Positions 1 through 64,000 of a DNA stretch of 64,000 nucleotides are shown here, piece after piece. The notes under the pieces were generated by a model. The model did not search any database and was not told the DNA's origin. It worked only from the letters and a program-made list of their open reading frames with translations. The position numbers were made by a program, and so were the translations under genes. Within the stretch, counting starts at the first letter, position 1, and the number at the start of each line of letters is the position of its first letter. Source of the DNA: Phycisphaeraceae bacterium (GTDB lineage Bacteria > Planctomycetota > Phycisphaerae > Phycisphaerales > Zrk34); contig JANQHD010000018.1 in assembly GCA_028282805.1 (NCBI GenBank), positions 1 to 64,000 on the forward strand, written 5' to 3'.

Positions 1-1
1 C

Positions 2-160
2 GGCGTGGTGTCGCTGGGCGACCTGAACTTCATCGGCACCAACTTCGGCAAGACCATCCCGACGGCCCCCGGAAGCCCCTCGGCCCCGGCGGTCCCCGAA
101 CCGGCGAGCCTGATGTTGTTGGGTATGGGCGCGTTGGCGCTAAGCCGCAAGCGGCGGTGA
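2..160 (+). CDS. PEP-CTERM sorting-domain protein (C-terminal part only)
   Basis: The reading frame enters from outside the window and its last 52 residues are visible. The tail has the PEP-CTERM layout: a VPEPAS motif, a short hydrophobic stretch (LMLLGMGALAL) and a final basic cluster (SRKRR). In the known family this tail directs a secreted protein to an exosortase at the inner membrane. The visible start, GVVSLGDLNFIGTNFGK, resembles the second half of a dockerin or EF-hand-like calcium repeat, which often precedes PEP-CTERM in planctomycetes. The body of the protein lies outside the window, so its function cannot be given. Confidence 0.85.
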   Translation, partial: GVVSLGDLNFIGTNFGKTIPTAPGSPSAPAVPEPASLMLLGMGALALSRKRR

Positions 161-189
161 AACGTGATTGAGACAGATGCCTTTTGACG

Positions 190-224
190 CTCGGCCCCGG
201 CTGGAAACAGCCGGGGCCGAGTTT
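190..224 (+). terminator. Intrinsic terminator after the PEP-CTERM gene
   Basis: A perfect 14-bp stem (190-203 with 208-221) closes on a GAAA tetraloop and is followed by a short T run. It lies 30 bases after the stop codon of the plus-strand PEP-CTERM gene. Confidence 0.85.
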
Positions 225-270
225 ATGTAGGCGGGGGGCGATGGTGGCCCCACGACCAAGCGCGGGTGTT

Positions 271-840
271 CTAGGTCGTTAGAGGTAACGGCAGGCGGGC
301 GAGGTCTGCGTAAACCGCGCCGCCGGGTTCGAGGATCGATTGTTTGATCACCAATTCCCTCACGGGCAGCGGCAGGGGGTCGGGCTGTTCGGTGGGTAAT
401 TTGAAATCGCGTGGCGGCCGGCGGCGGGTGTTGAACCGGCCGAGCGTGATGTGGGGGCGGAAGTCGCGCCCCTCGCGCGGGAAGCCCGCGTCTTCCGCCG
501 CCATCTCCACCAGCTCGTGCAGCGTGACGATCGGCTCCGGCCGGTCGAAGCCCATCGCCACGACGCGCGGCCGGCGCTCGTTGGGGATCGCCACGAAACC
601 ATTGCTCGTCAGATCGCACGCCGCCGCGTCGCGCAGCGCATCGGTGAGCCGCGGCGTGAGTTGTTGGATTTCGTCGGGCAGCGCGTCGCCGAGGAACTTG
701 ACGGTCAGGTGCAGGTTGTCGGCGGGCGTGCGGCGCATGTTCGGCGCATCGACCAGGCGTGCGGCGTCCATCAGGTCCGCCCGCGCCGGCTCGTCCGGCT
801 CGATCGCGATGAAGCAGCGGATGGTGGGGCCGGTGTTCAT
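271..840 (-). CDS. thpR: RNA 2',3'-cyclic phosphodiesterase (LigT/ThpR family)
   Basis: A 189-residue protein, the usual length of the 2H phosphoesterase family. Both catalytic HxTx motifs are present: HLTV at residues 44-47 and HITL at 130-133. The N-terminus (RCFIAIEPDE) matches the family's opening strand. Members hydrolyse 2',3'-cyclic phosphate ends on RNA in the cytoplasm. The start lies four bases after the stop of the PfkB-type kinase gene upstream, so the two are probably co-transcribed. No link between the two activities is evident. Confidence 0.88.
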   Translation of the reverse strand: MNTGPTIRCFIAIEPDEPARADLMDAARLVDAPNMRRTPADNLHLTVKFLGDALPDEIQQLTPRLTDALRDAAACDLTSNGFVAIPNERRPRVVAMGFDRPEPIVTLHELVEMAAEDAGFPREGRDFRPHITLGRFNTRRRPPRDFKLPTEQPDPLPLPVRELVIKQSILEPGGAVYADLARLPLPLTT

Positions 841-844
841 CGGT

Positions 845-1753
845 TTATGCGTCGAAGCGCACGGCGTCGGCGAACTGCGCGAGCCGCTGGTCGATCTCGG
901 TGCGGCAGAGGGTTTTGAGGCGTTCGAGCGAGAACGATTCGATGTTGTAGCTGGCGACGATCGTGCCGTAGGCGAGGGCGCGCTTGAGCGTGGCTAGGTC
1001 GGTGCGGTCGGCCTCGGCGAGGTAGCCCATCATGCCACCCGCGAAGCTGTCGCCGGCGCCGGTGGGGTCGACGACCTTGCTCGCGGGGAACGCCGGCAGC
1101 GCGGCGACGCCGTCCTCGTGCAGCAGCATGCAGCCGTGCTCGCCCTTTTTGATCACGACGAACTTCGGGCCCATGTCGACGATTTTTTGCGCGGCGACGA
1201 CCATGTTGCGCTCGCCGGTGAGCATGAGCGCTTCGGAGTCGTTGAGCACGAGGCCGTCGATCTGCCGGAGCAGGGCCTTGAGCTCGTCGAGCGCGGTGTT
1301 GAGCCAGAGGTCCATCGTGTCGGCGACGACCAGCTTGGCCTGGGGGAAGCTGGCCCGCAGCTCCATCTGTCCGGCGGGGTGGGTGTTGGCGAGGAAGACG
1401 TACTCGGTGGCGCGGAACGCCTTGGGCACGGCGGGCAACGGCTCGGCGAGCACGCCCTGTTGGACGTCGAGCGTGTCGCGGTCGTTCATGTCCTGCTGGT
1501 ACTCGCCGGTCCAGCGGAATGTTTTTGAGCCGGCGCGCACTTCGAGGCCGGTCGCGTCGACGTTGAAGTGATCGAACACGGCCATGTGCTCGTCGGGGAA
1601 GTCGTCGCCGACGGCGGCCACGATGCGCACGGGCGCGAAGAAGCTGGCCGCGGCGGCGAAGTAAGTGCACGAGCCGCCGAGGATGTCGTCGGCGCGGCCG
1701 GTGGGGGTGATGACGGTGTCGATGCCGATGGAGCCGGTGACGATCAGGGACAT
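845..1753 (-). CDS. PfkB-family carbohydrate/nucleoside kinase
   Basis: A 302-residue cytoplasmic kinase of the ribokinase/PfkB family. The N-terminal substrate-binding region has the family GG signature (ILGGSCTYFA, about residues 44-53). The C-terminal motif DPTGAGDS is at 229-236, with the expected catalytic Asp at 235 in the anion hole. The substrate cannot be told from sequence; close planctomycete relatives are often called sugar kinases. It is the first gene of a two-gene unit with thpR, and a 7-bp-period repeat array lies five bases upstream of its start. Confidence 0.85.
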   Translation of the reverse strand: MSLIVTGSIGIDTVITPTGRADDILGGSCTYFAAAASFFAPVRIVAAVGDDFPDEHMAVFDHFNVDATGLEVRAGSKTFRWTGEYQQDMNDRDTLDVQQGVLAEPLPAVPKAFRATEYVFLANTHPAGQMELRASFPQAKLVVADTMDLWLNTALDELKALLRQIDGLVLNDSEALMLTGERNMVVAAQKIVDMGPKFVVIKKGEHGCMLLHEDGVAALPAFPASKVVDPTGAGDSFAGGMMGYLAEADRTDLATLKRALAYGTIVASYNIESFSLERLKTLCRTEIDQRLAQFADAVRFDA

Positions 1754-1757
1754 AGGG

Positions 1758-1792
1758 GACTTCCGATTTCCGGTTTTCGATGTTCGGTCTGT
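1758..1792. repeat. Heptamer array upstream of the PfkB gene
   Basis: Five imperfect 7-bp units in a row: gacttcc, gatttcc, ggttttc, gatgttc, ggtctgt. They belong to the same loose family as the arrays at 7330, 23558, 25000, 26685 and 28229. The array sits immediately 5' of the PfkB start on the minus strand. Confidence 0.7.
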
Positions 1793-1837
1793 GCGATGAG
1801 GGGATCAACAGCCGACAGCATACTCGGCTTTTGACGA

Positions 1838-2659
1838 TCACTCATCGGGTTTGTTTTTTCGTTCAAAGTCGCCGAGTTCCAGTTGGACGCTGGGCGGGCC
1901 TTTGGGGCGGGGCCGGAGCTTGCAGACCTCGTCGGGCGGCGCGGTGAGCAAGAGGCGGCCGGCCCGCATCACCGAGACGACGTCGGCCACGAGCAAGGCC
2001 TCGGCGGGGTCGTGGGTCACCATCAGCGTGGCGACGTCGGCGTCGCGGAGCACCTTGAGGGTGACTTGACGCAACTCGTCGCGGAGCACGGTGTCCAGGC
2101 CGGTGAACGGTTCGTCGAGGAGCATGAGCTTGGGGTCGCGGGCCAGGGCGCGGGCGAGCGCGACGCGCTGCTGCTGGCCGCCGCTGAGGGTGTGGGGCAT
2201 GGCGTTGGCGTAATCGACGAGGCCGACGCGCTCGAGCAGTGCGAGGGCGGCGTCGCGGCGCTCGGCCCGGGGGCGGGCGCTCATGCCGAAGGTCACGTTG
2301 CGCAGCACCGACAGGTGCGGGAACAGGGCGTAGTCCTGGAACACATATCCCACGGACCGGTGTTCGGGGCGGACGTGTTTGTGGCGGTGGTCGGTGGCGC
2401 TGACGGTCTGGCCGCCGATCGTGATCGCGCCGCGGGTGGGCCGCTCAAGGCCCGCGAGCAGCCGCAGGAGGGTGGACTTGCCGCACCCGGAATCCCCGAG
2501 CAGGCAGTGGACACGGCCGGGATGCAGTTGCAGGTTGATCTCTTGGAGGACATCGGGCCCGCGGCCGTAGGCGAAGCCGAGGTCGTGAACGGCGACCAGC
2601 GCAGTCGGCTGCGGTTGGTGGCCCGGGGCGGTCGCGGGTTGTGGGTTCGACGAAGTCAT
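1838..2659 (-). CDS. fbpC: Iron(III) ABC transporter, ATP-binding protein
   Basis: A 273-residue ABC ATPase. Walker A is GDSGCGKST (about residues 55-63); the signature LSGGQQQR and the Walker B/D-loop LMLLDEPFTGLD follow in the usual order. It would energise the permease encoded just upstream. The chosen ATG lies two bases after the permease stop; a TTG two codons earlier overlaps the stop and is the alternative start. Length and order (binding protein, permease, ATPase) match the FbpABC/FutABC ferric-iron importers. The iron assignment rests mainly on the binding protein. Confidence 0.87.
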   Translation of the reverse strand: MTSSNPQPATAPGHQPQPTALVAVHDLGFAYGRGPDVLQEINLQLHPGRVHCLLGDSGCGKSTLLRLLAGLERPTRGAITIGGQTVSATDHRHKHVRPEHRSVGYVFQDYALFPHLSVLRNVTFGMSARPRAERRDAALALLERVGLVDYANAMPHTLSGGQQQRVALARALARDPKLMLLDEPFTGLDTVLRDELRQVTLKVLRDADVATLMVTHDPAEALLVADVVSVMRAGRLLLTAPPDEVCKLRPRPKGPPSVQLELGDFERKNKPDE

Positions 2660-2661
2660 GG

Positions 2662-4458
2662 TCAATCTACAAGGATAAGTCGATTCAAGGGGCCGTGGGA
2701 ATCCCCGTTTGCCGCGGGCCGGGTGCGTGGCGCAAGAAGCGTTGCGAGCAACACAACTGGGATGAGGCCCAGGGCGATAATCAGCAGCGCGGAGAACGCG
2801 GCCTGGTCCAGGCGTTCGTCGCTGGCCAACTGGTAGGTGCGGACCGCGAGCGTATCGAAATTGAAGGGCCGGAGCATGAGCGTGGCGGGCAGTTCCTTCA
2901 CGACGTCGACAAACACCAGCAGCGCCGCGGCCAAGACCGAGGCGCGGAGCATCGGCAGGTGCACGCGGAGCACGAGGCGCCGCCGCGAGGCGCCGAGGGT
3001 GCGGGCGGCGTCGTCGAGCGACGGGCGGACACGCTGGAAGGCGGATTGCAGCAAGGCGAGGGCGACACCCAGGAACCGGGTCTGGTACCCGAGCAGGACC
3101 GCGAAGACGGTGCCGGTGAGCACGAGCCCCGGGGTGGTGTTGAACAGGCGTTGGGTCAGTTCGTTGAGCCGGTGGTCAACAAAAGTGAGCGGGATGAGCA
3201 GGCCCAGGCCCAGCACGGTGCCGGGCAGCGCGTAGCCCAGCGACGCGACGCGGGCCGCGACGGCGGTCACCGGGCCTTTGGCGAGGCGGTGGGCGTAAGC
3301 GACCAGCACCGCGAACACGACCGCGACGGCGGCGGCGATCGTCGCGAGCTTCAGGGAGTTCTGCCCGTGGTCGATGGCGATCTCGGCGGCGCGGGCGTCG
3401 CCGGTGGTCCACGCCATGTGGACGAAGATGCCCGCCGGGACCACGAACCCGGCGAGGACCGGCAGCACACACACCGCCAGCGCCAGCGCCGCCGCGACGG
3501 GGCCGAGCCGTTGCCGGCGGATGGCCTGGAAGCGGGTGGACATGTGGTGGTGTCGGGCGCGGCGGCGGGCGATCGCTTCGACGCACACCGCCAAGGCGAC
3601 GATCCCCAACAGCAACGCCGCGAGCTGGGCGGCGGCCGTGTGGTTCTCGAGCGAACGCCACGTGTGGTACACGCCCGTGGCGAGCGTGTCGACGGCGCAG
3701 TGATCGACGGCCCCGAAGTCGGCGAGGGTCTCCATCAACACCAGCGCGGCGCCCGCGGCGATCGAGGGCCGGGCCAACGGCAACGCGACCGACGTGAAGG
3801 CGCGCCATGGCCCGCGGCCGAGCGTGCGCGCCACCTCGAGCGTGCAGGCGGATTGCTCCAGCAGCGCCGTGCGCGCAGCCAGGTAAACGTACGGGTAAAG
3901 CGTCACCGTCAGGATGAAGATCGCCCCGCCACGGGTCCGCATGTCCGGGAACCAGTAGTCACCCCGCCCCCAGTCGAACGTCGTGCGCAGCCAGGTCTGA
4001 ACCGGCCCGGCGAACTGGAGCAGGTCGGTGTAAGCGTAGGCCGCGATGTAGGCCGGCACCGCCAGCGGCAGGATCAGGGCCCACGACAGCACCCGCCGCC
4101 CGGGGAAGTCGCACGTCGTGACCAGCCAAGCCGTGGCCGTGCCGATCACCGCGGCGAGCGAGCACACCCCCGCCGCAACGATCGCGGTGTTCAACAGGTA
4201 CCCCGGCAGGCGGGTCTGTGCCAGGTGCGCCCACGCGCCCTGCGAGTCCTGGGTCAGGCTGAACAGCACGGTGCCGACGGGCGCCGCGACCACCGCGCTG
4301 ACGACCAGGGCCAACAACGTCCAGCCCGAGAACGACGGCAGGCGCAGCCGGCCGCGGGCGCGCGTCGTCGCGGAGCCGGGTCCCTCGGTCAAGGGGCCCG
4401 AAGGTCTGGGTCCGGCGGTCGGCTGGGGTTTGCTGGACACGGGCTCGGCTATCGCCAC
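2662..4458 (-). CDS. fbpB: Iron(III) ABC transporter, permease
   Basis: About 598 residues from the GTG at 4458, which overlaps the fbpA stop by 10 bases. The frame stays open further upstream, but that extension lies inside fbpA and reads as low-complexity Gly/Arg, so the GTG is preferred. Many hydrophobic segments are visible, in two similar halves each carrying a binding-protein-dependent transport loop (EVARTLGRGPWRAF and DDAARTLGASRRRL), the EAA-type motifs that contact the ATPase. This double-length form is typical of FbpB ferric permeases of the inner membrane. Confidence 0.86.
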   Translation of the reverse strand: MAIAEPVSSKPQPTAGPRPSGPLTEGPGSATTRARGRLRLPSFSGWTLLALVVSAVVAAPVGTVLFSLTQDSQGAWAHLAQTRLPGYLLNTAIVAAGVCSLAAVIGTATAWLVTTCDFPGRRVLSWALILPLAVPAYIAAYAYTDLLQFAGPVQTWLRTTFDWGRGDYWFPDMRTRGGAIFILTVTLYPYVYLAARTALLEQSACTLEVARTLGRGPWRAFTSVALPLARPSIAAGAALVLMETLADFGAVDHCAVDTLATGVYHTWRSLENHTAAAQLAALLLGIVALAVCVEAIARRRARHHHMSTRFQAIRRQRLGPVAAALALAVCVLPVLAGFVVPAGIFVHMAWTTGDARAAEIAIDHGQNSLKLATIAAAVAVVFAVLVAYAHRLAKGPVTAVAARVASLGYALPGTVLGLGLLIPLTFVDHRLNELTQRLFNTTPGLVLTGTVFAVLLGYQTRFLGVALALLQSAFQRVRPSLDDAARTLGASRRRLVLRVHLPMLRASVLAAALLVFVDVVKELPATLMLRPFNFDTLAVRTYQLASDERLDQAAFSALLIIALGLIPVVLLATLLAPRTRPAANGDSHGPLNRLILVD

Positions 4459-5465
4459 CCCGCGCGGTCCATGATCTGAACGGCTTGGCGGTTGTTGTCG
4501 CCCAGCACGGCGGCGTTGAGCTTGTCGGCCTTGAACTCGCCGAGCGACCGGACGACCTCCGCCGGCTCCGCCCCCTCCACCACCGGGTACTCGTAGCTCC
4601 CCGCGACCCACTGCTCCTGAGCTTCGACCGTGGTCAGGTACTCGAGGAACCTGATGGCATTGCCCTTGTTGGGCGCCGTCTTGACCACCCCGGCCCCCGA
4701 GACGTTCACCTGCGCCCCGCCGTCGGACTGGTTGGGGAACACGATGCGGATCTTCTTGGCCGCCTCCTGGTCGGACTCGCGGTCCCCGGTCATCATGTGC
4801 GCGTAGTAGTAGTGGTTCGCGACCGCGACCTTGCCCTCGCCCGCGGCCAAGGCGCGCAGCTGATCGGTGTCACCGCCCTGAGGCTTGCGCGCCATGTTCT
4901 CAACCACGCCGTTGGCCCAACCCTGCGCCTCCTCCGAACCGATGTCCTCGACCAACCACGCCACCAGCGACTGGTTGTAAATGTTCGACGACGACCGGAT
5001 CAGCAGCTGCCCCTTGATCTTCGGGTCGGCCAGCTCGACGTATGTCGTCACGTAGTCCGCCGGCACCGAACGGGAAAGATAGATGCAACGGACACGCACG
5101 GACAGCCCGAACCAAAGGCCTTGCGGGTGGCGCAGGTTCTTCGGGATGCGCTCGCTGAGGACCTCGGACTCGATCGGCTGGAAGACCCCCGCCTCGACGC
5201 CCTTGTGCAGGCGACCGGCGTCCACGGTGATGAACAGGTCCGCGGGGCTCAACTTCCCCTCGCGCTTCAGTCGGGCCAACAGTTCGTCGGTCTTGCCCTC
5301 GATCAGGTTGACCTTGATCCCCGTCTTCTCGGTGAACTGCTTGAACAGCGCATCGTCGGAGTCGTAGTGACGCGACGAATAGATGTTAACGACCGACTCG
5401 GCCGAGACGTGCGTGGCGCCGGCAAAGCCGAGCATCAAGGCGATCAGGGTGGTGAGCGTGCGCAT
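4449..5465 (-). CDS. fbpA: Iron(III) ABC transporter, periplasmic binding protein
   Basis: A 338-residue protein with a cleavable signal peptide ending near ATHVSA. The mature start VNIYSSRHYDSD is typical of FbpA/FutA ferric-binding proteins. A tyrosine cluster (NHYYYAHM) is consistent with the tyrosine iron ligands of the family. It would capture ferric iron in the periplasm and pass it to the permease. It is the first gene of the fbpABC operon; GAGG sits about eight bases before the ATG, and a sigma-70-like promoter lies 55 bases upstream. I saw no convincing Fur box. Confidence 0.9.
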   Translation of the reverse strand: MRTLTTLIALMLGFAGATHVSAESVVNIYSSRHYDSDDALFKQFTEKTGIKVNLIEGKTDELLARLKREGKLSPADLFITVDAGRLHKGVEAGVFQPIESEVLSERIPKNLRHPQGLWFGLSVRVRCIYLSRSVPADYVTTYVELADPKIKGQLLIRSSSNIYNQSLVAWLVEDIGSEEAQGWANGVVENMARKPQGGDTDQLRALAAGEGKVAVANHYYYAHMMTGDRESDQEAAKKIRIVFPNQSDGGAQVNVSGAGVVKTAPNKGNAIRFLEYLTTVEAQEQWVAGSYEYPVVEGAEPAEVVRSLGEFKADKLNAAVLGDNNRQAVQIMDRAGWR

Positions 5466-5519
5466 GCGAGCAAAACCTCAACAAGTCGTGTTGGTGGTGT
5501 GATAGGGCACTTGCAGAAG

Positions 5520-5547
5520 AGTATACATAATTGAGATTCAGTCGCAA
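5520..5547 (-). promoter_or_regulatory. Probable promoter of the fbpABC operon
   Basis: On the minus strand a TTGCGA (-35-like, 5542-5547) is separated by 16 bases from TATACT (-10-like, 5520-5525), about 55 bases before the fbpA start. The surroundings are more AT-rich than the genes. This is a pattern match only. Confidence 0.5.
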
Positions 5548-5809
5548 TATCCAGCCCACCGTTCGCCAAGTGAGCGAAACACCGACCCCATCCGGATTCC
5601 TGCGCCAGTCGGTGTGTGAGGATCGGCTTCTGACGGCGTGGGTGGTCGAGCGCGCTTCTCACGCTCAAGGTCGCGGCGTGATCAAACCCCAACAATCAAT
5701 TTTAACTTAAAGCTCAATAGCCCAACGAGGCGACACATGTCTCCAGCGTGCTTGATTTGCGCCAGGAGTGACCGGAGCGGATGCGCCATCCTGTGTAAGG
5801 CGCCGGTTA
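5548..5809. other. Intergenic stretch between gltX and the fbp promoter
   Basis: Together with the promoter region this makes a gene-free gap of 344 bases (5466-5809) between the divergent ends of fbpA and gltX. I see no convincing gene, RNA or strong hairpin in it; short open frames here have no recognisable features. Confidence 0.5.
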
Positions 5810-7303
5810 TCATGCGGGTTTGTGCGCGAGGCAGCGGTCGATGCGGGCGAGGGTGGCGGCTTTGCCGAGGATGTCGAGCGTGGCGTCGATGGGGGGCGTG
5901 ACCGTGCCGCCGCTGACCGCCACGCGCAACGGCTGGGCGAGCTTGCCCATGTTGATGCCGCGCTGCTCGGCGAGCTGTTGGATCAGCTCGTGTGCCGCCG
6001 TGCCGAAGTTTTCTTCGGGCAGGTCGGCGAGCTGTGATTTCAATTCTTCGAGGGCGTCGAAGCCGTTCGGTTCGCCCTTGAGCATGACCTTCTTCACGTT
6101 CTTGGTGTCGAAGTCGTAGGCGATCGCATCGTCGGCAACAAAGAAGAACGCGCCTTGCTCGATGAACTCGCTAAGTGTCTTCGCTCGTTCGCGGTATGCG
6201 CCACAGAAAACGGCGAACTTCGGATCGTTTGCTCCGGTGAAGGCGCTATTCAGCTTGTCTTCGTTGTGAAGCCACACGGATGCGGACAAGTCATCTGTCG
6301 CCATCGACTTGATGCGGTCGGCGTTGAACGACGCAAGCTTGCCGCGATCGAACTTGGCGTCGGCCTTGACGAGCCGACTCAGATCCCAATGGTCTCTGAG
6401 AAAGTTCCGGGGGTCGGCGCCGAAGTCTTCGATGTCGTTGCCCGGGTTCCAACCGAGCAGGCCGAGGAAGTTGGTCAGCGCATCGGTGAGGTAGCCCGAA
6501 GCGCGGAAGTCGCGGACGTTGATCTCCGGCAAGTGTAGGCCGAGCGCTTCGGCGATGGCTTCGGCGACGGCAACGTCGTCGTTTTCCTTGGCCATGAAGG
6601 CGTCGATGCCATCGACGGCGGGTGGGACGCCTGCTTCGCTTGCCGCCTTCCGGGCCGCCTTAGCTTTGTCGCGCTTGCCGAGCTTGGAGCCGTCGGGGTT
6701 GACGGTCAGCGACATGTGGGCGTAGGTCGGCGTGGGCAGGCCGAGCGCCTGCTGCAACGCGATGTGCTTGGCGGTGTTGGTCAGGTGGTCGGTGCCCCGG
6801 ATCACGTGCGTGACGCCCATGTCGGCGTCGTCCACGACCACCGCCAGGTGGAACGTCGGGAACTCGTCGGCCTTCCGGATCACGAAGTCCTCGATCTGCC
6901 CGGCCGGCGTGGTGACCGTGCCGCGGACGGCGTCGTCGAACGTGATGTCGGTCTCGGGCATGCGGAACACGATCGCGCCGTTGCCGTCGGCGTGGTCGTA
7001 GGCGAGGTTCTTGTCCTTCAGCGTCTCGATCGCTTTATCGTAAAGCTCCCGCCGTTCGGACTGCCGGGGGATCGGGTCGTTGTCCCAGTCGAGGCCGAGC
7101 CATTTCAGGTCTTCGATGATCGATTGCTCGGCCTCGGCGCTGGAGCGGGCCCGGTCGGTGTCTTCCATGCGCAGCAGGAACCGCCCGCCGTGCCGCCGGG
7201 CCATGGCCCAGTTGAACAGGGCGGTCCGCGCCCCGCCGATGTGCAGGTAACCGGTCGGCGACGGCGCGAAACGGGTCACAACGTTCGTGTTCGGTTCGGA
7301 CAT
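5810..7303 (-). CDS. gltX: Glutamyl-tRNA synthetase
   Basis: A 497-residue class I aminoacyl-tRNA synthetase that charges tRNA-Glu. The HIGH motif appears as HIGGART near residue 22 after the family opening RFAPSPTGYLHIGG, and the KMSKS motif as SKLGKRDKAK. The ATG at 7303 was chosen because the family consensus begins there; the open frame upstream runs through repeats. Unusual: about 50 extra residues rich in Ala and Asp follow SKLGKR before the conserved SGYLTDALTNFLGLLGW block, which in most GluRS follows the motif much more closely. Whether it also serves tRNA-Gln is unlikely to matter because glnS is nearby. Confidence 0.93.
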   Translation of the reverse strand: MSEPNTNVVTRFAPSPTGYLHIGGARTALFNWAMARRHGGRFLLRMEDTDRARSSAEAEQSIIEDLKWLGLDWDNDPIPRQSERRELYDKAIETLKDKNLAYDHADGNGAIVFRMPETDITFDDAVRGTVTTPAGQIEDFVIRKADEFPTFHLAVVVDDADMGVTHVIRGTDHLTNTAKHIALQQALGLPTPTYAHMSLTVNPDGSKLGKRDKAKAARKAASEAGVPPAVDGIDAFMAKENDDVAVAEAIAEALGLHLPEINVRDFRASGYLTDALTNFLGLLGWNPGNDIEDFGADPRNFLRDHWDLSRLVKADAKFDRGKLASFNADRIKSMATDDLSASVWLHNEDKLNSAFTGANDPKFAVFCGAYRERAKTLSEFIEQGAFFFVADDAIAYDFDTKNVKKVMLKGEPNGFDALEELKSQLADLPEENFGTAAHELIQQLAEQRGINMGKLAQPLRVAVSGGTVTPPIDATLDILGKAATLARIDRCLAHKPA

Positions 7304-7329
7304 GGCGGGATTGTAGTGGGACGGAGGGG

Positions 7330-7364
7330 AATGTCGAATGTCGAATCGCGAATGCCGAATGAAT
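7330..7364. repeat. Heptamer array upstream of gltX
   Basis: Units aatgtcg, aatgtcg, aatcgcg, aatgccg and aatgaat follow one another with an exact 7-bp period, 26 bases before the gltX start on the minus strand. They share the RA....G pattern of the other heptamer arrays in this window. Confidence 0.75.
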
Positions 7365-7454
7365 GGCCAATGCCCGATCGCCCGGGGGCGTTCGATTGGG
7401 GTTTGTTTCGTCGTTCTGCCCAGGCGGTGGTTTTCCGGACCGGTCCCGGAGTGA

Positions 7455-7510
7455 CCGGCTATATACCGGAGCGCGCGCTCAACCGCCCGCGCGCTCCGGT
7501 ATATAGCCGG
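7455..7510. repeat. Large perfect palindrome (23-bp arms) upstream of gltX
   Basis: Arms 7455-7477 and 7488-7510 are exact reverse complements around a 10-base loop. The arm begins ccggctatataccgg and ends in alternating gc. No T run follows on either strand. It occupies the 456-base gene-free gap 7304-7759 together with the heptamer array and the left cassette repeat. Confidence 0.85.
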
Positions 7511-7604
7511 CCCGTGCCGGGCCGGTGCCGAAGGCATGCGCGGTGTGACAACACCGGCGATCACCCCGGTGGTTGAGCGCCCCCATCGCAATGAACACCG
7601 GCGC

Positions 7605-7674
7605 GTAGGGTGCGTCGAGTCCGCGAGACGCACCACCGATTGCGTGTCGGTCTGACTCGACGCACCCTACCTTG
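7605..7674. repeat. Left boundary repeat of a low-G+C cassette
   Basis: The first 30 bases (7605-7634) are the reverse complement of 8313-8342 with one mismatch. Inside this left element the 16-base arms 7605-7620 and 7655-7670 are also perfect inverted repeats, so it could fold as one long hairpin. Bases 7655-7674 recur exactly at 8327-8346. Confidence 0.8.
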
Positions 7675-7759
7675 CTACCTTGCTTTGCTGCCGATATGTA
7701 AGAGCTTTAAAATAGATATAGACCCGTCCCGTTTTCTTCCTTTGCAGACAGGAGCAATC

Positions 7760-8278
7760 ATGATCGGATGGCTTCGGAACTTCATCCTCCGGCGCGCCGC
7801 GATCACCGCAAGGAAAGACATCGACCGGTTCATTGATCTCCTTCGCGGTTGCAGCGATAGGGAATTGGCTGCTCTTCTCATCCGTGTAGCCAGTGTACGA
7901 GATGCTGTTTCGAACGAAACGAATCGGGCTTCAGTACCCGGTACGGAGGCAATGTACGAAGCGATTATCGAATACGAAACCTGTTCCCTTGAGACTACGG
8001 TTATTGGTGCTTCCGGTGTCAAGAGTATGATCCGTCATCTTCAATCTAAAGGCAGGCAAGATATGGTGATTGCTTGGACCGTCTGGCTGATGTCCCTACG
8101 ATGCAAAGCTTATCCGGAAATACGAGTTGCGGAACGCCAGATGTGGAACGAACTAATGCGTGGTCGTTCGTACATGGAAACCCACAAGCGAGAAGAGTTG
8201 ACAGAAGCGGAAGCAACGGAAGCAATCGACGAAACGTGCTGGATCCCGCCGGGACTGGAACCATTAAGTGAGACATGA
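7760..8278 (+). CDS. Hypothetical protein in a repeat-bounded, lower-G+C segment
   Basis: I do not recognise this 172-residue protein. The ATG at 7760 has a GGAG eight bases upstream; the frame is open further back, but that part runs through the boundary repeat. It begins MIGWLRNFILRRAA, with one short hydrophobic stretch that is not a clear signal peptide, and the rest is predicted mixed helix with a Glu-rich end (REELTEAEATEAIDE). Base use is unlike the neighbours: bases 7861-7920 are 50% G+C, against 72% for 8401-8460 in glnS. It is flanked by inverted repeats, on the opposite strand to gltX and glnS, which suggests acquisition by transfer. No transposase or integrase is present. Confidence 0.6.
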   Translation: MIGWLRNFILRRAAITARKDIDRFIDLLRGCSDRELAALLIRVASVRDAVSNETNRASVPGTEAMYEAIIEYETCSLETTVIGASGVKSMIRHLQSKGRQDMVIAWTVWLMSLRCKAYPEIRVAERQMWNELMRGRSYMETHKREELTEAEATEAIDETCWIPPGLEPLSET

Positions 8279-8312
8279 AAAGGTAGGTACGTGGGGTCGC
8301 CCGACTTGATGC

Positions 8313-8346
8313 GGTGCGTCTCGCAGACTCGACGCACCCTACCTTG
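8313..8346. repeat. Right boundary repeat of the low-G+C cassette
   Basis: Bases 8313-8342 are an inverted copy of 7605-7634 with one mismatch in 30. The element is itself partly palindromic (ggtgcgtc with gacgcacc) and ends seven bases before the glnS stop, so it may also act as a transcript-end hairpin for glnS. Confidence 0.8.
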
Positions 8347-8352
8347 TCTAGG

Positions 8353-10062
8353 TCACTGCTTCTGCTGCGCTTTGGCCCACGAGTCCTTGAGCGGGATCGT
8401 GCGGTTGAACACGGGGCGATCGAGCCTGCCGTCGGGGTCGGGGGTGAAGTAGCCGAGGCGTTCGAACTGGATGGGGTCGCCGGGGTGGGCGGTGGTGAGG
8501 GTGGGTTCGAGTTTGCAGCCGGTCATGATGGTCAGCGAGTCGGCGTTGATGTTGTCGAGCAGTTCGCCTTCTTCGGGGTTTTCTTTGGTGAACAGGTGGT
8601 CGTAGAGCCGGACCTCGGCGTCGACGGCGTGGGCGGCGCTGACCCAGTGCAGGGTGCCCTTGACCTTGCGCACCTTGCCCTCGGCGTCGGGTGGGGGGTT
8701 GTTGCCGCCGCGCGTCTGCGGGTCGTAGGTGCAGCGCAGCTCGACGACGTGGCCGGCGTCGTCTTTCACAAACTCTTCGCACCTGATCCAGTAGGCCGAT
8801 CTCAGCCGTACCTCGCGGCCGGGGCCGAGGCGGAAGAACTTTTTGGGCGGGTCTTCCATAAAGTCGTCGCGCTCGATGTACAGCTCGCGCGAGAAGGGCA
8901 CCTGGCGGGTGCCGTCGGCCTCGTCTTCGGGGTTGTTGACGGCGTCCATCATCTCGACCTGGTCTTCGGGGTAGTTGGTGATCACCACCTTGAGCGGGTC
9001 GAGCACGGCCATGCGGCGCTGGGCTTTTTTGTTCAGGTCGTCGCGCAGCAGCGACTCGAGCTTGGCGAACTCGATGTTGTTGACACGTTTGGCGACGCCG
9101 GCTTCGAGCCAGAAGCGTCGGATGGCGGCGGGGGTATAGCCGCGCCGGCGCATGCCGCGCAGGGTGGGCATCCGCGGGTCATCCCAGCCGGTGACGTAGC
9201 CTTCGTGGATCAGCCGCAGCAGCTTGCGTTTGCTGGTGATCATGTAGGTAATGTTGCCACGTGCGAACTCGATTTGTCGGGTCTTGTGGGGCACGCCGGG
9301 GGGGGGGCCGGCGGTCTCGGCGATGCGGTCGATGAACCACTCGTACAGCTCGCGGTTGTTCTTGAACTCCAGGGAGCAGAGGGAGTGGGTGATGCCCTCG
9401 ATCCAGTCGCTCTGGCCGTGCGCCCAGTCGTACATGGGGTAGATGCACCAGGCGTTGGCGGTGCGGGGGTGTGTTTCGTGGAGGATGCGGTACATGACCG
9501 GATCGCGCATGACCATGTTGGGTGAGGCCATGTCGATCTTCGCGCGCAGGACGCGCGAGCCGTCGGGGAACTCGCCGGCTTTCATGCGTGCCAGCAGGTC
9601 GAGCGATTCTTCAGCGGGGCGGTCGCGGAAGGGCGAGGGGGTGCCGGGTTCGGTGAGCGTGCCGCGGGTTTCTCTGATCTGCTCGGCGGTCTGGTCGTCG
9701 ACGTAGGCGCAGCCCGCTTCGATCAGCGCCACGGCCCACGCGTAGAGCTGGTCGAAGTAATCCGAGGCGTGGCACAGATTCGCCCACTCGAAGCCCAGCC
9801 AGCGGATGTCGTCGACGATGGCGTCGATGTACTCCTGCTCTTCTGCGAGGGGGTTGGTGTCGTCCATGCGCAGGTTGCATTGGCCGCCGTATTTGGCGGC
9901 GGTGGAGAAGACGATGCAGATGGCCTTGGCGTGGCCGATGTGGAGGTAGCCGTTGGGCTCGGGTGGGAAGCGGGTGTGCACGTGGTCGTACCGGCCGGCG
10001 GCGAGGTCGGCGTCGATCTCGGCGTGGATGAAGTGGGCGGGCTTGGCGTCGGTCTCGGTCAT
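8353..10062 (-). CDS. glnS: Glutaminyl-tRNA synthetase
   Basis: A 569-residue class I synthetase, near the 554 residues of E. coli Gln[17 protein letters not shown] carries the HIGH motif, [19 protein letters not shown] is the GlnRS-specific block, and ITSKRKLL is the KMSKS equivalent. The C-terminal anticodon-binding beta barrels are present (ending in the GCKLEP-FERLGYF region). The ATG at 10062 begins [16 protein letters not shown]; the open frame further upstream is not family-like. Direct charging of tRNA-Gln makes the GatCAB route unnecessary for this amino acid. Confidence 0.94.
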
Positions 10063-10162
10063 GGGGCGGTGCGTCCTTGCGGGTTTGAGCACGCAGGTTA
10101 CCCGAAGCGGGCGGGCGGATAAAACCGCCGAGACCGAGCCGCGTGCCCGTCGACAAAGCGCA

Positions 10163-10200
10163 AGATAAAGCCCCACCCGCGTGCGTTGGCGGGTGGGGCT
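10163..10200 (-). terminator. Terminator after the second PEP-CTERM gene
   Basis: Twelve-base arms 10169-10180 and 10189-10200 pair perfectly around an 8-base loop. On the minus strand the stem is followed by a T-rich stretch (ttatctt). It lies 23 bases after the stop of the PEP-CTERM gene. The plus strand also carries a T run on the other side, so it may work in both directions. Confidence 0.75.
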
Positions 10201-10223
10201 GGCGTTTTTCAGGATGTCGAACC

Positions 10224-10865
10224 TTAGCGGCGCCTGCGGCGGGTTAGCGCCAACCCCGCCAAGCCGAGCAGCGCCGCGGACGCGGGCTCGGGGATGACGG
10301 CGGTGAAGGCGGTCTTGATGTCTGCCTCCGCGTTGTGTTCGAGCACCACCTTGGGGGCGGTGCCGATCTCCGCCGATATCGGCTGACTCGTGCCGACGAT
10401 CCCGAAGACATCCGGGTATGGGGCGTTCGCGCCAACGACCAGCACACGCGCCACCTCCTTATCGGAGAACGGCGTGAAGCGGGTGAAGGCTGACCGCAAG
10501 TAATCGGAAGACTTGAAATCGGAGAAAAGCGGGATGGCGAGCGGGCTGAGGTTAATCGGGTCGTAGGGGAACAGAAATACCGTGTCGTCGACCGGCGTGC
10601 CGCCCATGTCGACTATGCCGTCCAGATCGAAACGGACCGTGTCGTCACGGGTTTCGAACGTGGTGCCGGCGGCGGGGTGGATACCGAGTTCCAGCGATGT
10701 GATGTTGCCCTCGTCCGACACGACTCGGAAACGCCAGTCGGACACGACATTACCGGTCGTGCTGGTGAACGTGCCGGCTTTGGTCCATATGCCGATGATG
10801 CTGGCTTGGCCGATCGATGCGAAAACACAGATAGCGACCGCGGAAAAGAGAATGCGTGAGTCCAT
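10224..10865 (-). CDS. PEP-CTERM sorting-domain secreted protein
   Basis: A 213-residue protein. The ATG at 10865 has a strong GGAGG six bases upstream, so the earlier in-frame start is rejected. Residues 1-22 are a signal peptide ([18 protein letters not shown]). The middle is a beta-rich region of unknown fold, with repeated Thr/Asp/Val stretches. The C-terminus has [18 protein letters not shown] and then RRRRR, the PEP-CTERM signal for exosortase processing. No exosortase gene is in the window. Specific function unknown; possibly an envelope or extracellular-matrix protein. Confidence 0.82.
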
Positions 10866-11071
10866 GTTGAACCTCCGGTAAATGGAAAACAGCGTCTTGC
10901 GACGAAACTTAGCACGCCCGGCTCTCTGTCTTCCAATAAGTGTTCTGCCCCGTACTCTTTGCTTGTCGTGGCGGCATTGAATGCCGTCAACTCGCACTAC
11001 GATATCAAGCCGGGCTCAAAATACAAGACAATATGGTTTAAAAATAAATCCCGATGTCGGATGAGAATGGA

Positions 11072-12937
11072 TCAGACCAACGGTTCGGGTGCAACAGGGT
11101 CTTTCAGCCAAGCCAACCACATCGACAACGTCAGCAGGGCGAACAGCCGGTGGGCGTGGTCGGTGCGGCCGGATTCATGGTCGGCGATCAACTGGTACAG
11201 CGCATCGTGCCTGCAGCCGAGCGTCTCGACCAGGTGCCTGTCGTCGAGCAGGTGGCTGCGCAACGTGTCGCGCAGCTCGTCGCGGAACCACCGGCCGATG
11301 GGCACGGAGAAGCCCGCCTTCGGGCGACGCACGACCGCGCCCGGCAGGTATTTGCTCGCGACCTTCTTGAGCAGGGCTTTGCTCACCCCGCCCGGCATCA
11401 GCACGCTCAGGGGCAGGTGGCCGGCCAAGTCGTAGACCTGCGTGTCGAGCATGGGGCAGCGCACCTCCAGGGCCACCGCCATCGACGCCCGGTCGACCTT
11501 GCGCAACAGGTCGTACGGCAGGTAGTGCAGCATGTCCCACCGCCGCGCCGCCTCGGCGGGGTCCGCCTCGCTGTCCCAGCCCGGCGGCGAGTCGATCGGC
11601 TGGCCGAGTGTGACGCCCAGTTCGCCGACCTGGTCGGGCCGGAACAGGCGGATCATCGACAGGTACTGCTTGCGCTGGTCGTCGTGCCGCGCCGCGGCGA
11701 TGAGCCGACCGAGCCGCGCGCGTTTCGATTTGCCGTCGCCGCCGCGCAGCGAGGGCATGAGCTTGAGCAGGCCGCGCCACCGGCCGAGCAGGCGCAGGGC
11801 GCGGTAGCGGTCGTAGCCGCCGAACAGCTCGTCGCCGCCGTCGCCCGACAGCGCCACGGTCACGTGCCGGCGCGCCGCTTGGCTGAGCCAGAACGTCGGC
11901 AGCACGCTGGAGTCGGCGGTGGGTTCGCCGTGCGTGGCGATCAGGCGTTGCAGGTCGTCTTCCACGTGCGGCTCGGCGCGCAGCGTGTGGTGCTCGGCGC
12001 CGATGTGGTCCGCGGCCACCTGCGCCCAAGGGCCTTCGTCGTAACGCGCCTCGGGCATGGCCACGTTGAATGTCTGCAACCGCGTATCGCCGAGCTGGCG
12101 CTGCGCGATCGCGGCAACCAGCGAGCTGTCGATCCCGCCCGACAGAAAACAGCCCAGCGGCACGTCGGCCTCCAGCCGCGCGACGACCGCTTCGGTCAAC
12201 AGCTCTTCGATCGCGTCGACCGCGCCGAGTTGCGTGCTGGTGCGCGACAGCGGCGGGGGCTGCCAGTAGCGCTCGGTTTGTTGTGAGCCGTGCTTGTCGA
12301 TGCGCATCCAATGGGCCGCGGGCAGCTCGAACACGCCGCGCAGCAGCGAGCGTTCGAAGGTGTAGCCGAACGCCAGGTACGTCGACAGCGCCTCGTCGTC
12401 GATCTCGGGGGTGTGTTTCAAACCGGCGAGCACCGCGCCGATGAGCGAGGCGAACACGAACCGTTCGTCGTCGCGGTAGGCGTAGAGCGGTTTCTTGCCG
12501 GCGCGGTCGCGCACGAGGAAAAGCTCCTGCTTGCGCGTGTCCCACACGGCGAAGGCGAACATGCCGTGCAGGTGCTTGGGCAGTTCCGTGCCCCACTCGC
12601 GGTAGCCGTGCAGCAGCACCTCGGTGTCGCAGTGGTCGGAGACGAAGGCGTGGCCGAGGCTTTCGAGCCGCCGGCGCAGCGCGCGGTGGTTGTAGATCTC
12701 GCCGTTGAACGTGAGCGTCAGCTCGCCGTCGCGATTGCGCTGCGGCACGGTCATGGGCTGGTGGCCGCCCATCAGGTCGACGACGCTGAGGCGCGTGTGC
12801 AGCAGGGCGCAGGGCCCGTCGGCGTCGCGGCCTTGGCCGTCCGGCCCGCGCGGGCGCAGGTGGCGGGCCATGCGGTCGAGCAGCTCGGGCTCGGGCGCTT
12901 GGTGGTCGAGTTTCAGGATGCCGGCGACACCGCACAT
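11072..12937 (-). CDS. asnB: Asparagine synthase (glutamine-hydrolysing)
   Basis: A 621-residue two-domain enzyme. It begins MCGVAGI, placing the amidotransferase nucleophile Cys at position 2 after Met removal, with the family signature LRPRGPDGQG close behind; this fixes the start at 12937. The C-terminal synthetase domain has the ATP-binding loop FLSGGIDSSLVAA and the conserved SGDGGDELFGGYDRY block. It converts Asp, Gln and ATP to Asn and Glu, or amidates a related substrate; AsnB-like enzymes also occur in polysaccharide clusters. The start is 19 bases after the stop of a secreted coiled-coil protein gene, suggesting co-transcription. Confidence 0.92.
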   Translation of the reverse strand: MCGVAGILKLDHQAPEPELLDRMARHLRPRGPDGQGRDADGPCALLHTRLSVVDLMGGHQPMTVPQRNRDGELTLTFNGEIYNHRALRRRLESLGHAFVSDHCDTEVLLHGYREWGTELPKHLHGMFAFAVWDTRKQELFLVRDRAGKKPLYAYRDDERFVFASLIGAVLAGLKHTPEIDDEALSTYLAFGYTFERSLLRGVFELPAAHWMRIDKHGSQQTERYWQPPPLSRTSTQLGAVDAIEELLTEAVVARLEADVPLGCFLSGGIDSSLVAAIAQRQLGDTRLQTFNVAMPEARYDEGPWAQVAADHIGAEHHTLRAEPHVEDDLQRLIATHGEPTADSSVLPTFWLSQAARRHVTVALSGDGGDELFGGYDRYRALRLLGRWRGLLKLMPSLRGGDGKSKRARLGRLIAAARHDDQRKQYLSMIRLFRPDQVGELGVTLGQPIDSPPGWDSEADPAEAARRWDMLHYLPYDLLRKVDRASMAVALEVRCPMLDTQVYDLAGHLPLSVLMPGGVSKALLKKVASKYLPGAVVRRPKAGFSVPIGRWFRDELRDTLRSHLLDDRHLVETLGCRHDALYQLIADHESGRTDHAHRLFALLTLSMWLAWLKDPVAPEPLV

Positions 12938-12956
12938 GGCGGCAGGGTATCCGAGT

Positions 12957-13922
12957 TTATTTCTCGATATCAACCGGGGCCGGTTCGGCGTTGGTGATCG
13001 CGGTCGGATCGTCGGCCTCCGGCTGCTCGGCGAACAGGTCGGCGGGGGCTTCGATCGACGCCAGCCCGGTCATGTCGATGTAGTCGAACACCGCCTTCTT
13101 CAGCGCCGCCTCGTTCTTGAGCTGCTCGTCGGTGGGCACGAACGCGATCAACGCGTTGCCCGCCCAGACCCACAGGCTGTGGTCGCCGGCGGTTTGGATG
13201 GGGTACTTGCCACCGAGCAGGTTCTTGCGGGCGTGCGCGGGGACCTCGCTTTCAGGCCGCAGGCGGATGTGGGCCCACGCCACCTGGTTGCCCGTCGCGT
13301 CGTTCCACTGCACGCTCATGAACGCGTCGGACGCGTTGGCGGTGAAATGTTGGCGCACGGCGTTCTGACCTGCACCGGCCGTGGTCTTGAAGTAGCTTTC
13401 GAAGGCGTATTCCAGGGCGGGGCTGAACGCGCGTGCCTCTTTGTCGAGCGAACGCAGTTGGCCGGCGTAGGTGCGTCCTCTTTTGTCGATTTGAACCTGC
13501 AGGCGGTCGACCTCGGCCTGAGCCTTGTTGCGGAGCTGCACGCGCTGCATCGGGTTGCGGCTGGCGCAGACCTGGCGTTCGATGCGAAGCCTGGTCAGGT
13601 TTTCGTTCAGGCTTTCCACCCACGCGCCGGTCCGGCCGTTCTTGCGCGCGACATTGATCTGGGCCTGCTTCTTGGCGATGCGCTGGTCGAGTTGCTTGAG
13701 CGCCTCGGCGTCGAGCGGGGCCTGGCGGGTCCAGTCGACGATCTGCTGGTAGAGGCGTTGCTCCTCGGGCAGGCCGCCGAGCGCCTCGCGCTGCTTCTCC
13801 TGGATCTGTTGCTTCTGCTGCCAGAACGCGATCGAACGCGCCGCGATCACCGCGGTCTCGTCCTGCGCCGAGGCCGTGGCGCAGATCGTGAGCACGAACA
13901 CGCATGTCATGGTCTTGATCAT
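12957..13922 (-). CDS. Secreted coiled-coil protein, paralogue A (unknown function)
   Basis: I recognise no named family. The 321-residue product has a signal peptide (MIKTMTCVFVLTICATASAQ), then about 140 charged residues rich in Gln, Lys and Glu that look like a coiled coil, then a globular C-terminal region. GGGAGG precedes the ATG. It shares its architecture and two blocks with the neighbour at 14009-14869: VQWNDATGNQVAWAHIRLRP against VRWRDPQGNRGAWAHILLRP, and LGGKYPIQTAGDHS against LNGKHRIQSISDSN. The pair is probably a tandem duplication. It lies between aspS and asnB on the same strand; a periplasmic or envelope place is inferred from the signal peptide. Confidence 0.7.
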   Translation of the reverse strand: MIKTMTCVFVLTICATASAQDETAVIAARSIAFWQQKQQIQEKQREALGGLPEEQRLYQQIVDWTRQAPLDAEALKQLDQRIAKKQAQINVARKNGRTGAWVESLNENLTRLRIERQVCASRNPMQRVQLRNKAQAEVDRLQVQIDKRGRTYAGQLRSLDKEARAFSPALEYAFESYFKTTAGAGQNAVRQHFTANASDAFMSVQWNDATGNQVAWAHIRLRPESEVPAHARKNLLGGKYPIQTAGDHSLWVWAGNALIAFVPTDEQLKNEAALKKAVFDYIDMTGLASIEAPADLFAEQPEADDPTAITNAEPAPVDIEK

Positions 13923-14008
13923 CGATTACCTCCCCTGTCCGATAACCCACAAGCTCGTCTGATGTGAACGACTTTGTTTCATCGGCCAACGCGGAGGTCG
14001 GATGAAGC

Positions 14009-14869
14009 TTATTCTTCGGCCGCAGGGGGCGTTTGGATCGCGGCCAGGCCGTCGAAGTCGACGAACCGGCCGGCGTTGGCGGCCAGCCAATCCTTGTTCT
14101 TCCATTCCGGCTTGTCCGGCACGAACCTCACCTGCGCCAGGCCCGCTTGGACGGAGATGTTACTATCGCTGATCGATTGGATGCGGTGCTTGCCGTTGAG
14201 CAGTTTGGGTTCGGCGTAGAACCTGGTGTTGGTCACCGGTCGCAGGAGGATGTGAGCCCACGCCCCCCGGTTGCCTTGCGGATCCCGCCATCGTACCGCC
14301 AGGAAGGCCTGGCCTGGATGCGCGGCGAAGCTGCTTAGAGCGTATTTGGTGTCGCCGACCGTGCCTTCGATAAAGAACGGCGCGTACGCGGTCTCCATCG
14401 CATTGCGGCGCACCCGCGCCCGCTTTTTCAGTGCCTGGGTTTTTTCGTTGAACGGCTCCAACCGCTCCAGTTTTTTCACAGATAGCTTTTTGATCTTTTC
14501 TTCCGCGGCGAGCCTGGTCTTCTCGCGTTCGGATTCGTCGCTGAGTGTGCGGAGGCGCCGTTCAAGTTTCATCAATTCGATTTGGTGCTGCAGCGCCTCG
14601 ATGCGTTGGTCGTGCCGGGCCAACTCTTCTTCGTCGAACGGTTTGGACTTGCAATACCGTATGGTGGTCTGCTGTTGTGCGATGGCGCGGTTGATAGGCT
14701 GGAGTGCCCGATCCCGCGCCTGGTCGATCGCAAGGCTTTCTTGGTAATAGTCGAGGGCGATTTTGGTGATGGCGGTGATGTCGGTTTGTTCCGTGTCTTC
14801 GGCTGGGCTGTGGGCGGCTACGGCCAGAGCGATCGCGATCACAAACGCGGCGGTGATGGGTTTGAACAT
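14009..14869 (-). CDS. Secreted coiled-coil protein, paralogue B (unknown function)
   Basis: A 286-residue product with a signal peptide (ITAAFVIAIALAVAAHSPAE), a long charged helical region (about residues 60-150, with KLERRLRTLSDESEREK and similar runs) and a C-terminal globular part. That part carries the same AVRWRDPQGNRGAWAHILLRP-type block as paralogue A. AAGGGG precedes the ATG. The central region is predicted coiled coil, so self-assembly or binding of a partner in the periplasm is possible, but no function can be given. Confidence 0.7.
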   Translation of the reverse strand: MFKPITAAFVIAIALAVAAHSPAEDTEQTDITAITKIALDYYQESLAIDQARDRALQPINRAIAQQQTTIRYCKSKPFDEEELARHDQRIEALQHQIELMKLERRLRTLSDESEREKTRLAAEEKIKKLSVKKLERLEPFNEKTQALKKRARVRRNAMETAYAPFFIEGTVGDTKYALSSFAAHPGQAFLAVRWRDPQGNRGAWAHILLRPVTNTRFYAEPKLLNGKHRIQSISDSNISVQAGLAQVRFVPDKPEWKNKDWLAANAGRFVDFDGLAAIQTPPAAEE

Positions 14870-14885
14870 ATTGGTCCCCTTGCCA

Positions 14886-14914
14886 CAAAAAACGCGGCCC
14901 CGGGTGGAGCCGCG
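14886..14914 (-). terminator. Terminator between aspS and the coiled-coil genes
   Basis: On the minus strand a cgcggc/gccgcg stem with a 10-base loop is followed by six T residues. It lies between the aspS stop-side neighbour and the paralogue B gene start, i.e. downstream of aspS. The stem is short but the T run is clear. Confidence 0.6.
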
Positions 14915-14964
14915 ATTGTATCAACTTGTGGTGTGCATAAACGCGAATCGGCGACGTGGTTTTG

Positions 14965-16746
14965 TCAGACCGCTTTCGTCTCGGCGTGGTGCGTCTGCAC
15001 GCGCAGGTTCAACTCGTCGAGCTGGGCGGGGTCGACCGGCGCGGGGGCTTCGGTCATCAGGTCTGCGCCGGCCTGCGTCTTGGGGAACGCGATGACGTCG
15101 CGGATGTTGGTCGTTTCGCACAGGTGCATGACGATGCGGTCGAGGCCGAAGGCCAGGCCGCCGTGCGGCGGGGTGCCGTACTTCAAAGCGTCGAGCAGGA
15201 ACCCGAACTTGGCGCGGGCCTGGTCCTCGTCGATGCCCAGCAGGTTGAACACCCGCTGCTGCACCTCGGGGTCGTGGATACGGATCGATCCGCCGCCGAG
15301 CTCCGAGCCGTTTAGCACCAGGTCGTAGGCGTCGGACAGCACGTTAGCCGTGTCGGATTCGAGCTTGTCGAGGTCTTCGGGCTTGGGCGCGGTAAACGGG
15401 TGGTGCAGCGAGTCCCAGCGCTGCTGGTCTTCGTTCCACTCGACCATCGGGAAGTCGACGACCCACAGCCATTCCCACCGGCCGGGCTCGATCATGTCCA
15501 GGTCGTGGGCGATCTTCACACGCAGCTCACCGAGCACGCGGGCGACGACGGAGGGGCGGGCGTCGACGCCGAAGGCGAGCAGGTCGCCGTCCTCGGCGCC
15601 CATGCGCTCGATCAGCGCATCGGAGATCGGCTCGATGAACTTGGCGATGCCCGAGGCGACCTTGCCGCCTTCGATCTTGGTCACGGGCAGGCCGCCGGCG
15701 CCGAACTGCTTGACCCACTCGGCCAGGCCGTCGGTGACCTTTCGGCTCATCTTCGCGCCGCCGCCGGGCACGCGGATCGCCTTCACGCAGCCGCCGGCGT
15801 CCAGCGCCCCGCCGAACACCTTGAAGTCGGTCTGTCTGGCCAGATCGGACACGTCGACCAGTTCCATGCCGAAGCGCAGGTCGGGCCGGTCCGAGCCGAA
15901 TCGCTCCATCGCCTCGGCGTAGCTCATCCGCCTGACCGGCGGCACGTCCACGCCCAGCGTTTCCTTCCAAATTCGGCGGATCATCTCTTCGCAGCAATCC
16001 ATCACGTCGTCGCGGTCGACGAAGCTCATCTCCAGGTCGATCTGCGTGAACTCCGCCTGCCGGTCGGCGCGGGGGTCTTCGTCGCGGAAGCAGCGGACGA
16101 TCTGTATGTAGCGCTCGCAGCCGGAGGTCATGAGGATCTGCTTGAACAGCTGCGGGCTCTGCGGCAGGGCGTAGAAGCTGCCCTCCTGCAAGCGCGAGGG
16201 CACGAGGAAGTCGCGCGCCCCCTCCGGCGTGGACCGGCAGAGGAAGGGCGTTTCGATCTCGAGGAAGCCCTGCTCATCACAGTAGTCGCGCACCGCCTTG
16301 GTCACGCGGTGCCGCGTGCGGAGGATGTCCTGCATGCGCGGCCGGCGCAGGTCCACAAAACGGTACTGCAGCCGGCGCTCTTCGCCGACCTTGTCGCCCT
16401 CGTCGGGCAGGAACGGCGGGGTCTCGGCTTTGTTGAGGATCTGAAGCTCCGTGCAATCGAGTTCGATCTCGCCGGTGGCGAGCTTGGGGTTGGCCATGCC
16501 CTCCTGCCGGGCGACGACGGCGCCCTTGACCGCGGCGACGTCTTCGTGGCGGAGGCGATCGGCCAACTCGTGCGCGGCGGCGTTCTCGGGGTGGAACACG
16601 ACTTGGCTAAGGCCCTGGCGGTCGCGCAGGTCGATGAAGATCACCCCACCGTGATCGCGGTAGTTGTTGACCCACCCGTTGAGCACGACTTCCTGGCCGA
16701 TGTGGTCTTTGCGCAGTTCGTTGCAGTGGTGGGTTCGCTTGAGCAT
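14965..16746 (-). CDS. aspS: Aspartyl-tRNA synthetase
   Basis: A 593-residue class II synthetase, close to the bacterial norm of about 590. It begins with the anticodon-binding OB fold (VVLNGWVNNYRDHGGVIFID), and motif 2 (IVRCFRDEDPRADRQAEFTQ) and motif 3 (LAFGLDRIVMHL) follow. An insertion of the bacterial GAD type lies between motifs 2 and 3, as expected for bacterial AspRS. The start MLKRTHHCNELR matches the family. The 265-base gap upstream is shared with the divergent pilus locus. Confidence 0.94.
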   Translation of the reverse strand: MLKRTHHCNELRKDHIGQEVVLNGWVNNYRDHGGVIFIDLRDRQGLSQVVFHPENAAAHELADRLRHEDVAAVKGAVVARQEGMANPKLATGEIELDCTELQILNKAETPPFLPDEGDKVGEERRLQYRFVDLRRPRMQDILRTRHRVTKAVRDYCDEQGFLEIETPFLCRSTPEGARDFLVPSRLQEGSFYALPQSPQLFKQILMTSGCERYIQIVRCFRDEDPRADRQAEFTQIDLEMSFVDRDDVMDCCEEMIRRIWKETLGVDVPPVRRMSYAEAMERFGSDRPDLRFGMELVDVSDLARQTDFKVFGGALDAGGCVKAIRVPGGGAKMSRKVTDGLAEWVKQFGAGGLPVTKIEGGKVASGIAKFIEPISDALIERMGAEDGDLLAFGVDARPSVVARVLGELRVKIAHDLDMIEPGRWEWLWVVDFPMVEWNEDQQRWDSLHHPFTAPKPEDLDKLESDTANVLSDAYDLVLNGSELGGGSIRIHDPEVQQRVFNLLGIDEDQARAKFGFLLDALKYGTPPHGGLAFGLDRIVMHLCETTNIRDVIAFPKTQAGADLMTEAPAPVDPAQLDELNLRVQTHHAETKAV

Positions 16747-17011
16747 GGCAACTTCGGTCCAATTACGGGGTTAAGCGAGGCTGGCGCACCGAAAACGGGG
16801 CATGATAACAACGTGGATTCGGCGTGGCGAACGGCGGGGCTTGCTTGAAGGCCGCCGGAGTCGGTCCGGCCACCGGCGGCGCTGTCGAGGGGGATTATCC
16901 GTTGCGGGATCGGCCACACAAGGCCATAATTGGCGGTACAATAAGACGCTGGCACCGAAGCCGCCCTAGCAATTGGTCCCACCGAGGCGCACCGTTTTCC
17001 CCGGAGAATCG

Positions 17012-18751
17012 ATGGCACGCACCCGCAAGAAGATCGGTCAGATACTTGTTCGTTGGGGCATCGTGACCGAGCAACAGGTCGAAAAAGCCCTTCAGGTCGC
17101 CAAGGGCAAGGGCGCACGCCTCGGCGAGGCGCTCGTCGAACTTAACTACGCCACCGAAGACGACGTCGCCAAGGCCATCGCCGGGCAGTTCGGCCTCGAA
17201 TACATCGACGTCGAAACCTCCGATGTCATGAAATCCGCCGACATGCAGCTCATGGACATGGAGCTGGTCCGCAAGTACCTGGTGATCCCGCTGGAGAAGA
17301 AGGACGGCCGGCTGAAGATCCTCGTCCACGACCCGATGGACCTGGAGCTGATGGACACCATCCGCTTCCGCATGAACTGCGAAGTGGACACCGTCGTCGG
17401 CGCCCGCTCCAAGATCAAGAGCTACATCGACGGGATGTCTTCCGAGACCTCCAGGTCGATCGACGAGGCGATGCGCGACCTGAGCATCGACATGGCCGAC
17501 CTGCGTGGCGGCAAGGAAGCCGAACAACTCGCCGTCGAGACCGACGGCGACCACGACGCCCCCGTCGTCCGCCTCGTGCACAAGATGATCACCGACGCGG
17601 TCAACGGCCGCGCCTCGGATATCCACCTCGAGCCCATGGCCAACCGCGTGCGCCTGCGCTACCGCATCGACGGCGTCTGCGTCGAGAAGGACAACCTGCC
17701 CAAACGCATGCAGAGCTCGATCATCACCCGCCTGAAGATCATGTCGGGCATGAAGATCGAGGAACGCCGCATCCCGCAGGACGGCCGCATCAAGCTCAAG
17801 GTCAACAACGACCAGGTCGACTTCCGTGTCTCCGCCTGTCCCGCCTACCACGGCGAGTCGGTCGTGCTGCGTATCCTCCGGCCCGACTCGGTCCGCATCG
17901 GCTTGGCCAACCTCGGCTTCGAGCAGGACCACCTGGACATCTTCAACAAGATCATCCGCCGGCCCAACGGCATCTTCCTCGTCACGGGCCCCACCGGCAG
18001 CGGCAAGACCACCACGCTGTACTCGGCCCTCGACGTGCTCAACCGGCCGGACAAGAAGATCATCACCGCCGAGGACCCCGTCGAATACAACTTCAGCGGC
18101 ATCAACCAGTGCCAGGTGCACGATGAGATCGGGCTGAGCTTCGCCCGCATCCTCCGCGCGATGCTGCGTCAGGCCCCGAACATCGTGCTCGTCGGTGAGA
18201 TCCGCGACAAGGAGGTCGCCGAGGTCGCCACCCAGGCCGCCCTCACCGGCCACCTCGTGTTCTCCACGCTGCACACCAACGACGCCCCCTCGGCGATCAC
18301 CCGCCTGATCGACATGGGCGTCAAGCCGTTCCTCGTCGCCAGTTCCATCCAGGCCGTGATGGCCCAGCGGTTGATCCGCGTGCTCTGCGACAACTGCAAG
18401 GAGCCCGACGACGACCCCAACCCCTACCAGCTGAAGCTCTGCGGCATCACCGACGAGGACCTCGAGCACGAGAGCCACCAGCTCTACCGCCCCGTCGGCT
18501 GCCCGCAGTGCAACAACACCGGCTACCGCGGCCGGCGCGCGATCTTCGAGTTTATGCTGATGAACAGCGAGATCCGCGAACTCGCCTTCAAGCGCGCCGC
18601 CACCAGCCACATGCGCAAGGCCGCCATCGCCGGGGGCATGCGGACGCTCGACAACGACGGCAAGCTCAAGGCCCTGCACGGCGCGACCTCCGCCGAAGAG
18701 GTCGCCCGCGTCGCCCAGGTCGAGGGCATGGTCGAGATGGCAGAGGATTAA
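17012..18751 (+). CDS. gspE: GspE/PilB-type assembly ATPase (first copy)
   Basis: A 579-residue cytoplasmic hexameric ATPase. The N-terminal MshE-N/T2SSE-N domain spans about residues 1-150. Walker A is TGPTGSGKTTT, and the Asp box and Walker B region read ILRAMLRQAPNIVLVGEIRD. A zinc-binding tetracysteine is visible as CDNC and CPQC near residues 470 and 510. GGAG precedes the ATG at 17012. It powers pilus extension or pseudopilus assembly. It is the first gene of the plus-strand pilus/secretion locus and is followed 57 bases later by pilT. Confidence 0.92.
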   Translation: MARTRKKIGQILVRWGIVTEQQVEKALQVAKGKGARLGEALVELNYATEDDVAKAIAGQFGLEYIDVETSDVMKSADMQLMDMELVRKYLVIPLEKKDGRLKILVHDPMDLELMDTIRFRMNCEVDTVVGARSKIKSYIDGMSSETSRSIDEAMRDLSIDMADLRGGKEAEQLAVETDGDHDAPVVRLVHKMITDAVNGRASDIHLEPMANRVRLRYRIDGVCVEKDNLPKRMQSSIITRLKIMSGMKIEERRIPQDGRIKLKVNNDQVDFRVSACPAYHGESVVLRILRPDSVRIGLANLGFEQDHLDIFNKIIRRPNGIFLVTGPTGSGKTTTLYSALDVLNRPDKKIITAEDPVEYNFSGINQCQVHDEIGLSFARILRAMLRQAPNIVLVGEIRDKEVAEVATQAALTGHLVFSTLHTNDAPSAITRLIDMGVKPFLVASSIQAVMAQRLIRVLCDNCKEPDDDPNPYQLKLCGITDEDLEHESHQLYRPVGCPQCNNTGYRGRRAIFEFMLMNSEIRELAFKRAATSHMRKAAIAGGMRTLDNDGKLKALHGATSAEEVARVAQVEGMVEMAED

Positions 18752-18808
18752 CCACGCGGCCGGCCCCCGCTGCGCCGCTGACTTTCACTTGCTCCGAGAG
18801 GTTTGCCG

Positions 18809-19930
18809 ATGTCTACCGTTCACATCGACCGACTGCTGGATACCGTCGTCACCCAGGGCGCCAGCGACCTGCACCTGACCGTGGACAAGCCGCCCACGCT
18901 CCGCCTGCACGGCCGGCTCCGCGAGCTGAAGACCAAGGTGCTCACGCCCGACGACACCACCGCGCTGATGAAGGCCATCGCCCCCGAGCGCGCCCAGCAG
19001 GAGCTGCAGGAAGAGGGCACCTGCGACTTCGGCTTTGCCTACGGCGACAAGGCCCGCTTCCGCGTGTCGATCTTCCGCCAGCGCGGCAGCCTGGCGCTGT
19101 GTCTCCGCCAGATCCCCTACAAGCTGCTCAGCTTCGAGCAGATCGGCCTGCCCGAGGAGGTCAAGGACCTGGTTCGCCGGCCGCGCGGCCTGTTCCTCGT
19201 GACCGGCCCCACCGGCTCGGGTAAGTCGACCACGCTCGCTTCCATGATCAACTACGTCAACGAGCGCTACGACCGCCACGTCGTGACGATCGAAGACCCG
19301 ATCGAATACTACCACCCCCACAAGAAGTGCATCATCAACCAGCGCGAGGTGGGGGTGGACGTGTCCAGCTTCGCCGAGGCCCTGCGGCGCGTGCTGCGTC
19401 AGGACCCCGACGTGATCCTCGTCGGCGAGCTGCGCGACCTCGAGACGATCGAGTCGGCCATCCGCGCCGCCGAGACCGGCCACCTCGTGTTCGCCACGCT
19501 GCACACCAACTCGGCCGGCGGCACGATCAACCGTGTGGTCGACGCGTTCCCGGTTGACCAGCAGAACCAGATCCGCGTGCAGCTGTCGGACTCGCTGATC
19601 GCCGTGCTCAGTCAGCAACTGCTGCCGCGCGTGGATACCTCGGGCATGGTCGCCGCCTACGAGTTCATGGTCGTCACCCCGGCCATCGGCAACCTGGTCC
19701 GCGAGGCGAAGTCCACCAGCTTCATCGACTCGGCGATCCAGACCGGCCGGGCCTTGGGCATGCAGCTGCTCGACGACCACCTGTGGCAGATCTATTCCGA
19801 CGGCAAGATCGACGTCGACGAGATGATCGACAAGGCCCGCGACAAGAAGAAACTGTCCGATAAGGTGCATCGCGCCGGCGGGCAGGTCGGCCGGCCTGAA
19901 CTCGATATGGAAGACGAAAACGCGGCCTGA
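18809..19930 (+). CDS. pilT: Type IV pilus retraction ATPase PilT
   Basis: A 373-residue ATPase. It opens with the PilT-type GASDLHLTVDKPPTLRLHGR, has Walker A TGPTGSGKSTT, the Asp/Walker B segment LRQDPDVILVGELRD, and the His box (ETGHLVFATLHTNSA). It lacks the long N-terminal domain and the tetracysteine of GspE/PilB, as expected for PilT. GAGAGG lies eight bases before the ATG; a TTG two codons earlier is the alternative start. Its presence argues that the locus builds retractile type IV pili and not only a type II secretion pseudopilus. Confidence 0.92.
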   Translation: MSTVHIDRLLDTVVTQGASDLHLTVDKPPTLRLHGRLRELKTKVLTPDDTTALMKAIAPERAQQELQEEGTCDFGFAYGDKARFRVSIFRQRGSLALCLRQIPYKLLSFEQIGLPEEVKDLVRRPRGLFLVTGPTGSGKSTTLASMINYVNERYDRHVVTIEDPIEYYHPHKKCIINQREVGVDVSSFAEALRRVLRQDPDVILVGELRDLETIESAIRAAETGHLVFATLHTNSAGGTINRVVDAFPVDQQNQIRVQLSDSLIAVLSQQLLPRVDTSGMVAAYEFMVVTPAIGNLVREAKSTSFIDSAIQTGRALGMQLLDDHLWQIYSDGKIDVDEMIDKARDKKKLSDKVHRAGGQVGRPELDMEDENAA

Positions 19931-20055
19931 ATATCGATTGCGATCAAGCCGCACAAACCATGCCTTATTCGTCAGTGCGAATAAAACGCGCCAGAATAAA
20001 GGCGCATTTGCACTGAAAGCCAGTTGTCTACTTGAAAATAAGTTGAAAAAAGGGG

Positions 20056-20084
20056 TTGTTTCGGCGTTGGCTGACAGTTAATAA
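20056..20084 (+). promoter_or_regulatory. Possible promoter of the second ATPase/pilin unit
   Basis: TTGTTT (20056-20061), 17 bases, then TAATAA (20079-20084) inside the AT-rich part of the 437-base gap after pilT. The match is modest. If real, it gives the genes from 20368 onward their own transcript with a leader of roughly 270 bases. Confidence 0.35.
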
Positions 20085-20176
20085 TCAAACAGGCCGAAGA
20101 ACGGCCTCGATCGGATGGCAGGCGCGTGCGTCGGCCGGTAAGCAGGGCGGGGGCTCGGCCTGGTCACAGGCAGGCG

Positions 20177-20218
20177 AACCCCGGACCCCGAACCCCGGAC
20201 CCCGGACCCCGGACCCCG
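20177..20218. repeat. Heptamer array (aaccccg/gaccccg) in the pilT-pilB gap
   Basis: Six units of RACCCCG in exact tandem. It is the most regular of the 7-bp-period arrays here. An in-frame extension of the downstream ATPase would run through it, reading as Pro/Gly/Arg low-complexity sequence, so I treat it as non-coding. Nothing else of note was seen in 20085-20367. Confidence 0.8.
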
Positions 20219-20367
20219 GAGTTCGGCGGCCGGCGCCAAGGCCCGGCCGAAGAAACCGCCCGATCCGATCGAACCGACCTGCCACGGCGGGCCGGCCAAC
20301 CGTTCAGCCAAGACTGTCGGCGACCGACAGCAAGCGGCCAACGCCAGACCCCGGCGGAGACCTGACC

Positions 20368-22119
20368 ATGGCAAAACAAATGCCACCCATCAACGAACTG
20401 AGAGGCCGCAAGCTCGGTCGCGTGTTGACCAAGATGGGCCTGATCACCCGCGACCAGGTCCAGGAGGCGCTCGACCTGCAGAAGCAGCAGCGCCGCCCGA
20501 TCGGGCAGCTGCTCGTGGAATTGGGCTACGTCTCCGACCGCGATGTGAACATCGCCCTCGCCGCCCAGCAGGGGATGGACACCACCGACCTGTCGGCCCT
20601 CGAGGTCGACCAGCAGGCGATCAGCACCGTGCCCGCCGAGACCGCCCAGTCGTACCAGTGCGTGCCGATCGCCTACGACAAGACGGCCAACCGCCTGACC
20701 ATCGCGGTCAAGAGCGCCGAGAACTTCCGCGCCGTCGACGACCTGCAGATGCTCATGGGCTTCGAGGTCGTGGCGCTGGTCGCCGACGAACCCAAACAGG
20801 TCGACGACCTGATGGCCCGCTACTACGGCAGCGCCGAGGAAGAATCGATCTCCGAGCTGATCGGCGACCTGGCTTCGGACGAGAACCTGTCGGAGCTCGA
20901 CGGCCGGGGCGAGTCGATCGACCTGGACACCCTCAAGAACGCCGCGGAAGACAACAAGGTCAAGCGCCTGCTGAACCTGGTGCTCTTGCAGGCGATCAAG
21001 GACAAGGCCTCGGACGTCCACTTCGAGCCGTTCGAGGAAGAGTTCAAGATGCGCTACCGCATCGACGGCGTGCTGTACGAGATGGTCCCGCCGCCCAAGC
21101 ACCTGGCGCCGGCGATCGTCAGCCGTGTGAAGGTCATGGCGAACCTCGACATCGCCGAGCGGCGGTTGCCCCAGGACGGCCGCATCGAGCTGACAGTCAG
21201 CAGCTCCCCGGTCGACCTGCGTGTGAGCGTGCTGCCGACGATGTTCGGCGAGTCGGTCGTGATGCGTGTGCTCGACCGCTCCAACGTCCAGCTGGACCTC
21301 GACCGCCTGGGCCTGCGCGAAGACGACCTGGAGACCACCCGCCGCCTGATGCACAAGCCCAACGGCATCATCCTCGTCACCGGGCCCACCGGCTCGGGCA
21401 AGACGACCACGCTCTACGCGGCGCTGAACGAGCTCAACGAGATCACCGACAAGATCCTCACCGCCGAGGACCCGGTCGAATACGACATCGACGGGTTGAT
21501 CCAGTGCCAGATCAACGACGACATCGGCCTCACCTTCGCCCGCTGCCTGCGCAGCTTCCTGCGTCAGGACCCCGACCGCATCCTCGTCGGCGAGATCCGC
21601 GACCTCGAGACGGCGCAGATCGCGGTGCAGGCGTCGCTGACCGGCCACCTGGTGTTCACGACGCTGCACACCAACGATGCGCCGTCGAGCGTGGCGCGTA
21701 TGTTGGACCTCGGGCTCGAGCCGTTCCTCGTGACCGCGACGCTCGAAGCGGTGGTCGCCCAGCGCCTGGTGCGGCGGATCTGCACGCACTGCAAGGAGTC
21801 GTACGAGCCGACCGAGGAGCAGCTGATGGAGTTGCAGCTGACGCCGGACGACGTGGAGGGGCGCGAGTTCTACCGCGGGCGCGGCTGCCCGAACTGCAAC
21901 AACCAGGGCTACCGGGGACGCCAGGCGCTGTACGAGATCATGGTGCTCGACGACGAGCTGAAGGAGCTGATCATGCAGCACGCTTCGACGAACGTGCTGC
22001 GCAACGAGGCCCGCAAGCGCGGCATGCGGACGCTGCGCCAGTCGGGCCTGCTGGCGATCTACGACGGCGTGACCACGATCGACGAGGTCGTGCGCGAAAC
22101 GATTATGGAAGAAGACTGA
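20368..22119 (+). CDS. pilB: PilB/GspE-type assembly ATPase (second copy)
   Basis: A 583-residue protein of the same build as the copy at 17012: an N-terminal MshE-N domain (GRVLTKMGLITRDQ), Walker A TGPTGSGKTTT, Walker B LRQDPDRILVGEIRD, and tetracysteine ICTHC and GCPNC. The ATG at 20368 is preferred because family similarity begins at MAKQMPPINELRG; the open frame upstream contains the heptamer array. GGAG lies about 12 bases upstream. Two such ATPases around a PilT suggest either separate pilus and secretion machines or specialised extension motors. It is followed by pilC. Confidence 0.92.
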   Translation: MAKQMPPINELRGRKLGRVLTKMGLITRDQVQEALDLQKQQRRPIGQLLVELGYVSDRDVNIALAAQQGMDTTDLSALEVDQQAISTVPAETAQSYQCVPIAYDKTANRLTIAVKSAENFRAVDDLQMLMGFEVVALVADEPKQVDDLMARYYGSAEEESISELIGDLASDENLSELDGRGESIDLDTLKNAAEDNKVKRLLNLVLLQAIKDKASDVHFEPFEEEFKMRYRIDGVLYEMVPPPKHLAPAIVSRVKVMANLDIAERRLPQDGRIELTVSSSPVDLRVSVLPTMFGESVVMRVLDRSNVQLDLDRLGLREDDLETTRRLMHKPNGIILVTGPTGSGKTTTLYAALNELNEITDKILTAEDPVEYDIDGLIQCQINDDIGLTFARCLRSFLRQDPDRILVGEIRDLETAQIAVQASLTGHLVFTTLHTNDAPSSVARMLDLGLEPFLVTATLEAVVAQRLVRRICTHCKESYEPTEEQLMELQLTPDDVEGREFYRGRGCPNCNNQGYRGRQALYEIMVLDDELKELIMQHASTNVLRNEARKRGMRTLRQSGLLAIYDGVTTIDEVVRETIMEED

Positions 22120-22192
22120 TCGACCCCGTGGCGGGCTGCTGGCGGCGCCGACCGACGGCGCAGCCGCCCGCGCACACGAACGGAGGCACCCC

Positions 22193-23503
22193 ATGCCGAC
22201 TTACCAATTCGAAGCCATGAACCAGGCGGGCCAGAGCCAGAAGGGCTCCATCGAGGCCGCCAACAGCGAAGACGCGATCCAGCGCATCAAGGCCAAGGGC
22301 TATTTCCCCACCTCGGTCCGCGAGAAGAAGGCGCGCAAGAAAGCCTCCGCCGCCGCCAAGCCTTCGAGCAAGAAGAAGAAAAAGACCGAGATCACCATCA
22401 GCTTCGGCGGGGTGAGCAAGAAGCTGGTCACCCAGTTCTCGCGGCAGATGTCCACCCTCCAGGACGCCGGCCTGCCGATCCTGCGCTCGTTGCAGATCCT
22501 CTCCGAGCAGCAGAAGCCCGGCCCGTTCAAGAACAACCTCGAAGAGATATCCGAAGACGTCGAGGCCGGCTCGGCCTTGTCCGAAGCGATGGCCAAGCAC
22601 CCCAAGGCGTTCGACCGCCTGTACACCAAGATGATCGCGGCGGGCGAGGTCGGCGGCGTGTTGGACATCATCCTCCAGCGCCTCGCCGACTTCATGGAAA
22701 AAGCCCAGGCCCTCAAGAAGCGCATCGTCAGCGCCCTGATCTACCCCATCGCGGTCATCTCGATCGCGGTGTTGATCGTGACGGGCATCATGATCTGGGT
22801 GATCCCGGAGTTCGAATCGATCTTCCAGGACTTCGACGCGGAGCTGCCGCCGCTGACCCTGTTCCTGCTGGAGCTGTCCAAATGGATGGCGGGCAACCTG
22901 CCGGGCCAGTGGCACGCCGACGACCCGGGCATCATGCCCGCCGGTTACGCCGTGATCCTCGGCTCGCCGCCGCTGCTGATGGTGTTGGCGAAGCTGATCA
23001 AACGCAGCAAGGGCGGGCGGGCCGCGATCGACCGCGCCAAGCTCCGCATCCCGATCTTCGGCCGGCTGATCCGCGCCACGGCGATCGCCCGCTTCACGCG
23101 GACGCTGGGCACCCTCATCGCCGCGGGCGTGCCGATCCTCGAAGCGATCTCCATCACCCGCGACACCGTCGGCAACAACGTCTACGAGAAGGCCCTGCAA
23201 AAGGTCCACGACTCGATCCGCGAGGGCGAGTCCTTCGCCGGCCCGCTCCGAGAGACCAAGGTCTGCGACCTGCTCGTGGTCAACATGATCGACGTCGGCG
23301 AAGAGACCGGCGAGCTGGACAAGATGCTCGCCAAGGTCGCCGACAACTACGACGAAGAGGTCGACAACATGGTCCGCTCCATGATGTCCCTGCTCGAGCC
23401 GGCCATGGTGGTCGTGCTCGGCGTCATCGTCGGCGGCATCGTCATCGCGCTGTTCATGCCGATGCCCGCGCTGATCCAGTCCGTGATGTCCAGCTCCTCG
23501 TAA
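22193..23503 (+). CDS. pilC: Inner-membrane platform protein PilC/GspF
   Basis: A 436-residue protein with the two repeated GspF domains: SRQMSTLQDAGLPILRSLQ near residue 85 and TRTLGTLIAAGVPILEAIS near residue 305. Each is followed by a hydrophobic segment (IYPIAVISIAVLIVTGIMIW and VVVLGVIVGGIVIALFMP). A Lys-rich linker (SSKKKKKTE) follows a short N-terminal domain. It anchors the ATPase motor in the inner membrane during pilus or pseudopilus assembly. The gene follows pilB by 73 bases. Confidence 0.92.
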   Translation: MPTYQFEAMNQAGQSQKGSIEAANSEDAIQRIKAKGYFPTSVREKKARKKASAAAKPSSKKKKKTEITISFGGVSKKLVTQFSRQMSTLQDAGLPILRSLQILSEQQKPGPFKNNLEEISEDVEAGSALSEAMAKHPKAFDRLYTKMIAAGEVGGVLDIILQRLADFMEKAQALKKRIVSALIYPIAVISIAVLIVTGIMIWVIPEFESIFQDFDAELPPLTLFLLELSKWMAGNLPGQWHADDPGIMPAGYAVILGSPPLLMVLAKLIKRSKGGRAAIDRAKLRIPIFGRLIRATAIARFTRTLGTLIAAGVPILEAISITRDTVGNNVYEKALQKVHDSIREGESFAGPLRETKVCDLLVVNMIDVGEETGELDKMLAKVADNYDEEVDNMVRSMMSLLEPAMVVVLGVIVGGIVIALFMPMPALIQSVMSSSS

Positions 23504-23555
23504 GCGAGGCCGGCCAAACGCCGCACGAACCCGAGCCCCGGCAGGAGGCATTGAA

Positions 23556-24326
23556 ATGATTTGCGATCTTCGATCTTCGATTTCCGATTGGCGCCGCCGC
23601 CGTCGCAAAGCGTTCACGCTCGTCGAGCTGCTCGTGGTGATCGCGATCATCGTGTTGTTGTTGGCGATCCTCATCCCCGCCGTCAACAAGGGCTTCTCGG
23701 TCGCGGAGATGGCCAAGGCCACCCAGCGGCTCGAGCTGATCGGCACCGCGCTCAAGTCCTACGAGATGCAGCACGAGACCTACCCGATCAGCGACTATCA
23801 AAGACTGTCGAACGCCAACCACATCATGTACACCGACGAGTGGAGCGGCGCCGAGCTCGCCGCCCAGGCCCTGATCGGCTACCTCGACGAAGGCACGGGC
23901 CCCAACTACAACGACGGCGACGGCGTTGACGGCGAAGGCTTCCGCATGTCCGGCAACACCGGCAAGGTGTTCGACCCGTATTACTCCGGCAAGAGCGAAA
24001 CGCTCATGGCCTTGCCCGGCGTGACCAAGAGCAAGGCCAAGGTGCTCGTCGATCCGTGGGAGCAGCCGATCCTCTACTTCAAACGCAACGCGAAGGCCGA
24101 GGTCACCGCGTGGCAGACCACCCCCGCGATCGTCAAGCCGAACTTCCGGTACAAGGACAACGAAGACTTCGTTAAGGATTTTGACGACACCCTCACGCAC
24201 AACGAGTTCAAGAGGTCCATCGTCGAAGAAGCCGGTGAACAGGCGTTGCGTTCCGGCAAGTACCTGTTGATCAGTTTCGGCAGGGAGACCGACGCCGAAG
24301 AACCGCTCGTCAACACCGGCTCGTAA
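23556..24326 (+). CDS. Type IV prepilin-like protein (GspG-like pseudopilin)
   Basis: A 256-residue protein with a prepilin N-terminus: a short basic leader ending RRRRRKA, then FTLVELLVVIAIIVLLLAIL with Glu at +5. Prepilin peptidase (PilD, not in the window) would cut after the Ala and methylate the Phe. GGAGG lies upstream of the ATG. The leader is encoded by a 7-bp-period repeat array that starts at the third base of the start codon. The C-terminal part has a GspG-like PWEQPILYF segment (compare DPWG..Y.Y in major pseudopilins). It is likely the main structural pseudopilin. Confidence 0.86.
   Translation: MICDLRSSISDWRRRRRKAFTLVELLVVIAIIVLLLAILIPAVNKGFSVAEMAKATQRLELIGTALKSYEMQHETYPISDYQRLSNANHIMYTDEWSGAELAAQALIGYLDEGTGPNYNDGDGVDGEGFRMSGNTGKVFDPYYSGKSETLMALPGVTKSKAKVLVDPWEQPILYFKRNAKAEVTAWQTTPAIVKPNFRYKDNEDFVKDFDDTLTHNEFKRSIVEEAGEQALRSGKYLLISFGRETDAEEPLVNTGS
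23558..23592. repeat. Heptamer array forming the leader of the first pseudopilin
   Basis: Five units: gatttgc, gatcttc, gatcttc, gatttcc, gattggc. The first base of the first unit is the G of the ATG start, and the array is translated as the positively charged prepilin leader. Confidence 0.8.
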
Positions 24327-24342
24327 GCCCCGGAGGCCCGTG

Positions 24343-24996
24343 ATGCGCACGCATCGATCGACAACCCGCCGCCCGTCCCGCCGTGCGTTCAGCATGGTCG
24401 AACTGCTGATGGTGATCGGCATCATCGTGCTGCTGGTCTCCATCGCCCTCGTCGCCGGCCCGGCGGTCATGGGCATGGGCAAGGTCCGCAAGACCGAAGC
24501 CACGCTCCGCACCGCGCAGGCGCTGCTGACCGAGTACCTGCAACTGACCGAGCAGGACCAGGTCCTCTCCGAGGGCACGAACAGCAACAACTCCACCTAC
24601 GCCGTCCCGTCGATCGACGCCCTGATCAAGCGGGCGCAAAAGAAGGAACGGCTCAAGGACCTGGTCGCCGCGTTCGACGACAAGGCCCTGGTCAAGGAAG
24701 GCGACGAGTGGCAGCTGTACGACGCGTGGGGCGAGGTGATCCTCTTCAACCGCAGCGGCAAGGAAGACGGCGTGGCCAAGGGCAAGAACGCCGCCGGTGA
24801 CACGGTCGATTTCTCCTCGCAGTACAAGATGCCCGAGCGCAACCGCCCGTACTTCGTTTCGATGGGCGAGGACGGCCTGCTCGGCGACTGGAAGAACGAC
24901 ACCGACGAGCCGGCGCCCAGCGGCGGCAAGTGGGACGAGAACGGCGACGACGTCTCCGACTCCGCCGACAACCACTTCAGCATCGAGGTGAGGTGA
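24343..24996 (+). CDS. Type IV prepilin-like protein (pseudopilin)
   Basis: A 217-residue protein. The basic leader (MRTHRSTTRRPSRRA) is followed by FSMVELLMVIGIIVLLVSIA with the Glu+5 of type IV pilins. CGGAGG is six bases before the ATG. The soluble part is acidic, with Gly/Asp-rich turns near the end (WDENGDDVSDSADN). Unlike three of its neighbours it has no heptamer array at its start. It lies 16 bases after the previous pseudopilin gene and four before the next, so all are one operon. Confidence 0.83.
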   Translation: MRTHRSTTRRPSRRAFSMVELLMVIGIIVLLVSIALVAGPAVMGMGKVRKTEATLRTAQALLTEYLQLTEQDQVLSEGTNSNNSTYAVPSIDALIKRAQKKERLKDLVAAFDDKALVKEGDEWQLYDAWGEVILFNRSGKEDGVAKGKNAAGDTVDFSSQYKMPERNRPYFVSMGEDGLLGDWKNDTDEPAPSGGKWDENGDDVSDSADNHFSIEVR

Positions 24997-24999
24997 CGC

Positions 25000-25041
25000 G
25001 ATGTGCGATCTTCGATCTACAATCTTCGATGTCCGATCGGC
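25000..25041. repeat. Heptamer array forming the leader of the third pseudopilin
   Basis: Six units: gatgtgc, gatcttc, gatctac, aatcttc, gatgtcc, gatcggc. The ATG start codon is inside the first unit, so the array supplies the start and the leader codons. Confidence 0.82.
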
Positions 25042-25756
25042 CGCCGCGCCGCGGCAATCGGCAGTCGGCTTCACCCTCGTCGAGTTGTTGGTGGTGATCG
25101 CGATTATTGTGCTGCTGCTGGTGGTGGGGATGCCCGCGATCGGCACGATGTTCGCCTCCGGCCGCGTGACCAACGCCGAGCGCAGCGTCTCCTCCGCCGT
25201 CGCCGGCGCCCAAGCCTACGCCACACGTGAGCTGGCGGTTCAAGGCGGGGAATACCGCGGCGCCGCGGCTTTCTTCCACCCCGACAACAAGGTCTTTCTG
25301 GTCAAGCACACCGCGTACGATTTAAAGAAGCCGCTGTACACCGACATCAAGGGCGTCGACCCGGTCCTGCTCTCGCCGAACATCCGGGTGTACGGCATCA
25401 CGCGCGGCAATCAGCCCTCGGTACGCAAACCGCCGTTTGCCGTGCGTTTCAACAAGTACGGGCACCTCATGTCGCGACGCAATCCCAGCAACCCGCAGGA
25501 CTTGGTGCATTACGACGCCAACCAGAACGGCACGCTCAACCTGGGGGCGAACGTCGTGCCCGCCGAGTACGAGAACAGCGCCGCGGTGATCGGCGTGGTC
25601 GTTTTCGATGTTAACGATTTTCTTGCGGCGGGTTATGCCGAACCCACAACTGTGCAGTGGATCGACCGCCCCGACGCCGCTTACACGTGGATCATTGAGA
25701 ACGGGACCACGCTGCTGTTCAACCGTTACAGCGGCACGGTGATGAAGGAGCAGTGA
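25001..25756 (+). CDS. Type IV prepilin-like protein (GspH-like pseudopilin)
   Basis: A 251-residue protein. A 23-residue leader ending QSAVG is followed by FTLVELLVVIAIIVLLLVVG; cleavage would fall between G and F. GAGG lies just upstream of the ATG, which overlaps the heptamer array. The mature part resembles minor pseudopilins of the GspH/FimT type only in general form. The C-terminal end (LLFNRYSGTVMKEQ) matches the short closing strand common in planctomycete pseudopilins. Its stop overlaps the start of the next gene by one base. Confidence 0.82.
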   Translation: MCDLRSTIFDVRSAAAPRQSAVGFTLVELLVVIAIIVLLLVVGMPAIGTMFASGRVTNAERSVSSAVAGAQAYATRELAVQGGEYRGAAAFFHPDNKVFLVKHTAYDLKKPLYTDIKGVDPVLLSPNIRVYGITRGNQPSVRKPPFAVRFNKYGHLMSRRNPSNPQDLVHYDANQNGTLNLGANVVPAEYENSAAVIGVVVFDVNDFLAAGYAEPTTVQWIDRPDAAYTWIIENGTTLLFNRYSGTVMKEQ

Positions 25757-26676
25757 TGTCACGCAGCGCCGCGTTTACGCTCGTGGAGGTGTTGATCGCG
25801 ATGTTGATCCTCGCGGTCGGCATGGTGGCCATCGCCTCGGTGTTCCCCGTGGCCGGTTACCTGCAGAAGCAGGCGGCCGACGACGTGTTGGCGTTGCACG
25901 TGTCGCGCCAGGCCGAGTCGGTGTTGGCCGCGCGGAAGATCGACGTTTCCTCCCTCAACCCGACGACCGCCGACATCATCCCGCTCAACAAGCTCGACCT
26001 CGAGCCGTGGACGGATACCAAGAAGTGGTCGTCCGAGTGGCCGGTCTCGCTGCGCTGTCACCCCTCGGCGCTCGACCTCGACGGCGACGGCCTGGTCAAC
26101 GAAAGGGGCGCCAACGTCCAGGGCCTGGCCGGCGACCCGGAAGACCACGACTTCGACCAGCGCGTCGCGTACTGGGTGCCGGTGATCCAGAACCTCGGCA
26201 ACACCGCCAACCCCGAGTGGCGCGTGTTCACCTTCATCCTCCGCAAGAAGGCGGACGCGACGTACCAGGCCGCGCGCCCCGACGCCGAGGTGGCCAACCC
26301 CGACGACGGCGACGGCGTGCCGAAGGTCGTCCGGCTCGACGCGCGGTTTGTCCGGTACTACGAGATCGACAACCAGAACGCCGACCGGCCCGGCACGAGC
26401 GAGATCGAGCTGACCGACGCCGGCGACATCGGGCAGGTCCAGCTTGGCGACCTGGTGCTGACCAACCAGGGCCTGATCTTGAAGGTCACGGATATCGAAG
26501 ACGACCTGGTGTTCGTCAACGGCGACGTCCGCATCGGCACGCTGCCGACCAGCACGCAGGAGTTGTCGGCCCTGTGGATCGGCCTGGCCCCGCAGACGCC
26601 GAACGCGCCGTACCGCGCCATCGGCTCGTCCAGCACGCTCCGCATCATCGCGTTCGGCGAGGAGGTGGTGAAGTGA
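25756..26676 (+). CDS. Minor prepilin-like protein (GspI/PilV-like)
   Basis: A 306-residue protein with a very short leader (MSRSAA) and FTLVEVLIAMLILAVGMVAI, the GspI/PilV style of hydrophobic stretch that continues VFPVAGYLQ. The ATG shares its A with the previous stop (TGATG), and AAGGAG precedes it, so coupling of translation is likely. The soluble part contains Asp-rich turns (LDLDGDGLVNERG; NPDDGDGVPK) that could bind calcium. A role at the pseudopilus tip is inferred from family and gene order. Confidence 0.82.
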   Translation: MSRSAAFTLVEVLIAMLILAVGMVAIASVFPVAGYLQKQAADDVLALHVSRQAESVLAARKIDVSSLNPTTADIIPLNKLDLEPWTDTKKWSSEWPVSLRCHPSALDLDGDGLVNERGANVQGLAGDPEDHDFDQRVAYWVPVIQNLGNTANPEWRVFTFILRKKADATYQAARPDAEVANPDDGDGVPKVVRLDARFVRYYEIDNQNADRPGTSEIELTDAGDIGQVQLGDLVLTNQGLILKVTDIEDDLVFVNGDVRIGTLPTSTQELSALWIGLAPQTPNAPYRAIGSSSTLRIIAFGEEVVK

Positions 26677-28145
26677 ACAGGCTTGATGTCCAATCTCCGA
26701 TCTTCGATGTCCGATCGCAGATCGCAGATCGCAGATCGCACGTGTCCGGCTTCACCCTCGTCGAGCTCATGGTCGCCGTGGCGGTGACCACGGTGCTCAT
26801 CCTCGCGATCAGCTCGATCTTCTCGAACGTGTCCGAAGGGGTGACCATCGGCATCGCCAACGGCGGCATCCTCGCCAACAACCGCGTGGTCGCCAAGCAG
26901 ATCGAGCGCGACTTCCGCGAGATGGTCGGCCCCGACGACAACGGCTTCCTCGTCATCGTCAACCAGATCATCGGCGACCCGAGCAAGGACAACGCCAACG
27001 ACAATGATGACGTGCCCATCATCGCCGAGGACCTCGAGACCGGTTACCGGCGTGACGTGCGCACCGATCAGCTGGTCTTCATCCGCCGGCGCGCCGACGA
27101 AGACCCCATCACACCGCAGACATGGAACACGTATGACTCGTCTTCGACCGCCAGCTATTGCAAGGTCTGGTACGGCCACCCGCTCCGCGCCAACCCGGAC
27201 GGCACACGCCCCGACAAGCTGCTCGGTGAATCGGGCGGTCTAAAGAACAATCATCTTGCCGGCAATTGGATCCTGGGGCGGCAGGCGTTGTTCCTCAACG
27301 CGCTTGGAGATGGCGGCAAAGCGCCAACGGCCCATGCCAACGGTTTCCATTACGACGCACCCGTCGTCGGCATCGGCGCACCATCTGGCGCGAACCGCCT
27401 TCGTGACGGAACCACAGACGTCGCGATTGTTGGCCTGACACAAGAAGCCGCCAACGGCGCCATGGTTGGCGATATCCCGCCCACGTCGCCCGCGCCCAAG
27501 GCGCTGAACGACATGCTGTGGCGTGACCTCGGGGCCAACGAGTACGCCACGCGGGCCTACAAGCTGGCGTACCTCGACACGGGCACCACCCCCAACGATT
27601 CCAACCGCCTGCTCTGCAACCCCGTGCCGGCGGGCGAGACGTTCGACGCCTGGCGCATCGCGCAGATGCACCCGTACCTCGCGGGCCACGTCAGCGACTT
27701 CGTCGTCGAGTTCGCCGGCGATTACACCAATGCCAAGAACCTCAAGCGGCGCACCGGCTTGTCCACGCCGTTGGTCGTGACGGGCAACCCCGACGGCGAG
27801 CTGGACATGTACGACGACGGCACGCTGGTGTGGTACGGGCTGTACGTGTTGCCGCCGACGCAATCTTTCGCGACCGGCGCCAGCACGGACAAGACCCAGA
27901 AACCCATTGCGCAGAACATCACAACGCCCGTCGGGCCGATCACGCGCGACATGCGGTACGTCTTCCGCCACGGCCCGGGCTACACCAACTGGCCGCACCT
28001 GATCCGCATCCGCTACCGGCTGCTCGACCACCGCGGCAAGATCCGCGACGAGGCCAACGAGCCCGGCCGATGGTTCGAGCTCGTGCTGGCCGTGCCCCGC
28101 GTCGAGGCCGATCGCAGTAGCGGCGGAGGGGCCCCGATTTTTTAA
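26673..28145 (+). CDS. Minor prepilin-like protein (GspJ/PilW-like)
   Basis: A 490-residue protein from GTG 26673, which overlaps the previous stop (GTGA) and has GGAGG upstream. No ATG is available in frame before the hydrophobic stretch. The 26-residue leader, ending SHVSG, is largely encoded by an eight-unit heptamer array. FTLVELMVAVAVTTVLILAI follows, with Glu+5. The large soluble domain and the position after the GspI-like gene fit GspJ/PilW. At 490 residues it is much longer than proteobacterial GspJ (around 200), as often seen in planctomycetes. Confidence 0.8.
   Translation: MNRLDVQSPIFDVRSQIADRRSHVSGFTLVELMVAVAVTTVLILAISSIFSNVSEGVTIGIANGGILANNRVVAKQIERDFREMVGPDDNGFLVIVNQIIGDPSKDNANDNDDVPIIAEDLETGYRRDVRTDQLVFIRRRADEDPITPQTWNTYDSSSTASYCKVWYGHPLRANPDGTRPDKLLGESGGLKNNHLAGNWILGRQALFLNALGDGGKAPTAHANGFHYDAPVVGIGAPSGANRLRDGTTDVAIVGLTQEAANGAMVGDIPPTSPAPKALNDMLWRDLGANEYATRAYKLAYLDTGTTPNDSNRLLCNPVPAGETFDAWRIAQMHPYLAGHVSDFVVEFAGDYTNAKNLKRRTGLSTPLVVTGNPDGELDMYDDGTLVWYGLYVLPPTQSFATGASTDKTQKPIAQNITTPVGPITRDMRYVFRHGPGYTNWPHLIRIRYRLLDHRGKIRDEANEPGRWFELVLAVPRVEADRSSGGGAPIF
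26685..26740. repeat. Heptamer array in the leader of the GspJ-like gene
   Basis: Eight units: gatgtcc, aatctcc, gatcttc, gatgtcc, then gatcgca four times. It begins 12 bases after the GTG start and is translated as part of the prepilin leader. Confidence 0.85.
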
Positions 28146-28226
28146 TCGACCCGGCAGCGCGCGAGGCGCTGTTTGATAGACAACACCATGATGAACGCCT
28201 CCATCAGCATCACCAGGAGGTCCGAA

Positions 28227-31200
28227 GTGAAACACGACATGCGAAACTCGAAACACGACCCACGCCTCAATCGCGCCGCCGGCCGCCGGCGCGGCAGCGT
28301 GCTCATCCTCGTGGTGGCCATGCTGGTGCTGATGATGTTGCTGGGGACCGCGTTCATCCAGTCCACGCGCTTCGACCGCGCCGCGGCCAGCGAGATCAAC
28401 ACCTCGACCAACATCGAGCAGGTGCGCGACGCCGAGATCGCGCGCATCGGCACGTTCCTCGTCAACGACCTGGTCGATCCCAACGGCGGGTTCCTCGCCG
28501 ACTACGCGTCGACGATCACCCCGTTCCGCGAGAACAACGAGCCGTACGACATGGCCCACGAGGACGTCGACGCGTGGCTGGCGGCGTCGTACCTTAATCG
28601 CAACGACCGCTGGCCGCACATCACCGACCTGACCCTCGGCGACAACGCGCTGTGGGTCGGCACGACCACCGCGACCGGTACGAACGGGGTCAACGATGTC
28701 CCGCTGGCGATCTTCAACAAGCTGACCACCACGATCGACCCCACCGGCCCGATCGACGCCGACGGCGACGGCATCACCGACAGCCGCTTCATCGTCGGCG
28801 CGATCTCGCACATCGGCGGCGTGAAGTACGTCTCCGCCATCCGCGTGGTCGACCTCTCGGCCAACCTGAACATCAACGTCGCCACCAGCCTCGTCGACGA
28901 CACGGGTGCCTACGTGGACCTCGACGCCCCGCGCTGGATGTTCCCCTCCGAGCTCGACCTCGGCCGGTTCATGCTCGAGGCGACGAACAACAACGCGACC
29001 GTCGTCAGCGAGCTGAAAGAGCTGCTCGCGCGGCGTTTCGGTCAAACCCCGGTCACGTTGCCGATCGCCTGGAACCCCGACCTGAGCCAAACCGAATCGC
29101 GCTACACGTTCTGGGTGGACGGCGCCTCGATGTACGGCAACTTCAACGGCCGCACCGGCGCGACCAGCAAGTACCAATCGCTCGTCATCGGTGATGCGCT
29201 CCGCCTGCTGCACGCCAACGGCCTGAACACGCCCGACGCCCAGGGCACGAATCTGGACCTGATCCAGCGCTTCCTGCGCGACGACAAGAGCGCGCTGACC
29301 GGCGTCGAACCTATTTTCAGCGACATCGGCCCCGTCAATGTCAGGTACCCCGGGTTGTTGCCGTGGACCGCGGCCGACCCGGAGGACTACATCCGTAACG
29401 AGCCCCGCCACCAGATGACGACCATCAGCGGCGCGTCGGAGTGGGCGGCCCAACTGCCCGGCGAACCCCATGGCCGCGTGCTCAAGTTCGACGTCAACCG
29501 CGTGGGCGCCGCCGACCGGACCACCGACGACCTGATCAAGTTGCGCGACATCGTCGAGCAGGTATACCGCATCAACCCGCCGGCGTTCATGCCCGGCGTC
29601 ACGCCTTTCAATGGCTTGGACAACTCGCCCGAACACTTCGCCGCGCAGTTCACGGCCAACGTCGCCGACTACATCGATGAAGACAACTGGTTGACCAAGG
29701 TCGACGCACGCGGCGTCACCGGCCCGACGGGCGAGCACTACGGCATGGAAGCCCTGCCGATGATCTCCGAGACGTTCATCCAGTACGATTACGAGGTTAC
29801 CAACGCCACGGACAACGGCGACAACACCTGGGCGGTGATCCTCACCAAGCGCGGCGAGGCCGGGTTCATCATCGAGATCCGTAACCCCTATCGCCAGCCC
29901 ATCAAGCTGACCGACGTGTGGATCGGCGACGGCTCCGGTTCACCGGTCCGCCTCGACAGCCTGCTGACGACCGTGACCGAAATCGAGCCCGACAAGGCCG
30001 TGTTGATCTACCACAACACCGGTACGTCGAGCAGCAACGAGAACCCCTTGACGGCGCAATCGCTGTCGATCGGCGCCCCGGCCGACGTGGTCGATGTCGG
30101 CGAGTGGAACACCAGCGCCTTCGACGGCGGCGGCACCATCTCGCTCTACGCCGCGGACGACACCGGGGCGCAGCTATCCTGGCCTTACCAGCAAGTCGAC
30201 TTCCACCCCGACGTGGTCGACGGTAACTCGTACAACGTGGCCAACTACCCCGTGACCAGCGGGGTGGGCAACGACCCGTCTGTCGCGGGCAACGCCGGGC
30301 ACTGGGCTTACAAGCACGGCTCAAAGATCGGCGGCGACGGAATCAACATGCTGCTCCTTGCCGACGGCGATTTTGCGACCCAAGAGAACATCAACACGAC
30401 CACCCAACACCCCACCGCCTACGACGACGCGATCGACAAACTCGGCGACGCCGCAAAGGGCACCGACCTCGTCGATCCGTTGAGGCACCAGTTCATCGTG
30501 CGTGACGGCAAAGCACCGCTCGACCGCCTGTGGCAGGTCAACGAGCTGACGCAGGTGCCGGTCGTTGCGCTCGGGCCCGCCAACCAGTTCGCCGACACGC
30601 TGCAACTGGGCGGTTTCGGCGGCGGCATCCTGAACAAGTTCTTCCTCGACATCGACACCACCAGCGAGTTCGTCGAGAGCTCGGCGACGGCGCGATCGAA
30701 GCGTGTGCCGCACGCCGTGATGCTGATCGATCGGCTCAGCGTGCTCACGCCGCGCTACGACAAGCAGAACAACGATAACGACGGCAAGATCGACGAGGAC
30801 GACGAGGCATTTGTCCCCGGCAGGATCAACCTCAACACGGTCCCGCCAGAACTGCTCGAACGCGTGTTGCCGATCGACAGCCAGTCTCGCCGCAATCGGA
30901 TCGTGGATAAACTCACGGATTACCGCGACAACCCCATGTCACGCACAACGAAATGGCGTGAGGAACCGGGCATCGCCTCGATCGGCGAGTTGCACGCCAT
31001 CGGGGGCTTGCGCGACGAGTTCGGCTCATTGGGTGACAGCGGCGATACCCACAAGATCGGCACGAACGCGATCACCGTTGATTTCACCACACCCGACGAC
31101 GGCTTGACGGGCGACGGCATCGAAGACGACCGCGAGGAGTCGGTCATGCTGCCCCGCATGCTCAGCGGCGTGTGCACGACGCGCAGCGACATCTACGCGG

Positions 31201-31355
31201 CGTACATCTACATCCTCGGCTACCCCGCGACGGCGGACCTGAAGAACGACACCGTCGACCCCGTCGAGCAGCTGCGCGTGGTCGTGATCCTCGACCGCTC
31301 GCACGTGAAGAACCGCGGCGACAAACCGCGCGTGCTCGGCATGTATCGGTATTGA
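28227..31355 (+). CDS. GspK/PilX-like large minor pilin
   Basis: A 1042-residue protein. The GTG at 28227 has a perfect AGGAGG seven bases upstream, so earlier TTG and ATG codons are rejected. The leader (VKHDMRNSKHDPRLNR...) overlaps a heptamer array, and RRRGSVLILVVAMLVLMMLLGTAF is the membrane segment; GSV in place of FTLVE is as in GspK/PilX. The C-terminal region has the GspK signature GRINLNTVPPELLERVLP. An Asp-rich DADGDGITDSRF turn lies near residue 180. GspK normally caps the pseudopilus tip; at about three times its usual size, this one carries a large extra middle region of unknown role. Confidence 0.8.
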   Translation: MKHDMRNSKHDPRLNRAAGRRRGSVLILVVAMLVLMMLLGTAFIQSTRFDRAAASEINTSTNIEQVRDAEIARIGTFLVNDLVDPNGGFLADYASTITPFRENNEPYDMAHEDVDAWLAASYLNRNDRWPHITDLTLGDNALWVGTTTATGTNGVNDVPLAIFNKLTTTIDPTGPIDADGDGITDSRFIVGAISHIGGVKYVSAIRVVDLSANLNINVATSLVDDTGAYVDLDAPRWMFPSELDLGRFMLEATNNNATVVSELKELLARRFGQTPVTLPIAWNPDLSQTESRYTFWVDGASMYGNFNGRTGATSKYQSLVIGDALRLLHANGLNTPDAQGTNLDLIQRFLRDDKSALTGVEPIFSDIGPVNVRYPGLLPWTAADPEDYIRNEPRHQMTTISGASEWAAQLPGEPHGRVLKFDVNRVGAADRTTDDLIKLRDIVEQVYRINPPAFMPGVTPFNGLDNSPEHFAAQFTANVADYIDEDNWLTKVDARGVTGPTGEHYGMEALPMISETFIQYDYEVTNATDNGDNTWAVILTKRGEAGFIIEIRNPYRQPIKLTDVWIGDGSGSPVRLDSLLTTVTEIEPDKAVLIYHNTGTSSSNENPLTAQSLSIGAPADVVDVGEWNTSAFDGGGTISLYAADDTGAQLSWPYQQVDFHPDVVDGNSYNVANYPVTSGVGNDPSVAGNAGHWAYKHGSKIGGDGINMLLLADGDFATQENINTTTQHPTAYDDAIDKLGDAAKGTDLVDPLRHQFIVRDGKAPLDRLWQVNELTQVPVVALGPANQFADTLQLGGFGGGILNKFFLDIDTTSEFVESSATARSKRVPHAVMLIDRLSVLTPRYDKQNNDNDGKIDEDDEAFVPGRINLNTVPPELLERVLPIDSQSRRNRIVDKLTDYRDNPMSRTTKWREEPGIASIGELHAIGGLRDEFGSLGDSGDTHKIGTNAITVDFTTPDDGLTGDGIEDDREESVMLPRMLSGVCTTRSDIYAAYIYILGYPATADLKNDTVDPVEQLRVVVILDRSHVKNRGDKPRVLGMYRY
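28229..28263. repeat. Heptamer array at the start of the GspK-like gene
   Basis: Five units: gaaacac, gacatgc, gaaactc, gaaacac, gacccac. The first base is the last base of the GTG start codon, as in the first pseudopilin gene. Confidence 0.78.
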
Positions 31356-31398
31356 TTCTATCTTGCACGGCCCTGCCGAACGGCAGTGATTGGAGGCA

Positions 31399-31440
31399 CG
31401 GAGCCTGGGTGAGTCGTTCAACCCAGGCTCCGCTTTTTTT
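31399..31440 (+). terminator. Terminator of the pilus/secretion operon
   Basis: Twelve-base arms 31399-31410 and 31421-31432 pair perfectly around a 10-base loop and are followed by one C and seven T. It lies 44 bases after the stop of the GspK-like gene. The rest of the gap to 31619 holds no gene I can support. Confidence 0.92.
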
Positions 31441-31619
31441 ATCGTCACTGCGCTGTCTTAACCGCTCGGCAGCAAGGGTGTTTCTTGTTCTCAAGTTCTC
31501 AAGAACATTAGAATAAGGACCGGCACACCACGTCGATGGTTGGGCAGGTGTGTGCGGGGTTGGGCCGATCACGATCAACAGGGCGAAACCCGGGGGCGGT
31601 GTGGGTGATCGGTGAACGT

Positions 31620-32603
31620 TCAGGCGAACACGCGGCGGTACCACTCGACGGTCGCGGCGAGGCCGGTCTCGAAGTCGACCAACGGCTCGTAGCCCAGCAC
31701 GGTTTGTGTGCGGGTCAGGTCGGCCAGCGATTGGCGCACGTCGCCCGGCCGCGGGTCGGCGTAGCGCGGGGTGATGTGCTCGGCGTCGAGCAGGTGGGCC
31801 ATGCGTGCGAACAGGTCGTTGAGCGTGACGCTGTCGGCGCAGGCGACGTTGAACACCTCGCCGTCGAGCCGGTGCTCGCAGCGGGCGGCCAGCAGGTTCG
31901 CCTGCACCGCGTTGTGCACGAAGGTGAAGTCGCGGCTCTGTTCGCCGTCGCCATAAATGGTCGGCGCTTCGTCGGCGATCAACGCCTTGGCGAACGCGGC
32001 GATCACGGCGGCGTAGGCGCTGTTGGCGTTCTGGCGGGGGCCGAAGATGTTGAAGTAGCGCGTCGAGGCGGTGTCGAGGCCGTAGCTGTGCGCCCAGGCG
32101 CGGGCCTGGTGTTCGCCGGCGAGCTTGGTGGCGGCGTACGGGCTGCGCGGCAGCACGGGTTGGGTTTCGACCTTCGGGCCTTGCTCGGGCGGGTCGCCGT
32201 AGGCGCTGCTCGAAGCGGCGTACATCACGCGCCGCACGCCCGCGGCCGCCGCGGCCTGAAGCACGTTCATCGTGCCGATCACGTTGACCTGGTGGTAAAG
32301 CTCGGGCTCTTCGACGCTGCGCGGCACCGAGCCGAGCGCCGCCTGGTGAAACACGTACCGGCAACCGGCCGTTGCCTCGGCCAGCGCATCGCGGTCGAGT
32401 ATCGACGCGGTGACCTGTTGTACGTGGTCGCCGAACCCGTCGAGGTTTGACCACGAACCGCCCGACAGGTCGTCGATGGCCACGACCTCGGCGCCGAGCG
32501 CGGCGAGCGTTTCGCACAGGTGCGAGCCGATGAACCCCGCGCCGCCGGTGACCAGCGCCTTGGTGTGGGCGAACGCGTCGCCGTGTTCGGTGCGCCAGTC
32601 CAT
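31620..32603 (-). CDS. NAD-dependent sugar-nucleotide epimerase (GalE/WbpP-like)
   Basis: A 327-residue extended short-chain dehydrogenase. The NAD-binding loop GGAGFIGSH is near residue 20, the catalytic Ser is in AASSSAYGD, and the YxxxK pair is in SPYAATK. The stretch FNIFGPRQNANSAYAAVIAAF is typical of UDP-GlcNAc/UDP-GalNAc or UDP-glucuronate 4-epimerases (WbpP group). It probably supplies a sugar nucleotide for cell-surface glycans. The ATG abuts the rnhA stop with no gap (TAAATG), so the two are co-transcribed and likely translationally coupled. Confidence 0.85.
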   Translation of the reverse strand: MDWRTEHGDAFAHTKALVTGGAGFIGSHLCETLAALGAEVVAIDDLSGGSWSNLDGFGDHVQQVTASILDRDALAEATAGCRYVFHQAALGSVPRSVEEPELYHQVNVIGTMNVLQAAAAAGVRRVMYAASSSAYGDPPEQGPKVETQPVLPRSPYAATKLAGEHQARAWAHSYGLDTASTRYFNIFGPRQNANSAYAAVIAAFAKALIADEAPTIYGDGEQSRDFTFVHNAVQANLLAARCEHRLDGEVFNVACADSVTLNDLFARMAHLLDAEHITPRYADPRPGDVRQSLADLTRTQTVLGYEPLVDFETGLAATVEWYRRVFA

Positions 32604-33089
32604 TTACGCGTTGCCTTCCTTGATCAATTCCGCTTGGGTGGTCGCCAGCTGGTCGCAGCGTTCGTTTTCGGGGTGGCCCGTGTGGCCGCGCACCCACTCG
32701 ACGGCCAGTTCGTGCGGGGCGATCAGTTCGTCGAGCCGTTGCCAAAGGTCGACGTTGAGCACGGGCTTCTTGTCGGCCTTGCGCCAGTTGCGTTTCTTCC
32801 AGCCCGCCATCCACTCGGTCAGGCCCTTGAGCACGTACTCACTGTCACCGACGAGCGTGAGGCGGGCCGGGCCTTCGAGCGCCTCGAGGCCCTCGATCAC
32901 GGCGGTCAGTTCCATGCGGTTGTTGGTGGTCTTGTCTTCGCCGCCGGCGTCTTCGGTCTCGGTGTCGGACTCGACGTGGCGCAGGATGTACGCCCAACCA
33001 CCCGGGCCGGGGTTACCCAGGCAGGCGCCGTCCGTGAACAGCCGGTAAGCGGGGCGGTGGTTGGGGTTGGCGTCGTCCATGGGCGGCAT
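32604..33089 (-). CDS. rnhA: Ribonuclease HI
   Basis: A 161-residue enzyme (E. coli has 155). The four acidic catalytic residues are visible: Asp in [15 protein letters not shown], Glu in NNRMELTAV, Asp in LVGDSEYV, and the final Asp with its His in [17 protein letters not shown]. It cleaves RNA in RNA-DNA hybrids. An acidic insertion ([16 protein letters not shown]) sits between the first two motifs. Two ATGs, at 33089 and 33080, are possible starts; neither has a clear ribosome site. The downstream epimerase gene is immediately adjacent. Confidence 0.92.
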
Positions 33090-33146
33090 GATAGCCGAGG
33101 GGGCGCGACTTTGCGCGAAACCGGCAAAGCGCTTACCATGTGGCCT

Positions 33147-33719
33147 ATGACAGATCACGCCGAGCACATCCGCAGTTCCATCACCGCCAGCGCCGAACTG
33201 ATCGATGCGTTGGCCGAACAGACCGAGACGCTGTCGCGCATCGCCGATGTGATCGTCGACGCCCTGGCCGCCGGCCACAAAGTGCTGACCGCGGGCCACG
33301 GGGGCAGCGCCGCCGACGCGCTGCACATGGCTGAAGAACTGGTCGGCCGGTTCGACGGCAACCGGTGCGCCCTGCCGGCGATCGCGCTGGTCGCCGACCC
33401 GACCGCCATGACCTGCATCGCCAACGACTTCGGCTACGCCGCGCTCTTCGCCCGGCAGGTCGAGGCCCACGGCCAACCCGGCGACGTGCTCGTGCTCTTT
33501 TCCACCAGCGGCAACTCCGCGGCCCTGCCCGAAGCGCTCGACGAAGCGCACAAGCGCGGCGTGGTCAGCATCGCACTGCTCGGCAAAGGGGGCGGCTCGC
33601 TGGCCGGCAAGGCCGACCACGAGTTGATCGTGTCCAGCGACACCACCGCCCGCATCCAGGAAGCCCACACCCTCATCCTGCACCTGCTGCTCGAGGCCGT
33701 CGAACGCCGGTTCGCGTGA
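33147..33719 (+). CDS. gmhA: Phosphoheptose isomerase-like SIS protein
   Basis: A 190-residue single SIS-domain protein. [15 protein letters not shown] and LFSTSGNS form the sugar-phosphate site. The zinc-binding set of GmhA is present with the right spacing: His60 and Glu64, then Gln171 and His179, matching His61, Glu65, Gln172 and His180 of the E. coli enzyme. It would convert sedoheptulose 7-phosphate to D-glycero-D-manno-heptose 7-phosphate for LPS heptose. An ATG three codons earlier (33138) is the alternative start. The start region is shared with divergent rnhA. Confidence 0.87.
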
Positions 33720-33856
33720 CCCGATCGCCCGGGCGAATCGCGCCATACATTTAATGATCAACTGTTAAACCGGTCGGGCCCGATCGCCGATGAGGTGGGT
33801 ATCCGTGTGCTTTGACCGAGCGGCGATCTGACGCAGTCAACCGAAAGGGCTTGTTC

Positions 33857-34201
33857 ATGTCTGAGCCGAACGCCTCCGATCACGCGACCCTCTCCGAAAT
33901 CCGCAGCCAGTTCGCCGGCGACCCGGAGTTCAGGCTGTTGCTCGACATGTTCATCGACGAGCTCGGTGGGCGTGTCAACACGATCGAGTCCGCCTGGCGC
34001 GCCCGGCAGATCGAGCAACTCACCACACTCGTGCATCAGCTCAAGGGCGCCGGTGGTGGGTACGGTTTCCCCCAAATGACTGAATCGGCCCGCGCGCTCG
34101 AAGAAGCGATCAAAGCCAGCCAAGCCGATGATGAGGTCGAACGCCTGCTCGTTTCGCTGACCAACGTGTGCGACGCCGTCATCGCCAGCCGCGACGCCTG
34201 A
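33857..34201 (+). CDS. Hpt (histidine phosphotransfer) domain protein
   Basis: A 114-residue single-domain protein. The Hpt signature is HQLKGAGGGYGF near residue 60, with the phospho-accepting His followed by the usual K-G-x-x-x-x-x-G pattern. Such proteins relay phosphate from a hybrid histidine kinase receiver to a response regulator. No receiver or hybrid kinase is adjacent, so its partners are unknown. The gene converges with the GH20 gene, leaving only seven bases between stops. Confidence 0.87.
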   Translation: MSEPNASDHATLSEIRSQFAGDPEFRLLLDMFIDELGGRVNTIESAWRARQIEQLTTLVHQLKGAGGGYGFPQMTESARALEEAIKASQADDEVERLLVSLTNVCDAVIASRDA

Positions 34202-34208
34202 GCTTTGC

Positions 34209-35948
34209 TCAACCCGCTGCATACATTTGTTGCAACTTACGCAATCGGCCGGCGCTGTCGATCAGGCCGCCCTCACGGTTGCGCTGTCGCCAGATCGTTT
34301 CATGCTGCGTAATCAGTTCGCCGAGCGCCCTGCTCAATGATTGCCTGACGTTCGCAGCCAACGCCGCGATCGGCGCGCGGTTGGCATCGCAACGGGCCAC
34401 GCCGATCTTGCAACCGTGCATAAACAGGTCGGCCGCAAGTTGCCATTCCTTTTGAATCAGTTCGGCATCGTTACGTTCCATCCGCGCTCGCGGCAGGGCG
34501 GCGATAGCAGCCTCGACCGCCTCGGCCGCGTTACGCATGGTGCAGGCCGTGACATCATGCGGCAAATCAACCACGGGTTCGTACATCAGCCGCGCCGGCC
34601 ACGCCGCGTTGTGAATCGGCTTGCCGCACAGGCGGTACGCGCCGCCGAGTTCGAGCGTGTGTCGCCCCATCACGCCCGCGCGGTCGCGGTACACGTGCAG
34701 ATCGAGCGCCCGCGCCAAGTTCAACGCCCCGTTCGCGCCGCGCGCCCAACTCATCGCCGCCCCCCACGCGTAGCCCGCCCACGACACCGGTAGCGGCTGC
34801 CAATGACCGTGGTCGCCCCAGTCCGTGATCAGCAGGCCCGCCGCACCGTGTTCACACGCTCCCTTGGTCGCGCGTGCGATGTTGTTGCGCATGTTCGGCG
34901 TGCGCCCCACGAAGCTGTTCCAGCCCGACGTGCCCGGGCAGACGTAAAACGGCACGCCCGCCTCGGCGAAACGCTGCGCCTGCTCGTCGAACGGGTGGTC
35001 CGCTTCGTAGCCCCACAACAGCGCCACCGCATCGCTCGGCAATTCGCTAACCAAGCCCGGGTGCTCGAGCACCACATCGCCCCAGTATTGCGCGGCCCGC
35101 CCGAATCGCTTCGCACACCCGATGACCTTGTTCAAATACTCGAGGTACACCCGGCCCACCCCGCGCTCGGCGCAAGCCGTGGCGCTATGTCCCTGGCCCA
35201 ACTCGAACGTCTCATCGCACCCAACGTTGACGCGATTCGACTTAAAACAAGGCAAAATCTCGCTCAGCAAGCCATCGACCAGCGCGATCGACCGCGCGTC
35301 CAGCGGGCTCAACGTCCCCGCCGGCCGGTGCTGGCCCCACGCATCGACAAAACCGTCCGGTGTCTCCGCCAGGTCCGCGTAAGCCGGGTGCTTCAACCAC
35401 CGCTCGAAATGCCCAAAGCAATTTTGGTTCGGCACCAATTCGATAAAGCGTTCTGCGCAATACGCGTCTAACTCGCGCACCTGTTCCGCCGTCATCGGCG
35501 AAGCGTTCTGCCACACCACCTCGTGCGCCGCGTACGTGAACGTGTGCTCCGTGTACAACTGCAACTGGTTAACCTTCAACGACGCGAGCAGGTCCACCGT
35601 TTGACGCAGCGTCGCCATCGTCGGCACCTTGTCCCGGCTGATATCCACCATCACCCCCCGGTGGGCCAAGTCGGGCCAATCCGTAACCCGAACGTTTGGC
35701 AGTGCTACACCCCACGTCGCCAATCGTTTCAACTGCGTCAGTGTTTGCTTCGCGTAGTATGCGCCCGCACCGTCTGCCGCTTCGACCGACACCGCGTTAT
35801 CCCGCAGCGTCAGCACGTAGCCTTCTCGCTTGTTGAACACCTCGTGCCCGACACGCACCGCGTCATCGTCAACCGTAAAACCGCCGGTGTACGCGCCGCC
35901 AAGCGTTTCGACCCGCTGCGGCGTCGGCAGCAACACGAGTTCATCCAT
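34209..35948 (-). CDS. GH20-type beta-N-acetylhexosaminidase-like protein
   Basis: A 579-residue protein. A small N-terminal domain (TPQRVETLGGAYTGGF) is followed by a TIM barrel that begins RGVMVDISRDKVPTM. The catalytic Asp-Glu pair of GH20 is in RVNVGCDETFELG (about residues 240-252), and the barrel continues with QYWGDVVLEHP and ITDWGDHGHWQPL. There is no signal peptide, so it is probably cytoplasmic. The start overlaps the ROK-MurQ stop by eight bases. In that operon it would release GlcNAc from imported disaccharides or muropeptide fragments, which is an inference from context. Confidence 0.78.
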   Translation of the reverse strand: MDELVLLPTPQRVETLGGAYTGGFTVDDDAVRVGHEVFNKREGYVLTLRDNAVSVEAADGAGAYYAKQTLTQLKRLATWGVALPNVRVTDWPDLAHRGVMVDISRDKVPTMATLRQTVDLLASLKVNQLQLYTEHTFTYAAHEVVWQNASPMTAEQVRELDAYCAERFIELVPNQNCFGHFERWLKHPAYADLAETPDGFVDAWGQHRPAGTLSPLDARSIALVDGLLSEILPCFKSNRVNVGCDETFELGQGHSATACAERGVGRVYLEYLNKVIGCAKRFGRAAQYWGDVVLEHPGLVSELPSDAVALLWGYEADHPFDEQAQRFAEAGVPFYVCPGTSGWNSFVGRTPNMRNNIARATKGACEHGAAGLLITDWGDHGHWQPLPVSWAGYAWGAAMSWARGANGALNLARALDLHVYRDRAGVMGRHTLELGGAYRLCGKPIHNAAWPARLMYEPVVDLPHDVTACTMRNAAEAVEAAIAALPRARMERNDAELIQKEWQLAADLFMHGCKIGVARCDANRAPIAALAANVRQSLSRALGELITQHETIWRQRNREGGLIDSAGRLRKLQQMYAAG

Positions 35949-37680
35949 CGCGACGCTCCAGCACGTCGCCGATCCGGCTGCCCGCGTCGTCCAATAGCCG
36001 CCGTGCCTCATCATACGAAACGCCCAACCGCTGCATCACAATCGCGGGCTTAACCTCACCGTTTGCCTTGTCCAGCAGTGCGAAAGCCGCCTCGCGCTCC
36101 AGCCCCGCCAGCGTCACGATGATCCGCGCCGCCCGGTCGCGTAGCTTCGCGTTGCTCGCCCGCAAGTCCACCATCAGGTTCTCGTACACCCGGCCGCTGC
36201 GCACCATGAGCGTCGTGCTGATCGTATTCAGCGCCAGCTTCGTCGCCGTGCCCGCCTTCATGCGCGTCGAACCGGTCACAACCTCTGCGCCGGTCTCGAT
36301 CACGATCATGTGGTCCGCCCCCACGGGCCGCTCGACGGGCGCACACGTCAGCAGGGCGGTGTTACACCCCGGCGCGACCTGTTTCGCGTAACCGATCGCC
36401 CCTCGCACATACCGCGTCGTACCGCCTGCGGCGATGCCCACGACCGAATCGTCATCGGTCAGCGCCAATCGGTCCAACGCCACGACCGCGCCGCGCTCAT
36501 CGTCTTCTTTGCCCTCGCTCGATCTCCGCAGCGAACGATCGCCCCCGGCGATGATGCCCACCACCTTGCCGGGGTCGACCTGAAACGTCGGCGGCATCTC
36601 CGATGCGTCCAACACACCCAACCGCCCCGACGTGCCCGCGCCGACGTATATCAACCGACCCCCACGCGCAAACTTTGGTTCCGCCGCTTCGACGAACGCC
36701 GTGATCGTCGGCAGCCCACGCCCGACCGCAGCCGCTACCGTTTGATCTTCCGCGTTGATCAGCGCCGCCACCTCACCCGTCGACAGGCGGTGCAAGTCCC
36801 CCGACCGCGCGTTGCGCTGCTCGGTCAACACGTGCGCCCGGTCGGCAGGCAACGTGCCGGTCGCCGGCGCGCATTGCGCTGCGCCGATCGCGGCCGCGCA
36901 GCGACCGATTTCACCGCAACGCAACCGCCATTGCGCCGGTGCCGCGTGCGTCAAACCGTCTGTGACAGCGCTTCGCAAGCGTTGCAATTCATCGCACAAA
37001 CCCAGTCCACCGCCGCCGAGCAGCACGATCTCGTCCGGCCGATACATCGCCAGCATCACGCGCAGCCCGCGCGCCAACGCGCCGAACGCCGCCTCGCCCC
37101 ACGCCCCGCACGCGCCCCGCGCAGCCGAGCCGACGTACGCTTCCAACGAACCCCGACCGCCGTCCGCCGCGACCGGCGCCCCCGCCTCGCCGCCCGACAC
37201 GTCGATGTGTCCGAGGTGCCCCGGCGTCCCGCGCGTCACGTCCAACGCCTCGCCCCCGTCGAGCACCACGCCGCCCACGCCCGCGCCGATCGACAAGTAC
37301 ATCGCCCGCCCGCCCACCGGCCTCGCGTGCCACTCGGCCATCGCCGCCGCGCAAGCATCACTCGTCACCACCGGTTCGCACTCTAAATCGAGTGTATTTC
37401 GCAGCCACGACCCGACCACCACGCCCACCAGCGCCGGTAGGTTCGTCGCCGCCGTCACCACGCCCGCTTCGTCCACCACGCCCACCAGCGCCACACCGAC
37501 GCCCACCGCGTCGCCCGGTGCGCCCAGTTCATCGCACACCCCGCGCACCGCCTCGGCCAGCGCTTCGAGCGTCGGCCGCTCGTACGTCGCGCTGATCGCC
37601 GTGCGTGTGTTATCCCCCCGAAGCAGCGCCGCCTTGACCGCGGTGCCGCCGATGTCGATGCCCAACCGAGCGCCGTTCAT
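35941..37680 (-). CDS. murQ: Fused ROK-type sugar kinase and MurNAc-6-phosphate etherase
   Basis: A 579-residue fusion. Residues 1 to about 255 are a ROK/ASKHA kinase: LGIDIGGTAVKAALL is the phosphate loop, LSIGAGVGGVVLDGG the second ATP motif, and GHLGHIDV matches the ROK E-x-G-H block. The ROK zinc motif (CxCGxxGC) is reduced to a cysteine-free DGGRGSLEAY. Residues about 270-579 are MurQ: GAGTSGRLGVLDASEMPPTF keeps the catalytic Glu, and ENLMVDLRASNAKL is the family block. Kinase and etherase together would turn MurNAc into GlcNAc-6-phosphate and lactate. ATGA overlap with the GHL10 gene upstream. Confidence 0.85.
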   Translation of the reverse strand: MNGARLGIDIGGTAVKAALLRGDNTRTAISATYERPTLEALAEAVRGVCDELGAPGDAVGVGVALVGVVDEAGVVTAATNLPALVGVVVGSWLRNTLDLECEPVVTSDACAAAMAEWHARPVGGRAMYLSIGAGVGGVVLDGGEALDVTRGTPGHLGHIDVSGGEAGAPVAADGGRGSLEAYVGSAARGACGAWGEAAFGALARGLRVMLAMYRPDEIVLLGGGGLGLCDELQRLRSAVTDGLTHAAPAQWRLRCGEIGRCAAAIGAAQCAPATGTLPADRAHVLTEQRNARSGDLHRLSTGEVAALINAEDQTVAAAVGRGLPTITAFVEAAEPKFARGGRLIYVGAGTSGRLGVLDASEMPPTFQVDPGKVVGIIAGGDRSLRRSSEGKEDDERGAVVALDRLALTDDDSVVGIAAGGTTRYVRGAIGYAKQVAPGCNTALLTCAPVERPVGADHMIVIETGAEVVTGSTRMKAGTATKLALNTISTTLMVRSGRVYENLMVDLRASNAKLRDRAARIIVTLAGLEREAAFALLDKANGEVKPAIVMQRLGVSYDEARRLLDDAGSRIGDVLERRDG

Positions 37681-38888
37681 GGCGTCGGTTCGTCCGAAAG
37701 CCTGCCGCGCAGGTAAGCGCGAACGATGTTCAACCGCATCTTCCGCAGCGCCCGCGCCGAATCCGACTTGTCCTGCCCGCTGCTGACGCTCTCGAACAAC
37801 GAGCTGTACGCAAACAGACACACACCGTCCGCGCCCCGCACGTGCGCATGCGCCATCTGCCGCACCGTCTGGCTCGGTTGTTCGTGCTTGTACAAGCCGA
37901 CGCCCGCGATCACCACCGCTTGACCTTCGATCGCGAGCACCTCGGCCATGTCGGCTTTGAATTGCTCGTTATCGTCGGTGTACACCATCGGCATCACCGC
38001 GTCGACATAGCCTTCGCGCATCCAATCCGCGTAGCGCTGCATGTAGTTCTGCTCGGCGATCTGCGGGTTGCGCCACACCGCCGCTGACACCATCGCGTCC
38101 GGCCGTTTCGCCTTGACGCCCGTGCTGATCGTCTCGACCAGCGACGTGATCCGATCCGCGATGAACCGGTCGTACGCCGCGCGGTCCGCGGTGGCGCTCT
38201 GTCCCGTGCTCGCGGTGAACATCGCGTGGCTCACTCGGTCCGCCGGGTATCCCGCCCCGGTCTCGGCGCTCTCGGTGATGAATCGAATGTAATCCAGGTG
38301 CACCCCATCCACCGCATACCGCGTGACGATGTCGTCGACCACGGCCAGTATGTGCTTGTGCGTCGCGGTCAGCACCGGGTTGATCGTCGTGTAGTGATCG
38401 CTCAGTGGTTGCGGCTTGCCGGCCGTGTCTTTCAGCCGCCACTCGGGGTGCGTGTAAAACACGTGCCGCCGGTCGCGGGGCGGCGTCTTGCCCTTCCACA
38501 TCGACATCACGTTAACCCAAGCGTGCAGCTTCATCCCGCGCTGGTGGGCCGCGTCGATCGCCACCGCCAGCGGGTCGAAGCCCGGGTCGGTCGCGCCGTC
38601 GGGCAGGCCTTCCAACAGCAGCTCGCTCCACGGTTCGAGCTCGCTCGGGTACAGCGCATCGGCCTGGCCGCGCACCTGGAAGAACACGTCGGTCACCCCC
38701 GCCGAGCGCGCGTCGGCCATGATCTGCCGGATGTGCTCGGGCCGTTTGAAGTCCCACCGCGTCACCCACAGGCCGACGAACTTCGGCGGCTGCGACAGGT
38801 CAACACGCGGGGCCTCGGCGGTGCTGGTAAACACCGAGCAACCCAGCAACAACACGGCGATCAAACTCAGCGTGGTCAGTCGTGGCAT
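37677..38888 (-). CDS. GHL10 (glycosyl hydrolase-like 10) lipoprotein
   Basis: A 403-residue protein with a lipoprotein signal: LSLIAVLLLGCS, the Cys near residue 17 being the lipidation site. The domain begins FVGLWVTRWDF and contains DGVHLDYIRF and YVDAVMPMVYTDD, the GHL10/DUF187 (YngK-like) pattern of a predicted TIM-barrel glycosidase. It is probably anchored in the envelope and acts on peptidoglycan or another glycan. The ATG at 38888 has GGAGAG upstream and lies 13 bases inside the symporter gene's end; an ATG at 38903 is the alternative. Confidence 0.82.
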   Translation of the reverse strand: MPRLTTLSLIAVLLLGCSVFTSTAEAPRVDLSQPPKFVGLWVTRWDFKRPEHIRQIMADARSAGVTDVFFQVRGQADALYPSELEPWSELLLEGLPDGATDPGFDPLAVAIDAAHQRGMKLHAWVNVMSMWKGKTPPRDRRHVFYTHPEWRLKDTAGKPQPLSDHYTTINPVLTATHKHILAVVDDIVTRYAVDGVHLDYIRFITESAETGAGYPADRVSHAMFTASTGQSATADRAAYDRFIADRITSLVETISTGVKAKRPDAMVSAAVWRNPQIAEQNYMQRYADWMREGYVDAVMPMVYTDDNEQFKADMAEVLAIEGQAVVIAGVGLYKHEQPSQTVRQMAHAHVRGADGVCLFAYSSLFESVSSGQDKSDSARALRKMRLNIVRAYLRGRLSDEPTP

Positions 38889-40462
38889 GGCGTCTCTCCG
38901 CATCTTACCTTTATCGGCCGACCCACCGCGCACACCGCAAAACTCACCGCCGTGCCGATCGGCATCCACCACGGCCACGCCAGCACGATCGGTTTATCCA
39001 GCCAGTAACCCGTGATCCCCCGGCAGTAGTACGGCCGAACCATCACGATCACCAGCACGCCCACCGCCAGCGCCGCGATCGCCGTGAAGCTGTTGCCCCG
39101 TTTTGTGAGCAAGGCGGTCAAAAACACCCCCAGCAACCCCGCATAGGCGAACGCCATCACCCCCAGCGCGAAATCGATCAGCGTGTCGCTTTCCGCGTCA
39201 TACACCGCCACCGCCCCCAGCGCAAAGCCCGTCAACAGCATCCCCATCACCACCACCGCGACCCGCGAGTGCTTCAGCGCCTCTAAGTCGCCGACCGCCA
39301 GCCCGCGCCGCTTGCGCCACGGCACGTACAGGTCCGCCACCGCCGTCGACGCCATCGCGTTGATCGCCGAGTCCACGCTGCTCATCGCCGCGGCGAACAG
39401 GCCGGCCATCGCCAGCCCCGCCAGGCCCGTCGGCAAGTGGTTGAACAGAAACTGGGGGTACACCTTCTCCGCCCGATCCAACGCGTCGGTCGGCGCCGCC
39501 GCGCCCATCAGGTCCGGCCGCTGGTAGAAGATGAACAACAGCAAGCCGATTACCATGAACAGAACGGTGATGGGGATGTTCGCCACGATCGCCGTGACGA
39601 CAGACACCGACCCGCGTGCGGCCGACTTGCAGGTGAGCATGCGTTGGGTGAGGTCCTGGTCGACGCCGTAGCTGGCCACGCTCATGAACACGATCGCGAA
39701 CGTGCCGGTCCACAGCGTGTATTTCGCGGCGGGTTCGGTCGAGTAGCTGAGCCATTCGAGCTTGTTTGCGCCGTCCTTGCCGCTTGTTTCGAGCGCAGCT
39801 GCGATCTCACCGAGCGACAGCGGTATCTTGTCGAGCAGCAGCACCAGCGACAGCACCGCCGCGCCGACGACGATGACGATCTGCAACACATCTGTCCATA
39901 TCACCGCCTTGATCCCGCCGACCGCGGTGTAGGCGGTACCGACCGCGCCGAGTATGACGATCGCCTCGGCGAGGTTGGCGGGCTTGAGTTCGCCGTGCAG
40001 TATCACGGTGAAGGCGATGCCGGCCATGAACAGGCGTGAGCCCGACGCGAGCAGTCTGCCGAAGAGAAACATCGCGCTGGCGCCGTGCATGGCGGGGTTG
40101 CCGAAGCGTTGGCCGAGGTAGCCGTAGATGGTGGTGGTGCCCGCCCGGTAGAACGCGGGTATGAACAGCACCGCGACGATCACCGCGCCGGTGATGCCGC
40201 CGATGTTCAAAATGAGGTAGGTCAGGTCGCCCGTGAACGCGACCTGCGGCACGCCGATGAAGGTCGCGGCGCTGAGGGCCGTGGCCATCACGCTCATCGC
40301 TACCGCCCAGGTGGGCATCTTGCGTGAGCCGAGAAAGAAGCTCTCGCGGTCGGTCTGCCGCCGGCCGGCCACCCAGCCGATGGCCACCATGACCGCCAGG
40401 TACGCGACCAGCACCGCCCAGTCGATCGGTTCGAATGCGGCCAAGGTCGTCGTCGACACCAC
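38876..40462 (-). CDS. Sodium:solute symporter (SSS family)
   Basis: A 528-residue membrane protein with about 13 hydrophobic segments. It begins WAVLVAYLAVMVAIGWVAGR and has the SSS-type FFLGSRKMPTWAVAMSVMAT. Alternate GTG codons at 40462 and 40459 are possible; GGAGG lies seven bases before the first. It is the first gene of a four-gene overlapping operon (symporter, GHL10 lipoprotein, ROK-MurQ, GH20). Transport of an amino sugar or of MurNAc-containing material would fit, but the substrate is inferred only from the neighbours. Confidence 0.86.
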   Translation of the reverse strand: MVSTTTLAAFEPIDWAVLVAYLAVMVAIGWVAGRRQTDRESFFLGSRKMPTWAVAMSVMATALSAATFIGVPQVAFTGDLTYLILNIGGITGAVIVAVLFIPAFYRAGTTTIYGYLGQRFGNPAMHGASAMFLFGRLLASGSRLFMAGIAFTVILHGELKPANLAEAIVILGAVGTAYTAVGGIKAVIWTDVLQIVIVVGAAVLSLVLLLDKIPLSLGEIAAALETSGKDGANKLEWLSYSTEPAAKYTLWTGTFAIVFMSVASYGVDQDLTQRMLTCKSAARGSVSVVTAIVANIPITVLFMVIGLLLFIFYQRPDLMGAAAPTDALDRAEKVYPQFLFNHLPTGLAGLAMAGLFAAAMSSVDSAINAMASTAVADLYVPWRKRRGLAVGDLEALKHSRVAVVVMGMLLTGFALGAVAVYDAESDTLIDFALGVMAFAYAGLLGVFLTALLTKRGNSFTAIAALAVGVLVIVMVRPYYCRGITGYWLDKPIVLAWPWWMPIGTAVSFAVCAVGRPIKVRCGETPCHD

Positions 40463-40528
40463 GCGTCAGCCTCCGTGCGAGTCACGTGGCGTGCATTGTC
40501 GACCGGCAAACTCGATAAAGCAACAACC

Positions 40529-41851
40529 TCAGCCGTCGTACGCGCCGTCGCCGAACAGCGTCAGTCGGATCAGGCGGGTGATGTCGGTGTTGTCGAACGA
40601 GCCGGCGACGCGGTCGCGGTTCAGGCCGTCGGCACGGACGAGCACGCCGCCTGAGCCGTCGGAGCGCGTGGCCCACATGACCGCGAACTTCATGACCCGT
40701 CCGGCCTTGTCGGGCTTGGCGGTGAAGGGGGGCGTGTTTTCGCCGTCGATGCCGTCGCGTGGGGCGCCGTTGCGGTCTTTGGCGTTGACGGTGGCGGGCG
40801 CTGCGGACTTGTCGTCGCCGAGGCCGATGTGCAGCATGCCGCCGGCGTTGGAGTCGGCGGCGACCACGACCAGGGTGTTGCGGTGTTGGGCGAGGTACGC
40901 CCGCGCGACGCCGATCGTTTCATCGCTGCGCTTCAGAGCCTGCAACGTGCCCATCGCGTTGTTGTGGTTGGAGAAGTTGTCGGTGCCTTCCTCTTCCACG
41001 ACGAGCATGAACGGCTTGCCCTTGCGGCTGAGCACTTTCAGCGCGGCCCGCGTCATCTCCGCGACGGTCGGGGCGTCGGCGTTGTAGGGTTTGAGGCCTC
41101 GCTCGCGCAGCACCTCTTCGGGTCGGTCGTTGAACGTGTGGTGCTCGGCAAACAGGCCGAGGACCTTGTCGGTGTTATCCGGCAGGGCGGTTAACTGCTC
41201 GCGCGTATACACGATGGTGTAACCGTGCTGCTTGGCGAGCTCGACCAGGTTTTTGCCGTCTTTGCGTTTGCCGACGCCGTGGCGCCCTTGCGCCCCCTCG
41301 GGCAGGAACAGCGACTCGCCGCCGCCGAGGATCACGTCCGCGCCGGATTCGACCATCTGCAGCGAGATCTCGTCGTGCATCTTCCGGCTGGGCACGGACG
41401 CGAGGAAGCAGGCGGTGCCGGGCTCGGTGTTGATGCCCGAGTTGACCACGCCCACGGGCATGCCGGCCCGCATGGCTTGGTGCATGACGCTGGTGGATCG
41501 GCCCTGCGCATCGACGATCGGGTTGTCGCCGTCGGTGCCGAATGACCGGCGAGGGGCCTTGACGCCGTGTGCGTGCATGGTGCCGCCGGCGTTGGAGGTC
41601 ACGGTCAGGGAGTCGGAGGCGTGGTCGCGGTAGACAGCGATGGCGGGCAGCTTGTCCCAGTTCAGCTCGCCGTCGGGCCCGACGTGCCAGACGCGCAGGG
41701 CCGCGAAGTGCGCGGCGCTGGCGCCGTCGGGGTGGATGAAGATGACGCTGCCGGTCTTTGGTGAACCGCTGCCGTTGTTGCCACAGCCGGCGAGCATCAC
41801 GAAGACCAGGCATACACCGACGACGGCCAACAAGCGTGGGGGGCGGTTCAT
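40529..41851 (-). CDS. Alkaline phosphatase-like lipoprotein with altered active-site motifs
   Basis: A 440-residue protein with a lipobox (VMLAGC, Cys23). The alkaline phosphatase fold is recognisable: IFIHPDGAS holds the first metal Asp (Asp42), VVEEEGTDNFSNHNNA is the second metal block, and a C-terminal VVVAADSNAGGM corresponds to the usual TADHETGG. The usual Asp-Ser nucleophile pair reads TSNAGGT here (Ser86, Asn87), and the His of ADH is replaced by Ser. So phosphatase activity is plausible but altered; a related phosphodiester or sulfate ester hydrolase is the alternative. It is followed by a gap of 66 bases before the symporter start. Confidence 0.72.
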   Translation of the reverse strand: MNRPPRLLAVVGVCLVFVMLAGCGNNGSGSPKTGSVIFIHPDGASAAHFAALRVWHVGPDGELNWDKLPAIAVYRDHASDSLTVTSNAGGTMHAHGVKAPRRSFGTDGDNPIVDAQGRSTSVMHQAMRAGMPVGVVNSGINTEPGTACFLASVPSRKMHDEISLQMVESGADVILGGGESLFLPEGAQGRHGVGKRKDGKNLVELAKQHGYTIVYTREQLTALPDNTDKVLGLFAEHHTFNDRPEEVLRERGLKPYNADAPTVAEMTRAALKVLSRKGKPFMLVVEEEGTDNFSNHNNAMGTLQALKRSDETIGVARAYLAQHRNTLVVVAADSNAGGMLHIGLGDDKSAAPATVNAKDRNGAPRDGIDGENTPPFTAKPDKAGRVMKFAVMWATRSDGSGGVLVRADGLNRDRVAGSFDNTDITRLIRLTLFGDGAYDG

Positions 41852-41910
41852 CTTGATTCTCCTTGCACATCGGCGCAAACAGACGGGGCCGTGGAGCCGG
41901 GAGAATAACA

Positions 41911-41941
41911 AAAACGACCGACGGTTGGCGTCGGCCGTTTT
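41911..41941 (-). terminator. Terminator downstream of tRNA-His
   Basis: Arms 41911-41922 and 41930-41941 pair with one A-C mismatch around a 7-base loop. On the minus strand the stem is followed by a T run. It lies 12 bases after the tRNA 3' end and upstream of the phosphatase gene, so it would separate the two transcripts. Confidence 0.75.
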
Positions 41942-41953
41942 CCGGTGAGTAAG

Positions 41954-42028
41954 GGTGGCTGAGGGGATTCGAACCCCCGACCCCCTGGACCACAACCAGG
42001 TGCTCTAACCAACTGAGCTACAGCCACC
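41954..42028 (-). tRNA. tRNA-His (anticodon GTG)
   Basis: The minus strand folds as a complete cloverleaf of 75 bases. The anticodon loop TTGTGGT gives GTG, which reads His codons CAC and CAT. A 7-bp acceptor stem (gtggctg with cagccac) leaves an encoded extra G at position -1 opposite C73, the identity feature of histidine tRNA. The T loop TTCGAAT is standard. The CCA end is not encoded. Confidence 0.97.
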
Positions 42029-42152
42029 GTCGGGTGAACGGGGTACTGTAGTGCGGGCCCCGATCGGCTGTCAAACCCCGGTTTTCCCCATACAATATGG
42101 TGTTGGCGACACGCCGGACACGGACCCGAACCGGACTGGGAGCTTCGATACC

Positions 42153-43781
42153 TTGCTGATCCTCACGATCCTTCAAGGCCCCGACAAGGGCAAACGCTTC
42201 GAGTTGCCCGACCACGAACCGCAACTGATCGGCCGGTCGAGCGAGGCGCTGCCCCTGACGGACATGACCATCTCCCGCCGCCACGCCGAGCTGACGCCCG
42301 ACGACGGCCAGTGGTACATCAACGACCTCGATTCGGCCAACGGCACCTTCGTCAACGGCGAGAAGGTCTCCGAGCCGACGCTGTTGAAGACCGGCGACCA
42401 GCTCCGCACGGGTTCGACGCTGTTCCTCTACGGCCGCGAGTCGCAGTTCCGCGAACACCCCGTGCGCGTGGTGCGCCACGGGCGGATGGATTCGTCGGTC
42501 GAGAAGACCGTGCCTTCCAACGACGACTCGGTGATCATGGCCGTGCCGGAACCGACCGCCGAGGCCGCGCACCAATTGGCGGTGATCTACCAGCTGATGC
42601 AGCTGGTCGGTTCGAACTTCGACCGGCGCGTGCTGCTCGAGCGTGTGATGGATTTGATCTTCGAGCACTTCGAGGTCGACCGCGGGTTTATCCTGCTGCA
42701 GAACGACCCCGACCAGCGGCCGGACCCGGTGGTGGTGCGTTACCGGCAGAAGCCGCGCACCAAAGACGAGAAAAACATCATGGTCTCGCGCACGATCGTG
42801 CAGCACGTGATGCACAAGCGCGAGGGCGTGCTCAGCTCGAACGCCATGGCCGACCGGCGGTTCCGTGCCGGCGACTCGGTGCAGGAGTACCGCATCCGCT
42901 CGGCGATGTGCGTGCCGATGCAGTTTCAGGACCGGCTGTTCGGCGTGATCCACGTCGACAGCCAGGTCAAGAACTACACGTACACCGACGACCAGTTGCG
43001 CTTAATGACCGCGATCGGGGCGCAGGCGGGCATGGCGCTGTCCAACGCCGTGCTTTACCAGAAGGGCATGCAGAACGCGCGCCTCGCCGCGGTGGGCGAG
43101 ACGGTGGCGAACCTCTCGCACTCGGTGCGCAACATCCTCCAGGGCATGCGCGGCGGGGCGGAGGTGGTCGAGCTCGGCCTGCGCCGCAACGACCTGAACG
43201 TGATGCGCAACGGGTGGGACATCCTCTCGCGCAACCTCGACCGCATCTACGAGCTGACCATGAACATGCTCGCGTACTCCAAGCAGCGCAAGCCCGAGTT
43301 CCAGATGCTCTCGCTGCCGGCGTTGATCACGGAGATCGTCGAGCTCGTGCAGCCCTCGTGCGACAAGCGGCAGGTGGCGCTGATCACGGAGACGGACGAC
43401 AACATGCCGCCGATCCCCGCCGACCCGTCGGGCCTGCACCAGGCGATCATCAACCTGGTCAACAACGCGGTCGACGCGGTCGAGCCCGACATCGGCGCGA
43501 TCACCATCCGCTGCGCGTACAACCCGATCGAGCAGACCGCGACGATCGTGGTGTCCGACAACGGCCAGGGCATCGACGAGGAAAGCCAACGCCAGATCTT
43601 CCAGCCGTTCTACTCGACCAAGGGCCAGCGCGGCACGGGCCTGGGCCTGGCGGTGACGCGCAAGATCATCGACGAGCACGGCGGCCGCATCGAGCTCGAC
43701 ACCGGCCCCGGCGCGGGCACGACGTTCACCATCGAGCTGTCGACCCAGCACGTCGCCGACCCCGCCGCGACCACGGCGTGA
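42153..43781 (+). CDS. FHA-GAF sensor histidine kinase
   Basis: About 542 residues from a TTG at 42153 (GGGAG upstream); a GTG at 42051 would add 34 residues that look unrelated to the FHA fold. Domains in order: FHA (about 1-95: IGRSSEALPLTDMTISRRHAEL, then DLDSANGTFVNGE), GAF (about 150-310: FEVDRGFILLQ), a HisKA-like helix with the likely phospho-His in ANLSHSVRNILQG, and an HATPase domain (NLVNNAVDAVEP, DNGQGID, GTGLGLAV). No membrane segment is seen, so it is a cytoplasmic sensor. No response regulator gene is adjacent. The FHA domain implies recognition of phosphothreonine proteins. Confidence 0.88.
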   Translation: MLILTILQGPDKGKRFELPDHEPQLIGRSSEALPLTDMTISRRHAELTPDDGQWYINDLDSANGTFVNGEKVSEPTLLKTGDQLRTGSTLFLYGRESQFREHPVRVVRHGRMDSSVEKTVPSNDDSVIMAVPEPTAEAAHQLAVIYQLMQLVGSNFDRRVLLERVMDLIFEHFEVDRGFILLQNDPDQRPDPVVVRYRQKPRTKDEKNIMVSRTIVQHVMHKREGVLSSNAMADRRFRAGDSVQEYRIRSAMCVPMQFQDRLFGVIHVDSQVKNYTYTDDQLRLMTAIGAQAGMALSNAVLYQKGMQNARLAAVGETVANLSHSVRNILQGMRGGAEVVELGLRRNDLNVMRNGWDILSRNLDRIYELTMNMLAYSKQRKPEFQMLSLPALITEIVELVQPSCDKRQVALITETDDNMPPIPADPSGLHQAIINLVNNAVDAVEPDIGAITIRCAYNPIEQTATIVVSDNGQGIDEESQRQIFQPFYSTKGQRGTGLGLAVTRKIIDEHGGRIELDTGPGAGTTFTIELSTQHVADPAATTA

Positions 43782-43806
43782 TCGTTCTCCAAACACGTGA
43801 ATCGAT

Positions 43807-43836
43807 AAAGCCCACCCATGGCCATGGGTGGGCTTT
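43807..43836. terminator. Bidirectional terminator between convergent genes
   Basis: A perfect 30-base palindrome beginning aaagcccacccatgg and ending in ttt on both strands. It sits between the histidine kinase gene and the convergent aldolase gene, so it can end transcripts from both sides. Confidence 0.85.
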
Positions 43837-43863
43837 GTGTTGTACCGGGGTTGCGCTTGGCGC

Positions 43864-44847
43864 TTACACGTCGGCGACGACCTTGTCGAAGAAGGCGACG
43901 AAGTCGTCCTTTTCGTCGCCCTCGCGCCACTCGATGGCGTTGCGAGGGTGCAGGTTCATCTGGCCCGTGAGGTTGTACGGCACGAGCGGGCCCCACTCGA
44001 TCTGCTCGCGCAGGGGCGCGATGTAGTCCTGGATCAACTTGATGATCGGGCGGAGCTTGAACTTGGGGTTGCGCAGGAACCCGAGCAGCAGCTCCATGGG
44101 GCAGTTGCCGGCGCCGCGGCCGAGGCCGAACACCGTCGCGTCGGCGCGGTTGGCGCCGAGGATGATGCCCTCGATGGTGTTGGCGAAGGCGAGTTGCAGG
44201 TTGTTGTGCATGTGCAGGCCGATCTCCTTGCCGGTGCCCTCGAGCGCCTGGGTGTACTTGGTGTACAGCGCATCGATCTGCTCGCGGTAGAGGTGGCCGA
44301 AGCTGTCGACGATGACCATGATCTGGGCGGGGGTGTCGCGGACGGTCGCGAGGACGGTGTCGATCTCGGACTCGGAGAAGTTCGATACGGCCATGAGGTT
44401 GGCGCAGGTCTCGTAGCCCATCTCGTGGGCGTGCTGGATCATCTCCGCGGCCTCGGAGACCTGGTGAGCGTAGAAGGCCACGCGGATCATGCTCAGCACG
44501 GACTCGTCGGCCGGGCCGATCTGTTTCTGCCAATCGCTCTTGGTCGCATCGGCCATGGCGGTGAGCTTGAGGCCGGTCGCTTCGGGGTCGTGTTCGCCGA
44601 CGATGCGGCGCATGTCTTCCTCGTTGCAGTGGCGCCACGGGCCGAACTCATCGGGGCTGAACAGTCGCGGCGAGTTCTTGTAGCCGATCTCCATGTAATC
44701 GATGCCGGCGGCGATGCAGGCGTGGTACGTGGCGGAGACCAGGTCGTCGGAGAGCTGGTGCTTGTTGATCAGACCGCCATCGCGGATGGTGCAGTCGAGC
44801 ACCTTCAGTTCGGGGCGGTAGGTGATCCACGGGGCTTTTTCGGTCAT
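43864..44847 (-). CDS. HMG-CoA lyase-like aldolase (pyruvate carboxyltransferase domain)
   Basis: A 327-residue TIM-barrel enzyme of the HMGL-like family. VLDCTIRDGGLIN carries the metal-binding Asp and conserved Arg, and IGLHMHNNLQLAFAN supplies the His-x-His metal pair. This signature is shared by HMG-CoA lyase, isopropylmalate synthase and 4-hydroxy-2-oxovalerate aldolase; the sequence looks nearest the last group. The substrate is unknown. The ATG at 44847 has GGAAGG upstream. A 26-base hairpin repeat lies about 110 bases upstream of the gene. Confidence 0.8.
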   Translation of the reverse strand: MTEKAPWITYRPELKVLDCTIRDGGLINKHQLSDDLVSATYHACIAAGIDYMEIGYKNSPRLFSPDEFGPWRHCNEEDMRRIVGEHDPEATGLKLTAMADATKSDWQKQIGPADESVLSMIRVAFYAHQVSEAAEMIQHAHEMGYETCANLMAVSNFSESEIDTVLATVRDTPAQIMVIVDSFGHLYREQIDALYTKYTQALEGTGKEIGLHMHNNLQLAFANTIEGIILGANRADATVFGLGRGAGNCPMELLLGFLRNPKFKLRPIIKLIQDYIAPLREQIEWGPLVPYNLTGQMNLHPRNAIEWREGDEKDDFVAFFDKVVADV

Positions 44848-44957
44848 GTCCTGTACCTTCCGGGGAGTCCGGGGGAGCCGGGGGCGGGGAATCGGGCATT
44901 TTGACCGAGATTTGGGGCAGGGGCAAGGTACGGGGCTGTGGGTTTTCAGCAAAGAAA

Positions 44958-44983
44958 CCCGCGTCGCTGAAGCGACGCTCGCC
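44958..44983. repeat. 26-bp hairpin repeat, copy A
   Basis: Identical to 46476-46501. It contains gcgtcgc and gcgacgc around a TGAA loop. It lies five bases after the stop of the VHEWG gene on the minus strand. Confidence 0.85.
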
Positions 44984-44988
44984 GCGGA

Positions 44989-46383
44989 CTACTTGATCGG
45001 GGCTTTTTTGGCTTCCAGTTTCTTGAGGATCGCCTCGGCGCGTTCGCGGACTTCCACGTCGTGCGACTCGGCCACGGCCTTGCGCAACAGGGCCTCGGCG
45101 AAGCGGTCGAGACGCTCCAGCTGGCGCTGGGCGCGCTCGCGGACCTTGTAGTCCTGGTCGCCCAACTGCGCGATCAACTCGGCGATGCGATGCGTCATTC
45201 TTTCCGTCGCGCACTCGACCTGCACGATCAGCGTCCGCGCCACGTCGGCGGGGCGCGGGTGGATGCTGAAGCGCAGCAACTCGTCGGCGCGCGGCTCGGG
45301 CATCACGTACAGCAGGCGGACGCCCTCACGCTTGAAGAAGAACTTGCCCCAGATCCGCCGGACCACGTCGGCCTCCTTGGGGAACAGGCCGTCGGCTTCG
45401 AGCTGCTCGGTGAAGCGCGCCAGCGATGTGTCGGCGGTCCAGTCGGACGCGTCGGCGAGAGAAACCGTGACTTTCTGACCCGGCTCGAGCGCGGGCACGA
45501 GCTGGTACACGGCCCGGCCCTCGTTGACGCGCATCATGACCGCGTTGCGGATGGTGTGCTTGCCGGTGTTGTGCAGCGCGTACCGGCCGTCGGATTCGGA
45601 GCCCTTGACGGTGACCTTGGAGCCGAACCGGTTGACGCCGCGGTAGAAGAGGAACTTTTCGCTCTCGCCGTTGACGGTCACGGTCGCGGCGTCGACGTCG
45701 CGCGCGATGTGCCACCAGGGGTGGTCGGCGTCGACGGCGGGCAGGCTGGCGTCTTGCGAACCGTCGGTGAACAGCCGGACGCCGGACCAGTGGATGTTGC
45801 CGTTGGCGACCGGCAGATGGTCGGGCAGTTGCCCGTGGTACCGCGGTTGGACCGACGTGGCCTTGGGGTACCACTGCGTGATCAGGCCGTGGCGCGCGTG
45901 GATGGCGACCTGACCGAGCAGTTGGTTGTTCTGTTTGGTGTAGAAGTACAGGATCGGCTTGCGGATGACCATCGGCTGATCCTGCATGTGTTGCTCGATG
46001 GTGTGCACGAACGGCGGCAGGTCCGACTTGTCGTCGCCGAGGTAGCCGACGGTTGCGCCGTCGTGGTTAGCCAGCACCATCACCGAGCCCCACTCGTGGA
46101 CGACCAAACCCTTGTCGAGCGCGGTGGCGTCACGCGCGGCACGCAACTCGGCGCGCAGCTTCGCGCGCAGCTCGGCGGTGGCGGCGGGGCCGGTGTAGAG
46201 CGCGTCGTGGATCGGCATGCCCTCGGCAATGATCAGCCGTTTGAGGTTTGCCAGCGGTTCGCCTTGAACACCGTCGAGCGACGCGACGAGCTGTTCGTGC
46301 GTCATCGCTTCTTGTTTGGCAAAGATCGTGCCCGCCACGGCGAAACCCGCGAGGGCGATGATCAGCGTGCGTCGGATTCGCAT
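44989..46383 (-). CDS. Secreted VHEWG-motif protein with HEAT-like C-terminus
   Basis: A 464-residue protein with a signal peptide (LIIALAGFAVAGTIFA). The motif LVVHEWGSVMVL near residue 92 and LPPFVHTIEQ-PILYFYT further on match a secreted family common in planctomycetes and acidobacteria and without a known function. The last 70 residues form alpha-helical HEAT-like units (DQDYKVRERAQRQLERLDR, HDVEVRERAEAILKKLE). A GGAG lies seven bases before the ATG. The gene is framed by two identical 26-bp hairpin repeats. Confidence 0.72.
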   Translation of the reverse strand: MRIRRTLIIALAGFAVAGTIFAKQEAMTHEQLVASLDGVQGEPLANLKRLIIAEGMPIHDALYTGPAATAELRAKLRAELRAARDATALDKGLVVHEWGSVMVLANHDGATVGYLGDDKSDLPPFVHTIEQHMQDQPMVIRKPILYFYTKQNNQLLGQVAIHARHGLITQWYPKATSVQPRYHGQLPDHLPVANGNIHWSGVRLFTDGSQDASLPAVDADHPWWHIARDVDAATVTVNGESEKFLFYRGVNRFGSKVTVKGSESDGRYALHNTGKHTIRNAVMMRVNEGRAVYQLVPALEPGQKVTVSLADASDWTADTSLARFTEQLEADGLFPKEADVVRRIWGKFFFKREGVRLLYVMPEPRADELLRFSIHPRPADVARTLIVQVECATERMTHRIAELIAQLGDQDYKVRERAQRQLERLDRFAEALLRKAVAESHDVEVRERAEAILKKLEAKKAPIK

Positions 46384-46475
46384 GTCGGCACTCCCGCTTG
46401 GGTCACACGTCATAGTAGGCAGACGCACAACGGGGCGGGGTGTTCGGGGGAATCGGTGAGAATGTGGCGAATCTG

Positions 46476-46501
46476 CCCGCGTCGCTGAAGCGACGCTCGC
46501 C
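46476..46501. repeat. 26-bp hairpin repeat, copy B
   Basis: The same 26 bases as at 44958-44983, in the same orientation. It lies nine bases after the nrdR stop on the minus strand, so it probably ends or protects the nrdR transcript. Confidence 0.85.
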
Positions 46502-46510
46502 ATAGGCGCG

Positions 46511-46999
46511 TTAGAACAACTGGCCCTGGTCAGGGAACTCCTGCGGGCGGTTCATCACGTCGCGCACCTCTTGCAGCACGTCGTCGAGGTCGCGGAACTG
46601 CTTGTAGATGCTCGCGAAACGCACGTACGCCACGCGGTCGAGCCGTTGCAGGCGTTCGCAGGCGATCTCGCCGATCTCCTCGGAACGCACCTCGCGGTCG
46701 AAACGCTTGTGCAGCTCTTCCTCGATGCTGTCGGCGACGGCCTGCACCTGCTCGGCGGAGACGGGGCGTTTGTAGCAGGCCTGTTCGATGCCGTTGATCA
46801 GCTTGGGGCGGGCGTAGGGCATGCGCGAGCCGTCACGCTTGATGACGGTGAGCTTGATGGTCTCTTCGATGCGTTCGTAGGTGGTGAACCGGCGTTTGCA
46901 GCCGTTGCACTCGCGCCGACGTCGGATGGCGCGGCCGTCGTCGCTGGAGCGTGAGTCGATCACGCGGTCGTCGTCATCCCCACAAAACGGGCATTGCAT
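46511..46999 (-). CDS. nrdR: Transcriptional repressor NrdR
   Basis: A 162-residue regulator with the standard layout: an N-terminal zinc ribbon (CPFC near residue 3 and CNGC near residue 31, with DSRSSDDGRAIRRRREC between) and an ATP-cone (about 49-139, starting IKRDGSRMPYARPKL). It represses ribonucleotide reductase genes according to the bound ATP or dATP. No nrd gene is in the window. It is divergent from the thrS leader region, the two starts being 134 bases apart. Confidence 0.95.
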   Translation of the reverse strand: MQCPFCGDDDDRVIDSRSSDDGRAIRRRRECNGCKRRFTTYERIEETIKLTVIKRDGSRMPYARPKLINGIEQACYKRPVSAEQVQAVADSIEEELHKRFDREVRSEEIGEIACERLQRLDRVAYVRFASIYKQFRDLDDVLQEVRDVMNRPQEFPDQGQLF

Positions 47000-47083
47000 C
47001 GGCTTGGGCTTCCCTACGCCACGGGTGGCGGTTCGCTGGACCTAACGCCCATCATATCGGGCCCGGCCCCGCACTACTACCAC

Positions 47084-47111
47084 TTGACTTTCGCCCAAGC
47101 GCGGGTACGTT
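47084..47111 (+). promoter_or_regulatory. Probable promoter of the thrS leader transcript
   Basis: TTGACT (47084-47089) is followed after 16 bases by TACGTT (47106-47111). The -35 match is strong and the -10 match weak. Transcription would begin about 15 bases before the leader-peptide ATG. Confidence 0.5.
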
Positions 47112-47132
47112 TTTGCCGATACGGTTACCACC

Positions 47133-47201
47133 ATGAACACGCTCACGACCACCACCACCGCGACGACGACCACCCTCACGCGAGGGGCGGGCGGTCTGTG
47201 A
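47133..47201 (+). CDS. Threonine-rich leader peptide of thrS (22 residues)
   Basis: A 22-codon frame starting ATG and ending TGA encodes a peptide beginning MNTLTTTTTATTTTLT and ending RGAGGL; 11 of 22 residues are Thr (codons ACG and ACC). It lies 96 bases before thrS, between a promoter-like sequence and a terminator. E. coli thrL is similarly Thr-rich and controls the thr operon by attenuation. Ribosome stalling on the Thr codons under threonine-tRNA shortage would keep the downstream G-rich segment free. It is too short for usual gene finders. Confidence 0.72.
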   Translation: MNTLTTTTTATTTTLTRGAGGL

Positions 47202-47265
47202 GCCGAGGCTGAAAGCCGATATCGAGCACACCACGGCCGCCCACACACGGGCGGCCGTTTTCTTT
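47189..47265 (+). promoter_or_regulatory. Transcription attenuator of thrS (antiterminator/terminator switch)
   Basis: The last codons of the leader contain GGGCGG (47189-47194), which can pair with CCGCCC (47237-47242), the 3' half of the left arm of the terminator stem. Forming this pairing would block the terminator at 47233-47265. A ribosome stalled on the upstream Thr codons leaves GGGCGG exposed; a ribosome at the TGA covers it. The alternative pairing is only six bp, so the model is plausible but untested. Confidence 0.6.
47233..47265 (+). terminator. Intrinsic terminator upstream of thrS (attenuator hairpin)
   Basis: Arms 47233-47242 and 47249-47258 form a perfect 10-bp stem with loop acacac, followed by TTTTCTTT. 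It lies 33 bases before thrS and 31 after the leader-peptide stop, and no gene ends close enough upstream to use it as an ordinary terminator. Confidence 0.85.
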
Positions 47266-47297
47266 GTACGATTCATGCCCCCCATAGGGAGTTCGCT

Positions 47298-49298
47298 ATG
47301 AAAGTCACCCTGCCCGACGGCAGCGAAAAGCAGTTCGACGCACCCGTGACCGCCTACGACGTGGCCGAGTCGATCGGGCCGCGCCTCGCCAAGGCCGCGA
47401 TCGGCGCCAAGGTCAACGGCGAGATCGTCGACCTCGACCGCCGGCTGGCCGAGGATTGCACCCTCAGCGTCATCACCGCCAGGGACGACGACGCCGATGC
47501 GCTCTACCTCATCCGCCACTCGACGGCCCACGTCATGGCCGAGGCGCTCGAACGGCTGTGGCCCAACACCAAGCTCGTGTACGGCCCGCCGGTCGGCAAC
47601 GGCTTCTACTACGACATCGAGCTCGACACGCCCATCAGCGTCGACGACTTCGAGAAGATCGAAGCCGAGATGGCGAAGATCATCAAGGAAGACCGCCGGT
47701 TCACGCGGTACGAACTCGCGGCCGACGACGGCATGGCCAAGCTCAAGGAAGAGGGCAGCGTGTACAAGCTCGACAACGCCGAGCGCGCCCTCGCCGCCGA
47801 CCCCGATGCGCGGTTGAGCTGGTACGCCACCGGCGAACCGAACAAGGACTGGGAAGACCTCTGCCGCGGCCCGCACGTGCCGAGCACGGGGCGCATCGGT
47901 GCGTTCAAGCTGATGAGCGTCGCCGCCAGCCACTGGAAGGGCGACGTGAGCGCCCAGGCCCTTCAGCGCGTGTACGGCACGGCCTTCACCTCGAAGCAAT
48001 CGCTCGACGACTACCTCGAACGCCTTGAACAGGCCCGCCAACGCGACCACCGCGTCATCGGGCAGAAGCTCGGCCTGTTCGTGATCGACGAGCAGGTCGG
48101 CCAGGGCCTCATTTTGTGGAAGCCCAACGGCGCGATGGTGCGGAACCTGCTCGAAGATTTTCTCAAAGCGAAGCTGTTCGACGAGGGCTACCAGATCGTC
48201 TACACGCCGCACATCGGCAAGGTCGACCTGTACAAGACCTCGGGCCACTACCCTTATTACGCCGACAGCCAGTTCCCCACGGTCAAGATGTCCGAGCACG
48301 TCGCCGGCGGCGAAGACGAGTATTTGCTCAAGCCGATGAACTGCCCGCACCACTGCAAGATTTACGCGTCGGACCCGCACAGCTACCGCGACCTGCCGGT
48401 GCGGCTGGCGGAGTTCGGCACGGTCTACCGTTTCGAGCAGTCGGGCGAGCTGACCGGCATGACGCGCGTGCGCGGCTTCACGCAGGACGACGCCCACCTC
48501 TACTGCACCCCCGACCAGGTCAAGGCCGAGTTCCGCGCCACCGTCGAGCTGGTGCAGTTCGTGTTCAACACGTTCGGCTTCGAGGACGTGAGCATCGCGC
48601 TTTCCCTGCGTGAACCCGGCAGCGACAAGTACGTCGGCGACCCGGCCAACTGGGACCGCGCCGAACGTGAGCTGCGCGAGGTGCTCGAGGAGATGGGCAT
48701 CGACTTCGAGGAATGCCCCGGCGAGGCCGCGTTCTACGGGCCCAAGGTCGACTTCCTGGTCAGGGACGTGATCGGCCGGTCGTGGCAGCTGGGCACGGTG
48801 CAGCTCGACTACAACCTGCCCGAGCGTTTCGAATTGGAATACGTCGGCGCCGACAACGCGACCCACCGGCCGGTGATGATCCACCGCGCGCCGTTCGGGT
48901 CGATGGAGCGGTTCATGGCGATTTTGATCGAGCACTACGCCGGGGCGTTCCCGCTGTGGCTGGCGCCCGAGCAGGTGCGCGTGCTGCCGATCAGCGACAA
49001 GTTCACCGACTACGCGCAATCCGTGTTCGACGCCTGCAAGGCCGCGGGCCTGCGGGTGACGATGGACACCTCGTCGGAGCGTGTGAACGCCAAGATCCGC
49101 ACGGCCCAGGAGATGAAGACGCCCTACATGCTGATCGTCGGCGGCCGCGACGCCGAGGCGGGCACCGTCTCCGTGCGCGCCCGCGAAGCCGACCGCGGCG
49201 AACTCGGCGCGATGCCGCTCGACGACTTTGTCGCCAAGGCCGCGCATGAAGTCGAAACCCACGGCAAGGAGCCGGTCAATGTCGAAAGCCACGTGTGA
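47298..49298 (+). CDS. thrS: Threonyl-tRNA synthetase
   Basis: A 666-residue class II synthetase with the full bacterial set: TGS domain (1-62), second additional editing domain with HSTAH near residue 74, catalytic core with EDEYLLKPMNCPHHCKIY and motif 2 (RFEQSGELTGMTRVRGFTQDD), motif 3 (IHRAPFGSMERFMAIL), and the C-terminal anticodon domain. AGGGAG lies six bases before the ATG. It charges tRNA-Thr and edits mischarged Ser. A Thr-rich leader peptide and terminator lie upstream, suggesting control by threonine supply. Confidence 0.95.
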   Translation: MKVTLPDGSEKQFDAPVTAYDVAESIGPRLAKAAIGAKVNGEIVDLDRRLAEDCTLSVITARDDDADALYLIRHSTAHVMAEALERLWPNTKLVYGPPVGNGFYYDIELDTPISVDDFEKIEAEMAKIIKEDRRFTRYELAADDGMAKLKEEGSVYKLDNAERALAADPDARLSWYATGEPNKDWEDLCRGPHVPSTGRIGAFKLMSVAASHWKGDVSAQALQRVYGTAFTSKQSLDDYLERLEQARQRDHRVIGQKLGLFVIDEQVGQGLILWKPNGAMVRNLLEDFLKAKLFDEGYQIVYTPHIGKVDLYKTSGHYPYYADSQFPTVKMSEHVAGGEDEYLLKPMNCPHHCKIYASDPHSYRDLPVRLAEFGTVYRFEQSGELTGMTRVRGFTQDDAHLYCTPDQVKAEFRATVELVQFVFNTFGFEDVSIALSLREPGSDKYVGDPANWDRAERELREVLEEMGIDFEECPGEAAFYGPKVDFLVRDVIGRSWQLGTVQLDYNLPERFELEYVGADNATHRPVMIHRAPFGSMERFMAILIEHYAGAFPLWLAPEQVRVLPISDKFTDYAQSVFDACKAAGLRVTMDTSSERVNAKIRTAQEMKTPYMLIVGGRDAEAGTVSVRAREADRGELGAMPLDDFVAKAAHEVETHGKEPVNVESHV

Positions 49299-49638
49299 GA
49301 AAGCCGACGTGCTCACCGGCCGCATCGAGCCGGGCATGACGTTCGTCGAGCAGTGCTGGGCGTTGTGCGCGCGCATCCCGGCGGGGAAGGTGGCGACCTA
49401 CGGCGACATCGCCAATGCGCTGGGCAGGCCCGGTGCGGCTCGTGCGGTGGGGCGGGCGATGGCGACCAACCCGTTTGCGCCCGACGTGCCGTGCCACCGC
49501 GTGGTCGCCGGTGACGGGCGGCTGACCGGTTACAGCGCCGACGGCGGCGTCGACACCAAGGCCGCCATGCTTCGGGCCGAGGGCGTGAGAGTCACCGACG
49601 GTCGCGCCGACCTGAAAAGGCGCTTCACGTTCAATTAA
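49279..49638 (+). CDS. Methylated-DNA--protein-cysteine methyltransferase-like protein
   Basis: A 119-residue protein of the Ogt/AdaB C-terminal domain type. The active-site PCHRV is present (VPCHRVVAGDG), and ARAVGRAMATNP is the DNA-binding helix region. It is far shorter than full Ogt (about 170 residues) and lacks the N-terminal domain, as in the alkyltransferase-like or MGMT-fold MGMT-core proteins; unlike ATL proteins it keeps the Cys. The ATG at 49279 overlaps the thrS end by 20 bases and has GGAG upstream. Repair of O6-alkylguanine is the likely role. Confidence 0.85.
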   Translation: MSKATCEKADVLTGRIEPGMTFVEQCWALCARIPAGKVATYGDIANALGRPGAARAVGRAMATNPFAPDVPCHRVVAGDGRLTGYSADGGVDTKAAMLRAEGVRVTDGRADLKRRFTFN

Positions 49639-49657
49639 CCGAAACTCGTTGTCACGA

Positions 49658-49714
49658 TAGCCGGCAGCATACCTGCTGCCGGTCCGCAACCGGCACCAAG
49701 TATGGTGCCGGCTA
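49658..49714. repeat. 57-bp double-hairpin repeat, copy 1
   Basis: Begins tagccggc and ends gccggcta. Two adjacent hairpins, each with a ccggc stem and a 4-base loop, are joined by a short linker. The reverse complement matches 57896-57952 at 53 of 57 bases. It lies 20 bases after the methyltransferase-like gene. Confidence 0.85.
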
Positions 49715-49807
49715 TTGAGCGCCGGGGCGCTCCGTTTGCATTGGCATGTGGTTGCGCGCGATAATCAGTTCCGCACATCGACTTTTAACACCGAAGGGGT
49801 TTGCATC

Positions 49808-51946
49808 ATGACACGCCTACTCACACTGCTTGTCGCCGTGCTGGCGATCAACGTTTCGGCTTTCGCGCAACCGTTGGCCGACCGCGTGCCGGGCGATGCG
49901 CTGCTGTACGTCGGCTGGGCGGGCACGCAGCAGCTCGGCGAGGCTTACGAGAAGAGCCACTTCAAGGCCGTGATGCGGCCCGACGGCGGGGGCGGGCAGT
50001 TCGAGGCGATCGCGCGCATGGTCACGCCGATCATCGAGCGCGAAGACCCCGCCATGGCGCCCGTGGTGATGCAGTTGGGCAAGGTGCTCGACCGCATGGT
50101 CAAGCACCCGACCGCGTTGTACGTCGGCCCGCCGGTGATCGGTGAGGACGCGCCGCCGATGCCGCGCATGGCGTTGATCTGCAAAGCGGGCGACGACGCA
50201 GCGGCGCTGCGCGACGAGATCACCCAGTGGATGCGGGACGCCGAGGTGCCGGCGCCGATCCAGGTCGAGGTGATCGACGGCGTGTTGTGGTTGAACGTCG
50301 GCGTCACGCCCCCGGCCGACAAGGCTTCGAGCCTGGCGGGTAAGGCGGGGTTCGCCGCCTCGTTCAAGGGCTTGGTCGCGCAACCGGCGCTGGCGGTGCA
50401 CGTGGACACGGTGGGCATCGTGGCGCTGGTCGATATGGCGGCCGAGACCGAGATGGACGAATACGCCGCCGCCGAGTGGGCGAAGGCGCGCGACGTGCTC
50501 GGCCTGCGTGGCATCAAGCGGGTCGTGTGGGCTGGCGGCTTCGTCGACCGCGACTGGGAGACGGCGCTGTTCGTCGAAGCGCCCGCGCCGCGCAAGGGCA
50601 TCGCGTCCTTGATCGACAGCAAGGGGCCGATCGCGCCCGAGTCGCTGAAGATGATCCCCGCCACCTCGTCGCTGGCCGGCGGCATCCGCTTCGACCTCGA
50701 CCACTTTTACGGCTGGCTGTACGAGACGGTCGGCGCGTTGGAGCCCAACGCGAAGGCCGACCTCGACGAGGGCATGGCGCAGGCCAACGAGGTGCTCGGC
50801 TTCGACCTCCGCGCGGACCTGTTGCAGGGGCTCGGGGCCGACTGGTTGTATTACGCCGACCGCAGCGTGGCCGGCACGAGCCCGATGGGCGTGGTGTTCG
50901 TCAACCGGTTGCGCAAGCCCGAAGCGCGGGTCGCGGTCGAGCGGATGATCCTCATGGGCAACGCGCTGATGATCCAGCAGCTTGCGCGCGAAGAGATCAA
51001 GATTAAGGTCAACCAGTTCGCCCACGGCGACCAGTCCGTGTACTACCTCAACACGCCGCTCATCACGCCGGCGCTGACGATCAACGACGAACGCCTGCTC
51101 GTCGGCCTGTACCCGCAGACCGTCACCGCGGCGATCGACCGCGAGGGCAAGCCCACCCGGGGCATCGGCGAGGCGAGCCAGTTCGTGGTGCTCAAACAAA
51201 AAATGGGCGTCAAGCAGGTCGGCGCGTTCCAGTACGCCGACCTGCCGCAACTGGTCGACCAGTCGTATCCGGGCGTGCTGATGATGAGCCGGCTGTTCCC
51301 CGGCTTCCTCGACATGCTGGGCGTGGACACGCCGCCGCTGCTCGTCCCGCCGCTGAACCAGCTCCGCCCGCACCTCTCGCCCGCCGTGGGCTTCAGCTGG
51401 GTCGACGAGCGCGGCTTGCACGTGAAGACGCGCAGCCCGTTCCCCGGCGCCTCGTCGTTCGGCACGGGCCTGAGCGTGAACCAGGCCAGCGTCGGCACCA
51501 CCGCGCTGGGGCTGAGCATCCTGCTGCCCGCGATCAACAGGGCGCGCACGCTCGCCAACCGCGCGGTCAGCGGGGCGAACCTGCGGAACATCGGCTTGGG
51601 GTGCTTTGCTTACGCCCAATCCAACAACGGTGCCTTCCCGGACAATCTCGGGGTGCTCGTCGCGGACGGCTCGGTCGGCATCAAAAACGTCGTCCACCCT
51701 GATAACAGCAAGCGGCCGCCCGCACACATGCGCGCTAAGGACATGGGGCCGTGGGTCGTGGCCAATACGGATTACGTCTACCTCGGCGGCCACGACAGCA
51801 TGCCCGCCAACACGATCATCGCCTACGAAAAGTTAGGCAAGAAGTGGTCGCGGGAGGGTATCACTATTCTCTTCGCCGACGGCAGCGTGCGGTGGACCCG
51901 CATGGCCGAAGCGCGGATGTTGCTGGCCCGACAAAAAGCCCGCTGA
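49808..51946 (+). CDS. Secreted chimeric protein with a pseudopilin-like C-terminal domain
   Basis: A 712-residue protein with a signal peptide (LLTLLVAVLAINVSAFAQ). Residues about 20-550 resemble the DUF3352-type secreted domains of planctomycetes (LADRVPGDALLYVGWAG). From about residue 556 it has SILLPAINRARTLANRAVSG, NLRNIGLGCFAYAQSNNG and, near the end, ITILFADGSVRWTRM: these match the DUF1559/pseudopilin C-terminal part of planctomycete type IV-like proteins, here without the N-terminal prepilin helix. No prepilin cleavage motif is present. Function unknown; the chimeric build is the main oddity. Confidence 0.7.
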   Translation: MTRLLTLLVAVLAINVSAFAQPLADRVPGDALLYVGWAGTQQLGEAYEKSHFKAVMRPDGGGGQFEAIARMVTPIIEREDPAMAPVVMQLGKVLDRMVKHPTALYVGPPVIGEDAPPMPRMALICKAGDDAAALRDEITQWMRDAEVPAPIQVEVIDGVLWLNVGVTPPADKASSLAGKAGFAASFKGLVAQPALAVHVDTVGIVALVDMAAETEMDEYAAAEWAKARDVLGLRGIKRVVWAGGFVDRDWETALFVEAPAPRKGIASLIDSKGPIAPESLKMIPATSSLAGGIRFDLDHFYGWLYETVGALEPNAKADLDEGMAQANEVLGFDLRADLLQGLGADWLYYADRSVAGTSPMGVVFVNRLRKPEARVAVERMILMGNALMIQQLAREEIKIKVNQFAHGDQSVYYLNTPLITPALTINDERLLVGLYPQTVTAAIDREGKPTRGIGEASQFVVLKQKMGVKQVGAFQYADLPQLVDQSYPGVLMMSRLFPGFLDMLGVDTPPLLVPPLNQLRPHLSPAVGFSWVDERGLHVKTRSPFPGASSFGTGLSVNQASVGTTALGLSILLPAINRARTLANRAVSGANLRNIGLGCFAYAQSNNGAFPDNLGVLVADGSVGIKNVVHPDNSKRPPAHMRAKDMGPWVVANTDYVYLGGHDSMPANTIIAYEKLGKKWSREGITILFADGSVRWTRMAEARMLLARQKAR

Positions 51947-52021
51947 CCGGCGGGCGGTGATAAATACGTGCTTGGTCGTTATCCTGTGCGGGTCGGAACG
52001 CCGTTCGCACATGGAGCAAGG

Positions 52022-53464
52022 ATGCTGATCAACCACCAGCACACGAAGATTATCGCTACGCTCGGGCCCAGCTCGCGCCACCCGGACGTGATCGCGGCCC
52101 TGATCCGCGCGGGGGCGGACGGGTTCCGCATGAACTTCTCGCACATCTCCGGGCCCGACGAGGCCCGGATGGTGGTCGACACCGTCCGTTCGGTTTCGCG
52201 CGAGATAGGGGTGTGGGTGCCGATCCTCGCCGACATCCAGGGCCCCAAGCTCCGCGTGGGCAGGATGCCCGGCGAGGGCGTGCTGCTGCGCGAGACCAAG
52301 CCCTACACCCTCTACTGCGGCGAGATGGAAGAGGGCAACGACACCATGGCGCCCTGCGAGTACGTGCAGCTGGCCGAGGACGTGCGGCCCGGCACGCGCA
52401 TCCTGCTCGCCGACGGCACCATCGAGTTGGAGGTCGGCGAGGTCAAGGGCCAGGAGGTGCGCTGCACGGTGGTCAACGGCGGGCGGTTGTACTCGCGCAA
52501 GGGCATCAACGTGCCGCGCACGCCGCTCAGCGCGCAGACACTGACCGACAAGGACCTCGCGGACCTCGAGTACATCGCGTCGAGCGACATCGATATCGTG
52601 GCGATCTCGTTCGTGCGCCGCCCCGAAGACATCGACCAGGCGCGCCGCATCATCGGCCGGACGCGCAAGGACGTGCCGGTCATGGCCAAGCTGGAACTGC
52701 CGGAGGTGCTCGAGCGGCTCGACGAGATGCTCGACGCGTCGGACGGGGTGATGATCGCGCGCGGCGACCTGGCGGTGGAGGTGCCGTTCGAGCAGGTGCC
52801 GCACCTGCAGAAAGAAATACTCGGCCGCGCCCGCGCCCGCGGCAAGTGGGCGATGGTCGCCACGCAGATGCTCGGGTCGATGGTGATGAACGTGCGGCCG
52901 ACGCGGGCGGAGGTGTCCGACGTGGCCAACGCGATGCTCGACGGCGCCGACGCGATGATGCTCTCGGAAGAGACCGCCGCCGGCTCGCACCCGTTCGAGG
53001 CGGTCCAGGCGATGACGCGCATCGCAGAAGAGACCGAGCAGATGCTCAGGCCGCCCGACCCCGAGCAGGTCGAAGTCGACACCGCCACCTTCGACGCCGG
53101 CGCGGCGCAGGCCGCGGTCGGCGCCGCCAAACGGCTTAACGCCAAGGCGATCGTAGCGCTGGCCGGCTCGGGCACGACGGCGCTGTCGGTCAGCAAGTGG
53201 CAGCCGCAGATGCCGATCATCGCGCTTAGCGCCAAGGACGCGACGCTGCGCCGGCTGAACGTGTTGCGCGGCGTGGTCCCGGTGCAACTGCCGGGCATCA
53301 TGACGCTCGAAGAACAGCTGCGCATCGCCGACAAGCATTTAGTCGAAAACGACTTCGCCGCCCCCGGTGACGTGACCGTGGCCTTGGCGGCGGTGCCCCT
53401 GGGCACGAAAAAAGAGACCAACACCATCCGTTTCCACCACGTCCGCCCGATCGAAACGGTTTGA
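52022..53464 (+). CDS. pyk: Pyruvate kinase
   Basis: A 480-residue enzyme. KIIATLGPSSRHPDVIAAL, GFRMNFSHI and VPILADIQGPKLRVG are the N-terminal family blocks, VMAKLELPEVLE is the active-site strand (usually AKIE), ARGDLAVEVP and ATQMLGSMVMNVRPTRAEVSD follow. The C-terminal allosteric domain is present (GSGTTALSVSKWQP). GGAGCAAGG precedes the ATG. It makes pyruvate and ATP from phosphoenolpyruvate and ADP in glycolysis. Confidence 0.95.
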   Translation: MLINHQHTKIIATLGPSSRHPDVIAALIRAGADGFRMNFSHISGPDEARMVVDTVRSVSREIGVWVPILADIQGPKLRVGRMPGEGVLLRETKPYTLYCGEMEEGNDTMAPCEYVQLAEDVRPGTRILLADGTIELEVGEVKGQEVRCTVVNGGRLYSRKGINVPRTPLSAQTLTDKDLADLEYIASSDIDIVAISFVRRPEDIDQARRIIGRTRKDVPVMAKLELPEVLERLDEMLDASDGVMIARGDLAVEVPFEQVPHLQKEILGRARARGKWAMVATQMLGSMVMNVRPTRAEVSDVANAMLDGADAMMLSEETAAGSHPFEAVQAMTRIAEETEQMLRPPDPEQVEVDTATFDAGAAQAAVGAAKRLNAKAIVALAGSGTTALSVSKWQPQMPIIALSAKDATLRRLNVLRGVVPVQLPGIMTLEEQLRIADKHLVENDFAAPGDVTVALAAVPLGTKKETNTIRFHHVRPIETV

Positions 53465-53530
53465 TTGTGATTTCCCGCCGGAACCTGCCGATAATGAGAG
53501 AGTGAAGTGTCTCTCCGTTCGAAAGGGCCG

Positions 53531-54235
53531 ATGATGGCAGAGCAGTCACAGCCACTGAAGTGTCGGCCGGAAGCCTGGCAGGCTTTACGGGAGCAACTGG
53601 ATCAACTCGACTCGCCACACGCGCTGCTCCGGGGCGCGGTCGCGATCAGCACGCACGAGTTGCAACAGGCCAGCAGCACCGTGGTCGAAGAGCAGTTCAA
53701 CGACTGGGCCAACGAACTGCTCGAAACGCTTCAGAGCCGCGAGCCGCGTGCGCTGATGGCACACGGCCACGAGCTGATGTTCGACGAACTCGGCTTCACC
53801 GGCAACTCGGAAGACTACGACAACCCCATCAACAGCTACATCCCCGTGGTGATGGAAACGAAGCGCGGCCTGCCGATCACGTTGTGCCTGATTTACCGCG
53901 AGTTGATGACGCGCCTGGGCCTGGTCGTGCACGGCATCGGCGCACCGGGCCACTTCCTCGCGGGCGTCGAGCTGCCCGAGCACGAAGGCTTGACCTACGT
54001 CGACTGTTTCCACGGCGGGGGCGTGCTGTCGCTCGACGAGGCGATCGACATGGTCCAACAAGTGGTCGAGCAACCCCTGCCGCGCACCGCCGATTCGCTG
54101 CCGGTCGTCACGCCCGCCGAGTGGTTGGCGCGGCTGTTGCGTAACCTGGAGCGGGCCTACGAACGGGCCGAGCGCACCGATGACGCCGAGGCGATGCGCG
54201 AGATGCGCAGCCTGCTCGAGCCGGAAGGAAGCTAA
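53531..54235 (+). CDS. SirB1/transglutaminase-like protein
   Basis: A 234-residue protein of the transglutaminase-like superfamily (Transglut_core2/SirB1 type). DNPINSYIPVVMETKRGLPITLCLIYRELMTRLGL corresponds to the core with its catalytic Cys in ITLCLIY, and GIGAPGHFLAG provides the His. The role of this family is poorly known; members often lie near tetratricopeptide or peptidoglycan genes. AAAGGG lies before the ATG at 53531. It converges with the Mrp gene, six bases apart. Confidence 0.78.
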   Translation: MMAEQSQPLKCRPEAWQALREQLDQLDSPHALLRGAVAISTHELQQASSTVVEEQFNDWANELLETLQSREPRALMAHGHELMFDELGFTGNSEDYDNPINSYIPVVMETKRGLPITLCLIYRELMTRLGLVVHGIGAPGHFLAGVELPEHEGLTYVDCFHGGGVLSLDEAIDMVQQVVEQPLPRTADSLPVVTPAEWLARLLRNLERAYERAERTDDAEAMREMRSLLEPEGS

Positions 54236-54241
54236 ACCTGG

Positions 54242-55330
54242 TTACGAGATCGATAGCGTGGGCTGGCTGGCGCCGGCCTTGTCGACCTCGGCTTCCATCG
54301 CCTTGCAGAACGCCATAAGCTCCGTGGCCAACTGGTCGTCACCCTCGAAGTTGCGGCGCGGGTCGCCGGCGTCGCCGTTGGCGCGCAGGGCGGTGTTGAT
54401 CGGCACCTGGCCCAGCAGCGGCAGGCCGAGGTTTTGCGCCATCGTCGCCGCGCCACCCTTGCCGAAGATGTCGTACTCCTTGCCGTCGTCGCCGATGAAG
54501 TAGCTCATGTTCTCCACCACGCCGAGCACGGGGATGCCGAGTTGCGGGAACATCTTCGCGGCGCGGACCGCGTCGTCCTGCGCCACCAGCTGCGGCGTGC
54601 ACACGATGATCGCGCCGGTCAGTGGCATCACCTGCGCCAGAGTCAGCGGCACGTCGCCCGTGCCCGGCGGCAGGTCGACGACCAGGTAATCCAACTCGCC
54701 CCAGTCGGTTTGCAGCGCAAGTTGCTGGAACGCGCCGTGCGCCATCGGGCCGCGCCACACCAGCGCCTTGTCGGGCTCAACGAGCTTGCCGATGGTCATG
54801 GTCTTGATGCCGTGCACGAAGAACGGGCGTAGCAACTGCGAGGTGCCCGCGGCAGAGTGCTCATGCAAGCCGAGCATGGTCGGCACCGACGGGCCGTAGA
54901 TATCGCCGTCGAGCAGGCCGACGCTGCGCCCGAGCCGCGCCAGGCCCACCGCGAGGTTGACCGCGATGGTGGACTTGCCCACGCCGCCCTTGCCGGCGCC
55001 CACGGCGACGATGTGCTTGACGTTGGGCAGGGGGTTGGCTTGCCGCGCCGCGTCTTGCGGGCTCTGCGCCGCTTCCTGCGGTGCGTCGGCCACGAACTCC
55101 ACGGCTACCTGCTTGGTCTCGGGGTCGAGCTCGCGCACGGCCGCCTCGATCTCGGCCCGCAGCTGGTCGCGGGCAGGGTTGGCCTCGGCCGGTAGGGCCA
55201 GGCGGACGCTGACCACCCCGTCGCACGCCGCGACGTTGCGGATCAGGCCAGCCGTAACGATATCCTGCCCGCCGGCCGGTAAAATGACCTTGCGGAGTTG
55301 CTGCGTGACCTGTTCCTTGTTGGCTGCCAT
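54242..55330 (-). CDS. mrp: Mrp/ApbC-family Fe-S cluster carrier ATPase
   Basis: A 362-residue P-loop ATPase. The N-terminal DUF59-like domain (residues 1-90) is followed by IVAVGAGKGGVGKSTIAVNLA with the deviant Walker A, then YLVVDLPPGTGDVPLTLAQ (Walker B) and ENMSYFIGDDG. These match ApbC/Mrp, which bind and transfer [4Fe-4S] clusters to apoproteins. The CxxC normally near the C-terminus (around MSYFICPHCG) is absent here: SYFIGDDGKE stands in its place. The start at 55330 begins MAANKEQVTQQLR. Confidence 0.87.
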   Translation of the reverse strand: MAANKEQVTQQLRKVILPAGGQDIVTAGLIRNVAACDGVVSVRLALPAEANPARDQLRAEIEAAVRELDPETKQVAVEFVADAPQEAAQSPQDAARQANPLPNVKHIVAVGAGKGGVGKSTIAVNLAVGLARLGRSVGLLDGDIYGPSVPTMLGLHEHSAAGTSQLLRPFFVHGIKTMTIGKLVEPDKALVWRGPMAHGAFQQLALQTDWGELDYLVVDLPPGTGDVPLTLAQVMPLTGAIIVCTPQLVAQDDAVRAAKMFPQLGIPVLGVVENMSYFIGDDGKEYDIFGKGGAATMAQNLGLPLLGQVPINTALRANGDAGDPRRNFEGDDQLATELMAFCKAMEAEVDKAGASQPTLSIS

Positions 55331-55477
55331 GGGCTTTGCACCTTTTGTTGCGGGTTCGAGCGATGGTAGGCCTTGGACCGGCGGCCGACAAGCGGCGGGT
55401 ATTTCTGCAATATCTCGCTCGCTGCGAACGTCTTGCAAACAGGAACAAATCCACCGCTCGCTCGGAGGTGCCACTAC

Positions 55478-56359
55478 ATGCGGATCGCAACACACACCTT
55501 TGGGGTGGTTTTACTGGCGTTGGCAATTGGTTCGCCGATACTTTGGGCGGACGATGCGCCCACGACCCAGCCCGCCGACAAAGCGCCGACCACGCAACCG
55601 GCCGACGCGCCGTTGCTCGGCGGACCCGTGCGCGATCGGCCCACCGAGACCGACGCGCGCGGCTTTAGCGGCAAACGCATCGGCGGCGGGCGCGAGATGG
55701 AACTCGTGGCTGTGCTCGAAACGCTCGGCCTTTCCGAAGAGCAGTACGCGGCCATCGAGGATGCCTTCGCCGAGCACCGCAGCGAGGCCAACTACATCAA
55801 CCGCATGGTCAACATCACCAACACAAAGATCAAGAACGCCAAAGAAGCCGGCCAGGCCGATCGCGTTAAGGAACTCGAAAAGCAGCGCAACGAGTACAAC
55901 CGCAAGCGGCCGAACCACAACCACCTGATGCAGCGCATCGACAAGATCCTCACGGCCGAACAGCGCGCCACGCTGTACGACACGTTCATGACCCGCCAGC
56001 CGTACGAGGCGGCGAACAAGGTCGAGGCCGCGCTGCCCGCGCTGGACCTCAGCGCCGAGCAGTTGGATCGGATCGCCCAGCTCACCGTGCAGTACCGGCA
56101 GGACGTCAGCACCTTCCGCCGGGCGCACACCGACGAGCTGGTCGCGCTGTACCGCAAGACGCAGGTCGGCAGCAACGACGCCAAGCGCGAGGCTCGCAAG
56201 GCGCTGGAGGCGTTCCGCAAGAAGGGGCCGACGCCGAAGTACCTGCAGGACGTGGCCAAGGTCGTGCCGCCCGCGCAGCGCAAGGCGTTCTGGAAAGCCT
56301 TCGGCAAGCCGCCCAAAGGCGCCAAGGCCAACCGCGGCCGACCGCCCCTGGAACTGTGA
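55478..56359 (+). CDS. Secreted LTXXQ/Spy-like protein (unknown function)
   Basis: A 293-residue protein with a signal peptide (GVVLLALAIGSPILWA) and GGAGG nine bases before the ATG. A Pro/Thr/Gln-rich stretch (APTTQPADKAPTTQPADAP) links it to a mainly alpha-helical domain. LGLSEEQYAAIEDAF and LDLSAEQLDRIAQLTVQY resemble LTxxQ units of CpxP/Spy-like periplasmic chaperones; helical pairs and many Arg/Lys residues follow. The likeness is at motif level only. It is divergent from the mrp gene and the gap between starts is 147 bases. Confidence 0.65.
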   Translation: MRIATHTFGVVLLALAIGSPILWADDAPTTQPADKAPTTQPADAPLLGGPVRDRPTETDARGFSGKRIGGGREMELVAVLETLGLSEEQYAAIEDAFAEHRSEANYINRMVNITNTKIKNAKEAGQADRVKELEKQRNEYNRKRPNHNHLMQRIDKILTAEQRATLYDTFMTRQPYEAANKVEAALPALDLSAEQLDRIAQLTVQYRQDVSTFRRAHTDELVALYRKTQVGSNDAKREARKALEAFRKKGPTPKYLQDVAKVVPPAQRKAFWKAFGKPPKGAKANRGRPPLEL

Positions 56360-56369
56360 GCCCTATTGG

Positions 56370-56391
56370 CGTGGTCACTTAAGTGACCACG
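56370..56391. repeat. 22-bp palindromic repeat, copy 1
   Basis: A perfect palindrome that begins cgtggtcactta. It matches 57281-57302 except one base in the loop. It lies between the Spy-like gene and yggS. Confidence 0.85.
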
Positions 56392-56484
56392 TCCCTTTGG
56401 TGTACGCTCGGCTTGAGCCACCCGCCAAGCTGCTCTATCCTGCGTGGGCAGACTCAGGGAACCGCCGGTCAGGGGCAGCTACGG

Positions 56485-57252
56485 ATGGCCATACGCGACG
56501 AAACCGTTGAACGCTTCCACCACGTCAAGCAGCGCGTGGCCGACGCCGCGCAGCGCAGCGGCCGCCGGCCGGAAGACGTCATCGTCGTCGCCGTGACCAA
56601 GACCGCCAGCCCCGACCAGATCCGCCAACTGCTCGAGCTCGGCCACGTCGACCTCGGCGAGAACCGCGTGCAGCAGTTGACCCAGCGCGTCGCGATGACC
56701 GAGGAGTTCATCGCCCGCCACCACGACATCCCCTCGCCGCGCCCCTCCACCGTGCCCGACCAGGTCCGCTGGCACATGATCGGCCACCTCCAGCGCAACA
56801 AGGTCAAAACCGTGCTGCCCCTGGTCAAGCTGGTGCACTCGGTCGACTCGCTGCGCCTGGCCGAGGAGGTCCAGGCCGTCGCCTCCAAACAGGACCGCGA
56901 GGTCGAGGTGCTGTTGCAGGTCAACACCTCGGGCGAGAAGCAGAAGGCCGGCCTGGCCGCGCCCGCCGTGCCACACCTCGCCGAGCAGATGCAGACCATG
57001 TTCAACATCCGCGTGCGCGGCTTGATGGCCATGGCGCCGCTGTCAGACAACCCCGAAGACTCGCGCCCGACCTTCACCCGCACCGCCGAGTTGTTCAACG
57101 AAATGCGCGAGGGCGGGCAATACGGCGAGCGTTTCAACGTTCTATCCATGGGCATGAGCAACGACTTCGAGGTCGCCATCGAGTGCGGCGCGAACGTCGT
57201 CCGCATCGGCCGCGCCTTGTTCGGCGAACCGGTCGAAGCCGCCACCCCATAA
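56485..57252 (+). CDS. YggS-type pyridoxal phosphate homeostasis protein
   Basis: A 255-residue single-domain TIM-barrel protein. VIVVAVTKTAS contains the PLP-binding Lys, DLGENRVQQL and RWHMIGHLQRNKVK are family blocks, and LSMGMSNDFEVAIECGANVVRIG closes the barrel. YggS/PROSC proteins keep cellular PLP in a safe bound form and lack a known enzymatic activity. Two copies of a 22-bp palindromic repeat flank the gene. Confidence 0.9.
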   Translation: MAIRDETVERFHHVKQRVADAAQRSGRRPEDVIVVAVTKTASPDQIRQLLELGHVDLGENRVQQLTQRVAMTEEFIARHHDIPSPRPSTVPDQVRWHMIGHLQRNKVKTVLPLVKLVHSVDSLRLAEEVQAVASKQDREVEVLLQVNTSGEKQKAGLAAPAVPHLAEQMQTMFNIRVRGLMAMAPLSDNPEDSRPTFTRTAELFNEMREGGQYGERFNVLSMGMSNDFEVAIECGANVVRIGRALFGEPVEAATP

Positions 57253-57280
57253 AGGGCCGCCACAATCAGCATCCAGACGG

Positions 57281-57302
57281 CGTGGTCACTTCAGTGACCA
57301 CG
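57281..57302. repeat. 22-bp palindromic repeat, copy 2
   Basis: Same element as at 56370-56391, with one base changed in the centre (ttca in place of ttaa). It lies just before the DUF4405-like gene. Confidence 0.85.
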
Positions 57303-57313
57303 GGAGTTGTGTG

Positions 57314-57763
57314 ATGAAACGAACTTGGTTGAACTTCTTGATCGACATCGTCACCGCGTTGGTTGCGTTGGGCTTGGTGTGGACCGGATTTCTTATGGAA
57401 TGGGTGCTCCCCAAGGGCAGCCCGCGCGACGGATTGAGCCTGTGGGGCCTCGACCGCCATGTGTGGGGCGAGATCCACCTGTACTTCAGTTACGCCGTGA
57501 TCGCGCTGGTCGTGGTCCACATCGCCCTGCACTGGCAATGGATCGCCATTATGGCCTGCCGGCTTGCGCCTGGTTGGAAGGGCGGCGCGCCCCGGGCGGG
57601 CCGACGTAACCTCGTCGGTGCGCTGCTGGTTTTGTTGTTCGTGGGCCTGATCGCCGGCTCGCTCTACCTCGCCTCCACGCTGACCGTGCGGGATGACACG
57701 CCTCGTGGTGACGGCCGAGGCCATGGCGGCGGCTGGCGTGGCGGGCGGGCGCTGGTCGAATAA
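57314..57763 (+). CDS. Small membrane protein (DUF4405-like)
   Basis: A 149-residue protein with at least three hydrophobic segments: FLIDIVTALVALGLVWTGFL (about 8-27), YFSYAVIALVVVHIALHWQW (about 58-77) and LVGALLVLLFVGLIAGSLYL (about 101-120). His residues HVWGEIH and VVVHIALHW could bind heme, as in DUF4405 cytochrome b-like proteins, but this is not shown. GTG at 57311 precedes the chosen ATG by one codon. The C-terminal tail is Gly/Arg-rich and unlike the rest. Confidence 0.68.
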   Translation: MKRTWLNFLIDIVTALVALGLVWTGFLMEWVLPKGSPRDGLSLWGLDRHVWGEIHLYFSYAVIALVVVHIALHWQWIAIMACRLAPGWKGGAPRAGRRNLVGALLVLLFVGLIAGSLYLASTLTVRDDTPRGDGRGHGGGWRGGRALVE

Positions 57764-57805
57764 GCCCTTCGCTGCTCCACGCCCCACACCGCGACCGTGT
57801 GCAGC

Positions 57806-57838
57806 TTCGCCGAACCCGTCGAAGCCGCGACGCGGTAG
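57806..57838 (+). pseudogene. Possible fragment of the yggS 3' end
   Basis: The 33 bases read FAEPVEAATR plus a stop, while the end of yggS reads FGEPVEAATP plus a stop; 26 of 33 bases match. No further similarity extends upstream. It may be a leftover of a small duplication. Confidence 0.3.
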
Positions 57839-57895
57839 CCCGTTAGCCCCCGGTTCCACCGGGGGGTTCCGTAACGAGAGGTTCCGTTCAAACAA

Positions 57896-57952
57896 TAGCC
57901 GGCACTATACTTGGTGCCGGTTCCGGACCGGCGGCAGGTATGCCGCCGGCTA
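57896..57952. repeat. 57-bp double-hairpin repeat, copy 2
   Basis: Inverted relative to 49658-49714 and 57 bases long in both. Two of its four differences restore pairing in the second hairpin stem (A-T in one copy, G-C in the other). It lies 26 bases after the radA stop. Confidence 0.85.
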
Positions 57953-57978
57953 GCCTTCCTTTCCGGGGGCGGGGGTGG

Positions 57979-59376
57979 TCAGTTCAGCATCTCGATCATG
58001 GCGCCGACGTTCCGCGCCGGGTGGATCGTGCAGCCGTCGGGCACACGCACGCTTGTCGGCAGCGGCGGGGTGATGACGTGGTTGAAACCGAGGCGGGCGG
58101 CTTCGCGCAGGCGGAGCTCGACCTGCTGTACGCCGCGCAGCTCACCGCCCAGACCGATTTCGCCCAGCGCGCACCAGCCATCGGGCAAGGTGCGGCCGAG
58201 GTGGGCGCCGGCGATGGCCAGCGCCACCGCCACGTCGGCGGCCGGCTCGACGACCTTCATGCCCCCGATCACGCTGACGAAGATGTCCTGGTCGGCCAGC
58301 CGCAGCTCACCGCGCTTCTCGAGCACGGCGATGAGCATGGCGAGTCGATTCGCGTCGATGCCGCTGGTGCGCCGCTTGGCCGAGCCGAGAAAGCCCGTGG
58401 CGGTCAGCGACTGGACCTCGACCATCAGGCAGCGCGTGCCCTGCATGACCGGGCAGAGCACACTGCCGGCCAACCGCCCGTTGTTCGTGTACTCCGCGGC
58501 GAGCAGGCCCGACGGGTCGGTCACCTCGGCGAGGCCCGACTCGCTCATCTCGAACAGGCCGACCTCTTGCGTGGTGCCGAAGCGGTTCTTGATCGCGCGT
58601 ACGAGGCGGTGCGAGTGGTAGCGATCACCCTCAAAGTACAACACCGCGTCGACGAGGTGTTCGAGCAGGCGCGGCCCGGCGAGCTGGCCCTCCTTGGTCA
58701 CGTGCCCGACCAGCACCACGGCGACGTTCGCCGCCTTCGCCAGGTACACCAGTTCCGTGCAGCACGCGCGCAGCTGGCTGACCGTGCCGGGTGCGGCGTC
58801 GAGGTCGCCCTTATAGATCATCTGCACCGAATCGATCACGACCAGTGCGGGCTCGACCTTGCGGATCTGTTCGATGATGCGTGCGAGGTTCGTGTCGGCC
58901 AGCACGAACAATTCATCGTCGTCCGCGTCGAGCCGGTTGGCGCGCAGGCGGGTCTGCTGGGCCGACTCCTCGCTGGTCACGTACAGCACGCGCCGGCCCG
59001 ACGCCGCGAGCTTGTCGGCCGCCTGCAACAGCAGCGTCGACTTGCCGATGCCCGGGTCGCCGCCGAGCAGCACGGCCGAGCCGGGCACGACGCCGCGCTT
59101 GCCGTCGGACCCACCGAGCACACGGTCCAACTCGCCGATGCCCGTGCTCATGCGCGGGTAGACCGCTTCGTCGACTTCGTTAATGGGTTGGGCCTGGGGG
59201 GCGTCGTGGGTGCTGTCGATCACCGAGTCGCCGCGCTGCTTGTCGGTTGTGGCGCCCTTGTGCGTGCGCTGCTCTTCCAGCGCGTCCCACGCGCCGCAGT
59301 CGGGGCACTTGCCGTACCACTTGGCGTGCACCGCGCCGCACGACCGGCAGACGAAACGCGTGAGGGTCTTGGCCAT
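57979..59376 (-). CDS. radA: DNA repair protein RadA
   Basis: A 465-residue protein. The N-terminal zinc finger (CRSCGAVHAKWYGKCPDCG) is followed by the RecA-like ATPase with Walker A GGDPGIGKSTLLLQ and Walker B ALVVIDSVQ. The RadA-specific KNRFG motif is present (IKNRFGTTQEVG), and the C-terminal Lon-like region (ISVIGG-LGEIGLGGELR) is in place. It promotes branch migration in recombination. It follows the cysteine desulfurase gene by 14 bases on the minus strand. Confidence 0.95.
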   Translation of the reverse strand: MAKTLTRFVCRSCGAVHAKWYGKCPDCGAWDALEEQRTHKGATTDKQRGDSVIDSTHDAPQAQPINEVDEAVYPRMSTGIGELDRVLGGSDGKRGVVPGSAVLLGGDPGIGKSTLLLQAADKLAASGRRVLYVTSEESAQQTRLRANRLDADDDELFVLADTNLARIIEQIRKVEPALVVIDSVQMIYKGDLDAAPGTVSQLRACCTELVYLAKAANVAVVLVGHVTKEGQLAGPRLLEHLVDAVLYFEGDRYHSHRLVRAIKNRFGTTQEVGLFEMSESGLAEVTDPSGLLAAEYTNNGRLAGSVLCPVMQGTRCLMVEVQSLTATGFLGSAKRRTSGIDANRLAMLIAVLEKRGELRLADQDIFVSVIGGMKVVEPAADVAVALAIAGAHLGRTLPDGWCALGEIGLGGELRGVQQVELRLREAARLGFNHVITPPLPTSVRVPDGCTIHPARNVGAMIEMLN

Positions 59377-59390
59377 GCGGTGAGTATAGC

Positions 59391-60566
59391 TCAAACGCGC
59401 GGCATCGACGTGCGCAGCTTGCCGATCACCCGCGGCACGAGTTCGATCGCGCGGTCGATCTCGTCGGCCGTGGTGAACCGCGACAGCGAGAACCGCAGCG
59501 ACCCGTGCGCGGTCGGTTCGTCGATGCCCATCGCCAGCAGCACCGGCGAGGCTTCGAGCGAACCGCTGGAACACGCCGCGCCCGCTGAGGCGTACAGGCC
59601 GCGCTCCGAGAGCATGATCAAAATCGCTTCCGACTCGAGCGGGGCAAAGCCGATGTTGGTCGTGTTGAGCAGGCGCGGCGCACCCGTGCCGTTGACCGCC
59701 GAGTCGCCCACGGCCTCGAGCACCGCCTGCTCAAAACGGTCGCGCAACGCCTCGACTTTTTGCGGGCCATCGGTCGTCAGCCACTGCCCGGCCGCCTCGG
59801 CGGCGACGCCCATGCCGACGATCGACGGCACGTTCTCGGTGCCGCCGCGGCGTTGGCGTTCGTGCGGCCCGCCGAGCTGTTGGGCTTTCAGCCGGCGGTT
59901 GCCGCGGAGGAACAACGCCCCGACGCCCTTGGGCCCATGGAACTTGTGCGCCGACAGCGACAGCGCATCGATCGGCAGTTCACCGACATTCATCGGCAGC
60001 TTGCCGATCGCCTGTGTCGCGTCGGTGTGCAACGGTACACCCGCGGCCTTGCACAGCTCGGCGATCTGCACCATCGGTTGGATCACGCCGGTCTCGTTGT
60101 TCGCCCAGTGACTCGTGACCAACGCCACGTCGTCGCCGTGCTCGGTCAGCGCCGATTGCAGGTCGTTGGTGTCGATCAACCCGTCGAGCCCCACGGGCAG
60201 TTGCACGATGCGCCACCCCTCATCGGCCAGCCGCTCACAAGGTTCGCGCACGGCCGAGTGCTCGGTCGGGGTGGTGATGATGGTGCGACGTCGGCCGCGC
60301 AAGGCGGTCAACCCACGGATCGCGAGGTTGCAGGCCTCGGTCGCCCCGCTGGTGAAAATGAGCTCGCGTTCTTTACAACCGATGACGCTACAAACCTGCG
60401 AGCGGGCGAGTTCGACCTGCTGCCGCACACGCTGGCCGGCGCGGTGCACGCTGGAAGGGTTCGCCCACCCGTCGCGCAACGACCGTTCGACCGCTTCGAC
60501 GACCTGCGGCAGCGGCTGTGTGGTGGCGTTGTTGTCGAGGTAGATGTCCGGCATCACGGACATCAT
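59391..60566 (-). CDS. Cysteine desulfurase (NifS/IscS type)
   Basis: A 391-residue PLP enzyme. The PLP Lys is in SLSAHKFHGPKGVG, and the catalytic Cys loop is ASAGAACSSGSLEAS. Family blocks include YLDNNATTQP at the start and HTDATQAIGKLP. It supplies sulfur for Fe-S clusters from cysteine. Three closely spaced ATGs (60566, 60563, 60554) are possible starts. It lies five bases after the radical SAM gene, and sulfur supply would suit that Fe-S enzyme. Confidence 0.9.
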   Translation of the reverse strand: MMSVMPDIYLDNNATTQPLPQVVEAVERSLRDGWANPSSVHRAGQRVRQQVELARSQVCSVIGCKERELIFTSGATEACNLAIRGLTALRGRRRTIITTPTEHSAVREPCERLADEGWRIVQLPVGLDGLIDTNDLQSALTEHGDDVALVTSHWANNETGVIQPMVQIAELCKAAGVPLHTDATQAIGKLPMNVGELPIDALSLSAHKFHGPKGVGALFLRGNRRLKAQQLGGPHERQRRGGTENVPSIVGMGVAAEAAGQWLTTDGPQKVEALRDRFEQAVLEAVGDSAVNGTGAPRLLNTTNIGFAPLESEAILIMLSERGLYASAGAACSSGSLEASPVLLAMGIDEPTAHGSLRFSLSRFTTADEIDRAIELVPRVIGKLRTSMPRV

Positions 60567-60571
60567 AGCGG

Positions 60572-61663
60572 TTAATCGGTAGCACTTTTAGCGTGGCGTC
60601 CGATGGGCTGGTAGACGCAGTCGGGTTCCTCGGCCATGTAGTCGCCCGACACGGCGAACGCCCGGCTGCGCGACCCGCCGCACACGCGGTTGAACTCACA
60701 CCGCCTGCACTTGCCGGTCAGCAGTTTCCAGTCGCGCAGCTCGGTGAAGATCGGCGAATCGCGGTAGATGGCTACGACCGATTCGTCGGGGAACTGGCCG
60801 GCCTGTTTGGGCAGGAAGCCGGAGGGGTAGACCTTGCCGGTGTGCGAGATGAACATCACGCCGTTGCCGTCGCGGATGCCGATCGGCGCCCGACCCATCT
60901 GCGGGTCGCCGGACCGTTGGATCACGTACCGGCGGTAGTGGTGGGCCTCGGTGGTCTTCACGGCGAACGATTTGGTCTGCGCGTGGTGCCAGAGCTTTTC
61001 GAACACCCGCTCGTACTGCTCGGGTTCGACGCGCTGGCCCGTGATGCCCCGGCCGACGTTGACGAGAAAGAACGCGCTCCACAGCTCGATGTCCCACGGG
61101 TCGATCATCTCGGCGATGGCGTCGATCTGGTCGACGTTGGCGGGCACGACGGTGGTGTTGATCTGAATGGGGATGCCCAGCGCGCGGGCCTTGGCGACGA
61201 TGCTCACGGTGCGGTCGAAGATGCCGTCGACGCCGCGGAACGCGTCGTGCGTCTGCGCGTCGGCGCCGTCGAGAGACAAGGCCAGGCGGTGCAAGCCCGA
61301 ATCGCGCAGCTTGATCAGCGCCTCGGCCGTGATCAGTTGTGTGGCGCTGGCGGCCATGCCCATCTTCAACCCCAGGTGCGTGCCGGCACGCACGAGGTGG
61401 AACACGTCGTCGCGCTTCATCGGGTCGCCGCCGGTCACCACGACGAACGGCGGTTGCTCGAATCGGCGCAGGTCGCGCAGCAGGTCGATCGCGCCCTCGG
61501 TGGTCAGCTCGTTGGGGTGGCGCTCGGTCTGGGCGCACGCCCGGCAGTGCTTGCACGCCAAGTCGCACGAGCGTGTGATCTCCCAGAACACGATGAACGG
61601 GTTCCGGTTGAAGTCGGGGCGTAAGTTGGGTCGGCCGGCGGCCGGCTTGGTCATCGCGGTCAT
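60572..61663 (-). CDS. Radical SAM/SPASM-like protein (AhbD/NirJ-like)
   Basis: A 363-residue protein. The radical SAM cluster motif is CDLACKHC (CxxxCxxC) near residue 33, after FIVFWEITRS. GDPMKRDDV follows as the usual GGEP-like turn. The C-terminal Cys set KCRRCEFNRVCGGSRSRAFA and the final EPDCVY form a SPASM-like site for extra Fe-S clusters. This build resembles AhbD and NirJ of alternative heme or heme d1 synthesis, but many radical SAM/SPASM enzymes modify peptides. The role here cannot be fixed from sequence. It is the first of a tight group with the desulfurase and radA. Confidence 0.78.
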   Translation of the reverse strand: MTAMTKPAAGRPNLRPDFNRNPFIVFWEITRSCDLACKHCRACAQTERHPNELTTEGAIDLLRDLRRFEQPPFVVVTGGDPMKRDDVFHLVRAGTHLGLKMGMAASATQLITAEALIKLRDSGLHRLALSLDGADAQTHDAFRGVDGIFDRTVSIVAKARALGIPIQINTTVVPANVDQIDAIAEMIDPWDIELWSAFFLVNVGRGITGQRVEPEQYERVFEKLWHHAQTKSFAVKTTEAHHYRRYVIQRSGDPQMGRAPIGIRDGNGVMFISHTGKVYPSGFLPKQAGQFPDESVVAIYRDSPIFTELRDWKLLTGKCRRCEFNRVCGGSRSRAFAVSGDYMAEEPDCVYQPIGRHAKSATD

Positions 61664-61756
61664 GGGGGCGGCCCTTGTCGAACGGGTTCAGACAAAAGTA
61701 TACCCAGGCATCCACATTAAGGCGAGCGCCTTTTTGTGTTCGCGAAAAAACCGCGA

Positions 61757-62971
61757 TCAGGTCGTGTAATCGGCGTTGATGGCGATGTATTCCCGGCTCA
61801 GGTCGCAGCCGAGCACCTGGCAGTGGGCCTTGCCCGGGCCGACGATGACGTCGATGGGCACCTCGGGCCGCTTCATGTCTTCGCTGGCGGCGTTGGGGTC
61901 GAAGCGGGTGGGGCTGCCGTGGCGGAAGACGGTGTGGCCGGCGAGCTTGATGGTCATGTGCTCGGGGTCGACGGCGGCGCCGCTCTTGCCCGCGGCCATG
62001 GCGATCCGCCCCCAGTTCGGGTCGGCGCCGTGCACGGCGGTCTTGACCAGCGGCGAGTCGGCGATCGCCCGCGCCACCTTCAGCGCGTCCTTCGTCGTCG
62101 CCGCGCCCTTGACCGTGATCCGCATGACGTGCTCGGCCCCCTCGGCGTCGGCGATGATCTGGTACGCCAGGTCGCGGCACAGTTCGCTCAGCGCCTGCGT
62201 GAACTTGCGGTAGTTGGCCGCCACCTCCTTGATCGGCGGGTTGCCGGCCTGGCCGTTGGCCATCACCGCGACGGTGTCGGAGGTGGAGGTGTCGGTGTCG
62301 ACCGAGATGCGGTTGAAGCTGGCGTCGACGTTGACCGCGTCCGTCAAGGCCTTGCGCAACATGGGGGCGCTGATGTCGCAGTCGGTGGTGATGAAGCCGA
62401 GCATGGTGGCCATGTTCGGCGCGACCATGCCCGAGCCCTTGGCGATGCCGCCGAGGTTCACGGTGGCCTTGCCGATCTTGATCGACTTGCGGGCGGGCTT
62501 GGCGACGGTGTCGGTGGTGAGGATCGAGTAAGCCGCGGCGGCGTCGGCGGGGTTGCCGCGGTCGAGGTTCTTCGCCAGGTCGCCGATGCCATTCGCAATC
62601 GTGTCGATCGGAAGCTTGTGACCGATCACGCCCGTCGAGAAGGGCATGACCTCCGTCGGGTCGCAGCCGATGGCCTTGGCGACGGCCGTGCACATCGACT
62701 CGGCGTCCTTGAGGCCCTGCTTGCCCGTGGCGACGTTGGCGATGCCGCTGTTACACACGAACGCCCGGCCTTGGCCGTTCTTCACGTGGGCCTTGCCGAC
62801 GGTCACCGGCGCACCGCACACGGCGTTGGTGGTGAACACCGCCGCGATATGCGCGGGGTGGTCGCTGACGATCAGGGCAAGGTCGGGCTTGCAGGAATCC
62901 TTGATCCCGCACCGCCCGCCCGCGGCACGGAAGCCCAGGGGCACGGTCACGCTGGCGTAATCACTCGACAT
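61757..62971 (-). CDS. argJ: Bifunctional glutamate N-acetyltransferase/ornithine acetyltransferase
   Basis: A 404-residue ArgJ. GSGMVAPNMATMLGF contains the self-cleavage site before the nucleophilic Thr (A-T in NMATML), and NGQAGNPP, DADPNWGRIAM-type blocks and the C-terminal GCDLSREYIAINADYTT are present. The protein is autocatalytically split into alpha and beta chains. It recycles the acetyl group in arginine synthesis. It follows the lptD gene by 26 bases. Confidence 0.94.
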   Translation of the reverse strand: MSSDYASVTVPLGFRAAGGRCGIKDSCKPDLALIVSDHPAHIAAVFTTNAVCGAPVTVGKAHVKNGQGRAFVCNSGIANVATGKQGLKDAESMCTAVAKAIGCDPTEVMPFSTGVIGHKLPIDTIANGIGDLAKNLDRGNPADAAAAYSILTTDTVAKPARKSIKIGKATVNLGGIAKGSGMVAPNMATMLGFITTDCDISAPMLRKALTDAVNVDASFNRISVDTDTSTSDTVAVMANGQAGNPPIKEVAANYRKFTQALSELCRDLAYQIIADAEGAEHVMRITVKGAATTKDALKVARAIADSPLVKTAVHGADPNWGRIAMAAGKSGAAVDPEHMTIKLAGHTVFRHGSPTRFDPNAASEDMKRPEVPIDVIVGPGKAHCQVLGCDLSREYIAINADYTT

Positions 62972-62997
62972 GACCGCAGATTGTAGGGCAACGGCGC

Positions 62998-64000
62998 TCA
63001 GTTGCCATAGAGGAACGGGTTGTCTTCGGGGGCGCCGCGTCCGCCGAGGCCCTCGGGCGTCAGCGCGATGCCCACGGAGGTCGTGTCGTCGACGCTGTCG
63101 TAGCTGAAGGCCAGCATCAGCAGCATGCGCGGCATCCGGCGGGTGATCAGCACTTCCATGTCGCGGTTACGCCCGCGGTCGAGGTCGAACGAGTGCGCGT
63201 AGGCGAGGTGGTACTTCGGCGAGACGAGGTAGTCGAAGCCGTATTGGAACACGGTCGAATCCAGCGCGTCGATCCGCCGCACCTGCCCGAAGCTGGTCAG
63301 GCGCGGGTGGTGGGCGAGCTTGATGCCGTAGTTCCACCGCTCGACGGTGTCGGACTCGAAGCTGTAGTTCAGGTTGCCCACCGTCTGCAGCGAATCGGTG
63401 ACCTGCCAGGCCATCTCGGTCCAGAAATGGTCGCCGGCGGCCGACAGCTCGGGGCGGTAGTCGATGAACCGCGCGATCGGCGAGAGTTGCGCGTTGTCGC
63501 TGTCCTGCAACACGAAGTCGGTGTCCAGGCGGAACATCTCCACGCTCTGCCAGCGCCCGGGCCCGCCGCGCTGCGTCTCCAGCACGTTGCGCAGGCCGAA
63601 ACGCACGCTGCCGCCCTCGGTGGTGTTCTCGACGTCGTAGTCGTAGAAGAACGGCCAGCCCCGCCCGTCGACGTTGGTCCCCGAGTAGAACGCGTGCACG
63701 GTCGGCTCGATGATGTGCCGCAGGCGGTGGATGTCGAGCAGGCGGTTCTCAACGCCGTCGTACGTGCGGCTGAGCGTGGTGTGCAGCTTGATGCCCGCCG
63801 AGCCCCACAGGCGCGTGTTCTCGTCTTCGCCGCTGACCGAGCTGAAGTCGTCGTCGAACGCGGTGACCCGGCCGACGAGGTAGGGCACGATGTCGATCTT
63901 GCCCAGCCGCATCGGCAACTGCAGCTCCTGGCGGGTGTCGAAGCGGTAAACCCGCTCGTCGTCGAGGCCCAGCGTTAACCCCGGCGCATCGAACGACGTG
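62998..64000 (-). CDS. lptD: LPS-assembly outer-membrane protein LptD (C-terminal part)
   Basis: The frame is open to the right edge of the window and continues outside it; 333 residues are visible. It consists of alternating short beta strands and turns, with aromatic ends, typical of an outer-membrane beta barrel: for example WQSVEMFRLDTDFVLQDSDN, YGFDYLVSPKYHLAYAHSFD and MLLMLAFSYDSVDDTTSVGI. This matches the C-terminal barrel of OstA/LptD, which inserts LPS in the outer membrane. The presence of gmhA supports an LPS-making diderm. Confidence 0.7.
   Translation of the reverse strand, partial: TSFDAPGLTLGLDDERVYRFDTRQELQLPMRLGKIDIVPYLVGRVTAFDDDFSSVSGEDENTRLWGSAGIKLHTTLSRTYDGVENRLLDIHRLRHIIEPTVHAFYSGTNVDGRGWPFFYDYDVENTTEGGSVRFGLRNVLETQRGGPGRWQSVEMFRLDTDFVLQDSDNAQLSPIARFIDYRPELSAAGDHFWTEMAWQVTDSLQTVGNLNYSFESDTVERWNYGIKLAHHPRLTSFGQVRRIDALDSTVFQYGFDYLVSPKYHLAYAHSFDLDRGRNRDMEVLITRRMPRMLLMLAFSYDSVDDTTSVGIALTPEGLGGRGAPEDNPFLYGN

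What the first reader, a model, noticed from the sequence alone, without database searches (positions are those of the whole stretch)
34209..40462. Amino-sugar salvage operon with a fused ROK kinase-MurQ enzyme
Symporter, GHL10 lipoprotein, ROK-MurQ fusion and GH20-type enzyme overlap one another by 4 to 13 bases. Kinase plus etherase in one chain would carry MurNAc to GlcNAc-6-phosphate. In most bacteria MurNAc reaches MurQ as a phosphate made by a PTS or by a separate kinase (AnmK, MurK). The fused kinase also lacks the zinc-binding cysteines usual for ROK proteins.
Basis: partly seen in the sequence, partly recalled or inferred. Interest (0 to 1): 0.62.

Follow-up and report, generated by a model that had tools for sequence, protein, structure and literature searches.

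The report
Fused sugar-kinase/MurQ cell-wall salvage enzyme
In one genus of planctomycete bacteria, a ROK-type sugar kinase and the cell-wall sugar enzyme MurQ are joined in a single protein inside a peptidoglycan-salvage operon, and the kinase half looks like a previously unrecognised kind of N-acetylmuramic acid kinase.

Summary
Four overlapping genes on the minus strand encode an SSF symporter, a GHL10 lipoprotein, a 579-aa ROK-MurQ fusion and a cytoplasmic GH20 enzyme. The fusion is not an assembly error: another genome of the same genus has the same four genes in the same order, with the fusion 62% identical over its full length. It is rare: none of about 760 other Planctomycetota genomes searched showed it. 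Nearby relatives carry SSF-AnmK-MurQ instead. Strain ZRK32 and one relative carry SSF-ROK-MurQ-GH20 as separate genes. Among Phycisphaerales genomes with MurQ but no AnmK, 38 of 58 carry this ROK clade, against 55 of 272 that have AnmK. The window genome has no AnmK, no MurK-type kinase above cut-off, no PTS EIIC, and only one other ROK kinase. The missing zinc cysteines are clade-wide and known elsewhere. More telling, the residues said to hold the sugar 3-OH in NagK (Asn104, Glu154) are Ser/Thr and His across nearly all of the clade, and MurNAc carries its lactyl group on O3. Best reading: a bifunctional MurNAc 6-kinase/MurNAc-6P etherase, working like MurT-MurK-MurQ of Tannerella. Kinase activity and substrate are inferred, not shown.

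The parts
38876..40462 (-). Na+/solute symporter (SSF), presumed importer of MurNAc or of a GlcNAc-MurNAc disaccharide
   Evidence: PF00474 132 bits (cut-off 22.8), TIGR00813 197 bits (cut-off 184); 75% identical in genus mate L069
37677..38888 (-). GHL10 (DUF187) lipoprotein, candidate peptidoglycan-cleaving enzyme
   Evidence: PF02638 122 bits (cut-off 27.9); lipobox LLLGC; GHL10 domain of Cwp19 is a lytic transglycosylase (PMC6016235)
35941..37680 (-). ROK kinase-MurQ fusion, 579 aa
   Evidence: single open frame, two families; full-length homologue L069; AlphaFold2 model mean pLDDT 84.6, pTM 0.56
36868..37680 (-). ROK kinase half (about residues 1-271)
   Evidence: PF00480; Foldseek matches to ROK kinases over about 300 columns (3vov, 2aa4, 7p7w)
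37357..37362 (-). Ser107-Asp108: predicted catalytic base, preceded by Ser instead of the Asn (PsNagK N104) that holds the 3-OH
   Evidence: alignment A5; PMC10031466
37207..37218 (-). HLGH motif, His155 and His158, in place of ExGH
   Evidence: EcNanK has His153/His156 here (PMC5458393)
35944..36852 (-). MurQ half (about residues 277-579)
   Evidence: TIGR00274 331 bits; PDB 4s12 E=3.5e-69
36598..36600 (-). Glu361 of DASE-PPT, equivalent of E. coli MurQ Glu83
   Evidence: role of Glu83 from own knowledge of MurQ work
36514..36516 (-). Glu389 of EGKED, equivalent of E. coli MurQ Glu114
   Evidence: role from own knowledge
34209..35948 (-). GH20-type beta-N-acetylhexosaminidase without signal peptide, presumed cytoplasmic, DE pair present (GCDE)
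   Evidence: PF00728 63 bits (cut-off 22.3), PF02838 40 bits (cut-off 26.1); sequence

Best explanation
The operon salvages peptidoglycan sugars. The GHL10 lipoprotein cuts glycan outside the cytoplasm; the SSF symporter imports the MurNAc-containing sugar; the cytoplasmic GH20 removes GlcNAc from GlcNAc-MurNAc; the ROK half phosphorylates MurNAc (possibly GlcNAc too) at O6; and the MurQ half on the same chain removes D-lactate, giving GlcNAc-6P. The ROK half belongs to a Phycisphaerales clade that takes the kinase role held by AnmK in sister genera. Shown: gene content, fusion, conservation, active-site residues, gene-slot exchange, co-occurrence. Inferred: kinase activity, substrate, direction of transport, any channelling.
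For: Fusion and operon conserved in a second species. Same-family genera carry SSF-AnmK-MurQ, so the kinase slot beside MurQ is swapped. ZRK32 and G409 carry SSF-ROK-MurQ-GH20 unfused, elsewhere in the ROK tree. G000 (99.8% complete) lacks AnmK, BadF/MurK above cut-off and PTS EIIC; of its three other ROK proteins two are HTH regulators and one is a glucokinase-like kinase keeping Asn-Asp and ExGH. MurQ+/AnmK- genomes carry the ROK clade in 38/58 (27/33 at 90% completeness or more, 13/18 genera) versus 55/272 with AnmK. The PsNagK 3-OH ligands N104 and E154 (PMC10031466) are Ser/Thr and His in nearly all clade members. Clade members sit beside GHL10 or a D-Ala-D-Ala dipeptidase-like gene. MurQ catalytic Glu residues kept. 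Analogous operon in Tannerella: sodium-symporter-family MurT with MurK and MurQ (PMC5790795).
Against: No biochemistry. GHL10 of Cwp19 makes 1,6-anhydroMurNAc ends (PMC6016235), which an ordinary ROK kinase would not be expected to open. 55 genomes have both this ROK clade and AnmK, so the ROK may serve another sugar there. Six well-assembled MurQ+/AnmK- genomes lack the ROK clade as well. The co-occurrence test is not corrected for phylogeny. In both fused proteins a segment after LEAY is shortened (26 and 16 residues between Glu180 and Arg207, against 30-41 in 29 standalone relatives), and the window protein has GAGVGG where PsNagK has the phosphate-binding Thr132. EcNanK also has His at the ExGH Glu position, so that change alone is not diagnostic.
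Confidence: 0.6

Rival explanations
1. The ROK half is a GlcNAc kinase (NagK role): GH20 frees GlcNAc, the ROK half makes GlcNAc-6P, and the fusion joins two enzymes with a common product rather than consecutive steps.
For: The clade co-occurs with AnmK in 55 genomes and sits near SSF-GH20-AnmK-MurQ operons on separate transcripts (L105, L125, L137), where GlcNAc still needs a kinase. Bacterial NagK is a ROK enzyme.
Against: Both NagK residues assigned to the 3-OH are replaced. MurQ in G000 would then have no recognised source of MurNAc-6P. The clade is enriched where AnmK is missing.
Confidence: 0.2
2. The ROK half replaces AnmK chemically: it acts on 1,6-anhydroMurNAc made by the GHL10 lytic transglycosylase.
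For: AnmK occupies the same slot in sister genera; Cwp19 GHL10 gives anhydro ends.
Against: No AnmK family match at E<=1. ROK kinases use the 6-OH, which is tied up in the anhydro sugar. Cwp19 also gave reducing ends where MurNAc bears no peptide.
Confidence: 0.08
3. The ROK half has lost catalysis and now serves as a regulatory or structural domain of MurQ, comparable to the pairing of GKRP (a MurQ homologue) with glucokinase.
For: Shortened lobe segment; ROK half less conserved than MurQ half between the two species (51% against 71%); Ala for Thr in GAGVGG.
Against: DIGGT, catalytic Asp108, His155/158, Glu180 and the glycine-rich motif are kept in both species; the ROK fold is predicted with good confidence; GAG also occurs in three standalone members.
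Confidence: 0.08
4. The frame is continuous but MurQ is also, or only, made from an internal start, so the halves act as separate proteins.
For: L069 has GTG-ATG at the junction and the window has TTG a few codons before LPADRAHVLTEQRN; the junction is predicted disordered (residues 275-289).
Against: No stop in either genome, no Shine-Dalgarno-like sequence at the L069 junction, and no ATG at the junction in the window.
Confidence: 0.04

Closest known systems
Tannerella forsythia murT-murK-murQ operon (PMC5790795, PMC10465942)
   Same: Sodium-symporter-family transporter, sugar kinase and MurQ in one operon; PTS-independent MurNAc use ending in GlcNAc-6P
   Different: Tf_MurK is a BcrAD/BadFG-type kinase (PF01869) and a separate protein; here the kinase is ROK and fused to MurQ, with added GHL10 and GH20 genes
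AnmK-MurQ operons of sister Phycisphaerales (L082-L088)
   Same: Same transporter family, same MurQ clade, often GH20
   Different: Kinase is AnmK, which opens and phosphorylates anhydroMurNAc; separate ORF
E. coli MurP-MurQ pathway
   Same: MurQ reaction and conserved catalytic Glu pair
   Different: MurNAc-6P made by a PTS; no PTS EIIC found in this genome
E. coli and F. nucleatum NanK (ROK ManNAc kinases; PMC5458393)
   Same: HxGH in EcNanK; no zinc site in FnNanK; ROK fold
   Different: NanK keeps Asn before the catalytic Asp; not fused; sialic acid pathway
Human GNE
   Same: Bifunctional enzyme containing a ROK kinase domain for an N-acetyl amino sugar
   Different: Partner domain is UDP-GlcNAc 2-epimerase
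Clostridioides difficile Cwp19 (PMC6016235)
   Same: GHL10 domain acting on peptidoglycan
   Different: Cell-wall-bound autolysin, not in a sugar-salvage operon

Membership tests
ROK kinases | N-terminal DxGxT phosphate motif | tested here: met
   LGIDIGGT, residues 6-13
ROK kinases | Conserved catalytic Asp in the active-site loop | tested here: met
   Asp108 invariant in 31 sequences
ROK kinases | ExGH sugar-binding motif | tested here: not met
   HLGH; His155 in place of Glu, as in EcNanK. Known ROK variation, so placement rests on Pfam score and fold
ROK kinases | CxCGxxGCx(E/D) zinc motif | tested here: not met
   VAADGGRGSLE; cysteines absent clade-wide; also absent in FnNanK
ROK kinases | Pfam ROK above cut-off and ROK fold | tested here: met
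   66 bits against 22.9; Foldseek to 3vov, 7p7w, 2aa4
MurQ (TIGR00274) | Score above equivalog cut-off | tested here: met
   330.8 against 302
MurQ (TIGR00274) | Two catalytic Glu (E. coli Glu83, Glu114) | tested here: met
   Glu361 and Glu389
MurQ (TIGR00274) | Etherase activity on MurNAc-6P | not testable with these tools
   needs enzyme assay
MurK (BadF-type MurNAc kinase, PF01869) | PF01869 match | tested here: not met
   no PF01869 match at E<=1
AnmK (PF03702) | PF03702 match | tested here: not met
   no match at E<=1; none in G000
MurNAc 6-kinase (function) | ATP-dependent phosphorylation of MurNAc | not testable with these tools
   inferred only
GHL10 lytic transglycosylase | PF02638 above cut-off | tested here: met
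   122.3 against 27.9; catalytic residues not compared

The most novel reading that the evidence does not exclude
A ROK-based class of MurNAc 6-kinases, marked by replacement of the O3-holding Asn/Glu pair by Ser/Thr and His, occurs across Phycisphaerales, takes over from AnmK in several lineages, and in one genus became covalently joined to MurQ as a two-step enzyme.
Probability: 0.45. Interest if true: 0.62.

Novelty: new variant of a known kind. Interest (0 to 1): 0.5.

Why it matters
Known 6-phosphorylation of muramic acid sugars relies on a PTS, on BadF-type MurK, or on AnmK for the anhydro sugar. A ROK-type MurNAc kinase would be a further independent solution, would assign a function to a clade seen here in 93 of 400 Phycisphaerales genomes (now matched only to general sugar-kinase families), and would give a compact bifunctional enzyme for MurNAc salvage. 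Strain ZRK32, with a complete genome, carries the unfused form, so the idea can be tested.

Tried and rejected
Sequencing or assembly error joining two genes: rejected, the fusion recurs in G394. G497:C10 looked like a second full-length fusion (residues 2-574 with one TGA) but is AnmK followed by MurQ. Other long open frames upstream of MurQ that were inspected (G416, G485, G576, G488, G592, G703, G681 and others) were AnmK or no recognised kinase rather than ROK fusions. Plasmid and phage collections: no record covering both halves. Viral contigs: none. Genome-contig scan: 12 ROK-clade loci, only the known fusion (L142 = G394) and unfused forms. The scan with A3 failed for lack of conserved stretches. 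Alignments A1 and A4 mixed ROK-only and MurQ-only rows wrongly and were not used for the kinase; A3 and A5 were (A3 checked). Other phyla could not be searched genome-wide, so fusions outside Planctomycetota are not excluded. No open-access paper found that describes a ROK-MurQ fusion or a ROK MurNAc kinase; absence from that library is weak evidence.

Full report
Observation. Reading on the minus strand: SSF symporter 40462-38876, GHL10 lipoprotein 38888-37677, ROK-MurQ 37680-35941, GH20 35948-34209. Overlaps are 13, 4 and 8 bases. The fusion most likely starts at ATG 37680, whose ATGA overlaps the GHL10 stop. ROK and MurQ both score above curated cut-offs in this one frame, and solved relatives match each half. 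An AlphaFold2 model (mean pLDDT 84.6, pTM 0.56) gives a ROK fold and a MurQ fold with a low-confidence joint at residues 275-289; Foldseek pairs the halves with ROK kinases (3vov, 7p7w NagK, 2aa4 NanK) and with MurQ (4s12, 4lzj).

Is the fusion real? Yes. The genome is a planctomycete of order Phycisphaerales, judged from the named records of its relatives. A genome of the same genus (G394, recorded as Phycisphaeraceae bacterium PL25a_bin.124) has the same four genes in the same order, with a full-length fused homologue 62% identical and no stop. It is also rare: searches of 392 Planctomycetota, 9 same-family and 400 same-order genomes (overlapping sets) gave only these two. The sole other full-length match, G497, proved to be AnmK followed by MurQ.

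Gene-slot exchange. Sister genera of the same family have SSF-AnmK-MurQ; others have SSF-GH20-AnmK-MurQ. Strain ZRK32 and G409 have SSF-ROK-MurQ-GH20 with separate ROK and MurQ genes. G398 has SSF-GHL10-ROK with MurQ about 3.6 kb beyond the symporter. Many other family-f2 genomes have a GHL10-ROK pair, and in some the ROK gene lies close to an SSF-GH20-AnmK-MurQ operon (L125, L105, L137), while G220 has SSF, a D-Ala-D-Ala dipeptidase-like gene and ROK. In a ROK tree the fused pair groups together (95/76) apart from the ZRK32 pair, so ROK next to MurQ either arose more than once or was lost repeatedly.

Co-occurrence. In the sample of 400 genomes of the order, 38 of 58 with MurQ and no AnmK carry the ROK clade, against 55 of 272 with MurQ and AnmK (odds ratio 7.5; Fisher p 5e-11, not corrected for relatedness). 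At 90% completeness or more it is 27 of 33 genomes and 13 of 18 genera. The sets were transcribed by hand from the tool listings.

The window's genome. At 99.8% completeness it has no AnmK, no PF01869 kinase above cut-off and no PTS EIIC. Of its three other ROK proteins, two carry a helix-turn-helix and look like regulators, and one resembles a glucokinase with Asn-Asp and ExGH intact. The fused ROK is therefore the best candidate to supply MurNAc-6P to MurQ. NagA (TIGR00221) was not detected, but a 664-aa glucosamine-6-phosphate deaminase fused to a PIG-L deacetylase domain (PRK02122, 1016 bits) may take GlcNAc-6P onward; that step is inference.

Kinase pocket. The zinc cysteines are missing, but also in the whole clade and in F. 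nucleatum NanK, so this is not a mark of the fusion. More specific is the sugar pocket. In P. shigelloides NagK, N104 and E154 are reported to coordinate the 3-OH of GlcNAc, and their mutation strongly impairs use of GlcNAc (PMC10031466). In this clade Asn is Ser or Thr (rarely another residue) and Glu is His, while Asp108 (catalytic) and Glu180 are invariant. MurNAc is GlcNAc with a lactyl ether on O3, so losing the O3 hydrogen bonds and a negative charge there is what a MurNAc site would need. This is a structural inference; EcNanK also has His at the second position, though it keeps the Asn. Both fused proteins have a shortened segment after LEAY (26 and 16 residues against 30-41), a possible sign of changed assembly or reduced kinase function.

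Mechanism and weight. GHL10 (a peptidoglycan-cleaving domain in Cwp19, PMC6016235) cuts glycan; SSF imports; GH20, which has no signal peptide, frees GlcNAc in the cytoplasm; the ROK half phosphorylates MurNAc; MurQ, with both catalytic Glu present, yields GlcNAc-6P and D-lactate. This works like MurT-MurK-MurQ of Tannerella (PMC5790795) but the kinase is not a member of the MurK family. I give the bifunctional MurNAc kinase/etherase reading 0.6, a GlcNAc-kinase reading 0.2, and the remainder to anhydro-sugar use, a non-catalytic ROK half, or separate translation.

Novelty. Each part is known. The ROK-MurQ fusion, and ROK as the kinase feeding MurQ, were not found in the papers searched, so I class it as a new variant of a known kind. 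The wider ROK clade, with ZRK32 as a strain with a complete genome, is the more useful lead.

Noticed in passing
L158:8189-10183 (G000:C3): 664-aa NagB-type deaminase fused to a PIG-L deacetylase domain (PRK02122, 1016 bits), 170 bases from a divergent ROK-HTH regulator; NagA was not detected in this genome, so the fusion may supply the deacetylation step.
   Followed up: partly
L133:6993-7661 (G220): A D-Ala-D-Ala dipeptidase-like gene (Peptidase_M15, 89 bits) lies between an SSF symporter and a standalone ROK of the same clade, tying the clade to peptidoglycan salvage outside MurQ operons.
   Followed up: partly
40529-41900, minus strand: An alkaline-phosphatase-like lipoprotein gene ends 66 bases upstream of the symporter on the same strand; it is absent from the matching place in L069, so it was not counted in the operon.
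   Followed up: no
41910-42074, minus strand: tRNA-His (41953-42027) with a sigma-70-like promoter 18 bases upstream and a terminator-like hairpin just downstream.
   Followed up: no
L069:8874-10502 and window 42051-43781: A sensor histidine kinase-like gene with an FHA-like N-terminus lies upstream of the operon on the opposite strand in both genomes of the genus, so the shared neighbourhood extends beyond the four genes.
   Followed up: no
L073:11931-13028 and L071:1029-2120: Similar GntR-type regulators (the L073 one has a sugar-binding domain) precede SSF-ROK-MurQ-GH20 in ZRK32 and SSF-ROK without MurQ in G520, suggesting a shared inducer.
   Followed up: no
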